Assembly: GCF_000685215.1 (NCBI RefSeq)
Contig: NZ_ARYJ01000001.1
Coordinates: 372,001 to 436,000 of the forward strand
Origin: Hyphomonas jannaschiana VP2
GTDB lineage: Bacteria > Pseudomonadota > Alphaproteobacteria > Caulobacterales > Hyphomonadaceae
Direction: 5' to 3'
DNA length: 64,000 nt
How positions within the stretch are numbered: the stretch's first letter is position 1; every line of letters begins with the position of its first letter. A program made the position numbers and the translations under genes. Under the pieces are notes generated by a model. It was not told the DNA's origin and searched no databases. It saw only the letters and a list, made by a program, of their open reading frames with translations. Positions 1-64,000 of the stretch are shown one piece after another.

Positions 1-261
1 TTCCCCTGTCCGAGAGAGCACCCGGTCAGCGCCCTTGCACGCCTTCCGGTTTTGAGAGCGCTTAACGCCCCCACATGACAGATTAGTGACAAGATCTTGA
101 AGGTTCGACACATGATGTTCGGATTTGTGTCGAAGCCCGTGCTGCGATGCAAAAATGACACGGTGGTTAGAAAGAACTCGCCGTGAAACGTGCGTTTCAG
201 GGTATATTATGTCGGCATCCCATCGCATAAACCGGACCAGTACCGAAAAGGCCCGAGGCAA

Positions 262-1992
262 ATGATGGAATCCCCCGGCGAATCGACGACGGACTGGCGC
301 CGCATCACCTATCTGGCCCTTTTGATTCTGCTGGCCCTGCGTGTCCTGCTCCTGGCCGTGTCCCCGCTGAACCTTTATGCCGACGAAGCCCAGTACTGGC
401 GCTGGGGCGAGACGCTCGACTGGGGCTATTATTCAAAGCCGCCGATGATCGCCTGGCTGATCCATGCGGTCACATCCGTGTTCGGTAACGCGGAATGGGC
501 TGTGCGCCTGCCTGCCCCCTTCCTGCATACGGCCGGGGCCATTTTCCTGTTCCATCTCGGCCGCGACATGTATGGTGGCCGAACCGGCATGCTGGCTGCG
601 CTCGGCTATGCGCTGATGCCGGCGGTGGTGCTGTCCTCTGCCGTCATCTCGACCGATGGCGTGCTGATGCCCTTCTGGTGCGCGGCCCTGTTCTGCTTCT
701 GGCGCCTGCGCGCCGGGAAAGGCAGCTGGGTGAGCGCCGCCGGCCTCGGCCTCGCCATCGGGGCGGGCCTCCTGTCGAAATATGCGATGATCTATTTCCT
801 GATCGGCATTGTGCTGACACTGCTGATCGACCGGGACAGCCGCCGCGCGCTGATCTCAGGGCATGGCCTGCTTATGCTGGGCCTGGCCGCACTGGTCTTC
901 GCACCGCACATGGCCTGGAACGCAGCGCATGATTTCGAGACCGTCAGCCATACGGTGGACAATGCCAATCTCGGAGGCGACCTGATCAATCCGGAAAACG
1001 CGCTGACCTTTCTGGTCGACCAGCTTGGCGTGTTCGGACCGGTCAGTTTCCTGGCCCTGGTCTTCGGCCTGTTCGCCGTCCGCTCGCAGGACGAAGGCAT
1101 CATGGGCCGGGACCGCTGGCTGCTCTGCTTCATCCTGCCGGTGCTCGTCATCATTCTCGGCCAGGCCGTGCTGTCGCGTGCCAATGCGAACTGGGCCGCA
1201 ACCGCCTACCCGGCTGCAAGCGTGCTGGTTGCTGCGTGGCTGATCCGCGCGCGGGCCAATCGGAAGCTCTGGTTCATCGTGGCCGGGCTGACCTTTGTGG
1301 CGCTGCAGTTCGTGCCGGACCTCGGCGTCTGGGTCCGGCTCATTCTCGGCCTTATTGTCGGTGGAGGCCTCCTGCTTTTCGCCGGCCTGGTAAGGTACCG
1401 CCCGTCGGGCCTGCTCTGGTTCAGCATTGGCCTGCACGGCGTGCTGGCACTCAGCTTTGCGGCGATCTCGCTGCTGCCGCTGCAGTCCTCCACCTCGCTC
1501 GGCCTCGACAATGCGCTGAAGCGCACACGCGGCTGGGACCAGGCCGCGAAAGACGTGTTCGGCATTGCCAGGTCGGTCGGCGCAACGGCTGTGCTGGTGG
1601 ATGAGCGCGAGGCCTGGCACGGGCTCGACTATTATGGCCGCGACCGCTCCATCCCCCTGCTCTCCTGGCGCCGCTATGGCGTACCGAAGAGCTTCTCGGA
1701 AACCCAGCCGCTCGCCCCGCCGCTGGACCAGCGTGTCCTGATCGCTTCAATCCATCCCGGCATGCGGCCGATGCTTCGCAGTGAGTTCGAGACATTTGAA
1801 CCGGCCGGCGAGATCTCCGTGCCGCTCGGCAAGCGCAGCAATGGCTGCCCGCTGTCGCGGACGTTCGTTCTGTATGTGGCGTCCGGCTTCAAGCCTCAGG
1901 TCCATGATGCGGACTGGGAGGCGCAGTTCGAAGGCCAGACGGAATTCCCGCCGGCACCCTGCCCTGCAAAACCGGAAACGGACGGTCAGTGA
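262..1992 (+). CDS. Glycosyltransferase family 39 (ArnT/PMT-like) integral membrane protein
   Basis: A polytopic membrane protein of about 576 residues that should transfer a sugar from a polyprenyl-phosphate donor to an acceptor on the periplasmic side. The sequence begins with a membrane segment and then the motif ADEAQYW, the acidic Asp-Glu pair of the first periplasmic loop that is catalytic in GT39/ArnT enzymes. KPPMIAW and a run of about ten hydrophobic segments follow, then a soluble C-terminal domain of about 150 residues. The frame is open from base 190, but the family-like part starts just after a GAGG at 255-258, so ATG 262 (or 265) is preferred. Its 3' end overlaps the convergent msrA by 7 bases. 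The acceptor (lipid A, protein or polysaccharide) cannot be told from sequence. Confidence 0.85.
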   Translation: MMESPGESTTDWRRITYLALLILLALRVLLLAVSPLNLYADEAQYWRWGETLDWGYYSKPPMIAWLIHAVTSVFGNAEWAVRLPAPFLHTAGAIFLFHLGRDMYGGRTGMLAALGYALMPAVVLSSAVISTDGVLMPFWCAALFCFWRLRAGKGSWVSAAGLGLAIGAGLLSKYAMIYFLIGIVLTLLIDRDSRRALISGHGLLMLGLAALVFAPHMAWNAAHDFETVSHTVDNANLGGDLINPENALTFLVDQLGVFGPVSFLALVFGLFAVRSQDEGIMGRDRWLLCFILPVLVIILGQAVLSRANANWAATAYPAASVLVAAWLIRARANRKLWFIVAGLTFVALQFVPDLGVWVRLILGLIVGGGLLLFAGLVRYRPSGLLWFSIGLHGVLALSFAAISLLPLQSSTSLGLDNALKRTRGWDQAAKDVFGIARSVGATAVLVDEREAWHGLDYYGRDRSIPLLSWRRYGVPKSFSETQPLAPPLDQRVLIASIHPGMRPMLRSEFETFEPAGEISVPLGKRSNGCPLSRTFVLYVASGFKPQVHDADWEAQFEGQTEFPPAPCPAKPETDGQ

Positions 1993-2636
1993 CCGGCTGA
2001 ATCCTCGGCCCAGACCTTCTTCACCCGCGCATCGCGGCCACAGGCCGTGCGGTAGTAGCGGTATTTGAGCGGGTTCTTCTTGTAATAGTCCTGGTGATAG
2101 TCCTCGGCAGGCCAGAACGTGCTGGCGTCGAGGATCTGCGTCACAACCGGTGTACCGAGCACGCCGGAGGCGTTGATCATGTCGACCTCGGCTTCGGCGA
2201 CTTCGCGCTGGTCGGCATCGGCCACGAACACCGCCGAGCGGTAGCTTTCACCCTTGTCGCAGAACTGACCCGTCGCATCGGTCGGATCAATGTGGTGGAA
2301 ATAATAATCCACCAGCGCATCATAGCTGACCTTATCCGGATCATAGGTGACTTTGACGGCCTCATAGTGGCCCGTCTTCTCGTGCGAGACCTGCTTGTAG
2401 GTCGGGTTCGCGACCGTGCCGCCGGTATAGCCGGAGATGGTTGAAACGACACCGTCCACCTTGTCAAAATCCGCTTCAACGCACCAGAAACAGCCACCGG
2501 CAAAGACGGCCGTCGACAGACGTTTGGCGTCCGGACTGGAGACCTGATCCTGTGCGCCGGCGCTGGAGAAGAATCCCAGCGCCATGGCTGCGAGACCGGC
2601 AGCTAGGGCAACAGACTGAGGAGAACGGGTACGCAT
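1986..2636 (-). CDS. msrA: Peptide-methionine (S)-S-oxide reductase MsrA, exported
   Basis: Reduces methionine-S-sulfoxide in damaged proteins. The catalytic motif GGCFWCVE lies at residues 47-54 with the nucleophilic cysteine at 49. The family blocks SGYTGG, HYEAVKV and EDYHQDYY follow in order. Length (216 residues) is normal once the N-terminus is allowed for: residues 1-29 look like a Sec signal peptide with an Ala-rich hydrophobic core ending SAGAQ, which would place the enzyme in the periplasm. It is the first gene on the minus strand downstream of pbpC, 155 bases away, so it may be expressed separately. Function is certain; export is an inference. Confidence 0.95.
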   Translation of the reverse strand: MRTRSPQSVALAAGLAAMALGFFSSAGAQDQVSSPDAKRLSTAVFAGGCFWCVEADFDKVDGVVSTISGYTGGTVANPTYKQVSHEKTGHYEAVKVTYDPDKVSYDALVDYYFHHIDPTDATGQFCDKGESYRSAVFVADADQREVAEAEVDMINASGVLGTPVVTQILDASTFWPAEDYHQDYYKKNPLKYRYYRTACGRDARVKKVWAEDSAGH

Positions 2637-2791
2637 CTTGTTTACTCGATTTACTGGATCGGGGCCTTGTTCGATTTCCGGTCTGATATGGGAAATGACC
2701 GGTGGTCTGTAACCCCGTAAACACAGTCCTAACGGGAATGTGTTGCGCCCGTGTTGTTCGAAGGCGGCGCAAATATGGCAATGCCGTGTTT

Positions 2792-4852
2792 TCAGGCAGG
2801 CCCGGTCAACACTCGCACCCGGACCCGGCTCGTGCGTCCTGCAGAATCAACTGCAGTGACGGTGTAAAAGCCCGGACGTTCCGGCTTCCAGACCGGCGCG
2901 CCGGCATCATCGGTCTCGCAAGGGCGGCCATCGATATACCAGCTGAGCCGTCCATCCCCCCGGCCGGCCAGGACGAAACCGCGGGACGTGCGCCCGTTCA
3001 CCGGCCCGGCCCAGAGTTCCGAGGCCTGCGGTGGAAACAGGATCTGCGGTGGGCCTGCCTCCTCCAGCACCTTCATCGCGCCATGGGATTTCAGGCGGCG
3101 TTTCTCGCTGGTCAGCCGCATCGTCGCTTCGCCTTCGTCCTGAAGGTGCTGCGAGACGCGGTCGGCGACTTCGAACAGGATCGGCAGGGCCGTGTCATGA
3201 CCGGTCTTGCCGGCGCGCGGCGCCCCATCGGCCCGTCCGACCCAGACGACAATCGCGTGCTGTCCGGAGACGCCTGCCGCCCAGGCATCACGGAAGCCAT
3301 AGGACGTGCCTGTCTTGAAGGCAATCTGCGGGGCGTGTGCCGTCAGCGAGCCCGGCATGCGGCCTTCCGGTGTCGGCGCCTTGCGCAGGATGTCGAGCAC
3401 TTCGCCGGCACTTTCCCCGCTGACGAGGCGCTTGCCGGTCGCTTCATAGTTCGCGGCCTCCTCGTCCGCGCGCCAGACAAGCGGCTTGGCAATGCCGTCA
3501 TCGCCGAGTGCGGCATAGAGCACGGCCAGCTCACGCGCGGTCAGGCCTGCCCCGCCGAGCGCTATGGCAAGGCCCGCCTCGTGTTCCGCGCCGCCGGAGA
3601 TGCGCGGGCGCGCCCCGGCCGAGGCGAGCTGCGCGGCAAAACGCTCCGGGCCGACCCGGTCCAGCATGGCGACGGCAGGAATGTTCAGCGAGTGCTGCAA
3701 CGCGTCCGACACGCGGACATCGCCGCGGAACATGCGGTCAAAGTTTTCCGGCTGGTAGGACGCAAAGCGCGTCGGCAGGTCCGCCACGCGGGTGTCCGGC
3801 GCAGCGGTGCCGTCATCGAAGGCCATGGCATAGATGAAAGGTTTCAGCGTGGAACCCGGCGACCGTGCCTGCGCCGTCAGGTCCAGCCAGCCGCCCGGCC
3901 GGTCACGTGAGGCCGAACCGGCCACAGCCCGCACCGCCCGCGTCGGCACGTGCACGACCAGAACGGAAACCTGCACGTCCTCGCCTTCGGCTTCGGCGCG
4001 TGTCAGCGCGATCCGCTCGACCTCTGCCTGCAGGCCGGCATCGAGCGTCGAGCGGACATCTTCACGCGGGCCCTCGGCCAGCGCCTTGGCCGTGCCATGC
4101 CAGGCCCGGTCCGGGAAATCCCGCCGCCGTCCGGGCACGGACAGGGTGGCGACATCCTCCACATCGCCGGCCGTGTACACATCATACCGGTTCAGCTTCT
4201 CCGCCACCCAGTTGCGCGCACGCTCGGCTGCTTCCGGGTGCCGGTCCGGCCGCCGCGCCTCCGGTGATTGCGGCAGCGCGATCAACAGCGCGGTCTCGTC
4301 CTTGGACAGCTTGTCGGCCTCATGCCCGAAATAGCTCCAGCTGGCGGCCCGCACGCCTTCAAGGTTACCGCCATAGGGCGTCAGCGACAGGTAAAGCGAC
4401 AGGATCTCGTCCTTGGTGAGACGCCGTTCCAGCTGCCAGGCACGGGCGATCTCGATCAGTTTGGAGCCGATATTGCGGTCGCGCGGTTCCAGCATGCGCG
4501 CGGTCTGCATGGTCAGGGTCGAGCCGCCGGACACGATGCGGCCGGCGAACAGCGAGTCCACGGCGGCGCGGCTGAGCCCCATCCAGTCGGTGCCCCGGTG
4601 TTCGTAGAAGCGCTTGTCTTCCACGCGGATGAGGGCGTCGATGAACTCCGGATCGATCCGGTCGAGGTCTCCGGCGAAGCGCCATCGCCCGTCTGGTGTC
4701 GCAAAGGCCCTGAGCGGCTTGCCGTCCCGGTCCGTGACGAGGGCGGACAATCCCCCCGCCCTTTCCAGCGGCGGAGGGAACAGCCTGTCCGCAATGGCCA
4801 CCGCGAGGAACAGCGCAAAGATGCCGAGGAAGATCCGGCGCGCTGTCAACAT
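2792..4852 (-). CDS. pbpC: Penicillin-binding protein 1C, bifunctional transglycosylase/transpeptidase
   Basis: Class A PBP of about 686 residues that polymerises and cross-links peptidoglycan. There is one N-terminal membrane anchor (residues 5-22). The GT51 domain carries the catalytic glutamate in EDKRFYEHRGTDW near residue 78 and the block GGSTLTMQTARM. The transpeptidase domain shows the nucleophile motif STLK near residue 340, SLN, and KTGTSYG. The C-terminal hundred residues match the beta-rich PBP1C C-terminal domain (SRGFVLAG, SWYIDG). The frame is open to 4978, but the ATG at 4852 directly precedes the membrane anchor and lies 4 bases after the stop of the alpha-2-macroglobulin gene, so the two are co-transcribed, as in the enterobacterial yfhM-pbpC pair. 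Confidence 0.93.
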   Translation of the reverse strand: MLTARRIFLGIFALFLAVAIADRLFPPPLERAGGLSALVTDRDGKPLRAFATPDGRWRFAGDLDRIDPEFIDALIRVEDKRFYEHRGTDWMGLSRAAVDSLFAGRIVSGGSTLTMQTARMLEPRDRNIGSKLIEIARAWQLERRLTKDEILSLYLSLTPYGGNLEGVRAASWSYFGHEADKLSKDETALLIALPQSPEARRPDRHPEAAERARNWVAEKLNRYDVYTAGDVEDVATLSVPGRRRDFPDRAWHGTAKALAEGPREDVRSTLDAGLQAEVERIALTRAEAEGEDVQVSVLVVHVPTRAVRAVAGSASRDRPGGWLDLTAQARSPGSTLKPFIYAMAFDDGTAAPDTRVADLPTRFASYQPENFDRMFRGDVRVSDALQHSLNIPAVAMLDRVGPERFAAQLASAGARPRISGGAEHEAGLAIALGGAGLTARELAVLYAALGDDGIAKPLVWRADEEAANYEATGKRLVSGESAGEVLDILRKAPTPEGRMPGSLTAHAPQIAFKTGTSYGFRDAWAAGVSGQHAIVVWVGRADGAPRAGKTGHDTALPILFEVADRVSQHLQDEGEATMRLTSEKRRLKSHGAMKVLEEAGPPQILFPPQASELWAGPVNGRTSRGFVLAGRGDGRLSWYIDGRPCETDDAGAPVWKPERPGFYTVTAVDSAGRTSRVRVRVLTGPA

Positions 4853-4856
4853 GGGC

Positions 4857-7800
4857 TTACTTGCCTCCTTCGGCCCCGCTCTGGGCCGGGGCGATAGTGA
4901 CGCGGCCGGCCTTCGAACGGGCGAACACGGCCGGGCGGTACATGTCCTCGGCGACGACGCCCGGAATGGCGAAGTCACCCGGTGTCACCGCGCGGACCAC
5001 ATAGGCCATGGTCACCGAGTTCGAATAGACATCGACGGCGGCGACATAGCGGTCATCCTGCGCCTGGGCGGTCTGGACATTGGCCAGCTCTCCCAGATAG
5101 GCGAAGGCGCCATCGGGCCCGTATTCCTGACGGCCATCGGCCGGGCGCAGTACCGTCTCGATCTCGAAACCGGCCGGCAGCAGGTCTGCCACGATCACCG
5201 GGTTCAGGCGGCGCTCTTCCGGCGAGACGGTCAGCTTCACGACTAGTTGGTCACCCTGGTTTACCCGGGCAAGATCCACCCGGCCGCCGGTCAGCGTATA
5301 GAACGCCTTGTCGACCTTCATCTTCGAAGCTGCCGATGGCGGCGCGCTTGCCGGCGCGCCGGTCACCAGCACGGTACGGAACATCGGCGCCTTGCCGCCG
5401 AGGGTGAAGGTCACGCCTTCGCGGGCCTGGTCCTCGGTCAGGGCATATTGGCGGTCATTATTGTTGCCACGGCCAAGCCCTTCCACATCGAGACGGAAGC
5501 CTTCCTCGCCAGCGCCCAGATCGTTCACCGCCTGCAGGAGGAAGGATTTCTCCTGCGTGGTCAGGCGGCTTGGGTCCGGCGTCTCATTGCCGAGCTTTTC
5601 GGACAGGCGTTCCAGCGTGCCGGTCTGCCCGGCCTCCGCTGCAAGAGCCAGCACACCGGCCAGGTCGCGCAGCGGCGTCTGGTAATAGTCGCCGGTATTG
5701 TTGTAGCCGAGCGCGTCTTCGGCGGCCTTGAAGGCCGAATTGGCACGGGCCTTGTCGCCCAGCTGCGCCAGCGCAGCACCGATATGGGCGCGTGCCAGCG
5801 GGCTGTCGATCGACTTCAGCTCGCGGTCATGCAGGTAGCGCAGGCGGGAGATGTCCGCCTTGCCCGCCTTGGCCAGCACATAGAGCGCATAGGCCGAGGA
5901 GCGTTTCATCATCTGCTCGACCGTGTCGTTCGAATAGCGGCTCTCATAGACGTCGGTGTCATAGCCATAGACCCGCCAGGCATCGCCGGTTGCGATCTGG
6001 CGCAGGGCCCCATAGGCGCGGTCCATCGCCTCGTCCGGCACGGCATAGCCGGCTTCCTTTGCGCGGTAGATGAAGTCCGTCGCATAGGCGCCGAGCCAGG
6101 GTGAGGCATAGCCATCGCCTTCACGCCAGAGGCCGAACGCCCCGTCCGCACCCTGACGGTTCAGCAGTGTGTTGACCGCCACCTGGACCTTCGTCTTCGG
6201 ATCGTCATTGGCATCCTTCGCGCCCATGGCAACCAGCTGTTCCGAATAGAGCAGCGGCAACGCACGGCTCGTCGTCTGCTCGGTGCAGCCATAGGGATAG
6301 CGGTCCAGCGAAGCATAGAGCGTCGCCGCATCGACCGGGATGGAGGAGAAACCGACCGACACGAAGCCCGATCCCTGGACGAGGTCCGTCAACAGGCTCG
6401 GATCGACAGAGAAGGAATCGCCCGGCTGCATCAGTTTCGAGGACACGCGCGTCACCGGCAGGTAAGGCGATCGGGTCTGGATCTGATAGGTCCGGTCCAC
6501 GGCATATTTGCCGGGGCCTTCAACATCCAGACGGACGGTGGAGATGCCCTCATCCTCAGCCTCGACACGGACCGGCAGGTCCATGCGCTCACCGGTCTTC
6601 AGCGTACGGGTCAGCTTGCCATCAGCAATCGCAAGGCCTTTGGTCGCGTCCACGAGGGCCGAGAACTCACCGTCGGCCAGTTCGACATTGTCGACACTGG
6701 CCGTGAGGACGGCTTCGTCGCCCGGCGCCAGGAAGCGCGGCATGATCAGGTCTGCCGGGGCTTCGTCGCGTACCGTCATGGTGGAGACAGCCGAGCCGAC
6801 CCCGGTCTTCGACCAGGCCACCGCCATCAGGCGCAGCTCGCCATTGAACTCCGGCACATCGAAGCGGACCTTCGCCTTGCCGGACCGGCCGACATCGACG
6901 AGGCCCGAGAACAACGCCACGGATTTTACCGGCACAACGGAGAGGCCTTCCCCGCCCAGCTGGTCACCGCCGGTGCGCACTTCCGCAGGCAGGCCCATGT
7001 TCGGATCCAGCAGACGGCCGTAATCGTCGTAGAGTTCCACGCCGAGGGCCTTCTTGCCGTAATAATACGACACCGGATCCGGGCTCTTGAACTTGGTGAG
7101 ACGCAAGATGCCTTCATCCACCGCGGCCAGCGTCAGATAGACCGGCTCACGCGGGCCATCGCCAATGTCGACCTCGATCACCTGCTCCCCGCGCGGACGC
7201 GCGACAGACGGCGCATCGATCGCCATGTCGAAGGTGCGCGCCTCCATATTGAGCGGAATGTAGGTGACACCGACGGCGCGGCGAGGCTTCGCGCGCAGCA
7301 CAGGGTCACGTTCGGTGTAGACCGAGACCATGACATAGGCGCCGTCGCCCCATTCATCATTCACCGGCAGGGTCACCTGCGTGCCACCTTCGGTGACGGA
7401 TATGTTCTGTACAGAAAGCACCTTGTCGGTCGCGACGACGACTTGCGCCTGCCCGTCATAGGGCGGAACGATGGTGATCTCGGCGGTCTGGCCGGAAGCC
7501 GGTGCCTTGGCCGGGCCGGTGACTTTCACACGGTCCGGTGCCTCGACACCGTCCTCGGAGACATACCCGCCCCAGCCGACATAGAAATTGTCGCTGGCCG
7601 ACGTGCCGGACGCGGCGCCCGTGCCCTCGATCACCAGTTCATGGCTGCCCCAGTCGAGGCCGGAAACCGTGATCTCTCCCGTGCCGCCTTCCGGCGTGGT
7701 CAGCACGCCCTCATTCACCTTGGTCACCGTGCGCGAACGGCGCCAGCGCCAGCGGTCGCCATCATTGTACCAGTCATAATGCCAGTCTATGGCCAGCACT

Positions 7801-9833
7801 TTCCATGTCAGGTCCTGAGCGACGGCATTGCCATCGGCATCGACGGCGACGACCTGATAGGTCGCATCCCCGCCCTGCTCGACCGAATAGTCGAAACCGG
7901 GCTTGAGGCCGAGATACAGGCTCTCCGGCCGGTAAGGCACACGCACACTTTCAGAAACGGCCCGTCCGCCCGGCTCCAGCACGGAGACGACCGTGTTCAG
8001 GCGCAGTGGCACACCGGCATTGCTGCCGGCATTGCCGGGCGACAGGCGGATCACGGCATTGCCCGCGCCATCCGTCGTCACATCGTCAAATTCGAGAATG
8101 CGTTCCTGGAAGCTGGAATCGTGGCGTCCATAGCTGAACCCTTCAAAGGCCGGGAACGGATTGGGCTGACGTTCAACACGGGCTTCCGCCTTGACGGTCA
8201 GGCCCGCGCCGGGTGCGCCATAGAGGAAGCGCGACGACACTTCGACATCGCGCGTCCCGCCCAGCTTCACCGGCGTCTCATCATCAGTGGCAAGGTCCAC
8301 GGCGATACGCTGCGGCACAAAATCCTCGACCGAGAAGCGCACAGAACCGGACGCACCGGACAAGCCGTCCATCTGGGCTTCGACGCGCCATTCCCCGCGC
8401 GAGGCGCCTTTGGGCAGTTCGAAATTGTGCAGCACGGCGGCCGCGTCTGATCCGGTGAAACGGATCTTCTCAGACACCAGGCCATTCGGGCGGTAAAGCA
8501 CCAGGCTCCCGTCACGGTCGGTTACAGCCTTGCCCGTAGAGTCCCGCAGCATGCCGGTCAGCTTCACCGTCTCGCCCGGGCGGTAAATACCGCGGTCCGT
8601 ATACAGATAGGCATCGACCAGGCCGGGCATGCGGCGCCCGCCAATATCCTCTTCCGACAGGTCCACCGGCGCGCGGGTCAGGTCCAGCGCGGCCAGTTCG
8701 CCCTTGGCGGTAAGCGCCAGGATCAGTTTTGGCGCCATAGTGCCCTGGCCATTGGTCAGCTCTGCCGGGAACACGACGCGTCCCTGCTGGTCAGACCGGC
8801 TTTCGGCCAGAATGTCATTGTTGCGGGCGATCAGCTGGACCGTCGTATCCGAGATCGGGCGGCCATCCTTCAGGGACCGCAGTGTCACATCGATCCCGTT
8901 GCCGCCTTCATAGGCTGTAATGGCAAGGTCGGTCAGCATGATCCAGCGGCTGGTCGAGGCTGGCGGACCAGCTGCCTCGCCGATGTCGCCGGCATCCTTG
9001 ACGGTCACGAAATAGGCGCCCGGCTCCAGCGTACCGATGGTCGCTTCCAGCGGGAAGACGGTGATGACCGGCGCGTTCTGTTCGCGCGCGACATCCACCG
9101 TGCCCTTGAACAATTCTTCCTTCACATCGTCCGGATCGTCCTCGCCCCAGGTCCAGGAAGAGCGGCCCTGTGCCGTCGTCGTGCCTTCGCTGATCCGCTT
9201 GAAGGCCAGCGCCCGGTCATTGATGCGGGACACCGTCACTTCGATCTTGTCGACATTCACCGTCTCGATCGGCAGGCCGTCGGCATTCTCGCGCGGCAGG
9301 ATCACGCCCGTGCCCTTGAAGCCGACATAAGGCGGCCGGTCAGCGAAATCGATCGGCACCTCTTCCTGGTTTTTCAGGGTCCGCCCATCGGCGGACGGCA
9401 GGCCTGACAACAGAGTCGCCGTCCGCTCCGTTCCGAAGGACAAGCCGCCAACGCACAGCTCACGGCCCTCAACGCTCAGCGCCGGTTTGAAGGCCGGGCG
9501 GAATTCAACATAGGGAGAGTAATCTGCTTCCGGGTCCAGCGCCGCGGAGAAGACGAAACAGGCCAGCGGCTCGTCTTCGCTCGTATCGATGCGGTAGCGG
9601 AAATAGGTGAATTCCTGCTCGCGGGCATCGATTGCGGCCTGGCGCCGCTTCTCTCTCTGCCGGGCCGCCACGCTGTCGGCGGGCGACAGCTGCACGACGG
9701 TGCCTTCTTCACCTGCACCGGAACCGGAGCGGTCCGAGCCGCCACCTCCCCCGCATGCAGCGAGAACACTCAGCAGCAACGCCATCAGCATTGCCTTACC
9801 GTATTCCCCCTTGCCCGGGATGAAGTGCGTCAT
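4857..9833 (-). CDS. Bacterial alpha-2-macroglobulin, thioester-containing lipoprotein (YfhM type)
   Basis: A very large periplasmic lipoprotein (about 1658 residues) expected to trap proteases that enter the periplasm, working with PbpC on cell-wall damage. The start at 9833 follows AGGAGAGG and gives a lipoprotein signal ending LSVLAAC, followed by a Gly/Ser linker. A chain of beta-sandwich macroglobulin domains follows. YLYTDRGIYRPGETV is the hallmark of the MG domain before the bait region, and the C-terminal helical thioester domain contains PYGCTEQTTSR near residue 1180. The Cys and Gln of CTEQ are the residues that form the internal thioester in family members. The frame is open 122 codons further upstream, but that part is low-complexity and overlaps the divergent DUF454 gene. 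Confidence 0.93.
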   Translation of the reverse strand: MTHFIPGKGEYGKAMLMALLLSVLAACGGGGGSDRSGSGAGEEGTVVQLSPADSVAARQREKRRQAAIDAREQEFTYFRYRIDTSEDEPLACFVFSAALDPEADYSPYVEFRPAFKPALSVEGRELCVGGLSFGTERTATLLSGLPSADGRTLKNQEEVPIDFADRPPYVGFKGTGVILPRENADGLPIETVNVDKIEVTVSRINDRALAFKRISEGTTTAQGRSSWTWGEDDPDDVKEELFKGTVDVAREQNAPVITVFPLEATIGTLEPGAYFVTVKDAGDIGEAAGPPASTSRWIMLTDLAITAYEGGNGIDVTLRSLKDGRPISDTTVQLIARNNDILAESRSDQQGRVVFPAELTNGQGTMAPKLILALTAKGELAALDLTRAPVDLSEEDIGGRRMPGLVDAYLYTDRGIYRPGETVKLTGMLRDSTGKAVTDRDGSLVLYRPNGLVSEKIRFTGSDAAAVLHNFELPKGASRGEWRVEAQMDGLSGASGSVRFSVEDFVPQRIAVDLATDDETPVKLGGTRDVEVSSRFLYGAPGAGLTVKAEARVERQPNPFPAFEGFSYGRHDSSFQERILEFDDVTTDGAGNAVIRLSPGNAGSNAGVPLRLNTVVSVLEPGGRAVSESVRVPYRPESLYLGLKPGFDYSVEQGGDATYQVVAVDADGNAVAQDLTWKVLAIDWHYDWYNDGDRWRWRRSRTVTKVNEGVLTTPEGGTGEITVSGLDWGSHELVIEGTGAASGTSASDNFYVGWGGYVSEDGVEAPDRVKVTGPAKAPASGQTAEITIVPPYDGQAQVVVATDKVLSVQNISVTEGGTQVTLPVNDEWGDGAYVMVSVYTERDPVLRAKPRRAVGVTYIPLNMEARTFDMAIDAPSVARPRGEQVIEVDIGDGPREPVYLTLAAVDEGILRLTKFKSPDPVSYYYGKKALGVELYDDYGRLLDPNMGLPAEVRTGGDQLGGEGLSVVPVKSVALFSGLVDVGRSGKAKVRFDVPEFNGELRLMAVAWSKTGVGSAVSTMTVRDEAPADLIMPRFLAPGDEAVLTASVDNVELADGEFSALVDATKGLAIADGKLTRTLKTGERMDLPVRVEAEDEGISTVRLDVEGPGKYAVDRTYQIQTRSPYLPVTRVSSKLMQPGDSFSVDPSLLTDLVQGSGFVSVGFSSIPVDAATLYASLDRYPYGCTEQTTSRALPLLYSEQLVAMGAKDANDDPKTKVQVAVNTLLNRQGADGAFGLWREGDGYASPWLGAYATDFIYRAKEAGYAVPDEAMDRAYGALRQIATGDAWRVYGYDTDVYESRYSNDTVEQMMKRSSAYALYVLAKAGKADISRLRYLHDRELKSIDSPLARAHIGAALAQLGDKARANSAFKAAEDALGYNNTGDYYQTPLRDLAGVLALAAEAGQTGTLERLSEKLGNETPDPSRLTTQEKSFLLQAVNDLGAGEEGFRLDVEGLGRGNNNDRQYALTEDQAREGVTFTLGGKAPMFRTVLVTGAPASAPPSAASKMKVDKAFYTLTGGRVDLARVNQGDQLVVKLTVSPEERRLNPVIVADLLPAGFEIETVLRPADGRQEYGPDGAFAYLGELANVQTAQAQDDRYVAAVDVYSNSVTMAYVVRAVTPGDFAIPGVVAEDMYRPAVFARSKAGRVTIAPAQSGAEGGK

Positions 9834-9992
9834 GGAGCCTCTCCTACGTATAACATGAACACTCTTACACATCTTCGCGGCGGCGCGAACAGGGCGCGAA
9901 TTGGACAATTCCGACATTATTCGGGGATTTCGCCGGTGCGGCAGCGCCAAACCCAGCTTGCCAGCCGCGGCACCACGCGCCATCGTCGCGTC

Positions 9993-10358
9993 ATGTGGAG
10001 CTGGCGCATCCTCGGATTGATTTCGTTCGCGTTTGGCGCGATCGGTCTGTTTCTGCCTATCTGGCCCACCACAGTGTTCTGGATTGTCGCTGCGCTGGCC
10101 TTCGCCCGCTCCAACCCGGCCTGGGCGGAATGGATCTATGCCCGCCCTAAAATTGGCCCGCCGATCCGCACCTTTGTCGAGACCGGCGCGCTCAGCCATG
10201 CCGGCAAGGCTGCAGCTCTCGGCGGCATGGGCCTGTCAGCCGCTGTGATCGGCTTCGCATTCTGGAAACGGCCGGTGCCGCTGAGTATCGCCCTGTCGAT
10301 CCTCGGCTTCGGCGCACTGTTCGTGATGACGCGCCCCCGGGCCCCTTCCGATTCCTGA
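9993..10358 (+). CDS. DUF454 (YbaN family) inner-membrane protein
   Basis: A small membrane protein of about 121 residues with no established biochemical role. The family signature is clear: RILGLISFAFGAIGLFLPIW, then PTTVFWIVAALAFARSNP, then two hydrophobic segments at the C-terminus, as in E. coli YbaN. The start is uncertain. ATG 9993 gives the length and N-terminus usual in the family but has no good Shine-Dalgarno sequence; ATG 9855 would add a 46-residue basic leader. It is divergent from the alpha-2-macroglobulin gene and ends 8 bases before the convergent channel gene. Confidence 0.8.
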   Translation: MWSWRILGLISFAFGAIGLFLPIWPTTVFWIVAALAFARSNPAWAEWIYARPKIGPPIRTFVETGALSHAGKAAALGGMGLSAAVIGFAFWKRPVPLSIALSILGFGALFVMTRPRAPSDS

Positions 10359-10365
10359 CCGGCGG

Positions 10366-11250
10366 CTAGTCGCCAAGCCCGCCATCGGTGCCGGGCAGCG
10401 GCACCTTCCCGTCCGGCGTCCGTTCGGCCTGTGAGGAATAGGCATGCGTGGCCGCCTTTTCCTTCGCCTCCTGGCGCTCGCGCAGTTCGTCCGAGAACGC
10501 GCTGGCGAACACACCGGCCGGAAGCGCCACCACACCGATGCCTGCAATCGCGATGACCGACGCGAACATCCGGCCCAGCGGCGTCACCGGGTAAACGTCG
10601 CCATAGCCCACCGTGGTCAGCGTTGCGATGGCCCACCAGATGGCACGGGGAATCGAGGCGAAGCTTTCCTGCTGTTCGCCTCCGACGCCTTCGATGAAAT
10701 ACAGCGCCACCGCCGAGACATAGACCAGCACCAGTGCCATCGCGAGCGCGGTGAGAAGCTGCGTGCCGGCCCGTTTGACCGCCGCGCCGAAAATGTCGAA
10801 GGCGGGCACGAAGCGCGCAATCTTGATCAGCCGGAAGAGGCGCAGCACCCGCAGCGCAATCAGCGGTATGCCGAACCCGGCCAGCATCACGATCAGTTCC
10901 GGCAGGAAGGCCAGCAGGTCCGCGATCGAATAGAACCGCGTCATATATTTCAGCCGCCCGCCAATGCCCCGGTATTCCGGGTCCAGTCCGGCCACGAAGA
11001 CCCGCAGCACATATTCCACCGCGAAGGCGAACACGACGAAGATGTTGAATACGCGGAACACGGCCCGCCATTCGGCTTGCGAATTCAGGGCCGGTTCGGT
11101 TTCCAGTGCCAGGAACACGAAGCTCAGCAGGACCAGCGCAACAATGAAGAGGTTGGTGACCGAGATGCTACGCAGGCGCGCTTCGGGCACCAGCTCCTGA
11201 TAGAGCTTGTAGCGCAGCCCCTTCTGCACCATCAGCTGCTGCACTGCCAT
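10366..11250 (-). CDS. Voltage-gated-type potassium channel, six-TM ion transport protein
   Basis: A 294-residue member of the ion-transport superfamily. The selectivity filter TTVGYGD sits near residue 215 between a pore helix (SIPRAIWWAIATL) and the last membrane helix (FASVIAIAGIGVVALPAGVF). The preceding half has four hydrophobic helices. The S4-like helix is arginine-spaced (LIALRVLRLFRLIKIARF), which suggests a voltage sensor. This predicts a tetrameric inner-membrane K+ channel. A short charged C-tail follows, with no RCK domain, unlike Kch. It lies 28 bases downstream of pheT on the same strand and may be read through from it, but it is probably unrelated in function. Confidence 0.92.
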   Translation of the reverse strand: MAVQQLMVQKGLRYKLYQELVPEARLRSISVTNLFIVALVLLSFVFLALETEPALNSQAEWRAVFRVFNIFVVFAFAVEYVLRVFVAGLDPEYRGIGGRLKYMTRFYSIADLLAFLPELIVMLAGFGIPLIALRVLRLFRLIKIARFVPAFDIFGAAVKRAGTQLLTALAMALVLVYVSAVALYFIEGVGGEQQESFASIPRAIWWAIATLTTVGYGDVYPVTPLGRMFASVIAIAGIGVVALPAGVFASAFSDELRERQEAKEKAATHAYSSQAERTPDGKVPLPGTDGGLGD

Positions 11251-11278
11251 TGCCTGCCTCGCTGCGTTCCCCTGCTGC

Positions 11279-13672
11279 CTATCCCCTTAGCACACCGCCG
11301 CAGCCTTTGGCGACGGCCGCCACGACCTTGTCCATCAGGGCCTGGATGTCTTCATCCTTCAGCTTTTCCTTCGGCTGGATCGTGATCTCGAACGCGACCG
11401 ACTTCTTGTCTTCCGGCACGCCCTTGCCCTGATAGACGTCAAAGACTTCCACCTGGTCGATCAGCTGCTTGTCGGCGCCCTTGGCGAAGCGGACCAGGTC
11501 GGCCGCCGGTACGGTCTCGTCGACCACGAACGCCATGTCGCGCCGGATCGGTGTCAGCTCCGACCGTTCGAGCACGGACTTGGTCTTGGTCGCTTTCGTC
11601 TTCATCAGCGGCAGTGCGTTGAGATTCAGTTCGAAGCCGAAGGCCGGGCCTTCCACATCCAGCTGCTTCAGCACACCCGGGTGCAGCGCGCCGAAATGCG
11701 CAACCGTCACCTTCGGGCCGAGCTTCAGCGCAGCGGCCTGCCCCGGATGCCAGTGCGGCTGAGTCGGCGGGGCGACCTGGAACCGGTCCCCCGGCTGGCC
11801 GAGCGCCTCGAGCACCGCGAACAGGTCTGCCTTCGCGGCGTAGGAATCGTAAGGCTTCGGCGCGCCCTGCCAGTGGCGTTCGGCCACCGGGCGGACAAGC
11901 GCCGCCACGACCGTGCGCTGATCGTCCGGGCCATCGCCCAGATAGATCGGGCCTGCCTCGAAGAAGCGGGCGCCGGGCTCACCCCGGTTGGCCGCGCGCT
12001 GAGCAGCGCCAGCCAGGTTTGCCAGGATCGACGGGCGCATCTGGTTGAGATCGCTCGCCACCGGGTTCGCAACCGTCAGGCTGTCCGGCGTCTTTCCGAA
12101 CAGGGCCGCATTCGCCTTCGACATGAAGCTCCACGTCACCGCCTCAAGGAAGCCCCGCGCGGCCAGCACGCGCCGCGCCGTGCGCACCCGCGCCTGGATC
12201 GGCGTCGTGATCGCGCGCACGCCGCCCTCCGGTGCCGGCAGTGATGTCGTCGGCAGTTGGTCGTAACCAACCATGCGGGCAATTTCTTCCACAATGTCAG
12301 CCGACTGTTCCATATCGAACCGGAAGCTCGGCGGCATCAGATACCAGGCATCGCCGGCATCTTCGACGGAGAACTCAAGGTCCTTCAGGATACGGCGCAT
12401 ATCGGCGCTCTTCACCTTCAGACCGGTCAGGCGCTCCACGTCGGCCGGATAGAACGTCACCTTGTCTGCGCGGGCCGGGATCATGCCCGCGACATTCGCC
12501 TTGGACACCGTGCCGCCGCCGAATTCCACGATCAGCGCGAGCGCGAGGTTCAGGCCATCGACACAGGATTGCGGATCGACGCCGCGCTCGAACCGGTAGC
12601 GCGCATCGGAATGGATGCCGGTTGCGCGGCCCGTGCGGGCGGTGCGCAGCGGATCGAACCAGGCGCTCTCGATGAACACGTCTGTCGTCTCGGCCGAAAC
12701 CGCCGTCGACTCGCCGCCCATCACACCGCCAAGGCCGATGGCGCCGCTGTCGTCAGCGATGACGCACATCTCTTCGCCGATGTCATAGGTCTTGCCGTCA
12801 ATGGCGACCAGCTTCTCGCCCTTCTTGCCGAGGCGCGCCGTGACAGCGCCCTGCAGCTTGGCCGCATCATAGGCGTGCAGCGGGCGGGCGCGATCGAGCG
12901 AGATGAAGTTCGTGACATCCACCAACAGCGAACGCGGCTGGATGCCGACAGCTTTCAGGCGCTGCTGCATCCAGTCCGGCGACGGACCATTCTTCACGCC
13001 TTTCACCAGCGCGCCCGCGAACATCGGACAGGCTTCCTTGGCCTCAAGTCTGATCTCGATCGGGCAGTCGAAGCTGCCGGAGACTTTCTTCACATCATTG
13101 GGAATGAACCGCCCTGCCCCGGCCGCGGCGAGGTCGCGCGCAATGCCCTGCACGCCCAGCCAGTCCGGACGGTTCGGCGTCACTTCGAAATCGATCACCG
13201 GATCGGCAAGGCCCAGCGCCTCGGCCGCCGGCGTGCCGAGCGGGATCGAGTCGTCGAGATCGGCAATGCCGTCATGATCCTCGCCGGCTTCAATCTCCTT
13301 GGTGGAGCACATCATGCCATGACTTTCGACGCCGCGGATCGCACGCGGCTTCTTGTCGAGCGCGAAGTCCAGCCCCGGAATATATGTGCCGAGCGGCGCA
13401 TAGATCGCCGTCATCCCGGCACGGGCATTCGGTGCGCCGCAGACGATCTGCTTCATGCCGTCCACGGTTTCCACCTTGCACACGCGCAGCTTGTCCGCAT
13501 CCGGATGCGGTTCGGCCTCGATCACCTTGCACACGGTGAAGTCTTTCAGCTTCTCGCGCGGGTCATGCACGTCCTCGACCTCGAGGCCGGCCTTCTGCAT
13601 GCAGGCCAGAATCTCCTCCAGCGTCGCCTTGGAGGCGATGTGGTCGCTCAGCCAGGAAAGGGTGAATTTCAT
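11279..13672 (-). CDS. pheT: Phenylalanine--tRNA ligase beta subunit
   Basis: The 797-residue beta subunit of the alpha2-beta2 PheRS. In order it shows the N-terminal EMAP/OB tRNA-binding domain (about 40-150, VCKVIEAEPHPDADKLRVC), the B3/B4 editing domain (DVTNFISLDRARPLHAYDA), the B5 domain with MVGYDQLP, and the C-terminal ferredoxin-fold anticodon-binding domain (RRDMAFVVDETVPAADLV). Length is normal. It does not directly follow pheS: an ASCH-domain gene and a membrane-anchored unknown lie between, all on one strand with tiny gaps, so one transcript is likely. Confidence 0.98.
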   Translation of the reverse strand: MKFTLSWLSDHIASKATLEEILACMQKAGLEVEDVHDPREKLKDFTVCKVIEAEPHPDADKLRVCKVETVDGMKQIVCGAPNARAGMTAIYAPLGTYIPGLDFALDKKPRAIRGVESHGMMCSTKEIEAGEDHDGIADLDDSIPLGTPAAEALGLADPVIDFEVTPNRPDWLGVQGIARDLAAAGAGRFIPNDVKKVSGSFDCPIEIRLEAKEACPMFAGALVKGVKNGPSPDWMQQRLKAVGIQPRSLLVDVTNFISLDRARPLHAYDAAKLQGAVTARLGKKGEKLVAIDGKTYDIGEEMCVIADDSGAIGLGGVMGGESTAVSAETTDVFIESAWFDPLRTARTGRATGIHSDARYRFERGVDPQSCVDGLNLALALIVEFGGGTVSKANVAGMIPARADKVTFYPADVERLTGLKVKSADMRRILKDLEFSVEDAGDAWYLMPPSFRFDMEQSADIVEEIARMVGYDQLPTTSLPAPEGGVRAITTPIQARVRTARRVLAARGFLEAVTWSFMSKANAALFGKTPDSLTVANPVASDLNQMRPSILANLAGAAQRAANRGEPGARFFEAGPIYLGDGPDDQRTVVAALVRPVAERHWQGAPKPYDSYAAKADLFAVLEALGQPGDRFQVAPPTQPHWHPGQAAALKLGPKVTVAHFGALHPGVLKQLDVEGPAFGFELNLNALPLMKTKATKTKSVLERSELTPIRRDMAFVVDETVPAADLVRFAKGADKQLIDQVEVFDVYQGKGVPEDKKSVAFEITIQPKEKLKDEDIQALMDKVVAAVAKGCGGVLRG

Positions 13673-13675
13673 CGT

Positions 13676-14296
13676 CTATTCCAGTTCGGGATCTAATGCG
13701 TCTTGAACCTGACTGACCGGCGAAGGGTTCTCAGACAGGTTCTCAAAAATATCTTCTTCGCTGCGCGTGCAGGCCTTCACACGCCGGGCGGGTGAGTTCT
13801 TCGACAGGCCTTCAACTTCCCAGCAGCGTTTGAACACAGAGCAATAGCAGACCAGCATGGTCAGCTCGCCCCACTTGTCAGCCGTTTCCGCCTGCACGGC
13901 CGGGCTGATGGCGTCCGCCGGCCAGGAAATCCGCAAGGCGTTGATCGTTTCCCCCGGCGCGACAGCGCGCCCGACCATGCTCGTCCATGACAGGTCGTAA
14001 CCGCCCGGCAGCGTTTCACGATAGGCATCAAGACTGTCCAGCCGTTCGTCATCTTCCAGTATGTCGACCGATTCGATCAGCGCCGGCCCGACACCGCTGT
14101 TGCGGAACCGGACACCAATGTCGCGGACATGCGGTTCTGTGGAGACATATCCATCGGCCTGCAGCACCGGGTAGACAGAGCCGTGCTGCTGGGCCCGCAT
14201 GACGCGGCCCTGGTCCCAGGCAATGAAGACCGCGAGCGCGCTGGTCACCACCGCGCAGATCGCAATCACCATTTCAACCTTGTTGCCTGTGCCCAT
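13676..14296 (-). CDS. Membrane-anchored protein of unknown function between pheS and pheT
   Basis: I do not recognise this 206-residue protein. A single N-terminal hydrophobic helix (about residues 8-26) is followed by a soluble domain that starts with QHGSVYPVLQADG and continues with alternating strands (VRFRNSGVGPALIESVDIL). This resembles the beta-rich extracytoplasmic part of small one-TM proteins. The C-terminal third contains several cysteines (MLVCYCSVFKRCWEVEG) and an acidic tail. The stop lies 3 bases before the pheT start and the start lies 9 bases after the ASCH stop, so it is part of the pheS-pheT transcript. No catalytic motif is visible. Confidence 0.75.
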   Translation of the reverse strand: MGTGNKVEMVIAICAVVTSALAVFIAWDQGRVMRAQQHGSVYPVLQADGYVSTEPHVRDIGVRFRNSGVGPALIESVDILEDDERLDSLDAYRETLPGGYDLSWTSMVGRAVAPGETINALRISWPADAISPAVQAETADKWGELTMLVCYCSVFKRCWEVEGLSKNSPARRVKACTRSEEDIFENLSENPSPVSQVQDALDPELE

Positions 14297-14305
14297 GCCC
14301 GCCTC

Positions 14306-14755
14306 CTACGCCACGGCCCCGGCGCGTTCCTGCGCGAGGTGCTGAGGGGCCGCCGCCGCGAACGCGTCATCGAGAACTTTCTCCAGACGGAAGGTTTCAA
14401 AGAACACATCCATGTCTTCTGCGAACACGCCATTCCGGGTGAAATACTCCCGGTGCGCACGCTGCCAGTAGTCGAGACTGAGATCGCCCTCGCCTTCCAG
14501 CGCAGCCAGTTCCTCTGTCACGTCAGCGAATTTCATACGCGTGACCGTTTCGGTTTGCAGGATCGCAACCCGTCGGCCATCGCCGCTCATCAGGTAGCCG
14601 CGCTCACCCTCCACCGGCACTGGCTGGATGCCTGTGTCGCTGCAGGTGGCGGTCTTCACACCCGCCACGATCAGCGCCGCCAGACGGTCGGCCAGTTCGG
14701 GGCCATCCCCGAAAGTCCATTCCGGCAGATCAGAGGAGGAAGGGCTCGCCGTCAC
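14306..14755 (-). CDS. ASCH-domain protein, translationally coupled to pheS
   Basis: A 149-residue protein of the ASCH superfamily, a PUA-like fold thought to bind RNA or nucleotides. Visible family features are [17 protein letters not shown], then the VKTATCS stretch, the strand [16 protein letters not shown], and [16 protein letters not shown] followed by [10 protein letters not shown]. The GTG start at 14755 overlaps the pheS stop in a GTGA arrangement, and GGAGGG lies 5 bases upstream inside the pheS 3' end, so translation is coupled. The frame is open to 14932, but that extra part is the antisense-like shadow of pheS. Its place in the PheRS operon is compatible with an RNA-related role, which is inference only. 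Confidence 0.88.
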
Positions 14756-15828
14756 GACAGCCCTCCGCTGACGGAGGGCGTGCTCCACGGCGCGAAGCCG
14801 TAATGGCGGGTCCATTGCGGATCGGCCTCGAAATACGGGCGCAGGTCCGGCATGCCATATTTCAGCATGGCCAGGCGGTCGATCCCCATACCGAAGGCAA
14901 AGCCCTGATATTCGTTCGGGTCGATGCCGCAATTGCGCAGCACATTCGGATGCACCATGCCGGAGCCGAGAATCTCCATCCAGCTGTCGCCGGCGCCGAT
15001 CTCGATCGTCTCGCCCTTGCGGGTGTATTTCACGTCCATCTCGGCCGACGGCTCCGTGAACGGAAAGAAGTGCGGGCGGAAGCGGGCTTCCACAGTGTCG
15101 ACTTCGAAGAAGGCTTTGACGAAATCGATCAGGCAGCCTTTCAGATGCCCCATATGGGTGCCCTTCTCGATGACGAGACCTTCGACCTGATGGAACATTG
15201 GCGTGTGCGTCGCATCCCAGTCGTTCCGGTAAACCCGGCCCGGCACGAGAATGCGGATCGGCGGCTTCTGGTCCATCATGGTGCGGATCTGCACGGGCGA
15301 GGTGTGCGTACGCAGCACTTTCGGCGTGTCGCCTTCCTGCGCCTTCATGAAGAAGGTGTCGTGCGTCTCGCGGGCCGGGTGGCCTTCAGGGAAGTTCAGC
15401 GCGGTGAAATTGTGCCAGTCGTCTTCCACGTCCGGGCCTTCGGCCACGGTGAAGCCCATGTCGCCGAAGATGGCCGCGACTTCCTCGAACACCTGCATGA
15501 CCGGGTGCAGCGCGCCAGCCTTGGGGCCTGGCGACGGCGGCAGGGTCAGGTCCAGCTTTTCGCTGGCCAGCTGTTTCTCCAGCGCCTCGGCTTCCAGCTC
15601 GGTCTTGCGGGCGGTGATCGCATCATTCACGCGGTTCTTCAGCGCGTTCAGCTTCGGGCCGTTTTCCTTGCGCTCTTCCGGGCTCATCTTGCCCAGCGAG
15701 CCCATCAGGCCGGAGACCCTGCCCTTCTTGCCAAGCTCTGCCACGCGCACCGCGTCCAGCGCTTCCAGGTCAGCCGCTGCGGCGACGGCCGCCAGCGCTT
15801 CGTTTTCGATGGTCGTAATATCGGACAA
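14752..15828 (-). CDS. pheS: Phenylalanine--tRNA ligase alpha subunit (TTG start)
   Basis: The catalytic alpha subunit of PheRS, 358 residues. The N-terminal coiled coil ([18 protein letters not shown]) precedes the class II core: motif 2 around [10 protein letters not shown] and [20 protein letters not shown], and motif 3 [17 protein letters not shown]. The start is chosen as TTG 15828, preceded by AGGGG with 7-base spacing, which yields [11 protein letters not shown], aligning with the family N-terminus. An in-frame ATG at 15912 would add 28 residues and would run through a terminator-like hairpin. The hairpin and an alternative pairing partner sit in the leader upstream of the start. Confidence 0.96.
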
Positions 15829-15898
15829 GGTCTTGCCCCTTTTATGTTTCCGCGGGCTTTGTAGGCGCTTCGCGGGATCATGCAAATCCGGAAACGGA

Positions 15899-15924
15899 AA
15901 AGCCCGGCACACCGGCCGGGCTTT
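15899..15924 (-). terminator. Hairpin in the pheS leader, terminator or attenuator
   Basis: A perfect 10-bp stem (AAAGCCCGGC with GCCGGGCTTT) and a 6-base loop. Read on the minus strand it is followed by TTCCGTTTCC, a modest U-rich tail. It lies 66 bases after the small basic gene and 70 bases before pheS. The 8-base stretch complementary to one arm occurs again at 15853-15860, so the descending arm could pair there instead. It may simply end the infC-rpmI-rplT transcript. Confidence 0.6.
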
Positions 15925-15989
15925 CTCTCATTCAATTCGGCGGCTGCCTTTTCAGGCGGTCACCGGCGGCGCGGGGCCTGTCAGAAAGC

Positions 15990-16151
15990 TTACTTGCCGG
16001 CAGCTTTCTTGCGGGCGATCCGTGCGCGCTTGGTGTTGCCAAACACGCGGACTTTCGCGCGCTTGCCGAGATTGGCCTTCCAGGTCGCGTTGCGGCGCTT
16101 GACGCGCGGCTTCTTCGCCGGGTGCAGAACGGAGTTCGGGGACTTCGACAT
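15990..16151 (-). CDS. Small highly basic protein, 53 residues, between rplT and pheS
   Basis: A short gene of 54 codons. The protein begins MSKSPNSVLHPAKKPRVKRR and ends ARIARKKAAGK, with about a third of residues Lys or Arg. A Shine-Dalgarno AGGAA lies 7 bases upstream of the ATG, codon use is GC-rich like the neighbours, and it starts 28 bases after the rplT stop in the same direction. Composition and position suggest an RNA- or ribosome-binding protein. I do not recognise it as a named ribosomal protein, and no fold or motif can be claimed from sequence alone. Confidence 0.78.
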   Translation of the reverse strand: MSKSPNSVLHPAKKPRVKRRNATWKANLGKRAKVRVFGNTKRARIARKKAAGK

Positions 16152-16179
16152 CGGGAAATTCCTGACTGGTCTTTATGAC

Positions 16180-16542
16180 TTAAGCGAGGGCCGCTTTGGC
16201 CTGGGCCACCAGGGCGCCGAATGCGTCCGGATCCTTGATGGCGATGTCGGACATGACTTTCCGGTCGACTTCGATGCCGGCTTTGGTCAGGCCGTTGATG
16301 AACTGCGAGTAGTTCATCTCGTCGTCGTGGATGCGGACAGCGGCGTTGATGCGCTGGATCCAGAGCGAGCGGAACTTCCGCTTTTTGACTTTACGGCCGA
16401 CATAGGCGTACTGGCCGGCTTCCCAGACGGACTGGTTGGCGATGCGGAACGTATTCTTGCGGCGGTTACGGAAACCCTTTGCCTGCTTCAGGATTTTCTT
16501 GTGGCGGGCGTGGGCAGGAACTTTAGCGCGGGAGCGGGGCAT
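16180..16542 (-). CDS. rplT: 50S ribosomal protein L20 (bL20)
   Basis: A standard 120-residue L20. The N-terminal basic extension [20 protein letters not shown] and the block [19 protein letters not shown] are diagnostic. It binds 23S rRNA early in 50S assembly and in enterobacteria represses its own operon. GGAGG precedes the ATG with good spacing. It follows rpmI after 46 bases in the usual infC-rpmI-rplT order. Confidence 0.99.
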
Positions 16543-16588
16543 TTGAGCCTCCTTCTATCAAGATCAGTATTAAGTCAGCGACGGCGGC

Positions 16589-16789
16589 TTAGAGGCCGTA
16601 CGGCAGGAACTTTTTCACACGGGCTTCATCGGCCTTTGCACCGACGGACGTGCCGCGGTTCTGGCGGATGTACTTTGCATTGTGGCTGATCAGGCGGTGA
16701 CGCTTGCCAGCGACGCCGTGCTTCAGCTTGCCCGTTGCGGTGATCTTGAAGCGCTTTGCAGCGGCCTTCTTGGTCTTCATCTTCGGCAT
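16589..16789 (-). CDS. rpmI: 50S ribosomal protein L35 (bL35)
   Basis: A 66-residue L35, MPKMKTKKAAAKRFKITATG through HRLISHNAKYIRQNRG. The start at 16789 follows AAGGAG and matches the family N-terminus; the frame is open 18 codons further but without family similarity. The 272 bases between infC and this gene hold a strong hairpin, so rpmI-rplT may be partly uncoupled from infC. Confidence 0.98.
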   Translation of the reverse strand: MPKMKTKKAAAKRFKITATGKLKHGVAGKRHRLISHNAKYIRQNRGTSVGAKADEARVKKFLPYGL

Positions 16790-16975
16790 TTCAGTCTCCT
16801 TTTTGGTGGAGCTCGCACCCTTGCGGGCGGCCCGGTCTGTCATGAGTGGAGGGCATGCCGTTCGCCAGCACCACTCGGAAGAGGCGGCTTATGACGGATT
16901 GGGCCAAGGGAATCAAGGGGTGAAAGCGGCTGGAAATGCACTTGAAAATGCCCGGCTGCCCTGCCCCGTAACAAG

Positions 16976-17007
16976 AAGAGCCGGCAGGGTCCGCCCGGCC
17001 GGCTCTT
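16976..17007 (-). terminator. Hairpin between infC and rpmI
   Basis: A perfect 10-bp stem (AAGAGCCGGC with GCCGGCTCTT) around a 12-base loop that is itself GC-rich. It starts about 55 bases after the infC stop. The minus-strand continuation CTTGTTAC is only weakly U-rich. It may be a partial terminator or part of the structured leader that controls rpmI-rplT. Confidence 0.5.
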
Positions 17008-17061
17008 CATGGTGTATATATGGTGTTTAGACGGTGTTCTACATGGTGCACAGCGCACCAT

Positions 17062-17601
17062 TTATCGCGGTGAGAGCACCATCGTCATCTGGCGGCCTTC
17101 GAGCTTCGGTTCCAGCTCGACTTTCGCCATTTCGTCGAAGTCTTCCTTCACCCGGTTCAGCAGTTCCATGCCGAGATGCTGGTGCGCCATTTCCCGGCCG
17201 CGGAAGCGCAGGGTGACCTTCACCTTGTCGCCTGCCTCAAAGAAGCGCGTCATCGCCTTCGCTTTGACTTCATAGTCATGCACGTCGATGTTCGGACGCA
17301 TCTTGATTTCTTTGAGTTCGGAATTCTTCTGCTTCTTCTTCGCAGCGGCTTTCTTCTTCCGCTCTTCGAAACGCAGCTTGCCATAGTCGAGAATCTTGAC
17401 GACGGGGACTTCCTGGTTCGGCGAAACCTCGACTAGGTCCATACCCGCTTCGCGGGCAGCGTCGAGCGCGGCGGAAATCGGCATGACGCCCTGTTTCTCA
17501 CCGTTTTCGTCGATCAACAGGACCTTTGCGGCCCGGATGTCGTCATTTGTGCGCGGTCCCTTATCTTTCTGGGGCGCTTCGTTCATTGGTCTGCGAGCTA
17601 T
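17062..17601 (-). CDS. infC: Translation initiation factor IF-3, probable AUA start codon
   Basis: IF-3 prevents premature subunit joining and proofreads the start codon. Both domains are present: the N-domain ([31 protein letters not shown]), the basic linker ([15 protein letters not shown]), and the C-domain ([26 protein letters not shown]). The first in-frame ATG is at 17586 but has no ribosome site close by. An AUA codon at 17601 lies 6 bases after GGAGA and yields MARRP, the N-terminus common in alphaproteobacterial IF-3. A rare start codon fits the autoregulation known from E. coli infC, which uses AUU. Confidence 0.93.
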
Positions 17602-17635
17602 GGCCTGTCTCCTTTGTGGCTGTTCTCAGAATGCC

Positions 17636-17665
17636 TGAATATGCCTGTGGTTGCGGGCATATTCA
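17636..17665. repeat. Inverted repeat upstream of infC
   Basis: Perfect 10-bp arms TGAATATGCC and GGCATATTCA around a 10-base spacer, centred about 50 bases upstream of the infC start and 35 bases after the glycosyltransferase stop. There is no U-tract on either strand, so it looks more like an operator or a leader hairpin than a terminator. Confidence 0.5.
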
Positions 17666-17699
17666 AGGCTGAGCGCACTCGGCAATTTCTGGTTCCCGG

Positions 17700-18734
17700 T
17701 CAAGTGGGAAGCACACCCAGCGCCAGGATCGAGCGCCAGACCGTATCAACTTCCAGTTCCGCGAGCGTCGGGGCCGAATTGATGATCGGCGAGCGGGCGC
17801 CGCGCGGGGCCGCATGGTCGGGATTGCTTTCATTGGTGGCGAACAGGGCGACGCCCGGCGCCCCGGCAATGGCGGCCATATGCATCGGGCCGGTATCATT
17901 GCCGACGACGAAGGCAGCTTTTTCCGCCAGAGTTACAATCTGGAAGAGGTCCGTCCGGGTGACGAGGCTTTTGGCCCGCTTCTCCAGCTTCAATATGTCC
18001 TGCGCGATCTTGCCCTCGGCCTTGCCGCCGATAATCGCCGGCGTGACGCCCGCATCGGCGATCCGTTTGGCCAGTTCGGCGAACCGCTCCACCGGCCAGC
18101 GCTTGGCCTCACGGTGTTCGGACGCGCCCGGAATCAGCAGCATATAGGGCTGTTCCAGCCCAAAGTACGCGGGCTGCAGGCGCGGTGCGTCGCGCAGTTT
18201 CGGCCGCACCCAGCTGAGGTCCGGCTTCGGGAAGTTCTGGCGGTTCCAGCGCCCGTCCGGCGCGACACCCGCCACAGCCAGCTGTTCGGCCAGCCGGTCG
18301 ATCGAGTGCATGGTCGCCCGGTCCGGATTGTCGTGGAAGAAGGCCGCCTTCTCGTGGTGGCCTGACCAGAGCGGCGCCTTGCCCGTGCGGCTCAGTGCCG
18401 TGAAATAGTTTTTCGTACGCCCGGAGGTCTGGAAATCATAGATGATGTCGTATTTCGACTTGCGGATCCGGTTCAGCAGCGCCGTCGTCGCCTTCATCGT
18501 GGCGGGGCGCCCGTCGGTCTCGATCCGGTCGAAATACGGGCAATGCTTGGCAAAATCCTCGAAAGGCGGCGTCGTCAGCAGCGTGATCCGGGCCGACGGA
18601 TGGAAGTCGCGCACGGCTTTCATGGCGCCGAGCGCCAGCACAAAGTCACCGAGCGCGCTCAGCTTGATGACCAGTACTTCCTTTGCGCCAGCCCCCGGAT
18701 TGACCGGGCTGGCCAGTTTTGCGGTTTTCGCCAT
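17700..18734 (-). CDS. Glycosyltransferase family 9 (heptosyltransferase-like)
   Basis: A 344-residue GT-B enzyme like the ADP-heptose:LPS heptosyltransferases. The N-terminal domain starts with VLVIKLSALGDFVLALGAM, the family glycine-rich loop after strand 1. The C-terminal donor domain has the segment LLIPGASEHREAKRWP and the motif VVGNDTGPMHMAAIAG, which is diagnostic for GT9. It should add heptose or a related sugar to the lipopolysaccharide core on the cytoplasmic face. It lies 18 bases after the GT4 gene, so the two form a small envelope-sugar operon. The exact acceptor is unknown. Confidence 0.9.
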   Translation of the reverse strand: MAKTAKLASPVNPGAGAKEVLVIKLSALGDFVLALGAMKAVRDFHPSARITLLTTPPFEDFAKHCPYFDRIETDGRPATMKATTALLNRIRKSKYDIIYDFQTSGRTKNYFTALSRTGKAPLWSGHHEKAAFFHDNPDRATMHSIDRLAEQLAVAGVAPDGRWNRQNFPKPDLSWVRPKLRDAPRLQPAYFGLEQPYMLLIPGASEHREAKRWPVERFAELAKRIADAGVTPAIIGGKAEGKIAQDILKLEKRAKSLVTRTDLFQIVTLAEKAAFVVGNDTGPMHMAAIAGAPGVALFATNESNPDHAAPRGARSPIINSAPTLAELEVDTVWRSILALGVLPT

Positions 18735-18752
18735 GCCTACCTCGTCGGTCCC

Positions 18753-19925
18753 CTAACCGATCAGGCGCTTATAGACGCCGAGGGTAGCCATCTGAAGCCC
18801 CCGCTTGGAGAAATGGCTGCGGACATGCGCCTGTCCGGCCTTTCCCATGCTGGCGCGGGCGGTTTTCCCGACGGCCAGCAGCGCCCGGATCGCGCCCGCC
18901 AGCGCCGCCGCGTCGCCCGGCTGGAAGCGGGCCCCTGTCTCCCCGTCGAGCACGGTTTCACGCCCGCCGCCATGGTCGGACACGATCACCGGCCGCGCCA
19001 TCGCGGAGGCTTCCGCCGCCACCCGGCCGAAGGCTTCCGGCCGCGTCGAAGGCGCCATGACAATGTCGGCGGCGAGGTAAGCGGCCGGCATGTCGGTCTC
19101 GTGGCCCACGACCAGAACCTGACCGTCCAGCTGCAGATGGCGGACCGTGTCATAGATCCGGCCTTCATAGGCGTCGCGCCCCTGTGCATCGCCGGCAAGG
19201 ACAAGGACCAGCCCTTCGCGCTCTTCCGGCGCCAGCAGGCCGAGCGCCTGAATCGCCAGCAGCTGGCCTTTCCATTCCGTCAGGCGGCCCGGCAGGAACA
19301 GGGTCAGGCGCGTGTCGTCCTTCAGGCCCCAGCGCGTACGCACGGCATCGATCCGCGCCTGCGGCACGGCGGCAGGGTCGAACGCGGCAAGATCCACGCC
19401 GCGCGGGATGGTCACGATCTGCTCCGGCGGAATGCCATGCACACGCTGCACATGCGCCGCGATCCACTGGGAATTGGCGATCACAAGATCGCCCTTGGCC
19501 ATGACGGAATTGTACTTCCGTTTGAGGCCCTCCTCGCCCGAATAGGCCCCGTGATAGGTTGTGACGAACGGCACGCCGGTGGCCTTCGCCGCCGCATAGG
19601 CGCTCCAGGCCGGCGCGCGGGACCGGGCATGGACAAGGTGAACGCCCTCATTCCGGATGATGCGCTTCAGCCTGCCTTCATTGAGCTTCAGCACGACCGG
19701 GTTCTTGGATTTGGCATCCATACGAAAGAGCTCGCCGCCCAGTTTTTCGAACTCGTCCTCCAACCGCCCGCCGCGGCTGGCCAGCAGCGCCCGGCCGCCC
19801 GCTTCCACGATGGCTTCGGTCACTTCCAGCACGGTGCGTTCCACACCGCCTGCGGACAATTCGGGGGCGACCTGCAGGATGGTCTTGCCGGTCAGATCGG
19901 GAAAAGGTTCCAAGTCGCGTGCCAC
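18753..19925 (-). CDS. Glycosyltransferase family 4
   Basis: A GT-B retaining glycosyltransferase of about 390 residues. It shows the N-terminal loop LQVAPELSAGGVERTVLEV, the central TIPRGVDLAAFDP and FLPGRLTEWKGQLLAI, and the C-terminal EX7E-type donor site APSTRPEAFGRVAAEASAM. It probably acts in LPS or capsule assembly together with the GT9 downstream. The frame is open to an ATG at 19988, which would overlap the divergent hydrolase start by 20 bases; GTG 19925, giving a normal family N-terminus, is preferred but has no strong ribosome site. Confidence 0.88.
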   Translation of the reverse strand: MARDLEPFPDLTGKTILQVAPELSAGGVERTVLEVTEAIVEAGGRALLASRGGRLEDEFEKLGGELFRMDAKSKNPVVLKLNEGRLKRIIRNEGVHLVHARSRAPAWSAYAAAKATGVPFVTTYHGAYSGEEGLKRKYNSVMAKGDLVIANSQWIAAHVQRVHGIPPEQIVTIPRGVDLAAFDPAAVPQARIDAVRTRWGLKDDTRLTLFLPGRLTEWKGQLLAIQALGLLAPEEREGLVLVLAGDAQGRDAYEGRIYDTVRHLQLDGQVLVVGHETDMPAAYLAADIVMAPSTRPEAFGRVAAEASAMARPVIVSDHGGGRETVLDGETGARFQPGDAAALAGAIRALLAVGKTARASMGKAGQAHVRSHFSKRGLQMATLGVYKRLIG

Positions 19926-19968
19926 CCATTCGCTTGACAGGCGAGAGAGATGGCGGAACGGACAGGTT

Positions 19969-20727
19969 ATGACAACCGAACATTTCATCTCCCCTCACGG
20001 CAGACAGCTGGCCTACCGCCGCTTCGCCCCTGCCCGCAGCGATCTCACCTATGTGTGGCTGTGCGGGTTCAAGTCCGACATTACCGGGTCCAAGGTCATG
20101 TGCCTTGAGCAATGGGCGAAAGAGAATGGCCACGGCTTCCTCGCCTTCGATTATTCCGGCCATGGCGAATCAGGCGGCGCCTTCGAGGACGGTACGATTT
20201 CCCGATGGCGCGAGGACGCCCTCGACGCCATCGATGCGCTGACGGACGGCCCGCTGGTGCTTGTCGGCTCCAGCATGGGCGGCTGGATGGCCCTGCTCTC
20301 AGGTCTCGCCCGGCGCGAGCGCCTTGCCGGCATGGTGCTGATCGCGCCGGCGCCGGATTTCACCGAAAAGCTGATGTGGCCGGAATTCACGCCGCGCCAG
20401 CAGGAAGAAATCATGGAGCACGGCCTCACCCTGCGCCCGTCTGACTATGGCGACCCCTATCCGATTACCAAAGCGCTGATCGAGGACGGCCGCGACTGGC
20501 AGCTGCTGGACGCGCCCATCGACCTCGAATGCCCTGTACGCATCCTGCAGGGGGCCGAAGATCCGGACGTCCCCTGGCGTCACGCCTTCCGGCTGGTCGA
20601 GGCGATGAGCTCGAAAGATCTCGTCTTCACCCTGATCAAGGATGGCGACCACCGCCTCTCCCGCGACCAGGACATTGCCCGCCTTTTGGCCACCTGCTCG
20701 GAAATCGCTGGTATTGCAGGCGCCTAG
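19969..20727 (+). CDS. Alpha/beta hydrolase (ABHD10-like serine hydrolase)
   Basis: A 252-residue serine hydrolase. The nucleophile elbow GSSMGGWMAL is at residues 101-110. The acid is in GAEDPDVPW and the histidine in KDGDHRLSR near the C-terminus. The order, lack of a large cap and the WLCGF-KSD oxyanion segment resemble ABHD10/BAAT-type thioesterase-esterases, so an ester or thioester substrate is likely but unidentified. ATG 19969 follows ACAGG. Its TAG stop shares the palindromic CTAG with the stop of the convergent Rieske gene. Confidence 0.88.
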   Translation: MTTEHFISPHGRQLAYRRFAPARSDLTYVWLCGFKSDITGSKVMCLEQWAKENGHGFLAFDYSGHGESGGAFEDGTISRWREDALDAIDALTDGPLVLVGSSMGGWMALLSGLARRERLAGMVLIAPAPDFTEKLMWPEFTPRQQEEIMEHGLTLRPSDYGDPYPITKALIEDGRDWQLLDAPIDLECPVRILQGAEDPDVPWRHAFRLVEAMSSKDLVFTLIKDGDHRLSRDQDIARLLATCSEIAGIAGA

Positions 20728-21839
20728 GCGCCCATCCGGTCCAGCCACCACTGGTTCATCTGCCAGATCGACTTCTCCAGCGGCGACAGCGGCCCGGCGC
20801 GGGATAGCGGCGCGTTGAGGCCTGCCCAGACAAGATCGTTCGCGGCAATGTCTTCCTCATGCACGCCCCGGATGGAGGCTTCGGCCCCGTCCACAATGGC
20901 GGCATAGTCATCGAGGCCCTGCATCCAGTCCGGGAAGCAGAGATGGATCTTGAGGTCCAGCCGGTCTGCCGCCAGCGGGGTCATCTGGTACCAGGCCATG
21001 AACGGGCCCTGGACGGCCAGCAGCAGGCCCGGAAAGGCATTGGCGGCGATCAGGTCACGCAGCTGCCAGTCTTCGAGCCCCGGCACCGGTGGCTGGGGCG
21101 TGTCCCGGTCCGCCGCCGGCATGTGCAGGATGGACCAGGGCTGGCCCGTATCCGGCACTTGCGAGTCGCGGGCATGGTAGCCCGGCTCCAGCGTCTTCGA
21201 ATGGGCCGCGATGTGGTGGTAGGCTTCCATGAAATTCTCGGCCAGCACCTTCCAGTTCCAGCCATGCGAATAATCCAGCGTGCGCGCCACAAAGAAGCTG
21301 CCGAGATTGTAGTTCGCGAAATAGTCCGCAAACCCGCTGACCTGCGGGGCGAAGGCCGGCGCGTCGGCGTCCAGCGTCGCCATGACGAAGCCTTCCCAGA
21401 TCTCGGAGCGGATCTCGCGCAGGCCGTGGGCCACCGGATCGAACTCCTCTGCGCCCTCCATCAGCGGCGCGCGGACGAGACTGCCTTTCGTGTCATAGGA
21501 CCAGGCGTGGTAGGGACAGGTGAACAGTTTGCGGCAGCCCTGCCCTTCCGCCACCAGCGCGGCCCGGTGACGGCAGACACGCGACAGCACCCGCACGGCG
21601 CCGTCCTCACCGCGCACCACCATCACCGGCTCGCCGCCGAGGTCTGCCGAGAGATAATCCCCTGCCCCCGGCACCTGGTCGACCCGCGCCAGCGGCAGCC
21701 AGCTGCGCGCCAGCACACGCGCCTTTTCGACATGCCAGAGGCCTGGATCCGTATAAGCGACCGGCGGCAGGGTATAAGCTTGCGCCAACGGCCTTCGGCT
21801 CGCAGCGACGGCGGCGGGGGAAAGAAATTCCTGAGTCAT
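20724..21839 (-). CDS. Rieske non-heme iron oxygenase, alpha-subunit type
   Basis: A 371-residue aromatic-ring-hydroxylating-type oxygenase. The Rieske 2Fe-2S ligands are in CRHRAAL and CPYHAW. The mononuclear iron site is in LAENFMEAYHHIAAHS, the usual N-x2-E-x-Y-H-x4-H arrangement. The protein is shorter than typical ring-hydroxylating dioxygenases and resembles the phenylpropionate dioxygenase/choline monooxygenase branch. No reductase or beta subunit gene is adjacent, so electron transfer partners must lie elsewhere. The substrate is unknown. Confidence 0.9.
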   Translation of the reverse strand: MTQEFLSPAAVAASRRPLAQAYTLPPVAYTDPGLWHVEKARVLARSWLPLARVDQVPGAGDYLSADLGGEPVMVVRGEDGAVRVLSRVCRHRAALVAEGQGCRKLFTCPYHAWSYDTKGSLVRAPLMEGAEEFDPVAHGLREIRSEIWEGFVMATLDADAPAFAPQVSGFADYFANYNLGSFFVARTLDYSHGWNWKVLAENFMEAYHHIAAHSKTLEPGYHARDSQVPDTGQPWSILHMPAADRDTPQPPVPGLEDWQLRDLIAANAFPGLLLAVQGPFMAWYQMTPLAADRLDLKIHLCFPDWMQGLDDYAAIVDGAEASIRGVHEEDIAANDLVWAGLNAPLSRAGPLSPLEKSIWQMNQWWLDRMGA

Positions 21840-21895
21840 ACGTCACCCTCACGAAAGATGACGCAGGCGTCAAGTTTTGAATCGCCTGAATCTGG

Positions 21896-22108
21896 TCAGT
21901 GCCCGCCGGCCCCGCCCATATCGCGTTGCTCCAGCCGGACGAGCCGGGCCAGCATGCCGCGCGCGGCAATCGCGGGCGCGGTGGTGCGGACTTCATCGGT
22001 CATCGCCTGCATGCGGTAGCGGGTCGTCAGCAGATGGCCGTCGGTGCTGTAACTGCCTTTATAGGTCTCGCCATTGATCTCGATTTCGACCGGTGTCGGG
22101 GTCGCCAT
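21896..22108 (-). CDS. Small conserved-looking protein of unknown function, 70 residues
   Basis: A 70-residue soluble protein, unrecognised. GGAGGAACCTC sits ideally before the ATG. The N-terminal half looks like two beta-strands (VEIEINGETYKGSY, HLLTTRYRM) and the C-terminal half like a helix rich in Arg and Ala. It lies 56 bases upstream of the Rieske oxygenase on the same strand, so it could be co-transcribed with it. Confidence 0.65.
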   Translation of the reverse strand: MATPTPVEIEINGETYKGSYSTDGHLLTTRYRMQAMTDEVRTTAPAIAARGMLARLVRLEQRDMGGAGGH

Positions 22109-22182
22109 GAGGTTCCTCCATTTTTATGGCGGAAAGACTTCTTGTGTCCTTTCCTGCCACAAAGTCTAACATGGACGCCGCC

Positions 22183-22668
22183 ATGACCCAATTACTGATC
22201 GTTTATCATTCCCGCACAGGTGGCACGCGCCAGATGGCCGAAGCCGCCCTGGCCGCCGCACAGGAAGAGGCAGACGCCGTGCTGATGCGCGCGGAGGAAG
22301 CCAGCCCCGAAGACCTGATGGCCGCAGACGGATACCTCTTCGCCGGGCCGGAAAACCTCGCCGCGCTCTCCGGCGCGATGAAGGAATTCTTCGACCGCTG
22401 CTATTATCCCGTCCTCGGACGGATCGAGGGCCGCTCCTACGCCCTGATGATCTGCGCAGGTTCGGACGGCGAAGGCGCCGCACGCCAGGCGGCCCGCATC
22501 GCCAAAGGTTGGCGCCTGCGCGAGGTCCAGCCACCCCTGATCGTGAACACCAGCGCTCAGACGCCGGAAGAGATTCTCGCAGAGAAAACCATCCCGGAGG
22601 CAGAGCTGGAGAAGTGCCGCGACCTCGGCGCCGCGCTCGGCGCCGGACTGAAGATGGGGGTGTTCTGA
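22183..22668 (+). CDS. Flavodoxin-like NAD(P)H-dependent oxidoreductase
   Basis: A flavodoxin-fold protein of about 161 residues. The FMN phosphate loop is HSRTGGTRQMAEA at the end of the first strand. GYLFAGPENLAALSGAMKEF matches the second FMN-contacting loop seen in NAD(P)H:quinone reductase-like proteins. ATG 22183 gives the normal N-terminus MTQLLIVYHS; in-frame ATGs at 22171 and 22126 are possible. The last codons are duplicated just past the stop (see the repeat). Confidence 0.85.
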   Translation: MTQLLIVYHSRTGGTRQMAEAALAAAQEEADAVLMRAEEASPEDLMAADGYLFAGPENLAALSGAMKEFFDRCYYPVLGRIEGRSYALMICAGSDGEGAARQAARIAKGWRLREVQPPLIVNTSAQTPEEILAEKTIPEAELEKCRDLGAALGAGLKMGVF

Positions 22669-22682
22669 AGATGGGCGTGTTC
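22649..22682. repeat. 17-bp tandem duplication across the stop of the flavodoxin-like gene
   Basis: Two adjacent copies of TGAAGATGGG(G/C)GTGTTC differ at one base. The first encodes the last residues KMGVF; the second is untranslated because the TGA shared between copies is the stop. Confidence 0.9.
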
Positions 22683-22695
22683 TGAAGCCCCAGCC

Positions 22696-24948
22696 TCAGA
22701 ACGACACTTCCACGCCCATCAGGAACTCGAACGGCTTGCCGGGCCGGAGACCCGCCGGGTCGATCGAGGCGACATAGACTTCGTCGAACAGGTTCTCGGC
22801 CTTGGCCCGCAACCGGATACGGTCGGCCAGGTCCACCCAGACAGCCATGTCGGCCACCCAGCGCGCTTCGATCAGTTCGCGCTCCGGGATGCTGCCCTGC
22901 CCGGCACGTGCCCGTGCGTCGGAGACATAATTGCCCGACAGGCTCGCGCCCCAGCGATCCGTTTCAAGGCCGGCGCTCAGCGTCAGCTGCTGGTCGGCGA
23001 TGTAAGGCAGCTCATCTCCGGCGGCGACATCGCCCCAGGGCTCATAATCGCTCTCGAAGCTCGTCTGGAATTCGGCATCGGTCAGCGTGTAGACGAGGCT
23101 GACCGGAATGGAGAGATCCGTGTCCAGAACAGCGGCGGCATCCCAGCTGGCCGTCAGTTCCAGCCCCTGAACGTCGACTTCGCCGCCATTGAACTGGTCA
23201 CCCACCGTACAGCCGCCGCCGGACGAGGCCGTGCACGTGCCCAGCAGGTTCGAATAGTCGTTGAAATAGGCAATCGCTTCCAGTTCGAACTCGCCGCGCG
23301 AGTAACGCCCGCCGAACTCCCAGTTCACGCTTTCTTCGACATCGGCGTTCGTGGTGCCGGGGCTGGCGATGGCGAAGCCGCGATGCACGCCGGCCAGCAG
23401 CGTCGTCGTCCCGCTGATCTCGTAAAGCGCGCTGAGGCCCGGCACGACCACCGTGTCGGAAAGCTCCCTCACCTGCGTCGGCCCTGCGGCGCGGGTCGGG
23501 TCGCTGGTCGCATAGTCTTCACGCGTCAGTTCGTAATCCTCGAACCGCGCCCCGCCCGTAACGGAGAGCCGCCCGATCGTGAACTTGTCCTGCACGAACA
23601 GGGCCAGCGCCTCGCCGGAGGAGATGCGGTTTGCCTGGCTGCCAGCCGCGCCTGCCGTGGTCAGGATCAGCTGCCCGCCCTCAAGGCGATAGGCATCCTC
23701 TTCCTGGAACCGGTCTTCCTCGTCCTGATGGACGCGGGCACCGATGGTCAGCTCATGATCCACGCCGCCAAAGGCCGTCTTCCAGTTCAGCACCGACTGG
23801 ACGCCCTCGCTGTAGTAGGCCCGCCGGTTGGCCCGGTAGACGATGGAATCGTCGAGGCTCACAATGCCCACAGCGAGGTCATACTCCGCCGCATAGGTGA
23901 CCGGATCGGTCAGCACGCTGGAGATGGAGACATCCCCGCTCGCGCCGGTGCCATCGGCATTGATGCCCTGCAGCTTGTACCAGTTGCGCGCGAAATCGTG
24001 ATGATAGGCAATCGTCGTCAGGCTGAGGTCCGGCGTGAGGTCGATCCGGTGGGTCAGCTGGAACAGCTCGTTCTCGCCATTGAACACATCGTCCGTGCTC
24101 GCATCGTAGCGCCGGTAAGGATCGGCGCGGAAATCATCCAGCGTCAGGCCGAAATAGGTCTCGTTCGAGGTCTCTTCCCGCGTCTGGTATTTCAGCTCCA
24201 CGCTCTGCGGCATCGGCCCATCGGCCTTGTAGGCGCCGAGCTTCAGGACAAGGTCGTCCGCGTCGAAGCCGGTCGGGCGGCCATTGTCCAGCCGCTTGAA
24301 GCCGTCCGTCTCGTCGGTGAACACTTCGACAAGGCCGCCCAGCTGCCAGCCAGCCGCTGCGTCCGTCTTGCCGCCCAGCCAGAGGTGCGCGCGCTGGCGG
24401 TCATTCGTGCCGAACATCACCTGTCCGTAGCCAGACGGCGCATCCGGCACGGGCGTCGAGAACATGTTGATCGCCCCGCCTGTGGTGCGCGGGCCGTAGA
24501 GGATCGCCGCCGGGCCCTTGGTCACCTCGATGGCGCTCATCCGGGCGATGGTCGGGAAGTAATAGGCCGATGGCGAGGCATAGGGTGCCGGCGAGATCGG
24601 CACGCCATCTTCCATCAGTGCCACGCGCGACGAGCGGTCAGAGCCGGAGCCGCGCAGGCCGATATTCGGGCGCAGGCCATAGCCGTCCTCTTCCTGGATG
24701 TTCACGCCCGGCACGGCGCGCAGGATGCGCAGCACGTCACTCTGGGCCTGCACCGACAGGTCGGCATCCGTCAGGAACGAGACCGAACCCGCCACTTCCA
24801 GCGCCGCCTCGGACGAGCCCGTGACCACGACCGTCGACAACAGGCGATAGGGGTCGTCCCCTTCTGCCGCTTCCGGCGCCTCTGCCCCGGCCGAAAGGGC
24901 CAGCACAGCCGCCGACGCCATCAGGAAACTGCTCTTCAAACCGCTCAC
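22696..24948 (-). CDS. TonB-dependent outer-membrane receptor, FecA-like
   Basis: A 750-residue outer-membrane receptor. A signal peptide (residues 1-28) is followed by a TonB box LSTVVVTG and the plug domain (DVLRILRAVPGVNIQEEDG, RPNIGLRGSG, EVTKGPAAILYGPRTTGGAI). A long beta-barrel follows, ending in the terminal aromatic strand LMGVEVSF. The plug resembles FecA-type ferric-siderophore/citrate receptors. No N-terminal signalling domain and no adjacent sigma/anti-sigma pair is present, so it is probably regulated only by iron status. The ligand is unknown. Confidence 0.92.
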   Translation of the reverse strand: MSGLKSSFLMASAAVLALSAGAEAPEAAEGDDPYRLLSTVVVTGSSEAALEVAGSVSFLTDADLSVQAQSDVLRILRAVPGVNIQEEDGYGLRPNIGLRGSGSDRSSRVALMEDGVPISPAPYASPSAYYFPTIARMSAIEVTKGPAAILYGPRTTGGAINMFSTPVPDAPSGYGQVMFGTNDRQRAHLWLGGKTDAAAGWQLGGLVEVFTDETDGFKRLDNGRPTGFDADDLVLKLGAYKADGPMPQSVELKYQTREETSNETYFGLTLDDFRADPYRRYDASTDDVFNGENELFQLTHRIDLTPDLSLTTIAYHHDFARNWYKLQGINADGTGASGDVSISSVLTDPVTYAAEYDLAVGIVSLDDSIVYRANRRAYYSEGVQSVLNWKTAFGGVDHELTIGARVHQDEEDRFQEEDAYRLEGGQLILTTAGAAGSQANRISSGEALALFVQDKFTIGRLSVTGGARFEDYELTREDYATSDPTRAAGPTQVRELSDTVVVPGLSALYEISGTTTLLAGVHRGFAIASPGTTNADVEESVNWEFGGRYSRGEFELEAIAYFNDYSNLLGTCTASSGGGCTVGDQFNGGEVDVQGLELTASWDAAAVLDTDLSIPVSLVYTLTDAEFQTSFESDYEPWGDVAAGDELPYIADQQLTLSAGLETDRWGASLSGNYVSDARARAGQGSIPERELIEARWVADMAVWVDLADRIRLRAKAENLFDEVYVASIDPAGLRPGKPFEFLMGVEVSF

Positions 24949-25104
24949 GCTGCCCTCGCTCCGCTTATTTTCTATTCAGGTCGCGGCTGTTTATTGGAGA
25001 CAGTTTGAGAATGCAAGTGCGACCTATTTGCAAAAATTGCGAGGAGTCCTGCTCATCCCCCGGCCACCCGCCAGGAGCAGAACGTCAAAGCAAAGGGGGC
25101 GCGG

Positions 25105-25473
25105 TCACCCGCCCAGCGGCTTCATGTAGGTGGCAAGGTCGAAATAGTCGCGCCAGACGGCGATCTTGCCGTCCTTCATCTCGAAGACGCCGCAACAGGG
25201 CAGGTCGATCTGCTTGCCATGCGCGACGGTACGGTCGAGGCGCTCGGCGATCACCGTGTTCCCGGCGGACATCAGCGTGAGGACATCCCAGACCGTCTCG
25301 CTCCAGCCATTGATGAAGCCACCGATAAATATGCGCAGCGCCTCATGCCCCTGCACCGGGCCCGTCGGCATGTTGTGATAGATGCCGTCCTCGGCAAAGA
25401 AGCCCACCAGCTCCTCCACATCCAGCCGCGACCAGGCCGCGATAAACTCCCGGATCACCTGTTCATTGCCCAT
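25105..25473 (-). CDS. Limonene-1,2-epoxide hydrolase / SnoaL-like domain protein
   Basis: A 122-residue cone-shaped alpha+beta-barrel protein. FIAAWSRLDVEELVGFFAED and GIYHNMPTGPVQGHEA are typical of LEH-family proteins. RLDRTVAHGK and VWRDYFDLATY hold the Arg and Asp positions that form the Asp-Arg-Asp catalytic triad in limonene epoxide hydrolase. An epoxide-hydrolase activity is plausible but many family members have no known substrate. It stands alone between the TonB receptor and an AT-rich gene. Confidence 0.85.
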   Translation of the reverse strand: MGNEQVIREFIAAWSRLDVEELVGFFAEDGIYHNMPTGPVQGHEALRIFIGGFINGWSETVWDVLTLMSAGNTVIAERLDRTVAHGKQIDLPCCGVFEMKDGKIAVWRDYFDLATYMKPLGG

Positions 25474-25525
25474 GGCGTGCCTCCCTGTTTTTATGGCTGT
25501 GAAATCGCCAGATTAATGCGCGCGA

Positions 25526-26689
25526 CTATTCAACTGCATAAATTTCAGCGCAATATTCTCGCACCTCTGGCGAAGCGGTCGCCTCGGTTTTGCGCAATAA
25601 CTCTAAGAATTGTTCGGCTGTATTAAGAGAATAAACTCTCTGGCTCAGCCCAAGTTCCTCTGAAAGTGGTGCTTCAGATAAGAAGGTGGCGCATTCTTTG
25701 TCGATGAACATCGCATCGACATAAGGTCCATATGCCGAGATGGCTCTGATATCATTCAACATACCAGGATTTGGCGCCCTTTTCTGACCCGCCGCCATCT
25801 TCCGTGCTATCGCTGCGAACAAGTAGGACGAAATCTTGTGATGAGGCAGAAGTCTATTGCCCTCCCAGTCCAAAAAGGAAACCAACCGTTCCAAAACTTG
25901 ATCCGTATTGCAATCGATCAACTCATGCTCGAAATACCTCTGCAACTGGAATACAGACATTCTTGCCGCTGTGTCGCTAGCCGTCACCATCGCTTCCTTA
26001 TGAACGGGACCGAAACTAGACAATTCCACTTCAAGAACGTCTTCGAATGAAGGCCGCTCAGCGGCCCACCGTTCTGCAAGCTTTGCCAAACTCTGGTAAC
26101 CGGCATCGCGATCATCCCTGATCGCCTCTGCGAGATCGCTAAAGTCTGCGTTCACCGTGATGTGCAAATCCGGTAGCCAAACATTTCTGTCTCGTTTCAG
26201 AACTTCGTCTACTGAGAAATCCAAATCGGGCACGCCTTGATCATTCATGAAAGCTTTGGCGAATTGAAATATCTGTGCGCTTTCCACTTCCCGAGAGTTC
26301 ACTAGTGCAGCGTCTCCCAACATTTCGGTAAAGAGCCGAAGTTCGGTAGGATTGCGGGACACGATGGTCTCCATGGAGTGAACATCACTCATTGGGAAGA
26401 TTGCTTGCTGCAGGTGAACGCATCTTTCGATCAGTCGAAATGCTTCCTTCCAAAAATCTTCATAAGGCAAATTGGGACGTCTTTGATCGTTCTTGATCAA
26501 GAATAGCTCGCTCAGCGCAAACTGGTCCAAATAGATCACTTTCTTATCGACGTTCGGAAGCGCCTCCCGTTGCTTGTACCGACATGCCGTACAACGTCGC
26601 ACTAGTGTGCTCCCACCAACTGATAGAATCCCGAGGGAATCAGAAGCAGAACAATTTGGGCAATCAAGGAATGGTGCTCGTTCAAACAT
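25526..26689 (-). CDS. Zinc-ribbon plus PIN-like protein of unknown function, AT-rich
   Basis: I do not recognise this 387-residue protein as a named family. After a short N-terminus it carries a CPNC...CTAC zinc-ribbon (about 20 residues between pairs), then KKVIYLDQFALSEL, which looks like the first strand and Asp of a PIN-type nuclease. Near the C-terminus NDIRAISAYGPYVDAMFIDK gives two more acidic positions, followed by a terminal strand RVYSLNTAEQFLELL. A helical middle separates them, and HSMETIV could supply a further acid. So an RNase-like PIN fold with a nucleic-acid binding finger is the best inference. Base composition is much more AT-rich than either neighbour, which points to transfer. 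ATG 26689 is used; a TTG at 26740 would add 17 residues. Confidence 0.7.
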   Translation of the reverse strand: MFERAPFLDCPNCSASDSLGILSVGGSTLVRRCTACRYKQREALPNVDKKVIYLDQFALSELFLIKNDQRRPNLPYEDFWKEAFRLIERCVHLQQAIFPMSDVHSMETIVSRNPTELRLFTEMLGDAALVNSREVESAQIFQFAKAFMNDQGVPDLDFSVDEVLKRDRNVWLPDLHITVNADFSDLAEAIRDDRDAGYQSLAKLAERWAAERPSFEDVLEVELSSFGPVHKEAMVTASDTAARMSVFQLQRYFEHELIDCNTDQVLERLVSFLDWEGNRLLPHHKISSYLFAAIARKMAAGQKRAPNPGMLNDIRAISAYGPYVDAMFIDKECATFLSEAPLSEELGLSQRVYSLNTAEQFLELLRKTEATASPEVREYCAEIYAVE

Positions 26690-26806
26690 CGATACTACTC
26701 TGCTGCGGTAACACGTTACTTTCAAATCCTTGTTGGACAATCATCTATTGTTGCCACCCAAAAAACCTTGCAATCTTACCCATTATTGCGGGAGGGCACC
26801 CCACAG

Positions 26807-27391
26807 ATGACGTGGACTGAAATCGCGGGCTTCGTCACCGGCGCGCTATGCGTGTGGCTGGTGGTGAAGCGAAACATCTGGAATTTCCCGGTCGGAATCG
26901 CGAACTATATTTTCTTCTTTGTGCTGTTCATTGGTGCTGGCCTCTACGCCGATGCCGGGCTGCAAGTGGTATATTTCGGACTGGCACTTTATGGCTGGTA
27001 TTCCTGGCTGCGCGGGGGCGAGGACCACACCGCGCTGAAAGTGCACAATCCGACGCTGCCGCAATTCCTCGCCTGCCTTGCCGCCGTGGGCGCGATCTGG
27101 GCGGCCATCCAGTTCGGCCTCCACCGCTACACAGACTCTACTGTCGCCGGGTGGGACGCGATCACCACGGCGCTCAGCCTCGTCGCGCAGTTCATGCTGT
27201 CGCGGAAATGGATCGCCAACTGGTGGCTATGGATCGCAGCGGACCTGATCTACATCCCGCTCTATGCCGTGAAGGGCCTGTGGCTGACCGCCGGGCTCTA
27301 CGGCATCTTCCTCACCATGTGCATAGTGGGCCTGATGGAGTGGCGCACCGCGCGGGCCAAGATGCTGGCGGCGGAAAATCCCGCCACCTGA
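26807..27391 (+). CDS. pnuC: Nicotinamide riboside transporter PnuC family
   Basis: A 194-residue inner-membrane protein with about seven hydrophobic segments. FPVGIANYIFFFVLFIGAGLYADAGLQ and LYGWYSWLRGG match PnuC, as does the late block KWIANWWLWIAADLIYIPLY with the conserved WxxxD. PnuC proteins take up nicotinamide riboside, or in some lineages thiamin, by facilitated diffusion with trapping by a kinase. ATG 26807 is preceded by GGAGGG at a slightly long spacing. No salvage kinase and no visible riboswitch is adjacent, so the substrate is open. Confidence 0.88.
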   Translation: MTWTEIAGFVTGALCVWLVVKRNIWNFPVGIANYIFFFVLFIGAGLYADAGLQVVYFGLALYGWYSWLRGGEDHTALKVHNPTLPQFLACLAAVGAIWAAIQFGLHRYTDSTVAGWDAITTALSLVAQFMLSRKWIANWWLWIAADLIYIPLYAVKGLWLTAGLYGIFLTMCIVGLMEWRTARAKMLAAENPAT

Positions 27392-28288
27392 TCAGTCCGC
27401 CTCCCCCGCCAGAATCGCGGCGAGGCCTTCGCGGTAGGTGGGGTAGTTCGGGTGCCAGTTCAGGGCGGCCTTGGTGCGGGCGTTGGAGATGCGTTTGCAC
27501 TCGGCATAGAAGCTGCGCGCCATGGGGCTGAGGTCTGCCTCGTCGAAGGGCACATCCGGCAGCGGGTCCATGCCGAGCAGGTCCGCAGCGTGGGCGATCA
27601 CGTCCTGCGGCGGGGCGGGTTCGTCGTCGCAGAGATGGAACACGCCGCCTGCCCGCGCGGCCGCCTCCGGGCGCTGGTGCAGGGCGAGGAGGCCGCTCGC
27701 GATATCTTCCACATGCACGCGGGAGAAGACCTGCCCCGGCTTCACGATGCGCCGGGCCGTGCCGTCGCGCAGCCGGTCGAAGGCGGAACGGCCCGGGCCA
27801 TAGATGCCCGGCAGGCGCACAATGCTCACCCGGCCGCCGGTCGCCGCGCGCCACTGGTCCTCGGCGAGGGCGCGGGCTTTCGCGCGGCGGCTCTGCGGGT
27901 GGGTTGCGCTCCACTCGAACGCCCAGCCGCCGCCAAGATCGCCATAGACGCCGGTGGTCGACAAATAGGTCACGGTGAGGTCATGGCTTAGTCCGGTATG
28001 GTCATGATCCGGTCCGGTATGGTCATGGCCTGGTCCGGTATGCACATGGCGTAACACGGGGCAGCCGGCCTCATCGGGCGGGATGGTGACCAGCAGCGCG
28101 GCCCCGGCGGGCACCTCCAGCGGGCCCTCGCCCGCCCACACGCGGGCATCGATGCCATCAGCCCGCAGCGCCTCGGCCTTCGCCTCGCTGCGCACGGTGC
28201 CGGCCACAGGCCCCGGCCAGATCCGCGCCAGATGTGTGGCACTATAGCCAAGCCCGGCGATAAAAAGCACAGATGGCTGAACTGTCAT
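27392..28288 (-). CDS. NAD(P)-binding epimerase/reductase of the YeeZ type with His-rich loop
   Basis: A 298-residue extended-SDR-like protein. The nucleotide-binding loop is FIAGLGYSATHLARIW, a GxGYxG-like variant as in YeeZ proteins. Later come YLSTTGVYGDLGGGW (the catalytic YG region), IVRLPGIYGPGRS and VHVEDIASGLLALH. Residues 81-103 form a 7-residue repeat (HTGPGHD, HTGPDHD, HTGLSHD) encoded by tandem 21-bp units and inserted before the TYLSTTG strand. The stop is adjacent to the pnuC stop. The substrate is unknown, and the insert could bind metal. Confidence 0.83.
   Translation of the reverse strand: MTVQPSVLFIAGLGYSATHLARIWPGPVAGTVRSEAKAEALRADGIDARVWAGEGPLEVPAGAALLVTIPPDEAGCPVLRHVHTGPGHDHTGPDHDHTGLSHDLTVTYLSTTGVYGDLGGGWAFEWSATHPQSRRAKARALAEDQWRAATGGRVSIVRLPGIYGPGRSAFDRLRDGTARRIVKPGQVFSRVHVEDIASGLLALHQRPEAAARAGGVFHLCDDEPAPPQDVIAHAADLLGMDPLPDVPFDEADLSPMARSFYAECKRISNARTKAALNWHPNYPTYREGLAAILAGEAD
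27981..28043. repeat. Three 21-bp tandem repeats coding for a His-rich loop
   Basis: Three consecutive 21-base units at 27981, 28002 and 28023 share the core GTCCGGTATG and start TCATG. A fourth, partial copy follows. The period is a multiple of three, so the SDR frame is kept. Confidence 0.9.
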
Positions 28289-28349
28289 TTGCCTCGCCCG
28301 ATCCCTTTGTATCTATGGGGTTTGTTACAGGTTCCGGAGTGTCCGATCC

Positions 28350-29033
28350 ATGCCCCTTCTCACCGCGGCCGCCGTCTCGCTCGTCCTGCTGCAATCGGCC
28401 GGAGAGCGCATCGCCGCGCAAGAACAGGCCCGGCTGGAGGCCTGCCTCGCCAAGATCGAGACCGACCCCGACGACGCCTATGAAGACGGCCTCGCCTGGC
28501 TCTATCAGGGCAACCGTCTCGGCGCGCGCCAGTGCACGGCCATGGCCCTCATCGCGCTCGGCCACCAGGCGGAAGGTGCAGAACGGCTGAAAAACCTCGC
28601 AAATTCAACGGATGGCGGCACGCTTGAGCAGCGCGCGGCCTATCTCTCGCAGGCCGGAAATGCGTGGATCGAGGCCGAAGACCCGGACTCCGCCCTGCAA
28701 GCCTTCGACGGCGCCCTGAAGATCGCGCCCGATGCGCCGGAACTGCTGCTGGACCGGGCCTCGGCGCACATGCTGCTGGAAAACTATGACAAGGCCATCG
28801 AAGACCTCGACGCCGTCCTGCTGCGTGTGCCGGGCCATGGCGAGGCCTACCAGATGCGCGGCGCCGCCTGGCTCGCCAAGGGCGATCCGGACAAGGCCAT
28901 GGCCGACGTGAACGCCGCGATGGAAGCCGATCCGGAAGACATCAACACGCTGGTCCTGCGCGGACAGGTGCGTGAGGCGCTGCGCCTGCAGGCCGATGCC
29001 GGCGGCCCGATCGAGCGGCTGGAGACCGACTAG
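28350..29033 (+). CDS. Exported TPR-repeat protein
   Basis: A 227-residue protein with a short hydrophobic N-terminus (MPLLTAAAVSLVLLQSAG) that may be a signal or anchor. Three to four tetratricopeptide units follow. The clearest is in ENYDKAIEDLDAVLLRVPGH with its neighbours SALQAFDGALKIAPDAPEL and DKAMADVNAAMEADPED. TPRs mediate protein contacts, so the partner is unknown. It is convergent with arsC, 3 bases apart. Confidence 0.82.
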   Translation: MPLLTAAAVSLVLLQSAGERIAAQEQARLEACLAKIETDPDDAYEDGLAWLYQGNRLGARQCTAMALIALGHQAEGAERLKNLANSTDGGTLEQRAAYLSQAGNAWIEAEDPDSALQAFDGALKIAPDAPELLLDRASAHMLLENYDKAIEDLDAVLLRVPGHGEAYQMRGAAWLAKGDPDKAMADVNAAMEADPEDINTLVLRGQVREALRLQADAGGPIERLETD

Positions 29034-29036
29034 GCC

Positions 29037-29456
29037 TCAGCCGACGCGCTGGCCGTTTTCGTCGACCAGCAGCTCGCCATCTTCCTTGTAGAACGGACCC
29101 GGTGGCAGGGTTTCCAGCAGGTCCAGCACTGCCTCGCTCGGCCGGCAGAGGCGTACGCCCTTCGGGCTGCACACAATCGGCCGGTTCACGAGCACCGGGT
29201 GTTCCAGCATCGCCTCGAAGATCGCCTCTTCGCTGACCCCCGGTTCCAGCAGGCCAAGCTCTTTGGCGGGGGACTTTGTTTCCCGCAGGGCGCTGCGCGG
29301 CGTGAGACCCGCCGCCGCGAAGAGCCCGAGCAGCTGCGGCCGCGTCCAGCCTTCCATCAGATATTCGATCACCACGGGCGTCTCACCGCTCGCCTCGATC
29401 ATGGCCAGCACGTTCCGTGATGTGCCGCAGTCCGGATTGTGATGAATGACGATCAT
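29037..29456 (-). CDS. arsC: Arsenate reductase, glutaredoxin-coupled (ArsC)
   Basis: A 139-residue thioredoxin-fold arsenate reductase that makes arsenite for the Acr3 pump. The active site [15 protein letters not shown] has the catalytic cysteine at residue 10. The Arg residues of [18 protein letters not shown] are the other anion-binding positions of the E. coli R773-type family. The start overlaps the acr3 stop by 4 bases, so it is the last gene of the ars operon. Confidence 0.96.
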
Positions 29457-30496
29457 GGCGCGGCGGCCTCCCCTTCTGCAGTCACGAAAGCAGATCGCGT
29501 TCGGTTGGCGAACGCGACCAGCGACAGCATGACCGGCACTTCGACCAGCACGCCCACCACGGTCGCCAGCGCCGCGCCGGAGTTCAGCCCGAACAGGCTG
29601 ATCGCGACGGCGACGGCCAGTTCAAAGAAATTCGATGTCCCGATCAGGGCGCAGGGCGCGGCGATCCGGTGCGGCACTTTCCAGGCCCAGGCTGCCGCAT
29701 AGGCCAGTGCAAAGATCCCATAGGACTGGATCAGGATCGGCACGGCGATCAGCGCAATCACGGCAGGCCGTGCCAGGATCGTGCCGCTCTGGAAGCCAAA
29801 CAGCAGGATCACGGTTGCCAGCAATCCGATCACCGAGAGCGGTTTGATCCGGTGCGTGAAGCCCGTCACAGCTTCCTCCCCGCCCTGCCGGGACAGGGCG
29901 TTGCGCGTGAGAACTCCGGCGATCAATGGAATGACGACATAGAGCGCTACCGATAGGAGCAACGTTTCCCACGGCACGCTGATCTCCGTCACGCCCAGCA
30001 GGAAGGCCACGATCGGGGCGAAGGCAAACACCATCACCGCATCGTTCACGCTGACCTGTACAAGCGTGTAGTTCGGATCACCGCGCGTCAGCTGCGACCA
30101 GACGAAGACCATCGCCGTACACGGCGCGGCGCCCAGCAGGATCAGGCCCGCAATATAGCCTTCCGCGTCCGCAGCCGGAATGAAGCCTGCGAAAATATGG
30201 CGGAAGAACAAGACACCCAGCATGGCCATGGTGAAGGGCTTGATCAGCCAGTTCACCACCAGCGTAATGATCAGCCCTTTCGGCCGCTCGCCAACCCGGC
30301 GCATAGCCGAGAAATCGATCCCGATCATCATGGGCCAGACCATCGCCCAGATCAGGATGGCGACGGCGAAGTTGACATTGGCATATTCCAGCGACGCCAG
30401 CGCCGAGAACGCGCCGGGCATCACGGCGCCCAGGCCGATCCCCGCAAGGATGCAGAGACCGACCCAGACCGACAGGTATTTCTCAAACGCCCCCAT
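29453..30496 (-). CDS. acr3: Arsenite efflux transporter, Acr3 family
   Basis: A 347-residue ten-helix arsenite exporter. The family signature [20 protein letters not shown] includes the cysteine essential in Acr3 proteins. [19 protein letters not shown] starts the first helix. ATG 30496 is chosen because it starts this helix and lies 4 bases after the arsI stop; the frame is open 35 codons further through arsI. It exports arsenite made by the adjacent ArsC. Confidence 0.96.
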
Positions 30497-30500
30497 GACC

Positions 30501-30989
30501 TCAGCCGCAGCAGCCGGAGGATTTCGGTTCGGCGATCGCAGGCGCACAGCAGGCACCGGCAACGGCCATACCTGTCGGCGTCGAAGCGAGGCGTCCGTCA
30601 TTCAGTTCCGCCCCCCCGCCATAGACAGCGCTGTCTCCGGTCGTGTGGAAGACTTCCCACGGCACGCCAGCGGGGTCAGAGACCCAGCTCTTCTCCGACT
30701 GGGCATAGCAGCAGACCGTCTCCCCCTCTTCCAGGACAGGGGCATCGGCGCGCTTCAGGCGGTCATAGACTTCGGCGAGTTCACCCGAGTCCTCTGCCTG
30801 AATGCCGAGATGCTCCACGCCGGGTGCTGCCCCGCGGGCACTGATGGCGAGGTTCACGCGCGGATCGTCCAGCATCCATTTCGCATAGTCGTCCTTCACC
30901 ACGCTTGGCGAGGCGTCGAACAGGGTGGAATAGAAGTCGATCGAGCGTTGGAGATCATCCACCGCGATATGTACATGGAGACGTTTCAT
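30501..30989 (-). CDS. arsI: ArsI-type dioxygenase (C-As lyase) of the glyoxalase/VOC fold
   Basis: A 162-residue vicinal-oxygen-chelate protein. [20 protein letters not shown] supplies the first metal His. [16 protein letters not shown] has the second His and PWEVFHTT the metal Glu. The pair [11 protein letters not shown] gives the vicinal cysteines used by ArsI to bind trivalent organoarsenicals, and there is a Cys-rich C-terminus (GACCAP, SSGCCG). ArsI demethylates methylarsenite; the CadI-like branch cannot be fully excluded. GGAAACCTC precedes ATG 30989. Confidence 0.9.
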
Positions 30990-31012
30990 GAGGTTTCCTT
31001 TCCGGTGAAATG

Positions 31013-31348
31013 TCAGCAACAGGCAGATTGCGCGGCCGCCATGACCGGGCTGCAGACCTCTTCCCGGCCCTGGCAGCAGTCCTCCATCAGGAACACGATC
31101 AGTCCGCTGATGGCGTCATAGTTGGCGGTGTAAATGATGGACCGGCCCTGCCGGTTGCCTTCGACGAGGCCCGCATTCGACAGAATATTGAGCTGTGATG
31201 ACAGCGTGTTCGGCGGCACACCAAGGGCCGCCGCGATGTCCCCGGCGGGCAGGCCGTCATGCCCGGCTTTTACCAGAAGACGGAACACAGCCAGCCGGTT
31301 TTCCTGGGCCAGCGCGGATAACTGCGAAAGGGCAAGTTTTGATTCCAT
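31013..31348 (-). CDS. arsR: ArsR-family arsenite-responsive repressor
   Basis: A 111-residue winged-helix repressor. The recognition region is DIAAALGVPPNTLSSQLNIL and the wing GRSIIYTANYD. The sensor cysteines are at the C-terminus: Cys91-Cys92 and Cys99 (MEDCCQGREEVC), similar in position to the C-terminal As(III) site of the Acidithiobacillus-type ArsR and unlike the helix-3 CxCxxC site. A further CC ends the protein. The ATG lies inside a perfect 14-bp inverted repeat, so translation probably starts at or near the 5' end of the mRNA. Confidence 0.95.
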   Translation of the reverse strand: MESKLALSQLSALAQENRLAVFRLLVKAGHDGLPAGDIAAALGVPPNTLSSQLNILSNAGLVEGNRQGRSIIYTANYDAISGLIVFLMEDCCQGREEVCSPVMAAAQSACC

Positions 31349-31375
31349 ATTTCCACGATACTGGAAATATGGAAT
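31342..31375 (-). promoter_or_regulatory. ArsR operator, perfect 14-bp inverted repeat
   Basis: Arms ATTCCATATTTCCA and TGGAAATATGGAAT with a 6-base spacer CGATAC. The inner arm contains the arsR start codon (31346-31348). Symmetry, position and the downstream ars operon make this the likely ArsR binding site; binding itself is inference. Confidence 0.85.
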
Positions 31376-31415
31376 TCGTCAACACCCTTCCGAGTTCGCA
31401 CTCACTTTTTGATTT

Positions 31416-32777
31416 TTAACGGTAGCGCTTCTGCAGCATCGACCAGACGGCACGCAGGCCGCAGGCTGCCGCGCCTTCCGGCCGGCCATATTTGCCTTTA
31501 CGCCAGGCCCAGACGTCGAAATGCGCCCAGCTCTTTGCATCGACAAACTGCTTCAGGAAGAGGCCCGCGGTGATCGACCCGCCAAAGCTGCTGCCGGAAT
31601 TTACGAGGTCTGCAATCGGGCTCTTCAGCTCCGCAAGGTAGGGATCCCAGAGCGGCATGCGCCAGACCGGGTCTCCGGACTCAGCCGAGCCCGCGAGGAT
31701 GTCCGCAACCAGCTGCTCATCATCGGAATAGACCGGCGCAAGATCGGCGCCGAGCGCGACACGGGCCGCCCCGGTCAGCGTCGCAAAGTCGATCAGCAGG
31801 TCCGGATCGAACTCCGAGGCCCGCGCCAGCGCGTCCGCGAGGATCAACCGGCCCTCGGCATCGGTATTGTCGATCTCGACGGTCAGCCCCTTGCGGGAGG
31901 ACAGGATGTCCCCCGGCCGGAAGGCATCGCCGCTGATCGCGTTCTCGACCGTCGGAACGTAGAGCTTCAGGTGCACAGGCAGGTTCGTTGCCATGACGAG
32001 GCGGGCGAGCGCGATGACATGGGCCGAACCGCCCATATCCTTCTTCATGATCCGCATGCCGCTGCCCGGCTTGATGTCGAGCCCGCCGGAATCGAAGGTG
32101 ACACCCTTGCCGACGAGGGCGAGGTGCGGCTTAGACGTGTCCCCCCATTCCAGTTCGAGGAAGCGCGGCGCAGCCTTTGCCGCACGGCCCACGGCGTGGA
32201 CCATGGGATAGTTATGTTCCAACAGATCATCACCAATGATGGCCGTCAGCTTCGCGCCAAATTCACTGGCGAGCTTTTCCACGGTTTCATGGATGCCAGC
32301 CGGGGTCATGTCGCCCGCGGGTGTGTTCACAAGGTCTCTCAGAAGCGCGATGGAGTCGGCCTCGGCGGACAGCGCGTCGCCGGTCTTCCCGTCCGGGATC
32401 ACCAGTTGCGGCGGGCTGGACTTGTCTTTCAGGTACCGGTCGAACCGGTAGGCCCCATCGGCCCAGCCTGCCGCAATGGACGCCATCGGCAGTCCGCCGT
32501 CGGCGGTGACCTTGTAAACACCCTCCGGCAGCTTCCCGGACAGCGCCGCAACCGCCAATGCATCCTTGCCATCGCCAATACCGCCCAGCACATGCGCCAG
32601 GCTGCCATCCGCGCCAGGCACCAGAACCAGTTGCCCTGCCCCGCCGGTGAAGCTCTGCGCTTTCGCAATAGCTCGGGCGGAAGGGAACGGATCGTTCTCG
32701 AGCGATTTGAACGCCTCAGCTGTGTATAGCCAGACACTGACGGCGGCATCGGCACCGGTGGTGAAACTCTTGTGCAT
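31416..32777 (-). CDS. M17 family leucyl aminopeptidase
   Basis: A 453-residue cytosolic zinc aminopeptidase. The two-metal site is clear: LVGKGVTFDSGGLDIKPG, then MKKDMGGSA, and NTDAEGRLILADAL, the M17 signature. The N-terminal regulatory domain is about 150 residues and somewhat short. It releases N-terminal residues from peptides. It is 67 bases upstream of arsR on the same strand but has no functional link. Confidence 0.94.
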   Translation of the reverse strand: MHKSFTTGADAAVSVWLYTAEAFKSLENDPFPSARAIAKAQSFTGGAGQLVLVPGADGSLAHVLGGIGDGKDALAVAALSGKLPEGVYKVTADGGLPMASIAAGWADGAYRFDRYLKDKSSPPQLVIPDGKTGDALSAEADSIALLRDLVNTPAGDMTPAGIHETVEKLASEFGAKLTAIIGDDLLEHNYPMVHAVGRAAKAAPRFLELEWGDTSKPHLALVGKGVTFDSGGLDIKPGSGMRIMKKDMGGSAHVIALARLVMATNLPVHLKLYVPTVENAISGDAFRPGDILSSRKGLTVEIDNTDAEGRLILADALARASEFDPDLLIDFATLTGAARVALGADLAPVYSDDEQLVADILAGSAESGDPVWRMPLWDPYLAELKSPIADLVNSGSSFGGSITAGLFLKQFVDAKSWAHFDVWAWRKGKYGRPEGAAACGLRAVWSMLQKRYR

Positions 32778-32895
32778 GAAAATGGCCTCGTACGGGCAAG
32801 TGTTAATGGAGTCTGCGCTGGCGTTAACCCATCCTTGACGCCCACAGGTCCAGACTCACGCGGGAATGACCCTGATTCAAACCCGGAGCGGTCCC

Positions 32896-33789
32896 ATGTC
32901 CAGAGCCAAAACCTCGCTGGCTGCACTTGCTTTCGCCCTGACCGGTGTGACGGCTTGCGCCACGGCGCCCGACCCGGATGCGGAAGCCAATGCCCAGCTG
33001 CAGGCTGCCATGGAAGAAGCGCTGAAGCCCGCAACGCCGGAAGAGATCGAAGCCGCCAACAATGCCGATCCTCTGACCAAGGCAAACTTCTGGGCCAAGG
33101 AATACTCCAAGAATGCCGAGAATCTGGACAATGCGCTGACCTTTGCCGACGCCCTGCGCGGCATTGGGTCAAACGAGCGCGCGATTGAAGTCCTGTCGGA
33201 AATCATGGTCATCCATCCGAGGGAACCACGCATCCTGATGCCGCTCGGCCGGGCCTTTGCCGCAAATGGGAATCCGCTGGGCGCCGCCCGCGCCTTTGAG
33301 GAAGTTGCGGCGATCGAGCCGGGCCGCGCTGAGGCCTGGGCTGCGCTCGGCACAGCACTGGACCAGCTGGAAAACCACAAGAACGCTCAGACAGCCTATG
33401 ACAGGGCCCTGGCGATTGAGCCGCTGCGCGCCTCGACACTGGCCAATTACGGCCTCTCACTGGCGCTCAGCGGAGACCTTGCGGGCGCGGAGGCCAAACT
33501 TCGCCAGGCGACGGACCTCTCCCCGAATGATGTGCGGATCCGTGAGAACCTCGCGCTGATCCTGGGCCTGCAGGGCCGGTTCGACGAAATGCAGGAGACC
33601 AGCGCGGGATACGCGCCGGACAAGGTGGTCGAGCAGAATGTCGAAGTCCTGAAGGAAATGATCCAGCAGAGCCCAGGCGAAAAAGCTGTCCGAAGCCAGA
33701 TCGCTGGTCAGACGGCTGCAGCGGACGCGAGTGAACCCGCTCCCCCCGCTGAAGCAACCGGCCTGCGCCTTCGACGCACCGGCGGCTGA
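32896..33789 (+). CDS. tadD: TadD-like TPR lipoprotein
   Basis: A 297-residue lipoprotein with lipobox LTGVTAC at the signal end. Five or more TPR units follow, for example RIEVLSEIMVIHPREPRIL-type pairs and GAARAFEEVAAIEPGRAEAW with DRALAIEPLRASTLANYG. TadD proteins pilot or stabilise the secretin of Flp pili. ATG 32896 is preferred over 32866 because it starts the lipoprotein signal. It converges on tadC. Confidence 0.87.
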   Translation: MSRAKTSLAALAFALTGVTACATAPDPDAEANAQLQAAMEEALKPATPEEIEAANNADPLTKANFWAKEYSKNAENLDNALTFADALRGIGSNERAIEVLSEIMVIHPREPRILMPLGRAFAANGNPLGAARAFEEVAAIEPGRAEAWAALGTALDQLENHKNAQTAYDRALAIEPLRASTLANYGLSLALSGDLAGAEAKLRQATDLSPNDVRIRENLALILGLQGRFDEMQETSAGYAPDKVVEQNVEVLKEMIQQSPGEKAVRSQIAGQTAAADASEPAPPAEATGLRLRRTGG

Positions 33790-33822
33790 GACACGTTTCA
33801 GAAATCCCGGCTAAACGCCGGA

Positions 33823-34899
33823 TCAGACGACGACCCGCACCTCGACCCGCGGATCGATCCCGATCAGGTCCCCTGCATCCGAGCGGCGGTCATTGCTGCG
33901 CTCCTTGGTCAGCGCAGGCGCTGCTTCGTTTTTGCCCTGCATCTTCTGATACTTGATGTAGGCCGGGCCGAGCACGACCAGGAACAGAACCGGCAGGAAG
34001 AAAACAATCATTGGCACGGTCAGCTTGGCGGGAAGCGCCGCGGCTTTCTTCTCGGCTTCCGACATGCGCAGATCACGGTTTTCCTTGGCCATCACGCGCA
34101 AGGCATCGCCCAGCGGCGTCCCGTAGCGTTCCGCCTGGCCAAGCGCCATACAGACAGACTTCACGCCTTCATGTCCCGTCCGCTTGGCAAGATTGTCATA
34201 GGCCTGCCGGCGTTCCGGCAAGTAGGACAATTCCGCGACGGTCAGCCCAAATTCTTCTGCCAGCTCCGGAGAAGCGGAGCCGATCTCCTGACTGACCTTG
34301 TGAAAGCCAAGCTCAATGGACATACCCGCCTCAACGCAGATCAGCAGCATGTCGAGCGCGTCAGGAAAGGCACGCATGATGGACTGCTGACGTTGCTGCG
34401 CCAGATTCGAGACATAGATGTTCGGCGCATAGAAACCTGCGGCGGCGCCGAACAGGATGGAGCCATACTTCATCGCAGGCTGCATGCCGTGATCATTGAT
34501 GAAGAAGACATAGCCGAAAACGAGCAGCATACCAACGAACGGCAGGGTCATACGCGCGAAGTAGAAGGCCGAAACCGGGCCCGGCCCTCGCAACCCAGCC
34601 TTGTTCAGCGTATCCTGCAGGTTCGGGTCTTCCAGCGCTTTTGCAAGGTTCAGCCGGGACGAGATCTCCCCGATGGCGGAATCGTCCTTGCGGCGCAGCC
34701 CCTTCTTGTTTTCGAGCGCGGCCCGGCTCTGTTTGCGAAGTTTTTCCCGCTGCGACGACACCGATTTGAGGCGGGTCTCCAGCTTGTTGCCCTGCAGATA
34801 GGGCATGAACATCGTCATGGCGGTGCCGAACACGGCCACCGCCACCAGGATGGAGGCCAGCGCTTCAGGTTTCGCGAGGGAAAGGAGAATCTCGTACAC
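33823..34899 (-). CDS. tadC: Tad pilus platform protein TadC
   Basis: A 358-residue inner-membrane T2SS-F-family protein. Membrane segments lie at the N-terminus, before residue 175, and at the C-terminus around FFLPVLFLVVLGPAYIKY. The conserved cytoplasmic block is FPDALDMLLICVEAGMSIEL with the following EIGSASPELAEEF. It forms a heterodimeric platform with TadB, 9 bases upstream, and is driven by CpaF. Confidence 0.94.
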   Translation of the reverse strand: MYEILLSLAKPEALASILVAVAVFGTAMTMFMPYLQGNKLETRLKSVSSQREKLRKQSRAALENKKGLRRKDDSAIGEISSRLNLAKALEDPNLQDTLNKAGLRGPGPVSAFYFARMTLPFVGMLLVFGYVFFINDHGMQPAMKYGSILFGAAAGFYAPNIYVSNLAQQRQQSIMRAFPDALDMLLICVEAGMSIELGFHKVSQEIGSASPELAEEFGLTVAELSYLPERRQAYDNLAKRTGHEGVKSVCMALGQAERYGTPLGDALRVMAKENRDLRMSEAEKKAAALPAKLTVPMIVFFLPVLFLVVLGPAYIKYQKMQGKNEAAPALTKERSNDRRSDAGDLIGIDPRVEVRVVV

Positions 34900-34908
34900 T
34901 GCGCCCGC

Positions 34909-35943
34909 CTAGATATCGAAATTGATCATCTTTTTCATCGTCATGATGCCCGTGAACATCAGGGTCGACCCTGCTGCCAGGATGACGTGGCCGGTTTCGG
35001 TCCGGAAAAGTTCGAGGATATAGTCCGGCGTCGTCATGAAAACGAGCAGACCCACAGCGAAAGGCAGCGAGCCGATGATCATCGCAGAGGCTTTCGCTTC
35101 CGACGACATGGCTTTGATCTTCTCGCGCATCATCTTGCGCGACCGGATAACGCTGGACAAGTTGCCGAGCGCCTCTGACAGGTTACCGCCGGCTTTGGCC
35201 TGGATCAGCAGCACGATCATGAAGAAGTTCACTTCCTGCAGCGGAACACGCTTGTAGAACATGTTCAGCGCCCGCTCGGTGCCTGCGCCCATCGCCAGGT
35301 TATCGGCGAGTGTCGCAAACTCGGACCGAAGTGGCTCAGGGCTTTCCTTCGCAATGATCCGGATACACTCATTCAGCGGCAGGCCGGACTTCACACCTCG
35401 CACGATGACATCCAGCGCGTCGGCGAACTGGTTGATCATCTTCTTGTGCCGGCCATTGATCATGAAATTGAGCAGGAAACGGGGCAAGCCGAAGCCGCCC
35501 CCGATGAATGCCCCGGCCACCAGGATGGGGCGGCTTCGAAATGAGATTCCCGATATGGTCAGGCCATCGAACCCGGACAGATAAATCAGCGCCGCACAGA
35601 CCCCACCCAGAAGAATGGAAAACAACCAGAATGCAGACATCGGCACATCAAGTCCGGCCTGCACCAGTTTGCCCTTGATGGTCTGGGTACTGCTATTTTT
35701 ACGTCGTGCTTCACCCTGCTTGCGCAGAGACTCCAGCATTTCCTGTGTCTTGGCGCGGCGCTTGGCCGACTCGTCCATGGCTTTGCCACCCCTGCCCTTT
35801 CCGGACATGGTTGCACCCGCGCCGATGGCCCTCGCCCGTTTGCGAGCCGCATCATTGTCGCCGCCTGAAAGCGCCATGCCGATGCCGGCAATTGCAAGGA
35901 ATGCCAGAGCGGCAATGACAAGCGTGAGCATGTTTCCGTCCAT
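34909..35943 (-). CDS. tadB: Tad pilus platform protein TadB
   Basis: A 344-residue partner of TadC with the same fold. One TM sits at the N-terminus, two in the middle, and the rest at the end (SLPFAVGLLVFMTT, GSTLMFTGIMTM). The family block is FADALDVIVRGVKSGLPLNE. Its start lies 3 bases after the cpaF stop, indicating one operon. Confidence 0.94.
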   Translation of the reverse strand: MDGNMLTLVIAALAFLAIAGIGMALSGGDNDAARKRARAIGAGATMSGKGRGGKAMDESAKRRAKTQEMLESLRKQGEARRKNSSTQTIKGKLVQAGLDVPMSAFWLFSILLGGVCAALIYLSGFDGLTISGISFRSRPILVAGAFIGGGFGLPRFLLNFMINGRHKKMINQFADALDVIVRGVKSGLPLNECIRIIAKESPEPLRSEFATLADNLAMGAGTERALNMFYKRVPLQEVNFFMIVLLIQAKAGGNLSEALGNLSSVIRSRKMMREKIKAMSSEAKASAMIIGSLPFAVGLLVFMTTPDYILELFRTETGHVILAAGSTLMFTGIMTMKKMINFDI

Positions 35944-35946
35944 GGA

Positions 35947-37446
35947 TCAGCCCCCCAGCTCGTCGAGGGCCGCCGCCAGCTCGCGCTCAAGATTGTAGTA
36001 GGACGCCCGGTCCCAGAAGCGCGGTCGGCCGATGCCTGTGCCGCGGTGCTTACCGATCACGCGGCCATTCTCGTCCTCACCTTCAATCTCGTATTTGAGA
36101 ACGTCCTGAAGCACGATCGTGTCGCCCTCAAGACCGAGCACTTCGGTCACATTCATAATCCGGCGGGAGCCATCGCGGAGGCGAGACGCCTGCACAACAA
36201 CGTCGATTGAGCCGACAATCATTTCCCGGATGGTTTTTGCGGGAAGCGAAAAGCCGCCCATCGTGATCATGGATTCAACACGGCTCAGCGCCTCGCGCGG
36301 GCTGTTGGCGTGGAGCGTTCCCATGGATCCGTCATGGCCCGTGTTCATCGCCTGCAGAAGGTCAAACGCCTCTGGTCCACGCACCTCGCCGACGATGATC
36401 CGTTCCGGACGCATACGCAGACAGTTCTTGACGAGATCGCGCATCGTGATTTCGCCAGTGCCCTCAATGTTGGGCGGACGGGTCTCAAGACGCACCACGT
36501 GCGGCTGCTGTAGCTGAAGTTCGGCGGAGTCTTCGCAGGTAATGACGCGTTCGCCGGGCTCGATGAATCCGGTCAGACAGTTCAGCAGCGTCGTTTTACC
36601 GGAACCCGTACCACCGGAGATCAAGACATTACAGCGTGAGTGTCCGATGATCCGGAGCAGTTCGGCCCCCGGCTCGCTGATGGAGCCGAAATTCACAAGG
36701 TCCTGAAGGCGCAGCTTGTCCTTCTTGAACTTACGAATGGTGAGCGTCGGCCCGTCAATCGCCAGCGGGGGCGCAATCACGTTTACACGCGAGCCGTCCA
36801 GAAGACGCGCGTCACAGATCGGCGAGGAATCGTCGACCCGGCGGCCGACCTGGCTCACGATCCGCTGACAGATGTTCATCAGCTGCGCGTTGTCGCGGAA
36901 CCGGATGTTCGTCCGCTCGATCTTCCCGTTGACCTCGATATAAGTTGTATCGGCACCGTTGACCATGATGTCGGCGATGTCATCCCGTGCGAGCAGCGGC
37001 TCCAGAGGACCATAGCCGAGCACGTCGTTACAAATGTCGTCGAGCAGCTGCTCCTGCTCCGACAGGGACATCACAACATTCTTGATCGAGATAATTTCGA
37101 CCACGATGTCGCGGATTTCCTCACGCGCACTTTCGGAGTCGAGCTGAGCCAGCTGCGACAGGTCAATCGTATCGATCAGTGCATTGAAGATGGTGGTCTT
37201 CGTTGCATAGTACTGCTCGGACTGCTGCGAAACCTGGCGGACCTTTTCGGGCTTTGGCTCAGGCGGAGCCGGTGCGGGTGGAGGCGGTGCCTTGGGCGCA
37301 CCTTTGACAGCGACCGGAGCCGGCGCGGATGGCTTTGCCGCAGCCTGTGGGCGGCGAGCCGCTGGCGCAGGAGCAGCCTTCGGCGCCGGCGCGGGCGTCG
37401 GTGCCGCTGTCGGAGATCCAGAAGGAGAACGTTTGCCAAATGCCAT
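35947..37446 (-). CDS. cpaF: Tad pilus assembly ATPase CpaF/TadA
   Basis: A 499-residue secretion ATPase powering pilus extension and retraction. Walker A is [14 protein letters not shown]; the Asp box CEDSAELQ, Walker [16 protein letters not shown] and the His box [14 protein letters not shown] follow. The first 75 residues are almost all Ala, Pro and Lys, a disordered tail. It sits between cpaE and tadB. Confidence 0.96.
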
Positions 37447-37470
37447 TCGTATGTCCCGCTCTGCCTGGCC

Positions 37471-38874
37471 TTATTTGCCCAGCAGTTTCTTGAAGAAGGA
37501 TTTCTGTTGTGCGGCGACGGCGCGGCCGGTCAGCAGGGACGCCATGTGGTCGATTGCCTGAGCGGACCGCGACGCCGCATCTGTCTCCGAGATCATCTGG
37601 CCGTTGTTTGCCGCCGTGCCGAACAGTTCAGGCTCGAACGGCAGAATGACTTCCGGCTCAACCCCGATGGCTGCGCCAAAATCCTTGACCGGAATCTCAG
37701 GCCGCTTGGGCACACCGGACATGTTGATGATCAGGCGAGGCGGGTTGTCGTTCGGACGCGCCGCTTTCAGCTGGTCTATATAGTTCTTGCCGTTCCGCAG
37801 CGAGGCGAGGTCCGGCTGGCAGACGATGATGACTTCATCGGACGCAACCAGTGTACGCTGAACCCAGCGGCTCCACACATGCGGCAGATCGAGTACCAGG
37901 AAAGGTACATTCCGGCGAACCACTTCGATCACGGAGATATAGGACTCGTCCGGAATATCCATGATCTGGCCGATAGAGGCCGGGGCCGTGAACAGGGAAA
38001 GCCTGTCGCTGGCCTTGGCCAGCAGGCGTTCAATCACTGCGTCGTCTGCCCGCTCCGGCTGCAACAGGGCATCGGCAACGGTCTGTGTCGGCTCCTGATT
38101 GAAGTCGAGTGCCGTCGTGCCAAAGGACAGGTCGAGGTCGACAAGGGTCGTGTTGACCTTGGTATTCTCGGCAAGCGCCCAGGCCAGATTGTGCGCAATG
38201 GTCGAGGCCCCTACCCCGCCCTTGGCGCCGACTACGGAAATCTGCTTGCCAACGAAAGGTGCATCCGGATCCGCGAACAGGCCTGAGATCGTCCGCAGGA
38301 TCTGCAGAGGCTGGAACGGCGGCACGACATATTCGCTGACACCGCGCGAAACCAGCTGGCGGTAGAGCGCAATATCGTTGATGGCCCCGATGACCATCAC
38401 CTTGACCGTCTCATCGCAATGCTCAGCGAGCATATCGATTTCAGACAGCAGCTGAGCCGACCGCGCCGTGGATTCGATGATCAGCAGATTCGGCGTCGGG
38501 TTCTGGCTCATATATTCGATGGCCCCGGCGATCCCGCCAGAATGCGCTTCGATCGTGGCGCGCCCCATACGGCGGTCACGTTCACAGACTTCCATCAGAA
38601 GCCGTGTCTCATCCCGCTCGTAGAAGACCTGGATGGAAATCGCCGGAAGGACGGAATCGCCGCCGAGCCCATCCTCAGGAGCCGTGAACACCGGTTGATC
38701 GAACTCGACTTCACGGGCTGGCGTTTCAAGGTCCACCATGACAGAAGACTCTCCGGCCATATCAGCCGCAGGCTCTTCTTTCGGAAGCACCAGATCCGCC
38801 ATCGGATCGTCTGCGAAGACGTCTTCGAAGTCAGACTCGAAATCGGATTCGTGGAGCGGTTTTTCGCTGGACAT
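37471..38874 (-). CDS. cpaE: CpaE/TadZ localisation ATPase
   Basis: A 467-residue MinD/ParA-like protein that places the pilus machinery. An acidic tail (1-70) is followed by a receiver-like domain, then the deviant Walker A SVVGAKGGVGASTIAHNLA, the switch LVDLDLSFGTTALD and LVLDLPHVWSRW. The C-terminus has an amphipathic helix that could contact membrane. Confidence 0.93.
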   Translation of the reverse strand: MSSEKPLHESDFESDFEDVFADDPMADLVLPKEEPAADMAGESSVMVDLETPAREVEFDQPVFTAPEDGLGGDSVLPAISIQVFYERDETRLLMEVCERDRRMGRATIEAHSGGIAGAIEYMSQNPTPNLLIIESTARSAQLLSEIDMLAEHCDETVKVMVIGAINDIALYRQLVSRGVSEYVVPPFQPLQILRTISGLFADPDAPFVGKQISVVGAKGGVGASTIAHNLAWALAENTKVNTTLVDLDLSFGTTALDFNQEPTQTVADALLQPERADDAVIERLLAKASDRLSLFTAPASIGQIMDIPDESYISVIEVVRRNVPFLVLDLPHVWSRWVQRTLVASDEVIIVCQPDLASLRNGKNYIDQLKAARPNDNPPRLIINMSGVPKRPEIPVKDFGAAIGVEPEVILPFEPELFGTAANNGQMISETDAASRSAQAIDHMASLLTGRAVAAQQKSFFKKLLGK

Positions 38875-38900
38875 GGCTTCTCTATCCCTTGTCTTACGCT

Positions 38901-39614
38901 CTAGTTCGAAATGGCCTGAGAGACGGTGCCCGACTCATCGCTCGTGCGCTTCGATGCGGTCGTTTCACCTTGGCGGAATTTTTCAAGAATGACTGCGCGG
39001 CGGAGCGGATCGCCTTTTTCCAGCGGCCGGTTGCCAAGCAGGTCTGCCGGGTCAGCGATCATCGCCGCCATGTTCGACCGGACGGCACAGCCGAGCGTCG
39101 GCATTTCATTGTTCGATGTGACATCCGAGAAATCGACCTCTGCGAGCGACCGGCATTCAGGCGCAACCGCCTTGTAGCTCTGGAAGGCAAGGATCATCGG
39201 TTCGGCGACATCGGATCCGGCGCCGTGATTGGTGCCGGAAATCTCGCTGTACTGAACACCGCGCTCATATGCGATCGCGCGCGCTTCGGCGACGGCTGCC
39301 ACTGCAAGCTGCGGATTGGACGAGGAGGCTGGCAGCGACATGATCAGTGGCCCATGGCCGTGATCGCGGTAGGCCGCCACGAAACTGGAAATGCTCGCCT
39401 TGTCCGTCAGGCTGAGTTCGGACGCCTCGGGGTGGATCGCGATCTCGAGGAATTCCGTACTCTTTTCGACGCCGATTGGGTTACGGTCGAGGGCCGTACC
39501 CTGCAGGTAGGCCTTCGGAACACTGGTTGGCGCCGCGCTGGAACAGGCCGCAAGAGCCGTCAGGCAAAGGCTGGCGGTCAGCAGCGTCTTGGCAGGTTTC
39601 AGGATTCTGGTCAC
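38901..39614 (-). CDS. cpaD: CpaD family pilus lipoprotein
   Basis: A 237-residue lipoprotein with lipobox LTALAAC. CpaD proteins hold a low-conservation periplasmic domain. The central repeat-like stretch SLPASSSNPQLAVAAVAEAR and the C-terminal NMAAMIADPADLLGNRPLEK are typical; the last is the usual C-terminal motif of the family. Its position between cpaC and cpaE is canonical. Confidence 0.9.
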   Translation of the reverse strand: MTRILKPAKTLLTASLCLTALAACSSAAPTSVPKAYLQGTALDRNPIGVEKSTEFLEIAIHPEASELSLTDKASISSFVAAYRDHGHGPLIMSLPASSSNPQLAVAAVAEARAIAYERGVQYSEISGTNHGAGSDVAEPMILAFQSYKAVAPECRSLAEVDFSDVTSNNEMPTLGCAVRSNMAAMIADPADLLGNRPLEKGDPLRRAVILEKFRQGETTASKRTSDESGTVSQAISN

Positions 39615-39625
39615 CTTCTGGTCCC

Positions 39626-41266
39626 CTATTCCTCAATAAAGCCCACAGGGGCACGATAATCCGATGCCGAAACGGGCGCCCCGTCGCGGCCATATTGTTC
39701 GTTCAGCTTGCCGAAGAAGATCGTTTTTGCGTCCGATGCATTGGCAAAACCATCTGCCGGTGTACGAAGCATGTTCTTCTGCGTCGGGTCGACGAGGTAA
39801 GGCGTCACGATGACAACCAGTTCCGTCTCTTCATTAAGGAAGTCGCGTGACTGGAACAACGCACCCAGAATCGGAAGCTTGTTAAGGCCCGGCAACTGGT
39901 CCAGAGACTGGCGCGTCCGGGTCTGTATGAGACCAGCCAGCATCATGGATCCACCGCTCGGCAGTTCGACCGTGCTTTCCGCACGCCGGACAGACAGAGC
40001 CGGGATCGTCAGCGTCTGGGCCGTGATCACGTTGCCCTTGTCATCAACACCCGCAATCGACTGCCCCTGGAAGGAGCCCTGATTGGTCAGCTCAGAGACC
40101 TCTGTCGAAACCTTCAGGGAGATACGCCCTTCCGACAACACGACCGGCGTGAAGCCGAGCCCGACACCATAAGGTTTGAACTCGATGGTGATGCGGCCAT
40201 TATTATCCTGGCCGACAGGTACAGGAAACTCACCGCCGGCAAGGAACTTCGCCGACTCCCCTGACACCGCCGAGATATTGGGTTCGGCAAGGGTACGGAC
40301 GATGCCGATCCGCTCGAGCGCATCAATTGCCGCGCCTGCAGAGGACTGGAAACGGCCATCATTGTAATTGGTGTAGCCTACATCACCGGAAAGGCCGCCA
40401 AGCCGGTTCCCCGCCACATTGTAACCATTCGCACTGCTGAACCCGACACTCCGGCTGAATGGAAGGTCCGGCTGCATCTGCTGAACGGCCGTACCTTGAT
40501 TGGTCGTATTGTAGCCCGCGCCGGGAATAACCTGAACGGTGCCGTCGGCCAGGACCCGCGTCGTATCCGGTTCGAAAAAGAGCGGAAAGCCGTTCTGGAA
40601 AACCTGCTGTAGCGACTGGCTTGCCAGATCGCCAAAATTAGTCGCACCCGACAGATTGATGCCCAGCTGTTTGATGACAGAACGCTGCATCTCGACAATG
40701 CGCACTTCCAGCATCACCTGGTCTTTTGCGGCAATGTCGATCATGTTGACGATCTTGGTCTGATCGTTTGCGTTCAGGTAGGCCTCGACAAGGCGCTGGA
40801 CAGCATCTGCCTCTGAGAGGCTGTCGGTCGTCCCGGTAATGACAACATTTCCGTTCAGGCCTTCGACCTTGACTCTCGCGCCCGGTACGTGACGGGAGAT
40901 CATGTCTTCGATACTGCTCATATCCATCTCGACATTGATTTCGAGATTGAGGATCTGATTGCCGGAGCGGTCAAAGACGAACGCGTTGGTCTGTCCGTAT
41001 TTCATCCCGCGGAATATGATGCGTTGAGACGTCTGCACGACGGCATCGGCGATGTCAGGATTGGTAATCACCACGTCCGCCGCCGGCGCCCCAAGATCGA
41101 CAATGGTCGATTTGTTCAGTCCGAGCGTGACCCGCTTGCTGAAAGCAGACTCACCTGGTTGGGTGATTTGCGTATCGAGCCCGCTCGGCCCGGCAATGGC
41201 GACCGGCGCCGCCAGCAGAGGCAGAACAAGCAAAGCTGCCAGTCTGGTTGTCAGGAAGGCCTTCAT
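39626..41266 (-). CDS. cpaC: Flp pilus secretin CpaC/RcpA
   Basis: A 546-residue outer-membrane secretin with a signal peptide (1-25). The N-domain (KSTIVDLGAPAADVVITNPD, MKYGQTNAFVFDRSGNQIL) and a BON/KH-like domain (VPGARVKVEGLNGNVVITG) precede the secretin core (EPNISAVSGESAKFLAGGEF, YGVGLGFTPVVL, MMLAGLIQTR and LPILGALFQSR). It forms the outer-membrane pore for the pilus. Confidence 0.96.
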   Translation of the reverse strand: MKAFLTTRLAALLVLPLLAAPVAIAGPSGLDTQITQPGESAFSKRVTLGLNKSTIVDLGAPAADVVITNPDIADAVVQTSQRIIFRGMKYGQTNAFVFDRSGNQILNLEINVEMDMSSIEDMISRHVPGARVKVEGLNGNVVITGTTDSLSEADAVQRLVEAYLNANDQTKIVNMIDIAAKDQVMLEVRIVEMQRSVIKQLGINLSGATNFGDLASQSLQQVFQNGFPLFFEPDTTRVLADGTVQVIPGAGYNTTNQGTAVQQMQPDLPFSRSVGFSSANGYNVAGNRLGGLSGDVGYTNYNDGRFQSSAGAAIDALERIGIVRTLAEPNISAVSGESAKFLAGGEFPVPVGQDNNGRITIEFKPYGVGLGFTPVVLSEGRISLKVSTEVSELTNQGSFQGQSIAGVDDKGNVITAQTLTIPALSVRRAESTVELPSGGSMMLAGLIQTRTRQSLDQLPGLNKLPILGALFQSRDFLNEETELVVIVTPYLVDPTQKNMLRTPADGFANASDAKTIFFGKLNEQYGRDGAPVSASDYRAPVGFIEE

Positions 41267-41268
41267 AC

Positions 41269-42105
41269 TCAGCTACCCCCGAGGCCGGCAGTTGCCCGGC
41301 CATTCCGATAGATTGTGACACCATTGCCAGGAGAGCTCCCGCCTCTCAGCAGATCGGTCCGCGCACCACGCGAACCAGTGTCGCCCGCATCCGACCAGGG
41401 CCGGAGAGACAGCGAAAGCGTACCCAGCCGCTGCGAGTGCGCGATCAGTTCAGCTTCTTCAGGCGTCACCTCAAGTGTCGCCGTATTACCAATCTGGGAA
41501 GCCGATTCGGAGTCTCCCTGGTAGAACACCTGATCGATCGCCAGCACTCTGACGTTTTTGAGGATGGTTTCCGTTATCGGCCGATCGATAACCGCTTCAG
41601 CCATGGCCACCTGCGCCTGATAGGTCAGGATGACATCCACCCGGTCATCCGGCAGAATGAACCCACCCGAGGCCGACTCTGTCGAAATCTCAACGGAAAT
41701 GGCCCGCATGCCGGGCTTGAGGAGCGCCGCCATAAAGCCGGTCTCCCCTTTCATGACCAGTTTCTGTGGAAGAATGGGTTCTTCCGCATAGATCGGGATA
41801 CGAACCACACTGCCGGACAATTCGTTGATCGCGTCAGCATCATTCTCTTCGGTCTTGTACCCCGAGACGATGTTGTTTTCCGGCCAGGCCGCCCATTCGA
41901 AGTCATCTGGTGACAGAAGGTCCCCGACCAGCAGGTCCCGCTTGGCGACAAGGACATGCGTCTCGGACACTTCCCTTTCCTGCACCACGGGCTGCTCTAT
42001 CGCGGTTTGCGGCTGCATCAGCCCCCGCACAAGAAATGCCGCTGCGATCGCTGCAACAGCCGCGCCAATCAGGATAATAAGACGCATCGGAGACATGGAG
42101 TGCAA
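41269..42105 (-). CDS. cpaB: Pilus assembly protein CpaB/RcpC
   Basis: A 278-residue periplasmic protein with one N-terminal membrane segment (LIILIGAAVAAIAAAFLV). The SAF/beta-clip domain comes next (VAKRDLLVGDLLSPDDFEW) followed by FILPDDRVDVILTY. CpaB links the inner-membrane platform to the secretin. Its stop is 2 bases before cpaC. Confidence 0.94.
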   Translation of the reverse strand: MHSMSPMRLIILIGAAVAAIAAAFLVRGLMQPQTAIEQPVVQEREVSETHVLVAKRDLLVGDLLSPDDFEWAAWPENNIVSGYKTEENDADAINELSGSVVRIPIYAEEPILPQKLVMKGETGFMAALLKPGMRAISVEISTESASGGFILPDDRVDVILTYQAQVAMAEAVIDRPITETILKNVRVLAIDQVFYQGDSESASQIGNTATLEVTPEEAELIAHSQRLGTLSLSLRPWSDAGDTGSRGARTDLLRGGSSPGNGVTIYRNGRATAGLGGS

Positions 42106-42195
42106 CTCCCTTTAATTACGATACACGGGGACACTCGCCTGCCGGCTTCAATCCCCATCCATGTGCCAGATTCCCACAGCACGCCTAAAGCAACG

Positions 42196-42711
42196 TTAAC
42201 CGATTATCCCGGCTGCTCTTAAGGTTTCGGAAAGGATTGGTGAGCTGGCGCTCGCAACAAAAGCGCCTGCGGCAATTGCCACGCCGTACGGCACCCCGGC
42301 TTTTTCCTCGAACGGAGCCCGGATCGGACCCGGCACAACGGCCGCCGGAACCGTATTGCGGACCAGAACGATGAGCAGCGCGCACGCACCGCCGACAAGC
42401 GCCATCGTGAAAACGAATTCGAGTGAGGCGGAAGGACCGATCCAGAGCATGACTGCCGGGATCATCTTCGCATCCCCTCCCCCGAATACCCGGAAAGCAA
42501 AGAGGGCAAATCCGATGACAAATGCCGCAAGGCCGGCGAGCACGTGGCCGATCAGGATTTCAACGGGCAGACCGGAAAAGACTGCCGCCGGGACGAACAG
42601 GCCGGCAATCGTCAGGTTGAGCCAATTGGGAATCGTCAGGCTGTTCACATCGTGAAGCGCCGCGAAAAGACACAAGGCCAAAAACAGGCCACCAAGGATG
42701 ATCAGAATCAT
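42196..42711 (-). CDS. cpaA: Prepilin peptidase CpaA/TadV
   Basis: A 171-residue aspartic peptidase of the inner membrane that cleaves the Flp leader. The first catalytic Asp lies in LHDVNSLTIPNWLN, and the second in FGGGDAKMIPAVML, the family signature. ATG 42711 begins the first helix MILIILGGLFLALC; the frame stays open to 42795 without family features. It starts 92 bases after the pilin terminator. Confidence 0.93.
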   Translation of the reverse strand: MILIILGGLFLALCLFAALHDVNSLTIPNWLNLTIAGLFVPAAVFSGLPVEILIGHVLAGLAAFVIGFALFAFRVFGGGDAKMIPAVMLWIGPSASLEFVFTMALVGGACALLIVLVRNTVPAAVVPGPIRAPFEEKAGVPYGVAIAAGAFVASASSPILSETLRAAGIIG

Positions 42712-42802
42712 GTCCGCATTCCCCAAATCACAGGACTGCGCCGGACCCTGACCGGTAATTCCTAACGAATGCTGAGCACCTGTTCCAAAGGGCACCGCAT
42801 AG

Positions 42803-42831
42803 AAAAAGGCCGCCAGGTTTCCCTGGCGACC
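42803..42831 (-). terminator. Strong intrinsic terminator after the flp pilin gene
   Basis: On the minus strand a 10-bp stem with one G-U pair closes a GAAA tetraloop (GGTCGCCAGG GAAA CCTGGCGGCC) and is followed by TTTTT. It stops most pilin transcripts before cpaA, so the pilin would be made in excess over the assembly proteins. Confidence 0.85.
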
Positions 42832-42855
42832 TCTTCTTAGTCCTCTGAGGGTCTA

Positions 42856-43011
42856 TTAGACCATCTCAGCAGCAACCGTGTTGAAGGTCGCCGAAGCGTT
42901 GGAGCCAAGAGCGGTGACACCACCGATGATAGCAACAGCGATCAGAGCGGCAATCAGGCCGTATTCGATAGCTGTGGCACCCGACTCGTCTTTCAGAAAA
43001 CGTGCAAACAT
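42856..43011 (-). CDS. flp: Flp type IVb pilin
   Basis: A 51-residue pilin. The prepilin cleavage site and hydrophobic spine are textbook: MFARFLKDESGATAIEYGLI then AALIAVAIIGGVTALG. The Glu-Tyr after the cleaved Gly is typical of Flp. GGGAGTTTCC precedes the ATG. It is the monomer of the adhesive fibre and has its own terminator. Confidence 0.95.
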   Translation of the reverse strand: MFARFLKDESGATAIEYGLIAALIAVAIIGGVTALGSNASATFNTVAAEMV

Positions 43012-43304
43012 TGGAAACTCCCATCATGCATTTGTTAGCGCCCCGGTTCTCATTTGTGTGCCGGAACAGTTCGAACCCTACGCGATTATTGTTCACATCG
43101 AGTTGAGAGAAACAGAAATTCCATGAAGGGGTTACAGGGATTTGTTTACTACCTGAATCCGGATGCGGACAGGTTCGGCCCCTGCGGCCGGGTGTGGATT
43201 CCTTATATACATATACGCGCCCGAAAAGCGAGCCTTTTACCGGTTAGCACTCGTGAAACTTTCTTCAGACAAATTGCGAGAAATAATTCCTGGAGTGACC
43301 GGAC

Positions 43305-43748
43305 ATGAGAAATTCCGCACGCATGTGTGCTTTTGGCCTGGCCGCCAGCCTGATGGTCCTGCCAGCAATCGCTGAGCCGCTGACCGTCGAGGCCAACAAG
43401 ACTGTCCCGCTCAAACTGAAAGGGAGCGCCGCAAGCGTTGTCCTGGGCAACCGGAACATCGCAGACGTCGCCGTTCATGACGAGCACATGATCTTCATCA
43501 CGGGCAAATCTTTCGGAACCACCAATCTGATGGTCTTCGACCGGGCCGGAAACCAGCTCGTGAACACGGAAGTGGTCGTCACGGTGAACTCGTCCAATCT
43601 CGTCACGGTAAACCGCAGCGGCGCCAACTATACGTATGACTGTGCCCCCGCCTGCCGATCGGTCGTCAGCCCTGGTGATGATCCTCAGTACTTCAATGGC
43701 CTGATGCAGCAGCAGCGGGGCATGCAGTCTCTCACAGACGCTGACTGA
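43305..43748 (+). CDS. Stand-alone secretin-type N-domain protein of the pilus locus
   Basis: A 147-residue exported protein (signal peptide 1-23) whose middle is a pilus-assembly N-terminal domain like that of CpaC. Compare LTVEANKTVPLKLKGSAASV, VLGNRNIADVAVHDEHMIFI and GKSFGTTNLMVFDRAGNQL with the CpaC block NKSTIVDLGAPAADVVITNP...GQTNAFVFDRSGNQ. It has no secretin core. Two cysteines (DCAPACRS) may form a disulfide. It stands divergent to flp, 293 bases away, and probably modulates the CpaC channel; that role is inferred. Confidence 0.83.
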   Translation: MRNSARMCAFGLAASLMVLPAIAEPLTVEANKTVPLKLKGSAASVVLGNRNIADVAVHDEHMIFITGKSFGTTNLMVFDRAGNQLVNTEVVVTVNSSNLVTVNRSGANYTYDCAPACRSVVSPGDDPQYFNGLMQQQRGMQSLTDAD

Positions 43749-43877
43749 CAAAGCGCCTGCCGGGGTGGGTTAGAACATCCGATCTGAATTCGATCAAATT
43801 TACCCGACCCCGGAAACGAGCGGCAAACCCAAGTCTGATACGCATAAGACTGAGCGGCTCTGATAGAGGGGTTTGGG

Positions 43878-44438
43878 ATGCGTTCGCCAACCGCAGGAAT
43901 TCTGACATCCAGACTGCAACGAAAGCTTGCAGAGTGGGCTACTGAGCGCCGCGGCCAGACCGCGGTGGAATTTGCGCTGATCGCGGCGCCCTTCTTCTTC
44001 ATTATTTTCGGCCTGATGGAAATCTGCCTGATCTTCATCATGTCGACCGTGCTGGAACACGCAGTGTCGGATTCTTCCCGTGAGATCCGTACTGGTCAGG
44101 CACAGGAAGCCGGGTTTTCCAAGGTCGAGTTCCGCAACTCCGTCTGTGACAAGATGTTCGGCCTGATGGGGTGTGATTCAAACCTCCATATTGATGTGAA
44201 ACGCCTCAGCAATTTCAGCTCGGCTGATCTCGGTTCCCCGCTCGATGCCGACGGGAACTTTGATGACAGCAGCTTCGACTTTCAGCCCGGCGGCTCCAAC
44301 GACATTGTTGCCGTCCGCGTCTATTACGAATGGAGCCTGGTGACCCCGATCATGTCCGCACCGCTGGCCAACATGGCGAACGGCAAGCACATGATTCAGG
44401 CCAGCACCGTCTTCCGGAACGAGCCATTCGGAGACTGA
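43878..44438 (+). CDS. TadE-like pseudopilin
   Basis: A 186-residue pseudopilin. After a basic leader it carries RRGQTAVEFALIAAPFFFII, the TadE motif with Glu at +5 of the cleaved site, then a long helix. The globular part has a Cys pair (SVCDKMFGLMGCD). It is followed after 3 bases by a second TadE/G-like gene. Confidence 0.9.
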   Translation: MRSPTAGILTSRLQRKLAEWATERRGQTAVEFALIAAPFFFIIFGLMEICLIFIMSTVLEHAVSDSSREIRTGQAQEAGFSKVEFRNSVCDKMFGLMGCDSNLHIDVKRLSNFSSADLGSPLDADGNFDDSSFDFQPGGSNDIVAVRVYYEWSLVTPIMSAPLANMANGKHMIQASTVFRNEPFGD

Positions 44439-44441
44439 TCC

Positions 44442-45053
44442 ATGTCCAGGAAAACGCTTCTCTCCCGCCTCAATCCCCGTCTGAAATGGCGCGGTATCCG
44501 TGGCTTGCGGTATAATGAACAGGGCATTTCCGCGGTCGAGTTTGCTCTGATTGCGCCACTGCTGATCATTCTGTACCTCGGTGCGATCGAACTCAGCCTG
44601 CTGATGGAGGTGGACCGCCGGGTTACCCAGACCAGCGCCAGCCTGGGCGACCTCACGGCGCGCCTCTCCACGGTGACCGATTCCGACATGGCGGAAATGT
44701 TCGCCGCCGCCAAAGTGCTGATGTACCCCTATGAAGCTGACTCGGCTCAGATGCGTATTACCAGCATTGTCGACAGCGGTGACGGCAATCCAAAAGTCAC
44801 CTGGTCAGATGCTCACAACATGACCGCATATACCAAAGGGACGACCGTGACGCTGCCAGACGGCATCATGCCCTCCCCTGGCTCCATCATTATGGCTGAG
44901 GTCAGCTATGAGTATGTGAGCGAGTTCGGTTACATCATTTCGACGTCGAAAACGATTAGCGACAAATTCTATCTGCGGCCCCGGCGCGTGTCCGAAATTG
45001 CACGCGTATCAACGGCGGGCGCAGGTTCCAACCCCTTCGGCCCCACCAGCTGA
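44442..45053 (+). CDS. TadE/TadG-like pseudopilin
   Basis: A second pseudopilin, 203 residues. NEQGISAVEFALIAPLLIIL is the TadE/G segment, with a soluble C-domain, and no von Willebrand domain, so it resembles TadE more than the long TadG. It shares a transcript with the gene before it and ends at the strong terminator at 45084. Confidence 0.88.
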   Translation: MSRKTLLSRLNPRLKWRGIRGLRYNEQGISAVEFALIAPLLIILYLGAIELSLLMEVDRRVTQTSASLGDLTARLSTVTDSDMAEMFAAAKVLMYPYEADSAQMRITSIVDSGDGNPKVTWSDAHNMTAYTKGTTVTLPDGIMPSPGSIIMAEVSYEYVSEFGYIISTSKTISDKFYLRPRRVSEIARVSTAGAGSNPFGPTS

Positions 45054-45083
45054 ACCAACTCCTCTCCCAGGAGCATTTACCGG

Positions 45084-45115
45084 AAGGCCAGCCTCTCAGG
45101 AGGCTGGCCTTCTTT
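45084..45115 (+). terminator. Intrinsic terminator after the TadE/G genes
   Basis: A perfect 12-bp stem (AAGGCCAGCCTC with GAGGCTGGCCTT) closes a TCAG loop, followed by CTTT. The A run on the opposite strand is short, so it mainly serves the plus-strand genes; it could also stop the convergent MFS transcript. Confidence 0.85.
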
Positions 45116-45123
45116 ACATTCAG

Positions 45124-46617
45124 CTATGCATCAAAGCCGCGTTTCGGCGCATGAACTTTCCAGAGGATGATCAATCCAGCCAGGAACATGAAGCCGATAC
45201 CACCCATGCCGATCCGCTGGTTTCCGGTCACCCATGTGAGCAGGCTGACGATGCCTGGTCCCATCCAGACCGTCACCGTGCCTGCAATCGCGTACAGACC
45301 GAAGAACTCCCCGATCCGGTCGCGCGGGGCGATGTGCACCAGCATGTAGCGGCTGGAGGAAATAGACGCGACCACAGCGATTGCGACCGGGATCACGAAC
45401 AGGAAGTAAGCAATGTCGGAAAGCGTACTAAAGAACGGGCTGTCCCATACCGGCGTGTTGGCAGGCATCAGCCCAAAGAACAGCGCGTCAGGCGTAATCG
45501 AAAGCTGGGCCAGCAGCAGGATGACCAGCGCCGAGATCTCCCAGACCAGGGCAAGCTTTGGCCCGAGCAGGCGGTCGAGGTAACCGCCCACGAATCCACC
45601 GACCGCACCGAAGAGAACACCTGTGATGCCAAAGAACAGGATCTCCACCCCGCTCCAGCCAAGGAAAGTCCCCGCATAGACCGCGCCAAGTGTCAGCAGC
45701 GCCGACATCGCATCTGCATAGATCGTCCGGGCAATCAGGAACCGCATGGTCTGCGGGTGTTCCTTGAACAGTCCCTTGAGATAACCGAACAGCACCCTGA
45801 TCCGGTCAGCCGGGTTCTGGGCCTTGCCGGAATGGCGGTCTTCCCCGCGGAAAACATCCGCCGCAGCCTGTTTCCAGGTCATGCTTCGGCCACCCTTGAT
45901 GCCATCTGGCATGAAAATGAAAAACGGGATCAGAAGGACGGCCATCCAGACAGCCACAAAGGGCCCGGAAAAACGTTCCGGCGCAAAGGTTTCGCGATCC
46001 AGCTTGATCACCTGCTCAGCCGGTGCAAACGGCAGCCCGGAACCGGGCAGAAGCAGACCGAACAGGAAGAAAATGAGGATCCCGACACTCAGAATGTTGC
46101 CCATCGAAAGGCCGAGACCGGAGATGTAAGGCAAGGCACTTGGCCGCCCTGCATTCGGCAGCATCGCATTGTGCAGCACTTCGGAATAGCCATAGCAGCA
46201 ATAGGCCACCGCCAGCACGCCCATGGTTGGCCACATCGTCAGCGGTCCGTCCGGGCGGGCCCACCACAGACTGAATGAACACACGAACATGAGCGACATG
46301 AAGAAGGCGATCGGTGGCTTCCGCCGTCCGGCCTTGTCTGCGATGACACCCAGGAAGGGTGCCGTCAGGGCCGTCGCGATGCCCGCCAGCGTGATCGTCA
46401 GGCCCGACAGGCTGAGCCCATGCTCCCCGCCGCCAGCCAGCTCTTTTGCGAAATAGGGCGCGAACACATAAATGACGATCAGGTTGTAATAGGGATTGCG
46501 CGCCCCTTCGAAGACTGCCCAGGCCAGCCCTTTGATACCGAACGGTCCGCCATCGGCGTGCGTCGTTTCGGATCCGGGGACCGCAACCGCCGGTCCGACA
46601 ACCTGCGTGTCACTCAT
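45124..46617 (-). CDS. MFS transporter of the UMF1 (Atg22-like) type
   Basis: A 497-residue major-facilitator protein with twelve helices. WAVFEGARNPYYNLIVIYVF and FAPYFAKEL are characteristic of UMF1/Atg22-like transporters. APFLGVIADKAGRRKPP is the motif A loop. The middle cytoplasmic loop is long (SMTWKQAAADVFRGEDRHS). Substrate unknown. It lies between the tad locus and murC and shares neither function. Confidence 0.86.
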   Translation of the reverse strand: MSDTQVVGPAVAVPGSETTHADGGPFGIKGLAWAVFEGARNPYYNLIVIYVFAPYFAKELAGGGEHGLSLSGLTITLAGIATALTAPFLGVIADKAGRRKPPIAFFMSLMFVCSFSLWWARPDGPLTMWPTMGVLAVAYCCYGYSEVLHNAMLPNAGRPSALPYISGLGLSMGNILSVGILIFFLFGLLLPGSGLPFAPAEQVIKLDRETFAPERFSGPFVAVWMAVLLIPFFIFMPDGIKGGRSMTWKQAAADVFRGEDRHSGKAQNPADRIRVLFGYLKGLFKEHPQTMRFLIARTIYADAMSALLTLGAVYAGTFLGWSGVEILFFGITGVLFGAVGGFVGGYLDRLLGPKLALVWEISALVILLLAQLSITPDALFFGLMPANTPVWDSPFFSTLSDIAYFLFVIPVAIAVVASISSSRYMLVHIAPRDRIGEFFGLYAIAGTVTVWMGPGIVSLLTWVTGNQRIGMGGIGFMFLAGLIILWKVHAPKRGFDA

Positions 46618-46725
46618 GTATTCTCACTCCCATGGCCATATGCCGCCTCTTGCCGGGCGGTTTTGTCCAGCCTGCGACATCGCAGGCCAAAGGGGAAGTG
46701 TCCGGCAGCTGTACCTGCCGCGAGG

Positions 46726-48156
46726 TCAGCCTGCAGAATCGAGCTTCGAAGCAAGCTCTCCGGCATAGCGGGTGATGTCCCCTGCCCCGAGGCAGACGAC
46801 CATGGCCCCTGGCTGGGCATGCGACCGGATAATCTCTGGCAGACTGTCGAGGGAATCGAGCAGAGAGACGGTCCGATGGCCATGCCGCCGGATGGAAGCA
46901 ACCAGCGATTCCGCATCGAACCCCTCAATCGGGCTCTCCCCTGCCTCATAGACCGGCGCAACCAGCACTTCGTCCGCCTGATCGAAACAGCGCGAGAATT
47001 CCTCGAACAGATCCCGCAGGCGTGTGTAGCGGTGCGGCTGGCAGACGGCGATCAGCTGGCCCTGCCCCTGCATGGCCCGGGCCGCTTTCAGCACAGCGGT
47101 GATCTCCACCGGATGGTGGCCGTAATCGTCGATGATGCGGACCGGGGCCTCGCCCTCAACAGGTGTCCACTCCCCGACCGATGTGAACCGGCGCTTCACG
47201 CCGCCGAAACTGATCAGCGCGTTCCGGATCTGCTCATCTGTCGCGCCAAGCTCCAGCGCCACGGCAATCGCCGCGAGCGCGTTCTGGACATTGTGCTCAC
47301 CTGCCATGGGCAGGGTCAGGCCTTCGATCATGCGCGGCATCGCCGATCCCGGCCGGCGCAGGGCCACATCGAAGTGCGCGCCCGCCAGATCGGTTTCCAG
47401 ATTTACGGCGCGGATGTCAGCTTGCCGGTTGAAGCCATAGGTGATCCGGCGGCGGTCTGTCACACGCGCGGCGAGCGCCTGCACTTCCGGGTGATCCGTA
47501 CACAGCACGGCGAAGCCATAGAAAGGCAGGTTCTCGACGAAAATGTCGAAGGCTTCGCGCAACTTTTCCATGGAGCCGTAATGGTCCATATGCTCCGGGT
47601 CGATATTGGTGACGATGGCGCAGGTCGGGTGCAGCTTTGCAAACGTGCCGTCGCTCTCGTCGCTCTCAACGACCATCCAGTCACTTTCGCCCGCCTTGTA
47701 GTTCGAACCATAGGCATGGATGATCCCGCCATTGATAACGGTCGGATCGATCCCCGACCCATCCAGCAGGGCCGCGACCATGGAGGTCGTCGTCGTCTTG
47801 CCATGGGTACCCGCCACGCAGACCGTGTATTTAAGGCGCGTGATCTCGGCCAGCATGTTCGCACGGCGCACCACCGGAATACCTGCGGCGCGGGCAGCCG
47901 CGACTTCCGGGTTGTCGCCCTTGATCGCGGAGGAAATGATCACCGTCCCGGCGCCTTTGACGTTCTCCGCCTTGTGCCCGATGAACACTTTCGCCCCGCG
48001 CTGGCGCAGGCGTTCGATATTGTCGGAATCCTTGATGTCGGAGCCCTGCACATCATAGCCCATCGTGATCATCACATCGGCGATGCCCGACATGCCGATA
48101 CCGCCAATGCCGACGATATGGGCCGGGCCAAGATCAAAAGGTGTGGGGGAAGCCAT
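46726..48156 (-). CDS. murC: UDP-N-acetylmuramate--L-alanine ligase
   Basis: The first amino-acid ligase of peptidoglycan precursor synthesis, 476 residues. The Rossmann N-domain ([12 protein letters not shown]), the ATP loop [12 protein letters not shown], and [11 protein letters not shown] are diagnostic. It is 64 bases after murG. Unlike in most alphaproteobacteria, murB does not follow. Confidence 0.97.
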
Positions 48157-48220
48157 TTTCTAAGGTCTCCGGGGTCTGGTGTGTGTCATGCTGCGCCAAG
48201 TCGGGGTGCCGGTCGAGACC

Positions 48221-49333
48221 TCAGTGCAGGGCCACGGCTTCGGCCAGGTCGGCAAGGTCTCCTGCCGCAGTCACCTTGGCAGAGTTCTTCGCAGCTTCGG
48301 CGCGTTGTTTCAGTTCGTCCGCGTCTGACAGGCGCGCGGCGATCAACTCGCCCAGCAATGCGGGATAGAGGTTTGCCTCAAGAATCATGTCGGCCGCGCC
48401 CACATCGGTCAGCGCCTCGGCATTGGCGGCCTGGTGGTCGTCCATGGCAATGGCGAGCGGGATGAGAATAGAGGGCCGGCCGACAGCGGCGAGCTCGCTG
48501 ACGGTCCCTGCCCCGCTCCTCGCGATGACGAGATGGGCCGCGGCGAGCTTCTCCGGCATATCGGAAAAGAACGGTGCCAGCTCTGCCTCGACCATGACCT
48601 TGTCGTAAATGGCTTTTACCTTCTCCAGCTGTTCGGCCCGCACCTGCTGGATCACTTTCAGGCGGGCACGCAGCGGCGCGGGGATGTGATTGGCAATCGC
48701 CAGCGGAACACTCTCGCCAATGATCTGCGAGCCCTGACTGCCGCCGGTGACGAGAATGGTCAGCTTGCCGTCCGTAGGCGGATACGGCTGGTCCCTCACG
48801 GCCAGAATCGGCGCGCGGACCGGATTGCCGACCGCCTTGTGCGGCTTGCCTTTGGGCAGCCGGTCCAGCCGGTCAAAGCCGCTGGCAATCACGACGGCAT
48901 TTGGTGCCATGTTGCGGTTCACGCGGCCAAGGACGGAATTCTGTTCATGGATCAGGATCGGCACCTTACGCGCTTTCGCAGCCGCCAAAGCCGGGAAGGC
49001 CGGATAGCCGCCGAAACCGGCGACGAGCGCAGGCTGCTTTTCCTTCATGATCCGCTTGGCCATCCCGATACCGGCCTGGATTTTCAGGAAAGCGCCCGGC
49101 AGGGTCCACGGTTTGCGGAAGTTGGGGGACGCGGCAAACACTTCCTCCTTCCATTCGGCCGGAAAGTCGCTGGCATAGTGGAGGCCTCGGCTGTCGGAGA
49201 TCAGGCCGACGCGCCAGCCCCGCCGCCGCATCTCATCGGCAAAGGCCCGCGCCGGGAACATGTGCCCGCCGGTGCCGCCAGCTGCGATAATGACCAGCTT
49301 TCCGCCCGGTTCTTCGTTTGTCTCGTCAGCCAT
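48221..49333 (-). CDS. murG: Undecaprenyl-PP-MurNAc-pentapeptide GlcNAc transferase
   Basis: Makes lipid II from lipid I at the inner face of the membrane, 370 residues. The N-domain loop is [19 protein letters not shown]; the C-domain has [16 protein letters not shown] and the donor site [21 protein letters not shown] 49333 overlaps the ftsW end by 8 bases; the frame is open to 49381 inside ftsW. Confidence 0.97.
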
Positions 49334-50480
49334 ACCGGCCCCTTGTGCGCGTACCTTGTCCGCGCACAAGTGCCAGCGCAAGGCCCAGAGTCAATGCCGT
49401 GCCGAGCATGGATGAACCACCATAGGAGACAAATGGCAGTGTCATCCCTTTCGGCGGGATCAGGGCCAGATTTACCGCCAGGTTTATGGCAGCCTGAAGA
49501 CCGAAAAGCGTGAAAAGTCCGGCACTTGCCGCCCGGGCATAACCATCCTCCACCCGCGCCGAAGCCCGGAAGCCGCGCAGGATCATCAGCGCGAAGGCCG
49601 CCAGCAGCACAATTGCGGCGATAAGGCCGAACTCCTCGGCCATGACGGCGAAGATAAAATCCGTGTGCGCATCAGGCAGGCGCGCCTTGACCAGCCCTTC
49701 CCCCGGACCGACGCCAAACAGGCCGCCGCGCCCGATGGCTTCCGCCGCACGGTCAATCTGCGAGTGGTCGCCATGCTGGACATTGGCAAAGCCGCGGATC
49801 CGGTCGCGCACGTGCGGCAGCAGCGCATAGAGCAGGCCGCCCAAGGCAACTCCGCCCCCGGCAAAGGCCGCGCCCCAGCGCCAGGGCAGGCCGCTGACAA
49901 AGAAGGTGACGATAAAGGCCGCCGTCAGCAGGAAGGACTGGCCGACATCCGGCTGCAACAGGAACAGGCCCACAGTGACCGCAAAGAAGATGAACGCCAC
50001 AGTTTCCCAAATCCGGTTCGGATAGAGCTCCCGCTGCGCCAGCAGCCAGCCGGACATGACGATCAGCGCTGGCTTGGCCGCCTCGGACGGCTGCAGGGAA
50101 AAGCCGGCAATCCGGATCCAGCGATGCGCGCCCTTTGCCTCATGCCCGCCGCCGACGAGGATGTAGACCATCAGGCCGATACAGCCGAGCAGCAGCACCG
50201 CCGCAAAGCGCCTCGCCCAGGCCCGGTCCAGCATGCTGGTGCCCAGCAGCAGGATCACGCCTGCCGCCGCGAACATCGACTGGCGCATGGGGAAGAAATA
50301 CGGGTTGTCATAACCGATGCGCGCCGCTGCGCTTGGGCCAGCCGCCAGCGACATCAGAAGGCCGATCGCCATCAGGAAGAATGCCCCCGCCAGGAGGCCC
50401 CAATCGACTGTGCGCCGCCATTCCGTGAACCAGGACGTATCTGACCGGGCAAGAAATGGCGCTGTGGCTGTATAGCTCAA
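49326..50480 (-). CDS. ftsW: Septal SEDS glycosyltransferase FtsW
   Basis: A ten-helix SEDS protein, 384 residues, that polymerises septal peptidoglycan with Fts[21 protein letters not shown] contains the SEDS signature. [10 protein letters not shown] and the late [10 protein letters not shown] are also conserved. The start overlaps the murD stop by 4 bases. Confidence 0.97.
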
Positions 50481-51892
50481 GCCAGTTCCCTCAGCTCTGT
50501 GGGCATCATCGCCTCCACGATCGACCGGAACGTATCGCCCCGATGCTCAAAATCGCGGAACTGGTCAAAGCTCGCACAGGCTGGTGAAAGAAGAATGACC
50601 GGATTGTCGATTCCGGCGTTTCTGGCGTCACGGAAAGCCGCTTTCACGGCATTTTCCAGGGTTCCGCAGCCCTGGGTCGGCACCTTGCCCTTCAGCGTGG
50701 CGGTGAAGGCTTCCTCCGCCTCGCCGATCAGATAGGCTTTGTTGATGCGCGGGAAGTAGGACGCTAGCGGGCCGATACCGTCGGATTTCGGCACGCCGCC
50801 AGCGATCCAGTAGATGTTGTCGTAAGACTTCAGCGCCTGCTCTGCGGCCTGCGCATTGGTGGCCTTGGAGTCGTTGATGAAGCGCACGCCTTCAATCTCG
50901 CCGACGCGCTCCATGCGGTGCGCGAGGCCCGGGAAGGTTCTGAGGCCTTCCATGATGGTCTGCGGATCGAGGCCGAGCGCCCGGCAGGCGGCATAGGCCG
51001 CAACCGCATTCTGGTGATTGTGTTTGCCGGGCAACGCGGCACACTCAGCAAGATTGCCGATGAAGGCAGCATTGCCGCTATTGGAATCATAGAGCCGTCC
51101 GTCTACGGCGCTTACGCCGCGGCCCAGCGCATAGCTGGACGAAGCCTGGACCACACGCGCAGGTCCACGTGCCGCGAGGCCGATGGCGATGGACTGTGAG
51201 ATCACATCATCAAAGCCGACCACGGCGGTGTCACGCTCGGTCTGGTTCTGGAAGATGCGCATCTTTGCGGCCTGGTAGCCTTCCATGCCACCATGGCGGT
51301 CCAGATGGTCCGGGCTGATATTCAGAAAGACAGCCACATTGCAGTGCAGGCTTTTCACAAGGTCCAGCTGGTAGGAGCTGAGCTCCAGCACATAGATCGC
51401 ATTGGCATGCAGGGCGGCGAGGTCCAGCACGCCCGTGCCGATATTCCCGCCGATCCGGGCATCGCGGCCGGCATGTTTCAGGATATGTCCGATCAGGGCG
51501 GTCGTCGTCGACTTGCCGTTCGTGCCGGTGATGCCGACAATCTTCGGGCGGCCGCGCTCCGGCAGGCTCTGCACGGCGCGGGCGAACAGTTCCATGTCAC
51601 CGACGACCGGCACACCGGTCATTTCCGCCATGCGCACGATCCGGTGCGGTTGCGGGAATTTGTAGGGAATGCCCGGCGACAGGACCAGCGCGGCGAAGGT
51701 CTGCCAGTCGCGCTTGTTGATGTCGGACAGGGTTAGCCCGGCTGCCTCCGCCTTGCGGCGGGTGTCTTCATTGTCATCCCACGCATGAACACGCGCGCCG
51801 CCGGCCTTCAGGGCCTTGGCAGCGGAAAGGCCGGTGCGGCCAAGGCCGAACACCGCAACATCCCTTCCTGCGTATTCCGTGATCGGGATCAT
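50477..51892 (-). CDS. murD: UDP-N-acetylmuramoyl-L-alanine--D-glutamate ligase
   Basis: The D-Glu adding enzyme, 471 residues. Walker loop GITGTNGKSTTTALIGH, NDSKATNAQAAEQAL and the C-terminal LLSPACASFDQFRDFEHRG are the family marks. The start lies 10 bases after mraY. Confidence 0.98.
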   Translation of the reverse strand: MIPITEYAGRDVAVFGLGRTGLSAAKALKAGGARVHAWDDNEDTRRKAEAAGLTLSDINKRDWQTFAALVLSPGIPYKFPQPHRIVRMAEMTGVPVVGDMELFARAVQSLPERGRPKIVGITGTNGKSTTTALIGHILKHAGRDARIGGNIGTGVLDLAALHANAIYVLELSSYQLDLVKSLHCNVAVFLNISPDHLDRHGGMEGYQAAKMRIFQNQTERDTAVVGFDDVISQSIAIGLAARGPARVVQASSSYALGRGVSAVDGRLYDSNSGNAAFIGNLAECAALPGKHNHQNAVAAYAACRALGLDPQTIMEGLRTFPGLAHRMERVGEIEGVRFINDSKATNAQAAEQALKSYDNIYWIAGGVPKSDGIGPLASYFPRINKAYLIGEAEEAFTATLKGKVPTQGCGTLENAVKAAFRDARNAGIDNPVILLSPACASFDQFRDFEHRGDTFRSIVEAMMPTELRELA

Positions 51893-51902
51893 GCGCGCTC
51901 GC

Positions 51903-53096
51903 TCACCTCAGCTTCAGGGTTGCAAGGCCCGCAAGGGCGAACAGGACGGACAGGATCCAGAAGCGGACGACGACGCGGGTCTCCGGCCAGTTCTGTTTCT
52001 GGAAGTGATGGTGCAGCGGCGCCATCAGGAAAATGCGCTTGCCTTCACCGGTCAGGCGCCGGGTCAGCTTGAACCAGCTGACCTGCATGATCACGGACAG
52101 CGCCTCGATCACGAACAGGCCGCCGATGATGACCAGGGCGAACTCGTGTTTGGTCGCCACAGCCACGACACCCAGCATGCCGCCGAGACCGAGCGAGCCG
52201 GTATCACCCATGAAGACTTTCGCCGGATAGGCATTGTACCAGAGGAAGCCCATGCCAGCGCCCATCATGGCACCGAGCAGCACGGCCAGCTCCCCTGCCC
52301 CCGGTGCGAACTGGATGCCGAGATACTCGGCAAAGACGAAGTTACCGGTCAGGTAGGCAATCATCGCATAGGAGGCGGCCGCAAACATCATCGGCACGAT
52401 GGCGAGGCCGTCGAGGCCATCAGTGAAGTTCACCGCATTGGCGCTGCCGACGATAACGATCATGCCGAACAGGATGAAGAACATGCCAAGCGGCAGGAAG
52501 TAGTTGTTGACGAAAGGCACCGCGACGCCGCCCGAGAAATCCGGATCGGCCGGCGTCACGCTGGTTTGCGGGGCAAAGGCGGCGATCTTCTCAGCCAGCC
52601 CGTTCAGCGCGCCCCACTCTGCATGGCCTTCAGGAGTATGCGCCCCATGGAGCCCCATGATGAAGGCGCAAGCGAGCGCGGCGATGCCAAAGCCCGCCAG
52701 CAGGCGTACCTTGGCTGAGACGCCCGCATCGGTCTGCTTGGTCACTTTGGCATAGTCGTCCAGGAAGCCGAGGAAAGCGTAGGACACGGTCACGAACAGG
52801 GTGACCCAGATGTAGGGATTGTGCAGGTTTGCCCAGAGCAGGACGCCGACGACCAGGCCGAGCCAGATCAGGAAGCCGCCCATGGTCGGTGTACCGCGCT
52901 TTTCCAGCTGCTGCTCCAGCGAAAGGTCACGGATCGGCTGGCCCTTGCCCTGACGGGCGCGCAGGAAATTGATGATGGCGTCCCCGAACACCACCGTCAC
53001 GAGGAATGCCGTCACGACGGCCGCACCCGTGCGGAAGGTGATGTAGTTGAGAACGTTCAGGATGCCGCTGTCAGCGGCGAGCCATTCGTACAGCAT
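51903..53096 (-). CDS. mraY: Phospho-N-acetylmuramoyl-pentapeptide-transferase
   Basis: Forms lipid I on undecaprenyl phosphate, 397 residues. [32 protein letters not shown] and [15 protein letters not shown] are the MraY motifs, including the catalytic aspartates. A loop of about 40 residues between the fourth and fifth helices ([13 protein letters not shown] and on) is longer than in E. coli. ATG 53096 overlaps the murF stop by one base (TGATG). Confidence 0.97.
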
Positions 53097-54532
53097 CAAC
53101 TGACCCCTGCAGCACCTTCTGTGCCGCTTACCATCTTGCCCATGTCCGCCGCCGCGCTCCATTGGCGCAGACGGTCTGCTAGTCTTCCCATCCCGGATGC
53201 ATTCGAGCCTTTGATCAAGACCACGTCGCCATCCCGGAGTGCATTTTCCAGTGCATTAAAAAGTTCGTCGGCCCTGGGTGCCCATACCTGCTGGAGGTCT
53301 GAGGGCAGCGCCTCGGCCAGGTGAGTCATATTGTCTCCCGCCAGGAAAACCCCTTCGGCGCCGGTCGCCACAACGGCCTCCGCCAGGCCGGCATGTTCCG
53401 CATCCGATCTTTCGCCGATTTCCAGCATTTCGCCCAGCGCCACGAGCCGGCGGCCAGCACCGCGTTGTTTCAATGAGGAAAGCGCGGCCCGCATGGAGCC
53501 CGGATTGGCGTTGTAGGCGTCATCAATCAGCGTAAAGCTGCCGCCGCCGGGCAGGGCGAGGCGCTCGGCCGTGCCGCGTCCGGGCGGCGGGGCATAGCCC
53601 GACAGGGCCTCGGCGCAATCGGCAACGGCTGCGCCACTCTGCGTCGCGGCCAGCAGGGCGGCGGCGACATTCATGGCCCAGTGCTCACCCACGGCATTCA
53701 CAGTGACGAGAACCGGCTTGCCGACGACATCCACCTGAATCCGGCTCGCCGTGCCGTCCGTCTCGTAACCGACGATACGGGCCGTTGCGTCCTTGGCATG
53801 ACCGAAGGTTTCGAGATTGCCGGTCGGGCAAAGGGTCCGCGCCCGGTCTGCGAGATATTCAAAGAACGTATCGTCCGCCGGCAGGATGAAGGTGCCGCCT
53901 GCCTCAAGACCCGCAAAAATATCGGCTTTCTCGCGCGCGATGACTTCCAGGCTGCCCAGACCTTCGAGGTGCGCCCCGGCGATACAGGTGATGAGGCCCG
54001 TATGCGGGCGGACCATACGGCTGCGCGGGGCAATCTCGCCCGGCGTCGACATGCCGATCTCGAACACGGCCCGTTCGGTCTCTTCCGGCATGCGGGCCAG
54101 TGTCAGCGGCACGCCCCAGTGATTGTTGAAACTCTTCGTGCTCCAGTGCGCCGGGCCGAGCGCGCGATAGATGCGTGCCAGCATTTCCTTGACGCTGGTC
54201 TTGCCGGCAGAACCGGTGATGGCAGTACGATGCGCGCCACACCGCGCGCGGGCGGCGACGCCGAGCTGCTCCAGCGCAGTCAGCGTGTCCTCGGCAACGA
54301 CCTGCGGGCCGTCCCCTTTCTTGCGGGAGACGAGCGCGCCGGCGGCACCTGCCTCGAAAGCGGCTTCGACGAAGTCATGGCCATCGCGCTGGTCTTTCAG
54401 CGCAACGAACAGGTCACCCCGTTCCAGCGACCGCGTGTCGATCGAGACCGTGCCGGTCACCGTGAACGGCGCGGTTGCCACGCCGCCGGTGGCAAGAGTG
54501 ATGTCGTCGGAGGTCCAGAGTGGCTTCGTCAT
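53096..54532 (-). CDS. murF: UDP-MurNAc-tripeptide--D-Ala-D-Ala ligase
   Basis: Adds the D-Ala-D-Ala dipeptide, 478 residues. The loop is [14 protein letters not shown], with [16 protein letters not shown] and [15 protein letters not shown]. It starts 4 bases before the murE stop. Confidence 0.97.
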
Positions 54533-55971
54533 GCACGCCCCGCTCCCAGCGCGTCACGCGCCGTGTCCTGGTCGGAAAAAGGATGGACTTCCTTGCCGAT
54601 GATCTGCCCGGTCTCGTGGCCCTTGCCGGCGATGACCAGCGTGTCGCCTTTCTTGAGCTCCGCGATGACAGTGCGGATCGCTTCGCCGCGATCGCCGATC
54701 TCGCGAGCGCCCGGACACCCGGCGAGCACCTGCTTGCGGATCCCGGCGGCGTCTTCCGTCCGCGGATTGTCATCGGTCACGATCACGTCATCGGCCTGCC
54801 GGGCGGCAATCTCGCCCATCAGCGGACGCTTGCGGGCATCGCGGTCCCCGCCGCAGCCGAAGATGACTTTCAGGTTGCCGGCGGTGTGCGGGCGCACGGC
54901 GCGCAGTAGCACGTCCAGACCGTCCGGCGTGTGAGCATAGTCGACGAACACGGCAGCGCCGGTTTCGGTCTTGCCGACAAACTCCATCCGGCCTTTAACC
55001 GGCTGCAGATGTGTCAGGCCGTCTGCGACCTGGTCGAATTCCATGCCCAGCGACAGGCAGATGGCCGCCGCTGCCAGTGCGTTCAGCGCCTGGAACTCCC
55101 CGATCAGCGGCAGCTCCAGCGGCTTCTGTTCCACATCGCGCCAGAACAGGTTCAGCACCTGCCCGGTGGCACGCGGCATGATCTCGTCGATCCAGAGGTC
55201 CTCACCGCGCCAGCCGAAGGAGACGATCGGCATCAGATTGCCGAGCGCAGCTGCCTCGAAATCATTGCACTGTTCGGAGTCGGCATTGACGATGGCCGGC
55301 AAGCCCGGACGGCCAAGCTCGCGGAAGAGGCGCAGCTTGGCGGACAGGTATTCTTCCATCGTCTGGTGATAGTCGAGATGGTCCTGCGTGAAGTTCAGGA
55401 AGGCAACGGCGGACAGGTCCACCCCGTCGAGGCGGTGCTGCTCCAGGCCATGGCTGGAGGCCTCCATGGCACAATGCGTCACGCCCTGCCGGGTCAGCTC
55501 CGCCAGCGTCTCATGGATGGTCACCGGATCCGGCGTCGTGTGGCCGACATCGATATGGCCTTCCGGACCGATGGCGCCGAGCGTGCCCATTGAGGCAGAT
55601 TTCAATCCGGCGCGCGCCCAGATCTGGCGGCAGAAATCGACTGTCGAGGATTTGCCGTTCGTTCCCGTCACCGCCACGACAGTGCCCGGTTGGGAATTGT
55701 AGAAACGCTTGGCCGCCAGGGCGAGCGCGCGGCGCGGCTCTTCATCGATGATGTGCGCGACGGACACGTCTTCGGCGCCGGCGTCGGACAGGATGGCCAC
55801 AGCGCCCTTCCCGATCGCGTCCGGGATGAACTGGCGCCCGTCGGTGACGCTGCCCTTCAGGGCCGCGAACAAATAGCCCGGTTTCACGCGGCGGCTGTCA
55901 GCCGTCATGCCGGTGATCTCGATGTCGCCATGGGGCGCGTCCGGGAACAGGTCTTTGAGTTTACAGGTCAC
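54529..55971 (-). CDS. murE: UDP-MurNAc-tripeptide synthetase, meso-DAP adding
   Basis: Adds meso-diaminopimelate, 480 residues. ATP loop VTGTNGKSSTVDF, then NFTQDHLDYHQTM, and the specificity motif DDNPRTED near the C-terminus; DNPR indicates DAP rather than lysine. This supports a normal Gram-negative wall. It overlaps ftsI by 4 bases. Confidence 0.98.
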   Translation of the reverse strand: MTCKLKDLFPDAPHGDIEITGMTADSRRVKPGYLFAALKGSVTDGRQFIPDAIGKGAVAILSDAGAEDVSVAHIIDEEPRRALALAAKRFYNSQPGTVVAVTGTNGKSSTVDFCRQIWARAGLKSASMGTLGAIGPEGHIDVGHTTPDPVTIHETLAELTRQGVTHCAMEASSHGLEQHRLDGVDLSAVAFLNFTQDHLDYHQTMEEYLSAKLRLFRELGRPGLPAIVNADSEQCNDFEAAALGNLMPIVSFGWRGEDLWIDEIMPRATGQVLNLFWRDVEQKPLELPLIGEFQALNALAAAAICLSLGMEFDQVADGLTHLQPVKGRMEFVGKTETGAAVFVDYAHTPDGLDVLLRAVRPHTAGNLKVIFGCGGDRDARKRPLMGEIAARQADDVIVTDDNPRTEDAAGIRKQVLAGCPGAREIGDRGEAIRTVIAELKKGDTLVIAGKGHETGQIIGKEVHPFSDQDTARDALGAGRA

Positions 55972-57593
55972 AGCGAAGTCCTCTCATCCGATCGGGCGCG
56001 GTAGCCGTCACCTGCAGGGCGGAGATCTTCAAAGCGTGGGGCGATGCCGAGCAGCGGCGCGACACGTTCTATGATGCGACCTGCGGTCGGCGCCGCATTC
56101 TGGGAAGCGACAGAGCCTCCCGGTCCGGCTTTGGGATCATCCAGTGTCACAATCATGGCGTACTGCGGGCTGTCATAGGGAAATATCGCCGCAAAGCTGG
56201 AGATATTGCGTCCGTCATCATAACCGCCCGGCACCGGCTTCTCGGCGGTGCCCGTCTTGCCTGCCACGCGATAGCCCGCCACTTCGGCATTCTTGCCCGT
56301 TCCGGTCAGCACGGCTTCGCGCATCATGGCGTTCACGAGGTCTGCCGTGATCGCAGACATGACGCGGACAGGCTGCGGCTTGCGGGTCTCGTCCACGATC
56401 AGGGTCGGCGTCACACGTTCCCCGCCATTGGCGAAGGCGGCAAAGGCAGAGAGGAACGTCATCGGCGTCACCGCGATGCCGTGGCCATAGGCCATCGTCG
56501 CAGCGGTCAGGTCGTCCATGCGTTCTGGCAGGATCGGCGCGGCACTGCCGGCGAGTTCCACCGGCGAGCGGTCGAGCAGGCCGGCCCTTTTCAGGAAGTC
56601 CTGCTGGCGGCGCGGGCCCAGTTTCTGGTTGATGTGTACCGTGCCAATGTTCGAGCTCTCGGCAATGATGGTCGTCACATTCACCCGCGTGCCGATGGGG
56701 TGCAGATCCGAGATCGTGTAACCGCGCATCTCGATCGGATCGTGGACATCGAACATGTCGGTCGGGCGGATCGCGCCGGCCTCGAGCGCGGCCGCAACGG
56801 TCAGAGGCTTGAAGACGGAGCCCAGTTCATACAACGCGCCTGTCGCCCGGTTCATGCGGGACGGATCGTCGATGGCGATGTCGGAAGACCGGTTCGGATT
56901 GAAGGGCGGCCAGCTGGCCATGGCGCGGACCTCACCGGTGCGCGCCTCCAGCAGGATGACGGCAGCGCCTTCGAACCCGTCTGCGGCGGCAGAGGCGGCC
57001 AGTTCGGCTTCGACAGCTGCCTGCACACCATTGTCGATGGTCAGGCGCAGCGGCTCCCCGCCCGCAGCGAGGCGGTCATTCTGGCTGAACTCGATGCCGC
57101 CGGCGCCGACGCCGTCGATATTCACGAAGCCCAGCACCTGTCCGGCCAGCGTGCCGCGCGGATAGGCCCGGCTGATCTCTTCCTTGAACCAAAGGCCTTC
57201 GAGGCCCAGGTCGAACACGGTCTGGCGCTGGCGGGGCGTCAGGCCCCGCTTCACCCAGACAAACTCTCTGGACTGATCGGACAGGCGGCTGGTCAGACTG
57301 TCCGCATCGAGATCGGGCAGGACACCGGCAAGTCGGGTCGCCACTTCACGCGGGTCCCAGATCAGCTGCGGGTTGGCGACCAGCGAATAGACCGAGACGG
57401 AAGTTGCCAGCTGTTCCCCATTGCGGTCGACAATGTCGGCGCGGGCAATCTGTTCCCCGGCGCGCGCAGCATACCCGCCGGAATCGCGGTCAGGCGACAG
57501 CGCCAGGTAGCCGGCCTTGCCGGCCAGCACCACAAACAGCGCGCTGAGGCCGAGGCCGACCAGCCGTGTCCGGTGGCGCGACGCCTCGGTCAT
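55968..57593 (-). CDS. ftsI: Peptidoglycan transpeptidase FtsI (PBP3)
   Basis: A monofunctional class B PBP, 541 residues, that cross-links septal wall. One N-terminal TM, then the pedestal domain; transpeptidase motifs GSVFKPLTVA (SxxK), ESSNIGTVH (SxN) and VAGKTGTAEKP (KTG) are intact. It sits between ftsL and murE. Confidence 0.97.
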   Translation of the reverse strand: MTEASRHRTRLVGLGLSALFVVLAGKAGYLALSPDRDSGGYAARAGEQIARADIVDRNGEQLATSVSVYSLVANPQLIWDPREVATRLAGVLPDLDADSLTSRLSDQSREFVWVKRGLTPRQRQTVFDLGLEGLWFKEEISRAYPRGTLAGQVLGFVNIDGVGAGGIEFSQNDRLAAGGEPLRLTIDNGVQAAVEAELAASAAADGFEGAAVILLEARTGEVRAMASWPPFNPNRSSDIAIDDPSRMNRATGALYELGSVFKPLTVAAALEAGAIRPTDMFDVHDPIEMRGYTISDLHPIGTRVNVTTIIAESSNIGTVHINQKLGPRRQQDFLKRAGLLDRSPVELAGSAAPILPERMDDLTAATMAYGHGIAVTPMTFLSAFAAFANGGERVTPTLIVDETRKPQPVRVMSAITADLVNAMMREAVLTGTGKNAEVAGYRVAGKTGTAEKPVPGGYDDGRNISSFAAIFPYDSPQYAMIVTLDDPKAGPGGSVASQNAAPTAGRIIERVAPLLGIAPRFEDLRPAGDGYRARSDERTSL

Positions 57594-57925
57594 TCAGGCG
57601 CCTCCATGGAACGGGGCGCCGCATCGGCAGCCGGGTCTTCGGGCAGGCCGACCAGCGCATCCAGATCACGCTCATTGGCCATCTGTTCCGGGCGCGGCGG
57701 CGCCATGCCCAGCTCGTTGCGGGCATATTCCTCGATCCATTCGCGGCGGCTCATATGGGAGAGTTCGGTCTCCAGCAGCGCCTTTTCGTGGCGGGCGTCC
57801 TCGATCTGGGCCTCAACCGCCATCAGTTCAGCGGCCGTATCCTTGGCGCCATATTTCGCCCGGTAGAGGCTGAACACCAGCAATCCGACAATGACGAGAC
57901 CCAGAATGAATGCACGGCGGCTCAT
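57590..57925 (-). CDS. ftsL: Cell division protein FtsL
   Basis: A bitopic 111-residue divisome protein. The first helix is FILGLVIVGLLVFSLYRAKYG, followed by a coiled coil of about 50 residues (AELMAVEAQIEDARHEKALL). The tail is Pro/Glu-rich. Assignment depends partly on its place between rsmH and ftsI, as FtsL sequence is poorly conserved. Confidence 0.85.
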   Translation of the reverse strand: MSRRAFILGLVIVGLLVFSLYRAKYGAKDTAAELMAVEAQIEDARHEKALLETELSHMSRREWIEEYARNELGMAPPRPEQMANERDLDALVGLPEDPAADAAPRSMEAPE

Positions 57926-58950
57926 GACACATCCTCCAGTTTCGAAAGCGGGGGCAGGTTCATGCCGTCATCCGCCTCTTCCTCGATTGCAGGCGCCTCG
58001 GTCCGGATCGCCGCCCGCAATTTTGCGGATCGTGCACGTGGATTGCCTTCCACTTCCTTATCCTGAGGCAGGATCGCCTTGTTCGGGCGCAGTTCGAAGG
58101 TCGGTTCCGGGCCTTTGGCCATCAGGGGCATGTGGCGAGAACCGCCGGCATTCTTGCCGGACCGGTTGCGAAGCCACTGCTTCACCATCCGGTCTTCGAG
58201 GGAATGGAACGTCACAACGACCAGACGCCCGCCGGGCTTCAGCAGCTTTTCCGCGGCCACGAGCGCCCGGGCCAGTTCGCCCAGCTCGTCGTTCACATAC
58301 ATGCGGATCGCCTGGAAGGTCAGCGTGGCGGGGTGAATCCGGCTGCCTTTCCGGCCGCCCACAGCCGCCTCCACCGTCTGGGCGAGGTCCAGCGTGGTTT
58401 CGAAGGGCTGCTCCTTGCGGCGATTGACGATCTGGCGGGCGATCCGGCGCGCCTGCTTCTCTTCGCCGAGGCGGAAGATGACATTGGCGAGATCGCCTTC
58501 TTCCATATGGTTCACGACATCGGCCGCGGTCGGACCGGCAGCGCCCATGCGCATGTCGAGCGGGCCGTCCTTGTTGAAGGAAAAGCCGCGATGGCCTTCG
58601 TCGATCTGGAAACTGGAGACGCCAATATCCAGCACCACGGCATCAACCGTGTCGCATCCGGTGGCCTCAACCAGGGCGTCCATCTCGCCAAACCGGCCCA
58701 GTAGCGGGGTAATGCGGTCGGTCTGGGCGGCAAGGGCCTCGGCCCGCATGATGGCATCGAGGTCGCGGTCGATGGCGAAAACAGAGCACTTCGCAGCCGT
58801 CAGGATGGCGCGGGTATAGCCGCCGCCGCCGAACGTGCCGTCGACGATCTTGTCACCATCCTTGATGTCGAGGGCGGCGAGCACCTCGTCCAGCATGACG
58901 GGCTTGTGCCCGGAAGCGGGGGATTCAGGCCGGGGTTTGGTGGTCATCAT
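57922..58950 (-). CDS. rsmH: 16S rRNA m4C1402 methyltransferase RsmH
   Basis: A 342-residue AdoMet enzyme. The SAM-binding loop is VDGTFGGGGYTRAIL, with VLDIGVSSFQIDEGHRGFSF and VVVTFHSLEDRMVKQWL. It methylates N4 of C1402 in the ribosomal P site. Its start overlaps the mraZ stop by 4 bases. Confidence 0.98.
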   Translation of the reverse strand: MMTTKPRPESPASGHKPVMLDEVLAALDIKDGDKIVDGTFGGGGYTRAILTAAKCSVFAIDRDLDAIMRAEALAAQTDRITPLLGRFGEMDALVEATGCDTVDAVVLDIGVSSFQIDEGHRGFSFNKDGPLDMRMGAAGPTAADVVNHMEEGDLANVIFRLGEEKQARRIARQIVNRRKEQPFETTLDLAQTVEAAVGGRKGSRIHPATLTFQAIRMYVNDELGELARALVAAEKLLKPGGRLVVVTFHSLEDRMVKQWLRNRSGKNAGGSRHMPLMAKGPEPTFELRPNKAILPQDKEVEGNPRARSAKLRAAIRTEAPAIEEEADDGMNLPPLSKLEDVS

Positions 58951-59462
58951 CCATCCCCTCCCTCAACCAGTTTGAGGTCCGGGTAGAGACCCATTTCGTG
59001 CTGGCGCAGCACTTCATTATAGGCCTCGCCCAGCGCTTCCAGCGTCTCGGGTTTCGCAGCCGTTTCGGCCATGGCCGTGGTAAATTCGGCGTGCTTTTCG
59101 GGGTTCCAGATCTGGAAGCTGTCGATATTGCCGGCGAACTTCACACGGCCGTCCAGCCTGGCCGCAGCGATCAGCTCGTCGGTCAGCTTGATGCGGCCGG
59201 TATCGTCCATCTTCAGGTCCGCAGACCCGGCGATGATCGAGGACACGAGTGCTTTGCGGACCGGAGATTGCGGGGGCAGGCGGGTCAGGGTCGCGCGGTA
59301 CATGGCCATCAGGGCTTCGCCGCCGCCTTCCAGACAGCCGGATCCGTCGAGGGCAGGCCACAGGAAAATCCGGTTTCCACCACCAAGCGCAGCGCGAAAG
59401 GGAGCCGGGATGGAGACCCGCCCTTTAGCGTCAATTGCACTTTCATAGGTGGATACAAACAC
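58947..59462 (-). CDS. mraZ: Transcriptional regulator MraZ
   Basis: An AbrB-fold regulator that binds upstream of the dcw cluster. Two SpoVT-AbrB-type units are seen, AIDAKGRVSIPAPFRAAL and LKMDDTGRIKLTDELIAAA. The GTG start at 59462 gives the family N-terminus MFVSTYES; an in-frame ATG at 59498 would add 12 residues. Three phased TGGGC boxes lie just upstream. Confidence 0.95.
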   Translation of the reverse strand: MFVSTYESAIDAKGRVSIPAPFRAALGGGNRIFLWPALDGSGCLEGGGEALMAMYRATLTRLPPQSPVRKALVSSIIAGSADLKMDDTGRIKLTDELIAAARLDGRVKFAGNIDSFQIWNPEKHAEFTTAMAETAAKPETLEALGEAYNEVLRQHEMGLYPDLKLVEGGDG

Positions 59463-59528
59463 CCGCCAGCCCGTTCTTCGTTTGCCTAAACCCCGCATGG
59501 GTAAACCATGTCTTAATTTGGAGTATCA

Positions 59529-59553
59529 TGGGCAGACGTGGGCCTCAATGGGC
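59529..59553. promoter_or_regulatory. MraZ box: three TGGGC repeats with 10-bp period
   Basis: TGGGC occurs at 59529, 59539 and 59549, each separated by exactly 5 bases. E. coli MraZ is known to bind three TGGGN repeats spaced by 5 bases in its own promoter; here the repeats are read on the strand opposite to mraZ, 67 bases upstream of the GTG. Confidence 0.7.
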
Positions 59554-60291
59554 CACAGACCGGAATCGAAATATCCACAACAGCATCGAACAGGAACAAT
59601 AAGCGACTGAAGAGTGAACAAACCGGAACAACAGGGTGGGATCGTATGGGCGCCGGATGAATTTCCTTTTTGAATCAGCTCGATGCCGAAACAGACTCGG
59701 TTATCCACAGGCAGATGAAAAGTTACTGAGTTTTTAATATTTCCCGCCCGGGATTTGCCCAGGGCCTCAAAGGCCAGTTTGCGGAGTCTCGGATTTACTT
59801 GCCGGAGACACGCCGTCGACTTGCCGACCGCAAGCAACAGGAACGGTTCAGCACGCACATACGCAGATCACGTTCGGGCCACTCATGGTCCGTTATGATC
59901 ATGCTGAAGTCAGGAGATGGAAGGAAATAGGCCCGACAAGCCATCTGGCTTGGGAGGGGGACGGTGCCGAGCGCCCTGATGGGTGGCGGGCGCTGTGTTC
60001 CGGCTTGCCGGGCCATTTTCGCCGTTCGAAACGAGGGTCTTGGGTGGGGAGTTGAGATGTCCCGCCCCGAACGGTTCATGAGCAATATGTCTGGGAGAGC
60101 CAAACGGTTCCAAATTTTCTCGCCTTGGCTGAACTTTTTTTCGTCAGGTGTCACCCAAGGTGACTTCGGGACTGCCAACAAACCCTCAAATAGCGAGATC
60201 TCCATTGTTTTTATGCGATTATTTCTGAATCCGGCCCCGTTCCGGATTCTGCATGCGACAAAAAGAAATTTTGATGGTTTACCGTTATGCC
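59554..60291. other. Long intergenic region between mraZ and oxyR
   Basis: About 740 bases with no credible gene on either strand. It holds a consensus DnaA box TTATCCACA at 59701 and a one-mismatch box at 59571, six GANTC sites (59563, 59672, 59694, 59784, 60227, 60245), and a short dyad GTCACC-CAA-GGTGAC near 60149. I searched it by eye for RNase P RNA, which adjoins mraZ in some alphaproteobacteria, and did not find the conserved core. Confidence 0.6.
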
Positions 60292-60306
60292 ATAGATCGA
60301 ACCTAT
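60292..60306 (+). promoter_or_regulatory. OxyR half-site at the oxyR start codon
   Basis: ATAGATCGAACCTAT matches the E. coli OxyR half-site ATAGNTNNNANCTAT at all fixed positions. Its last bases overlap the ATG at 60305. A second half 7 bases upstream is poor, so a single site is likely. Confidence 0.65.
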
Positions 60307-61213
60307 GATTATTCCCACACTCCGCCAGTTGCAGTTCCTCGTCGCCCTTGGCGAGACCGGCTCCTTCTCCCGGGCGGCCGAGGCCTGCCATGTCACCCAG
60401 CCCACGCTTTCCGCCGGGATCCGGGAACTGGAGGACCTCCTCGGCGTCAAACTGGCCGAACGCGAAGCCCGCGGCGCCAGCCTCACCCATGCCGGCGAAA
60501 TTGCCCTCGCCCGGGCCTCTGCCCTTCTGAACGACGCCCACGCCCTGGTGCAGGCGGTCCAGAGCGCCGGCGCCCTTCTGACGGGCCCCTTTCACCTAGG
60601 CGCCATCCCGACCATCGCCCCTTTCGTGCTCCCACAGACCGTACGGGCGTTGAATGCGGCCTATCCCGACCTCAAGCTCTACTTGCATGAGGACAAGACC
60701 GGGCGCCTGATCGACCAGCTGCGCACACGCACGCTGGACGCCGCCCTGATCGCGCTGCCCTGGGACACGCCCGGCATCGAGACGATGACCCTGCTGGACG
60801 ATGAGTTCCTGTTCGCCGCGCCGGCCAATCACCCGCTCGCCTCAAAGAACGGGCTCGCCCCGGAAGACCTGGCGGACGAGAACCTCCTCCTGCTGGAAGA
60901 CGGGCACTGCCTGCGCGACCATGCGCTATCGATCTGCCGCATGCCGACCGGCGCCCGGAAAGACCAGGTCGCTGCCACCTCACTCGGCACGCTGGTCAAC
61001 ATGATTGCCGGCGGGCTTGGTGTATCGCTGCTGCCAAAGCTCGCTGTCGATCATGGCCTGAATGTCGGCAGCGACGTCGCCGTGCGGGAGTTTGTCCAGC
61101 CGGTGATCGGGCGCCGCATCGGCATCGCCTGGCGCGCCGGCAGCCCGCGCGAAGCCGATGCAAGGAAAGTGGGCGAAGTCATCCGCGAACAGCTGACCGC
61201 CACCGCCGCCTGA
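60305..61213 (+). CDS. oxyR: Hydrogen-peroxide sensing LysR regulator OxyR
   Basis: A 302-residue LysR protein. The HTH is SFSRAAEACHVTQPTLSAGI. The sensor cysteines are present: Cys202 in EDGHCLRDHA and Cys211 in SICRMP, exactly 9 residues apart as Cys199 and Cys208 in E. coli OxyR. H2O2 would oxidise them to a disulfide and switch on peroxide defence genes. No catalase or ahpC is adjacent in the window. It has no clear Shine-Dalgarno. Confidence 0.94.
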   Translation: MIIPTLRQLQFLVALGETGSFSRAAEACHVTQPTLSAGIRELEDLLGVKLAEREARGASLTHAGEIALARASALLNDAHALVQAVQSAGALLTGPFHLGAIPTIAPFVLPQTVRALNAAYPDLKLYLHEDKTGRLIDQLRTRTLDAALIALPWDTPGIETMTLLDDEFLFAAPANHPLASKNGLAPEDLADENLLLLEDGHCLRDHALSICRMPTGARKDQVAATSLGTLVNMIAGGLGVSLLPKLAVDHGLNVGSDVAVREFVQPVIGRRIGIAWRAGSPREADARKVGEVIREQLTATAA

Positions 61214-61354
61214 CAGCCGCTGCGGATTTTTCCGGACACGGTCAAATTCCGCTATCCCGGACCTCATAACCGGGCTAGTGCGGATTCCGTTCTCGACACA
61301 GCCTACGGACTCCCAAATGCATACCGGCCCGTTTCCCGCCAGCAGGCCTGACGC

Positions 61355-62557
61355 ATGCGCCTGAACGATGCCTGGCTGGCCTCGCTTTCGGCGGGCGCGG
61401 TCAACCTCGTGCTCGGGGCAAACCTGCCCTACCTGCCGGTGTGGATGGAAAAAGCGGGCGGCATGTCGGGCGCGGAAATCGCCGGGGCAGGCACGCTGGC
61501 CGCCCTCATCCGCATCTTCGCCGGGCCGCTCGCCGCAGGCCGGGCCCAGTCTCACGGGCTGCGCGCGACGCTGGCTGGCACGATGGCTGTCTGCCTTGCC
61601 GGCTATGCCCTGTTGTTTCCGGACCTGCCACAGGCGGCCGCCTTCCTGGTCTGCGTCGCCATCTACAGCGCAACCAATGTGTCCGGCCCGCTGTTCGAAG
61701 CGGTACTGATTTACGGCACACGTAATGCGCGGCCGGATTACGGGCAGGGCCGGGCCATCGCCTCGCTTGCCTTTGTTGTCGCCAACCTCGCTGGCGGGGC
61801 CGTCCTGTCTGCTTTCGGACCCGATGGCATTCTCGTCTACCTGCTGAGCGCCGCCCTGCTGGCCACGATCGCGCCCCTGTTCACGCGGCAGGGCGCCCGG
61901 CAGGTACTGCCGAAACGAACGGTCCTCAGCACGTTTGCGGAAGGCTTCTCGCTGTACCGGCTTCCGGCCCTCTTCGCCTTCATCCTGGCCGCCGCGCTGA
62001 TCCAGGCAAGCCACGGCGTCTATTACGCCTTCTCGTCCGTGATCTGGGTATCGCAGGGCATTTCCGGCTCAAGCATCGGGGCGCTCTGGGCCGTCGGCGT
62101 GGTGACCGAGATCGGGCTCCTGCTTCTGTCCGGACGGTTACTGCGGGGCTTCAGCGCGGTGAACCTGTTATGGCTGGGCGGCCTTGGCGCAATGGTGCGC
62201 TGGACAGCGGCGGGGTTCGTGCTGCCGGTGGCCTTCGCCGCCATGTTCCAGACACTGCACGCGGCGTCCTTCGCCCTGACGCACCTCGCCACCATGCGTT
62301 TCCTGCAGCAGGCCCTGCCGGATGAGCGCCTGCCGCTGGCCTATGCGGTAAACGGCGCGCTGGTGTTCGGCCCGATCCTGGCATTGTCGACCTTCCTGTC
62401 CGGCCTTGCCTATGACGCGCTTGCCCCCGGCGGCGCGGAAGCCCAGACGCATATCTACTGGCTGATGGTAATCGCCGCAGGTGCAGGCCTTGCCGTCGCC
62501 GCCGTGACACGGCCCGCGCCCGCCATCGTCGCCAGCTCCATTGAAGACGACGCCTGA
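61355..62557 (+). CDS. MFS transporter of the phenylpropionate permease type
   Basis: A 400-residue twelve-helix protein. AGAVNLVLGANLPYLPVWME and KAGGMSGAEIAGAGT match MFS_1-like permeases of the HcaT/PPP type; RIFAGPLAAGRAQSHG is a variant motif A. Substrate unknown. It starts 141 bases after oxyR on the same strand. Confidence 0.85.
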   Translation: MRLNDAWLASLSAGAVNLVLGANLPYLPVWMEKAGGMSGAEIAGAGTLAALIRIFAGPLAAGRAQSHGLRATLAGTMAVCLAGYALLFPDLPQAAAFLVCVAIYSATNVSGPLFEAVLIYGTRNARPDYGQGRAIASLAFVVANLAGGAVLSAFGPDGILVYLLSAALLATIAPLFTRQGARQVLPKRTVLSTFAEGFSLYRLPALFAFILAAALIQASHGVYYAFSSVIWVSQGISGSSIGALWAVGVVTEIGLLLLSGRLLRGFSAVNLLWLGGLGAMVRWTAAGFVLPVAFAAMFQTLHAASFALTHLATMRFLQQALPDERLPLAYAVNGALVFGPILALSTFLSGLAYDALAPGGAEAQTHIYWLMVIAAGAGLAVAAVTRPAPAIVASSIEDDA

Positions 62558-62596
62558 AGGCATCCAGGCCCTGAAGTCACGCTTGACAAATCCAAT

Positions 62597-62614
62597 TACA
62601 TAACACGTTATATA
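62597..62614 (+). promoter_or_regulatory. Palindrome in the MarR-GNAT promoter
   Basis: TACATAAC-AC-GTTATATA has 8-bp arms with one mismatch, 25 bases before the start. TTGACA at 62583 is a good -35, and the palindrome covers the place of the -10. It is likely the autoregulatory MarR operator. Confidence 0.65.
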
Positions 62615-62639
62615 TCATGTTCATCGGATGGAGAGCGGC

Positions 62640-63617
62640 ATGGCGCGTGATGTTCTTGCGGAAATGGGCCCGCTGGCCCTGGGCAGCCGGCTGAAGCGGC
62701 TGGCCGAGCGGATGCAGGCAGACGCAACGAAAGTGTTCGCCGACCGGGGCCTGCCCATTCAGGGCACGCATTTTCCGCTTCTGGCCGCGCTCGCGACCTA
62801 TGGACCGCTTAGCGTCACCGAAGCCGTGGAGGCCGTCGGCATAAGCCAGCCGGCCGTCACCCGTATTCACAACGCGCTTCAGAAGATGGGGCTCACCACG
62901 GTTTCGCCGGTGGAAGGTGACAGCCGCCAGAAACAGATCCGCCTGACGCCGGACGGCGAAGCACTGGTCAATGAATTGAAACGGGACCTCTGGCCCCAGG
63001 TACGCCGCGCAGCCCAGCAATTATGTGAGGGGCCGGACGCTGATTTCCTGACCCAGATCGGCCGGGTCGAGGCGGCCCTGCAGGAACGCTCCCTGCACGA
63101 CCGGATCCTCGATGAAGGCGCCGGGCCGGCGTTGAGGCTCGTCGAATATGATGACCGGCTCGCGCCGGAGTTCGACGCGATCACCCGCGAATGGGTGGAG
63201 GACATGTTCACGCTGGAAGAAAAGGACATAGAGATCATTGAGCACCCACGCGAGATGATCATCGACCGCGGCGGCGTGATCCTGTTCGTGGAGGCCGACG
63301 GGCTCGGCATCATCGGCACCTGCGCCTTGATGCCGGTGGACGGCGACGCCTTCGAGCTGACCAAGATGGGCGTGCGTGCCAGCGCCCGCGGCCTGAAGGC
63401 GGGAGACTTCCTCCTGCAGCGGACAATCGAGCGCGCCCGGCAACTGCCCATCGGCAGCCTGTTCCTGCTGACCAACAAGAAATGCGCCGCCGCCATCCAC
63501 CTGTATGAAAAGGCTGGCTTCGTCCACGATGCAGACATCATGGACCGCTACGGCAAACGCTATGCGCGCTGCGATGTGGCCATGTCCTACGACCTGTCGA
63601 GGCCGCCTCAGGGCTGA
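62640..63617 (+). CDS. MarR regulator fused to a GNAT acetyltransferase
   Basis: A 325-residue two-domain protein. The N-terminal winged helix (PLSVTEAVEAVGISQPAVTR, then EGDSRQKQIRLTPDGE) is MarR-like. The C-terminal GNAT domain shows KMGVRASARGLKAGDFLLQR, the acetyl-CoA loop region, and AAAIHLYEKAGFVHD. It should act as a repressor that also acetylates an amine. ATG 62640 has GGAG at good spacing; 62628 is an alternative. Ligand and substrate unknown. Confidence 0.9.
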   Translation: MARDVLAEMGPLALGSRLKRLAERMQADATKVFADRGLPIQGTHFPLLAALATYGPLSVTEAVEAVGISQPAVTRIHNALQKMGLTTVSPVEGDSRQKQIRLTPDGEALVNELKRDLWPQVRRAAQQLCEGPDADFLTQIGRVEAALQERSLHDRILDEGAGPALRLVEYDDRLAPEFDAITREWVEDMFTLEEKDIEIIEHPREMIIDRGGVILFVEADGLGIIGTCALMPVDGDAFELTKMGVRASARGLKAGDFLLQRTIERARQLPIGSLFLLTNKKCAAAIHLYEKAGFVHDADIMDRYGKRYARCDVAMSYDLSRPPQG

Positions 63618-63646
63618 GACGACCTCGTAAAGTCAGAACAGGAGAA

Positions 63647-64000
63647 TCAGCTCGCTTCGCGCTCGTGCATGTCGAGATCGTACTCGCGCACCTTGCGGTA
63701 AAGCGTGGAGCGGCCGATACCGAGGCGGCGGGACACTTCGCTCATATGGCCCTGATAGTAGTCGATCGCATACTGAAGGATGTCACGTTCGATGTCCTGC
63801 AGGGCGCGCATTTCGCCATCCGGGTCCATGATCGGAACAGGCCCCTCTCCCGTAGCGAGCCCAGCGGACGGCACACCGGCAACGACCGAAGCAGCGTCAG
63901 CCGGGGCAACCGCCGGAGCGGCCGGCAGGCTGGCAATGTCCGGCATCTGGCCGGAAATCTGCGGGAAGTCCTGCGGACGAAGCTTGTCGCCATCGCAGAG
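63647..64000 (-). CDS. Sigma-54 type (NtrC family) regulator, 3' part, cut by window edge
   Basis: The C-terminal 117 residues are visible; the gene continues beyond base 64000. LCDGDKLRPQDFP is the end of the AAA+ sigma-54 activator domain. A Pro/Ala-rich linker follows and then a Fis-type HTH (LQYAIDYYQGHMSEVSRRLG and IGRSTLYRKVREYDLD). The class needs RpoN for activation. The target is unknown. Confidence 0.9.
   Translation of the reverse strand, partial: LCDGDKLRPQDFPQISGQMPDIASLPAAPAVAPADAASVVAGVPSAGLATGEGPVPIMDPDGEMRALQDIERDILQYAIDYYQGHMSEVSRRLGIGRSTLYRKVREYDLDMHEREAS

Follow-up and report, generated by a model that had tools for sequence, protein, structure and literature searches.

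A small basic gene after rplT in part of the genus Hyphomonas, probably encoding a young ribosome-associated protein

In the 64,000-nucleotide stretch of the Hyphomonas jannaschiana VP2 genome that we analyzed (the window; host genome, 3.64 Mb), a frame of 53 codons, here called ORF53, lies between rplT and pheS. Is this frame a gene, to which transcription unit does it belong, where did it come from, and what might its product do? The features on which the answers turn are as follows.

14752..15837, minus strand: pheS frame, 3' of the hairpin; its start codon is approximate
15896..15927, minus strand: terminator-like hairpin in the ORF53/pheS interval, found by scan; 15890-15940 folds at -22.5 kcal/mol (z -4.3)
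15990..16151, minus strand: ORF53, 53-aa basic gene, from ATG at 16151 to TAA at 15990
16159..16163, minus strand: ribosome-binding site AGGAA of ORF53, 7 bases 5' of the ATG
16180..16542, minus strand: rplT (bL20) frame
16589..16789, minus strand: rpmI (bL35) frame, 66 aa
16975..17015, minus strand: strong hairpin in the infC/rpmI interval, terminator-like with a weak T run; -27.3 kcal/mol (z -5.6)
17062..17586, minus strand: infC (IF3) frame, 5' of the unit

A short frame conserved as a coding gene

The initial annotation, which gave no strand, had described a clean short gene with a good ribosome site 28 bases past rplT, and both the coordinates and the AGGAA motif agree with it: the rplT frame ends at 16180, 28 bases from the start of ORF53. 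Either AGGAA or GGAGAG precedes the ATG in the 16 homologues examined for it. The product, MSKSPNSVLHPAKKPRVKRRNATWKANLGKRAKVRVFGNTKRARIARKKAAGK, had been called about one third Lys/Arg, which the count bears out at 19 of 53 residues (36%). It contains no Asp or Glu, one Phe and one Trp, with a calculated pI of 12.0 and a mass of 5,966 Da. Acidic residues are absent from 24 of the 27 homologues.

Could ORF53 be open by chance, or be non-coding DNA misread as a gene? Its length would allow this, as an ATG frame this long, with a start within 60 bases, occurs in 18% of random stretches drawn from a Markov model whose training sequence was the rplT-pheS gap, ORF53 itself included. Length alone is therefore weak evidence. 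Frames as basic as ORF53 arise in 1.7% of stretches under the same model. It is conservation, not length, that takes ORF53 beyond chance. Across the 27 genes from genomes that have it (carriers), which encode 19 distinct proteins, the frame is never broken, 31 of 53 residues are invariant, and variable sites fall at codon positions 1, 2 and 3 in the numbers 19, 15 and 49. The 23 other proteins in the alignment are 72-98% identical to that of the window. The median dN/dS is 0.186, with one pair at or above 1, over 335 usable pairs of 351 (the usable pairs have at least 4 differences and no extreme dS, and are mutually non-independent); the Ka/Ks near 1 that the initial annotation had named as grounds for abandoning the gene is thus not what we observe. 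Judged by its conservation, ORF53 is a real protein-coding gene, and the chance-frame reading, already refuted on these grounds, keeps almost none of our credence.

Place in the rpmI-rplT unit

The minus strand reads infC, strong hairpin, rpmI, rplT, ORF53, terminator-like hairpin, pheS. The infC-rpmI hairpin was found by folding and was not reported by the hairpin scan, which covered loops of up to 10 bases. This hairpin, at -27.3 kcal/mol, may separate the transcription of rpmI-rplT-ORF53 from that of infC.

We compared 40 loci extracted from the genus, with ORF53 present in all 27 carriers and absent from all 13 non-carriers. ORF53 lies directly 3' of rplT in 27 of 27 carrier loci, at a gap of 11-35 bases; in the carrier G035, the contig begins inside rplT. 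By scan, a hairpin with a T run follows the unit in 36 of the 40 loci, whereas a simple shuffle, applied once to each region, gave 0 of 40 at the same bar. In every non-carrier (13/13), a hairpin that is rich in G+C and has a T run starts 20-26 bases past rplT; among the 27 carriers, 23 have the scan hairpin 28-65 bases past ORF53. The other four carriers (G011, G024, G315 and G332) have none by scan; visual inspection shows a longer hairpin there, its stem interrupted. As the non-carrier hairpin follows rplT so closely, ORF53 sits inside the rpmI-rplT unit. Gene order and hairpins, both read from sequence, thus indicate that ORF53 is the last (third) gene of an rpmI-rplT-ORF53 unit that ends in its own predicted terminator, and so that it shares one transcription unit with ribosomal-protein genes, as would be expected of a gene for a ribosomal protein.

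The initial annotation had gone further and placed ORF53 inside a ribosomal-protein/PheRS transcript, a claim contradicted by the terminator-like hairpin before pheS. Because of this hairpin, and because the rplT-pheS gap widens to 816-1,378 bases in one carrier subclade (L014-L020), a transcript common to ORF53 and the PheRS genes appears unlikely. The same evidence bears on another reading. In E. coli, the gene order is rplT-pheM-pheS, and pheM encodes a leader peptide; ORF53 occupies the same place and might be a PheM-like leader controlling pheST. Unlike PheM, however, it has a single Phe in 53 residues, is under selection at the protein level, and is separated from pheS by the terminator-like hairpin and, in L014-L020, by the widened gap. 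A run of Phe codons with an attenuator governing pheS, the mark of a PheM-type leader, was not found. The leader reading is already contradicted, and we consider it extremely improbable.

The neighborhood of pheS has features of its own. Other frames lie inside the wide gap of L014-L020, including, between ORF53 and pheS, a frame that looks conserved, with 177-193 aa in 6 of 7 loci (105 aa in L018). At 13676-14932 of the window (minus strand), pheS and pheT are non-adjacent: two frames intervene, one with an ASCH domain (PF04266, E = 6.7e-18) and one of 206 aa with no Pfam match; in several relatives, pheT directly follows pheS.

Distribution and origin

How widely is ORF53 found? An initial search of 61 genomes detected it in 24 of the 37 from the genus and in none of the others, each time at E < 1e-18, with all other hits at E > 0.06. 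When 398 genomes of the order were searched with a profile, the carriers G063, G315, G332 and G349 were added, for a total of 28 of the 41 Hyphomonas genomes with detectable rplT; G369 (83% complete), in which neither rplT nor ORF53 was detected, is excluded from the 41. When two short conserved peptides were scanned against 84,980 species genomes, 19 of 147 matches encoded an ORF53 relative, and all 19 contigs correspond to Hyphomonas genomes, H. polymorpha PS728 (L080) among them. Four loci titled Acidobacteria or Candidatus Sulfopaludibacter (L074, L077, L078 and L085) are of the Hyphomonas type and look like mislabelled metagenome bins.

Outside the genus, a class sample of 385 genomes gave no convincing match, and no homologue was listed among the frames after rplT in 40 loci from other genera of the family or after rplT in 24 loci from other families. 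Phage, plasmid and viral collections gave no match either, one pattern scan returning 24 matches of which 0 were confirmed. Weak hits outside the genus (E 0.0004-0.01) came from five genomes in the order search and four in the class sample. None of these nine loci has rplT, rpmI, infC or pheST in the stretches examined (a second place in G341 excluded), and we take the hits as chance because they do not adjoin rplT, infC or pheST there. Thus, among the genomes sampled, ORF53 is limited to Hyphomonas, and where the initial annotation had looked to conservation across the alphaproteobacteria, convincing matches are confined to this one genus. In another genus of the family, G393 (L164, L256) has a 42-aa frame 20 bases past rplT with 40% Lys/Arg; it has no Pfam match, is seen in 1 of 105 family genomes and may be chance. 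Among the matches listed from titles and abstract openings of open-licence papers, none pointed to ORF53.

For the history of the gene, our main tree used 25 proteins of the S10-spc-alpha region (8 spurious frames having been removed from 33 candidates; 4,271 columns) from 36 genomes: 20 of the 28 carriers, 12 of the 13 non-carriers and 4 outgroups. Left out were G014, G033 and G035, which had no uL2 match, as well as G349, G001, G010, G011, G022 and G027. In this tree, the 20 carriers form one clade inside the genus (ultrafast bootstrap 90, SH-aLRT 98; not starred by the tool), with two groups of non-carriers outside it, and 92% of 200 bootstrap trees require one change of ORF53 state. Forcing the non-carriers together was not rejected (p-AU 0.074), and a smaller tree built from rpmI, rplT, pheS and pheT divides the carriers into two groups, on unstarred branches of 91 and 81. 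A history of one gain and no loss is favoured by these trees, though not proven. From the rplT stop to the hairpin, carriers are about 185-240 bases longer than non-carriers; ORF53 therefore came with extra DNA and not by the opening of a frame in the old gap of 20-26 bases. Birth de novo may be one option and transfer from an unsampled source another.

We also compared bL35 and bL20 between the carrier loci and non-carriers L031-L043. In 13 of 13 non-carriers, the C-terminal tail of bL35 has Val55 and an extra residue, Val or Met 59, which 26 of 26 carriers lack; at position 6 of bL20, the 26 carriers have Ala and the 13 non-carriers Asn. Differences fixed between the two sets number 3 in bL35 (positions 50, 55 and 59) and 1 in bL20, against 20 in the 4,292 columns of the other 25 proteins. 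This looks like an excess in bL35. The outgroups are mixed for bL35, carriers have a state that also occurs in outgroups at 2 of its 3 sites, and the tail varies widely; for these reasons, we hold the excess as a lead and not as evidence. Screening ribosomal-protein residues for co-variation gave no clear contact site.

Possible function of the ORF53 product

If ORF53 encodes a ribosomal protein, then its codon use should resemble that of highly expressed genes. The codon index, for which the S10-region ribosomal proteins of the same genome served as reference, is 0.745 for ORF53 of the window. Windows of 53 codons from ribosomal-protein genes (n = 52) have a median of 0.751, and 294 background windows, which were taken from 38 long frames picked mechanically in the window, some perhaps spurious, a median of 0.559. 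The value of ORF53 is reached by 20 of the 294, and by 1 of 5,000 draws in which its protein was rewritten in background codons. When the one background from this window was applied to all 20 carriers with an S10 region, codon use was above background (p < 0.05) in 16; in G016, G018, G023 and G031, it was not, and was below the expectation for ribosomal-protein codons. The codon use of highly expressed genes is thus found in the window and in 16 of 20 carriers and is missing from four. From this bias we infer that the product may be abundant.

Searches for relatives of the protein found nothing convincing in Pfam, NCBIfam or PHROGs. Pfam gave no match for any of 24 members, with E allowed up to 10, and the weak NCBIfam hits were to unrelated models (BfrA, E 0.11, in 5 of 24; TrbI-like, E 0.083, in 1 of 24). 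An identity with bS22 (AURKAIP1/COX24), Sra or another catalogued ribosomal protein was rejected, as no Pfam or NCBIfam model matched. bTHX (Thx, PF17070), a small, basic, lineage-variable ribosomal protein, came into consideration through the tail FGNTK.AR; unlike bTHX, ORF53 does not match the Thx profile. None of 105 family genomes holds a Thx over the cut-off, by a model that is narrow, as its control exceeded the cut-off in only 1 of 14 named genomes. A hit of the antisense frame to DUF6127 (E 0.0085, under the cut-off) was not repeated in 7 homologues. Replacement of a lost bL34, bL36 or bS21 was also rejected, all three being kept in 32 of 32 genomes (19 carriers, 13 non-carriers).

Among PDB sequences there was no convincing match (best profile hit, eukaryotic uS12, E = 0.64), and Foldseek matched no PDB fold with a low-confidence model as query. 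By these sequence and model searches, we found no convincing relation of ORF53 to any ribosomal protein. AlphaFold, run on a 20-row alignment, predicts helices at 16-38 and 41-52 (mean pLDDT 70.5, pTM 0.28). The prediction describes a helical, open chain that takes up no confident fold by itself. Proteins that fold on RNA would be expected to look like this, although the feature is not specific to them.

The place of the gene, its codon bias and its retention fit a ribosome-linked product, and ORF53 is probably a young, ribosome-associated protein. Specifically, we favour, with moderate confidence, a model in which it is a lineage-specific, rRNA-binding ribosomal or ribosome-associated protein of no known family that works like bS22 or bL37. 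In such a model, rpmI, rplT and ORF53 would be co-transcribed, the transcript ending at its own predicted terminator. ORF53 would be translated, in step with bL35 and bL20, into an abundant, very basic 6-kDa protein with little fold of its own. As its composition and company suggest, this protein would fold onto rRNA and stay on the ribosome, where it may have a role in assembly or stability.

Speaking against a ribosomal role are the 13 close relatives that have no ORF53, and the basic composition, which suits any nucleic acid, would also serve a DNA or RNA binder unconnected with the ribosome. ORF53 could then be a small protein that binds nucleic acid or regulates, for instance by binding mRNA or DNA or by autoregulating rpmI-rplT, and that sits in the operon merely for high, growth-linked expression; the lack of a match to any ribosomal-protein family agrees with this. 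Its constant position after rpmI-rplT in the extracted carrier loci and its codon use in 16 of 20 carriers argue otherwise, and we think such a protein unlikely. Operon and codon evidence would fit equally well a transient factor for ribosome assembly, hibernation or stress, not a stable component, and that 13 relatives manage without ORF53 would suit such a factor too. We regard this as rather improbable, since ORF53 of the window matches core ribosomal proteins in the strength of its codon bias, which points to steady high output, an argument that fails in 4 of 20 carriers.

Returning to the preferred reading, an rRNA-binding ribosomal or ribosome-associated protein, we propose tentatively, as something possible that we would stop short of calling probable, that ORF53, a small basic gene for which we detect no ancestry, was gained by the rpmI-rplT unit in a single event within Hyphomonas, that its product came to be bound to rRNA as a ribosomal component, and that no sampled genome of the carrier clade has lost it since, while sister species keep the ancestral ribosome. 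If true, this would provide a living before-and-after pair for the acquisition of a ribosomal protein. The simplest placement of the gain is a single branch within the genus, and sister species without the gene are at hand; if ORF53 is ribosomal, the step of acquisition would be open to study by comparison of close relatives and by gene deletion. If it is not, ORF53 would join the other small, lineage-limited proteins encoded in ribosomal operons.

Several known proteins offer a comparison. Excerpts of three reports describe bS22 (AURKAIP1/COX24 type) and bL37 of actinobacteria, and bS22 and bL38 of Borrelia, as tiny, lineage-limited proteins that were unannotated as ribosomal until cryo-EM, once with mass spectrometry, and bS22 as a very basic helix bound in rRNA (PMC10085706; PMC5876184; PMC10618245). 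ORF53 is likewise tiny and lineage-limited, its link to the ribosome being a suggested one. It differs from bS22 and bL37 in that we found no sequence relation to either, in its length (53 aa, compared to 33 aa for bS22 and 24 aa for bL37) and in its confinement to part of one genus; it is also less basic, at 36%, than bS22 and eL41, for which an excerpt gives 55-65% (PMC10085706). That extra small proteins are found in the ribosomes of different lineages, and that the route of their acquisition is an open question, is stated in an excerpt of work on microsporidian ribosomes, which proposes for msL1 and msL2 the capture by rRNA of a small, positively charged, newborn unfolded protein (PMC10764239). 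Whereas msL1 and msL2 are eukaryotic and have been seen in structures, and ORF53 is known from its sequence alone, the scenario as given there fits the pattern of ORF53.
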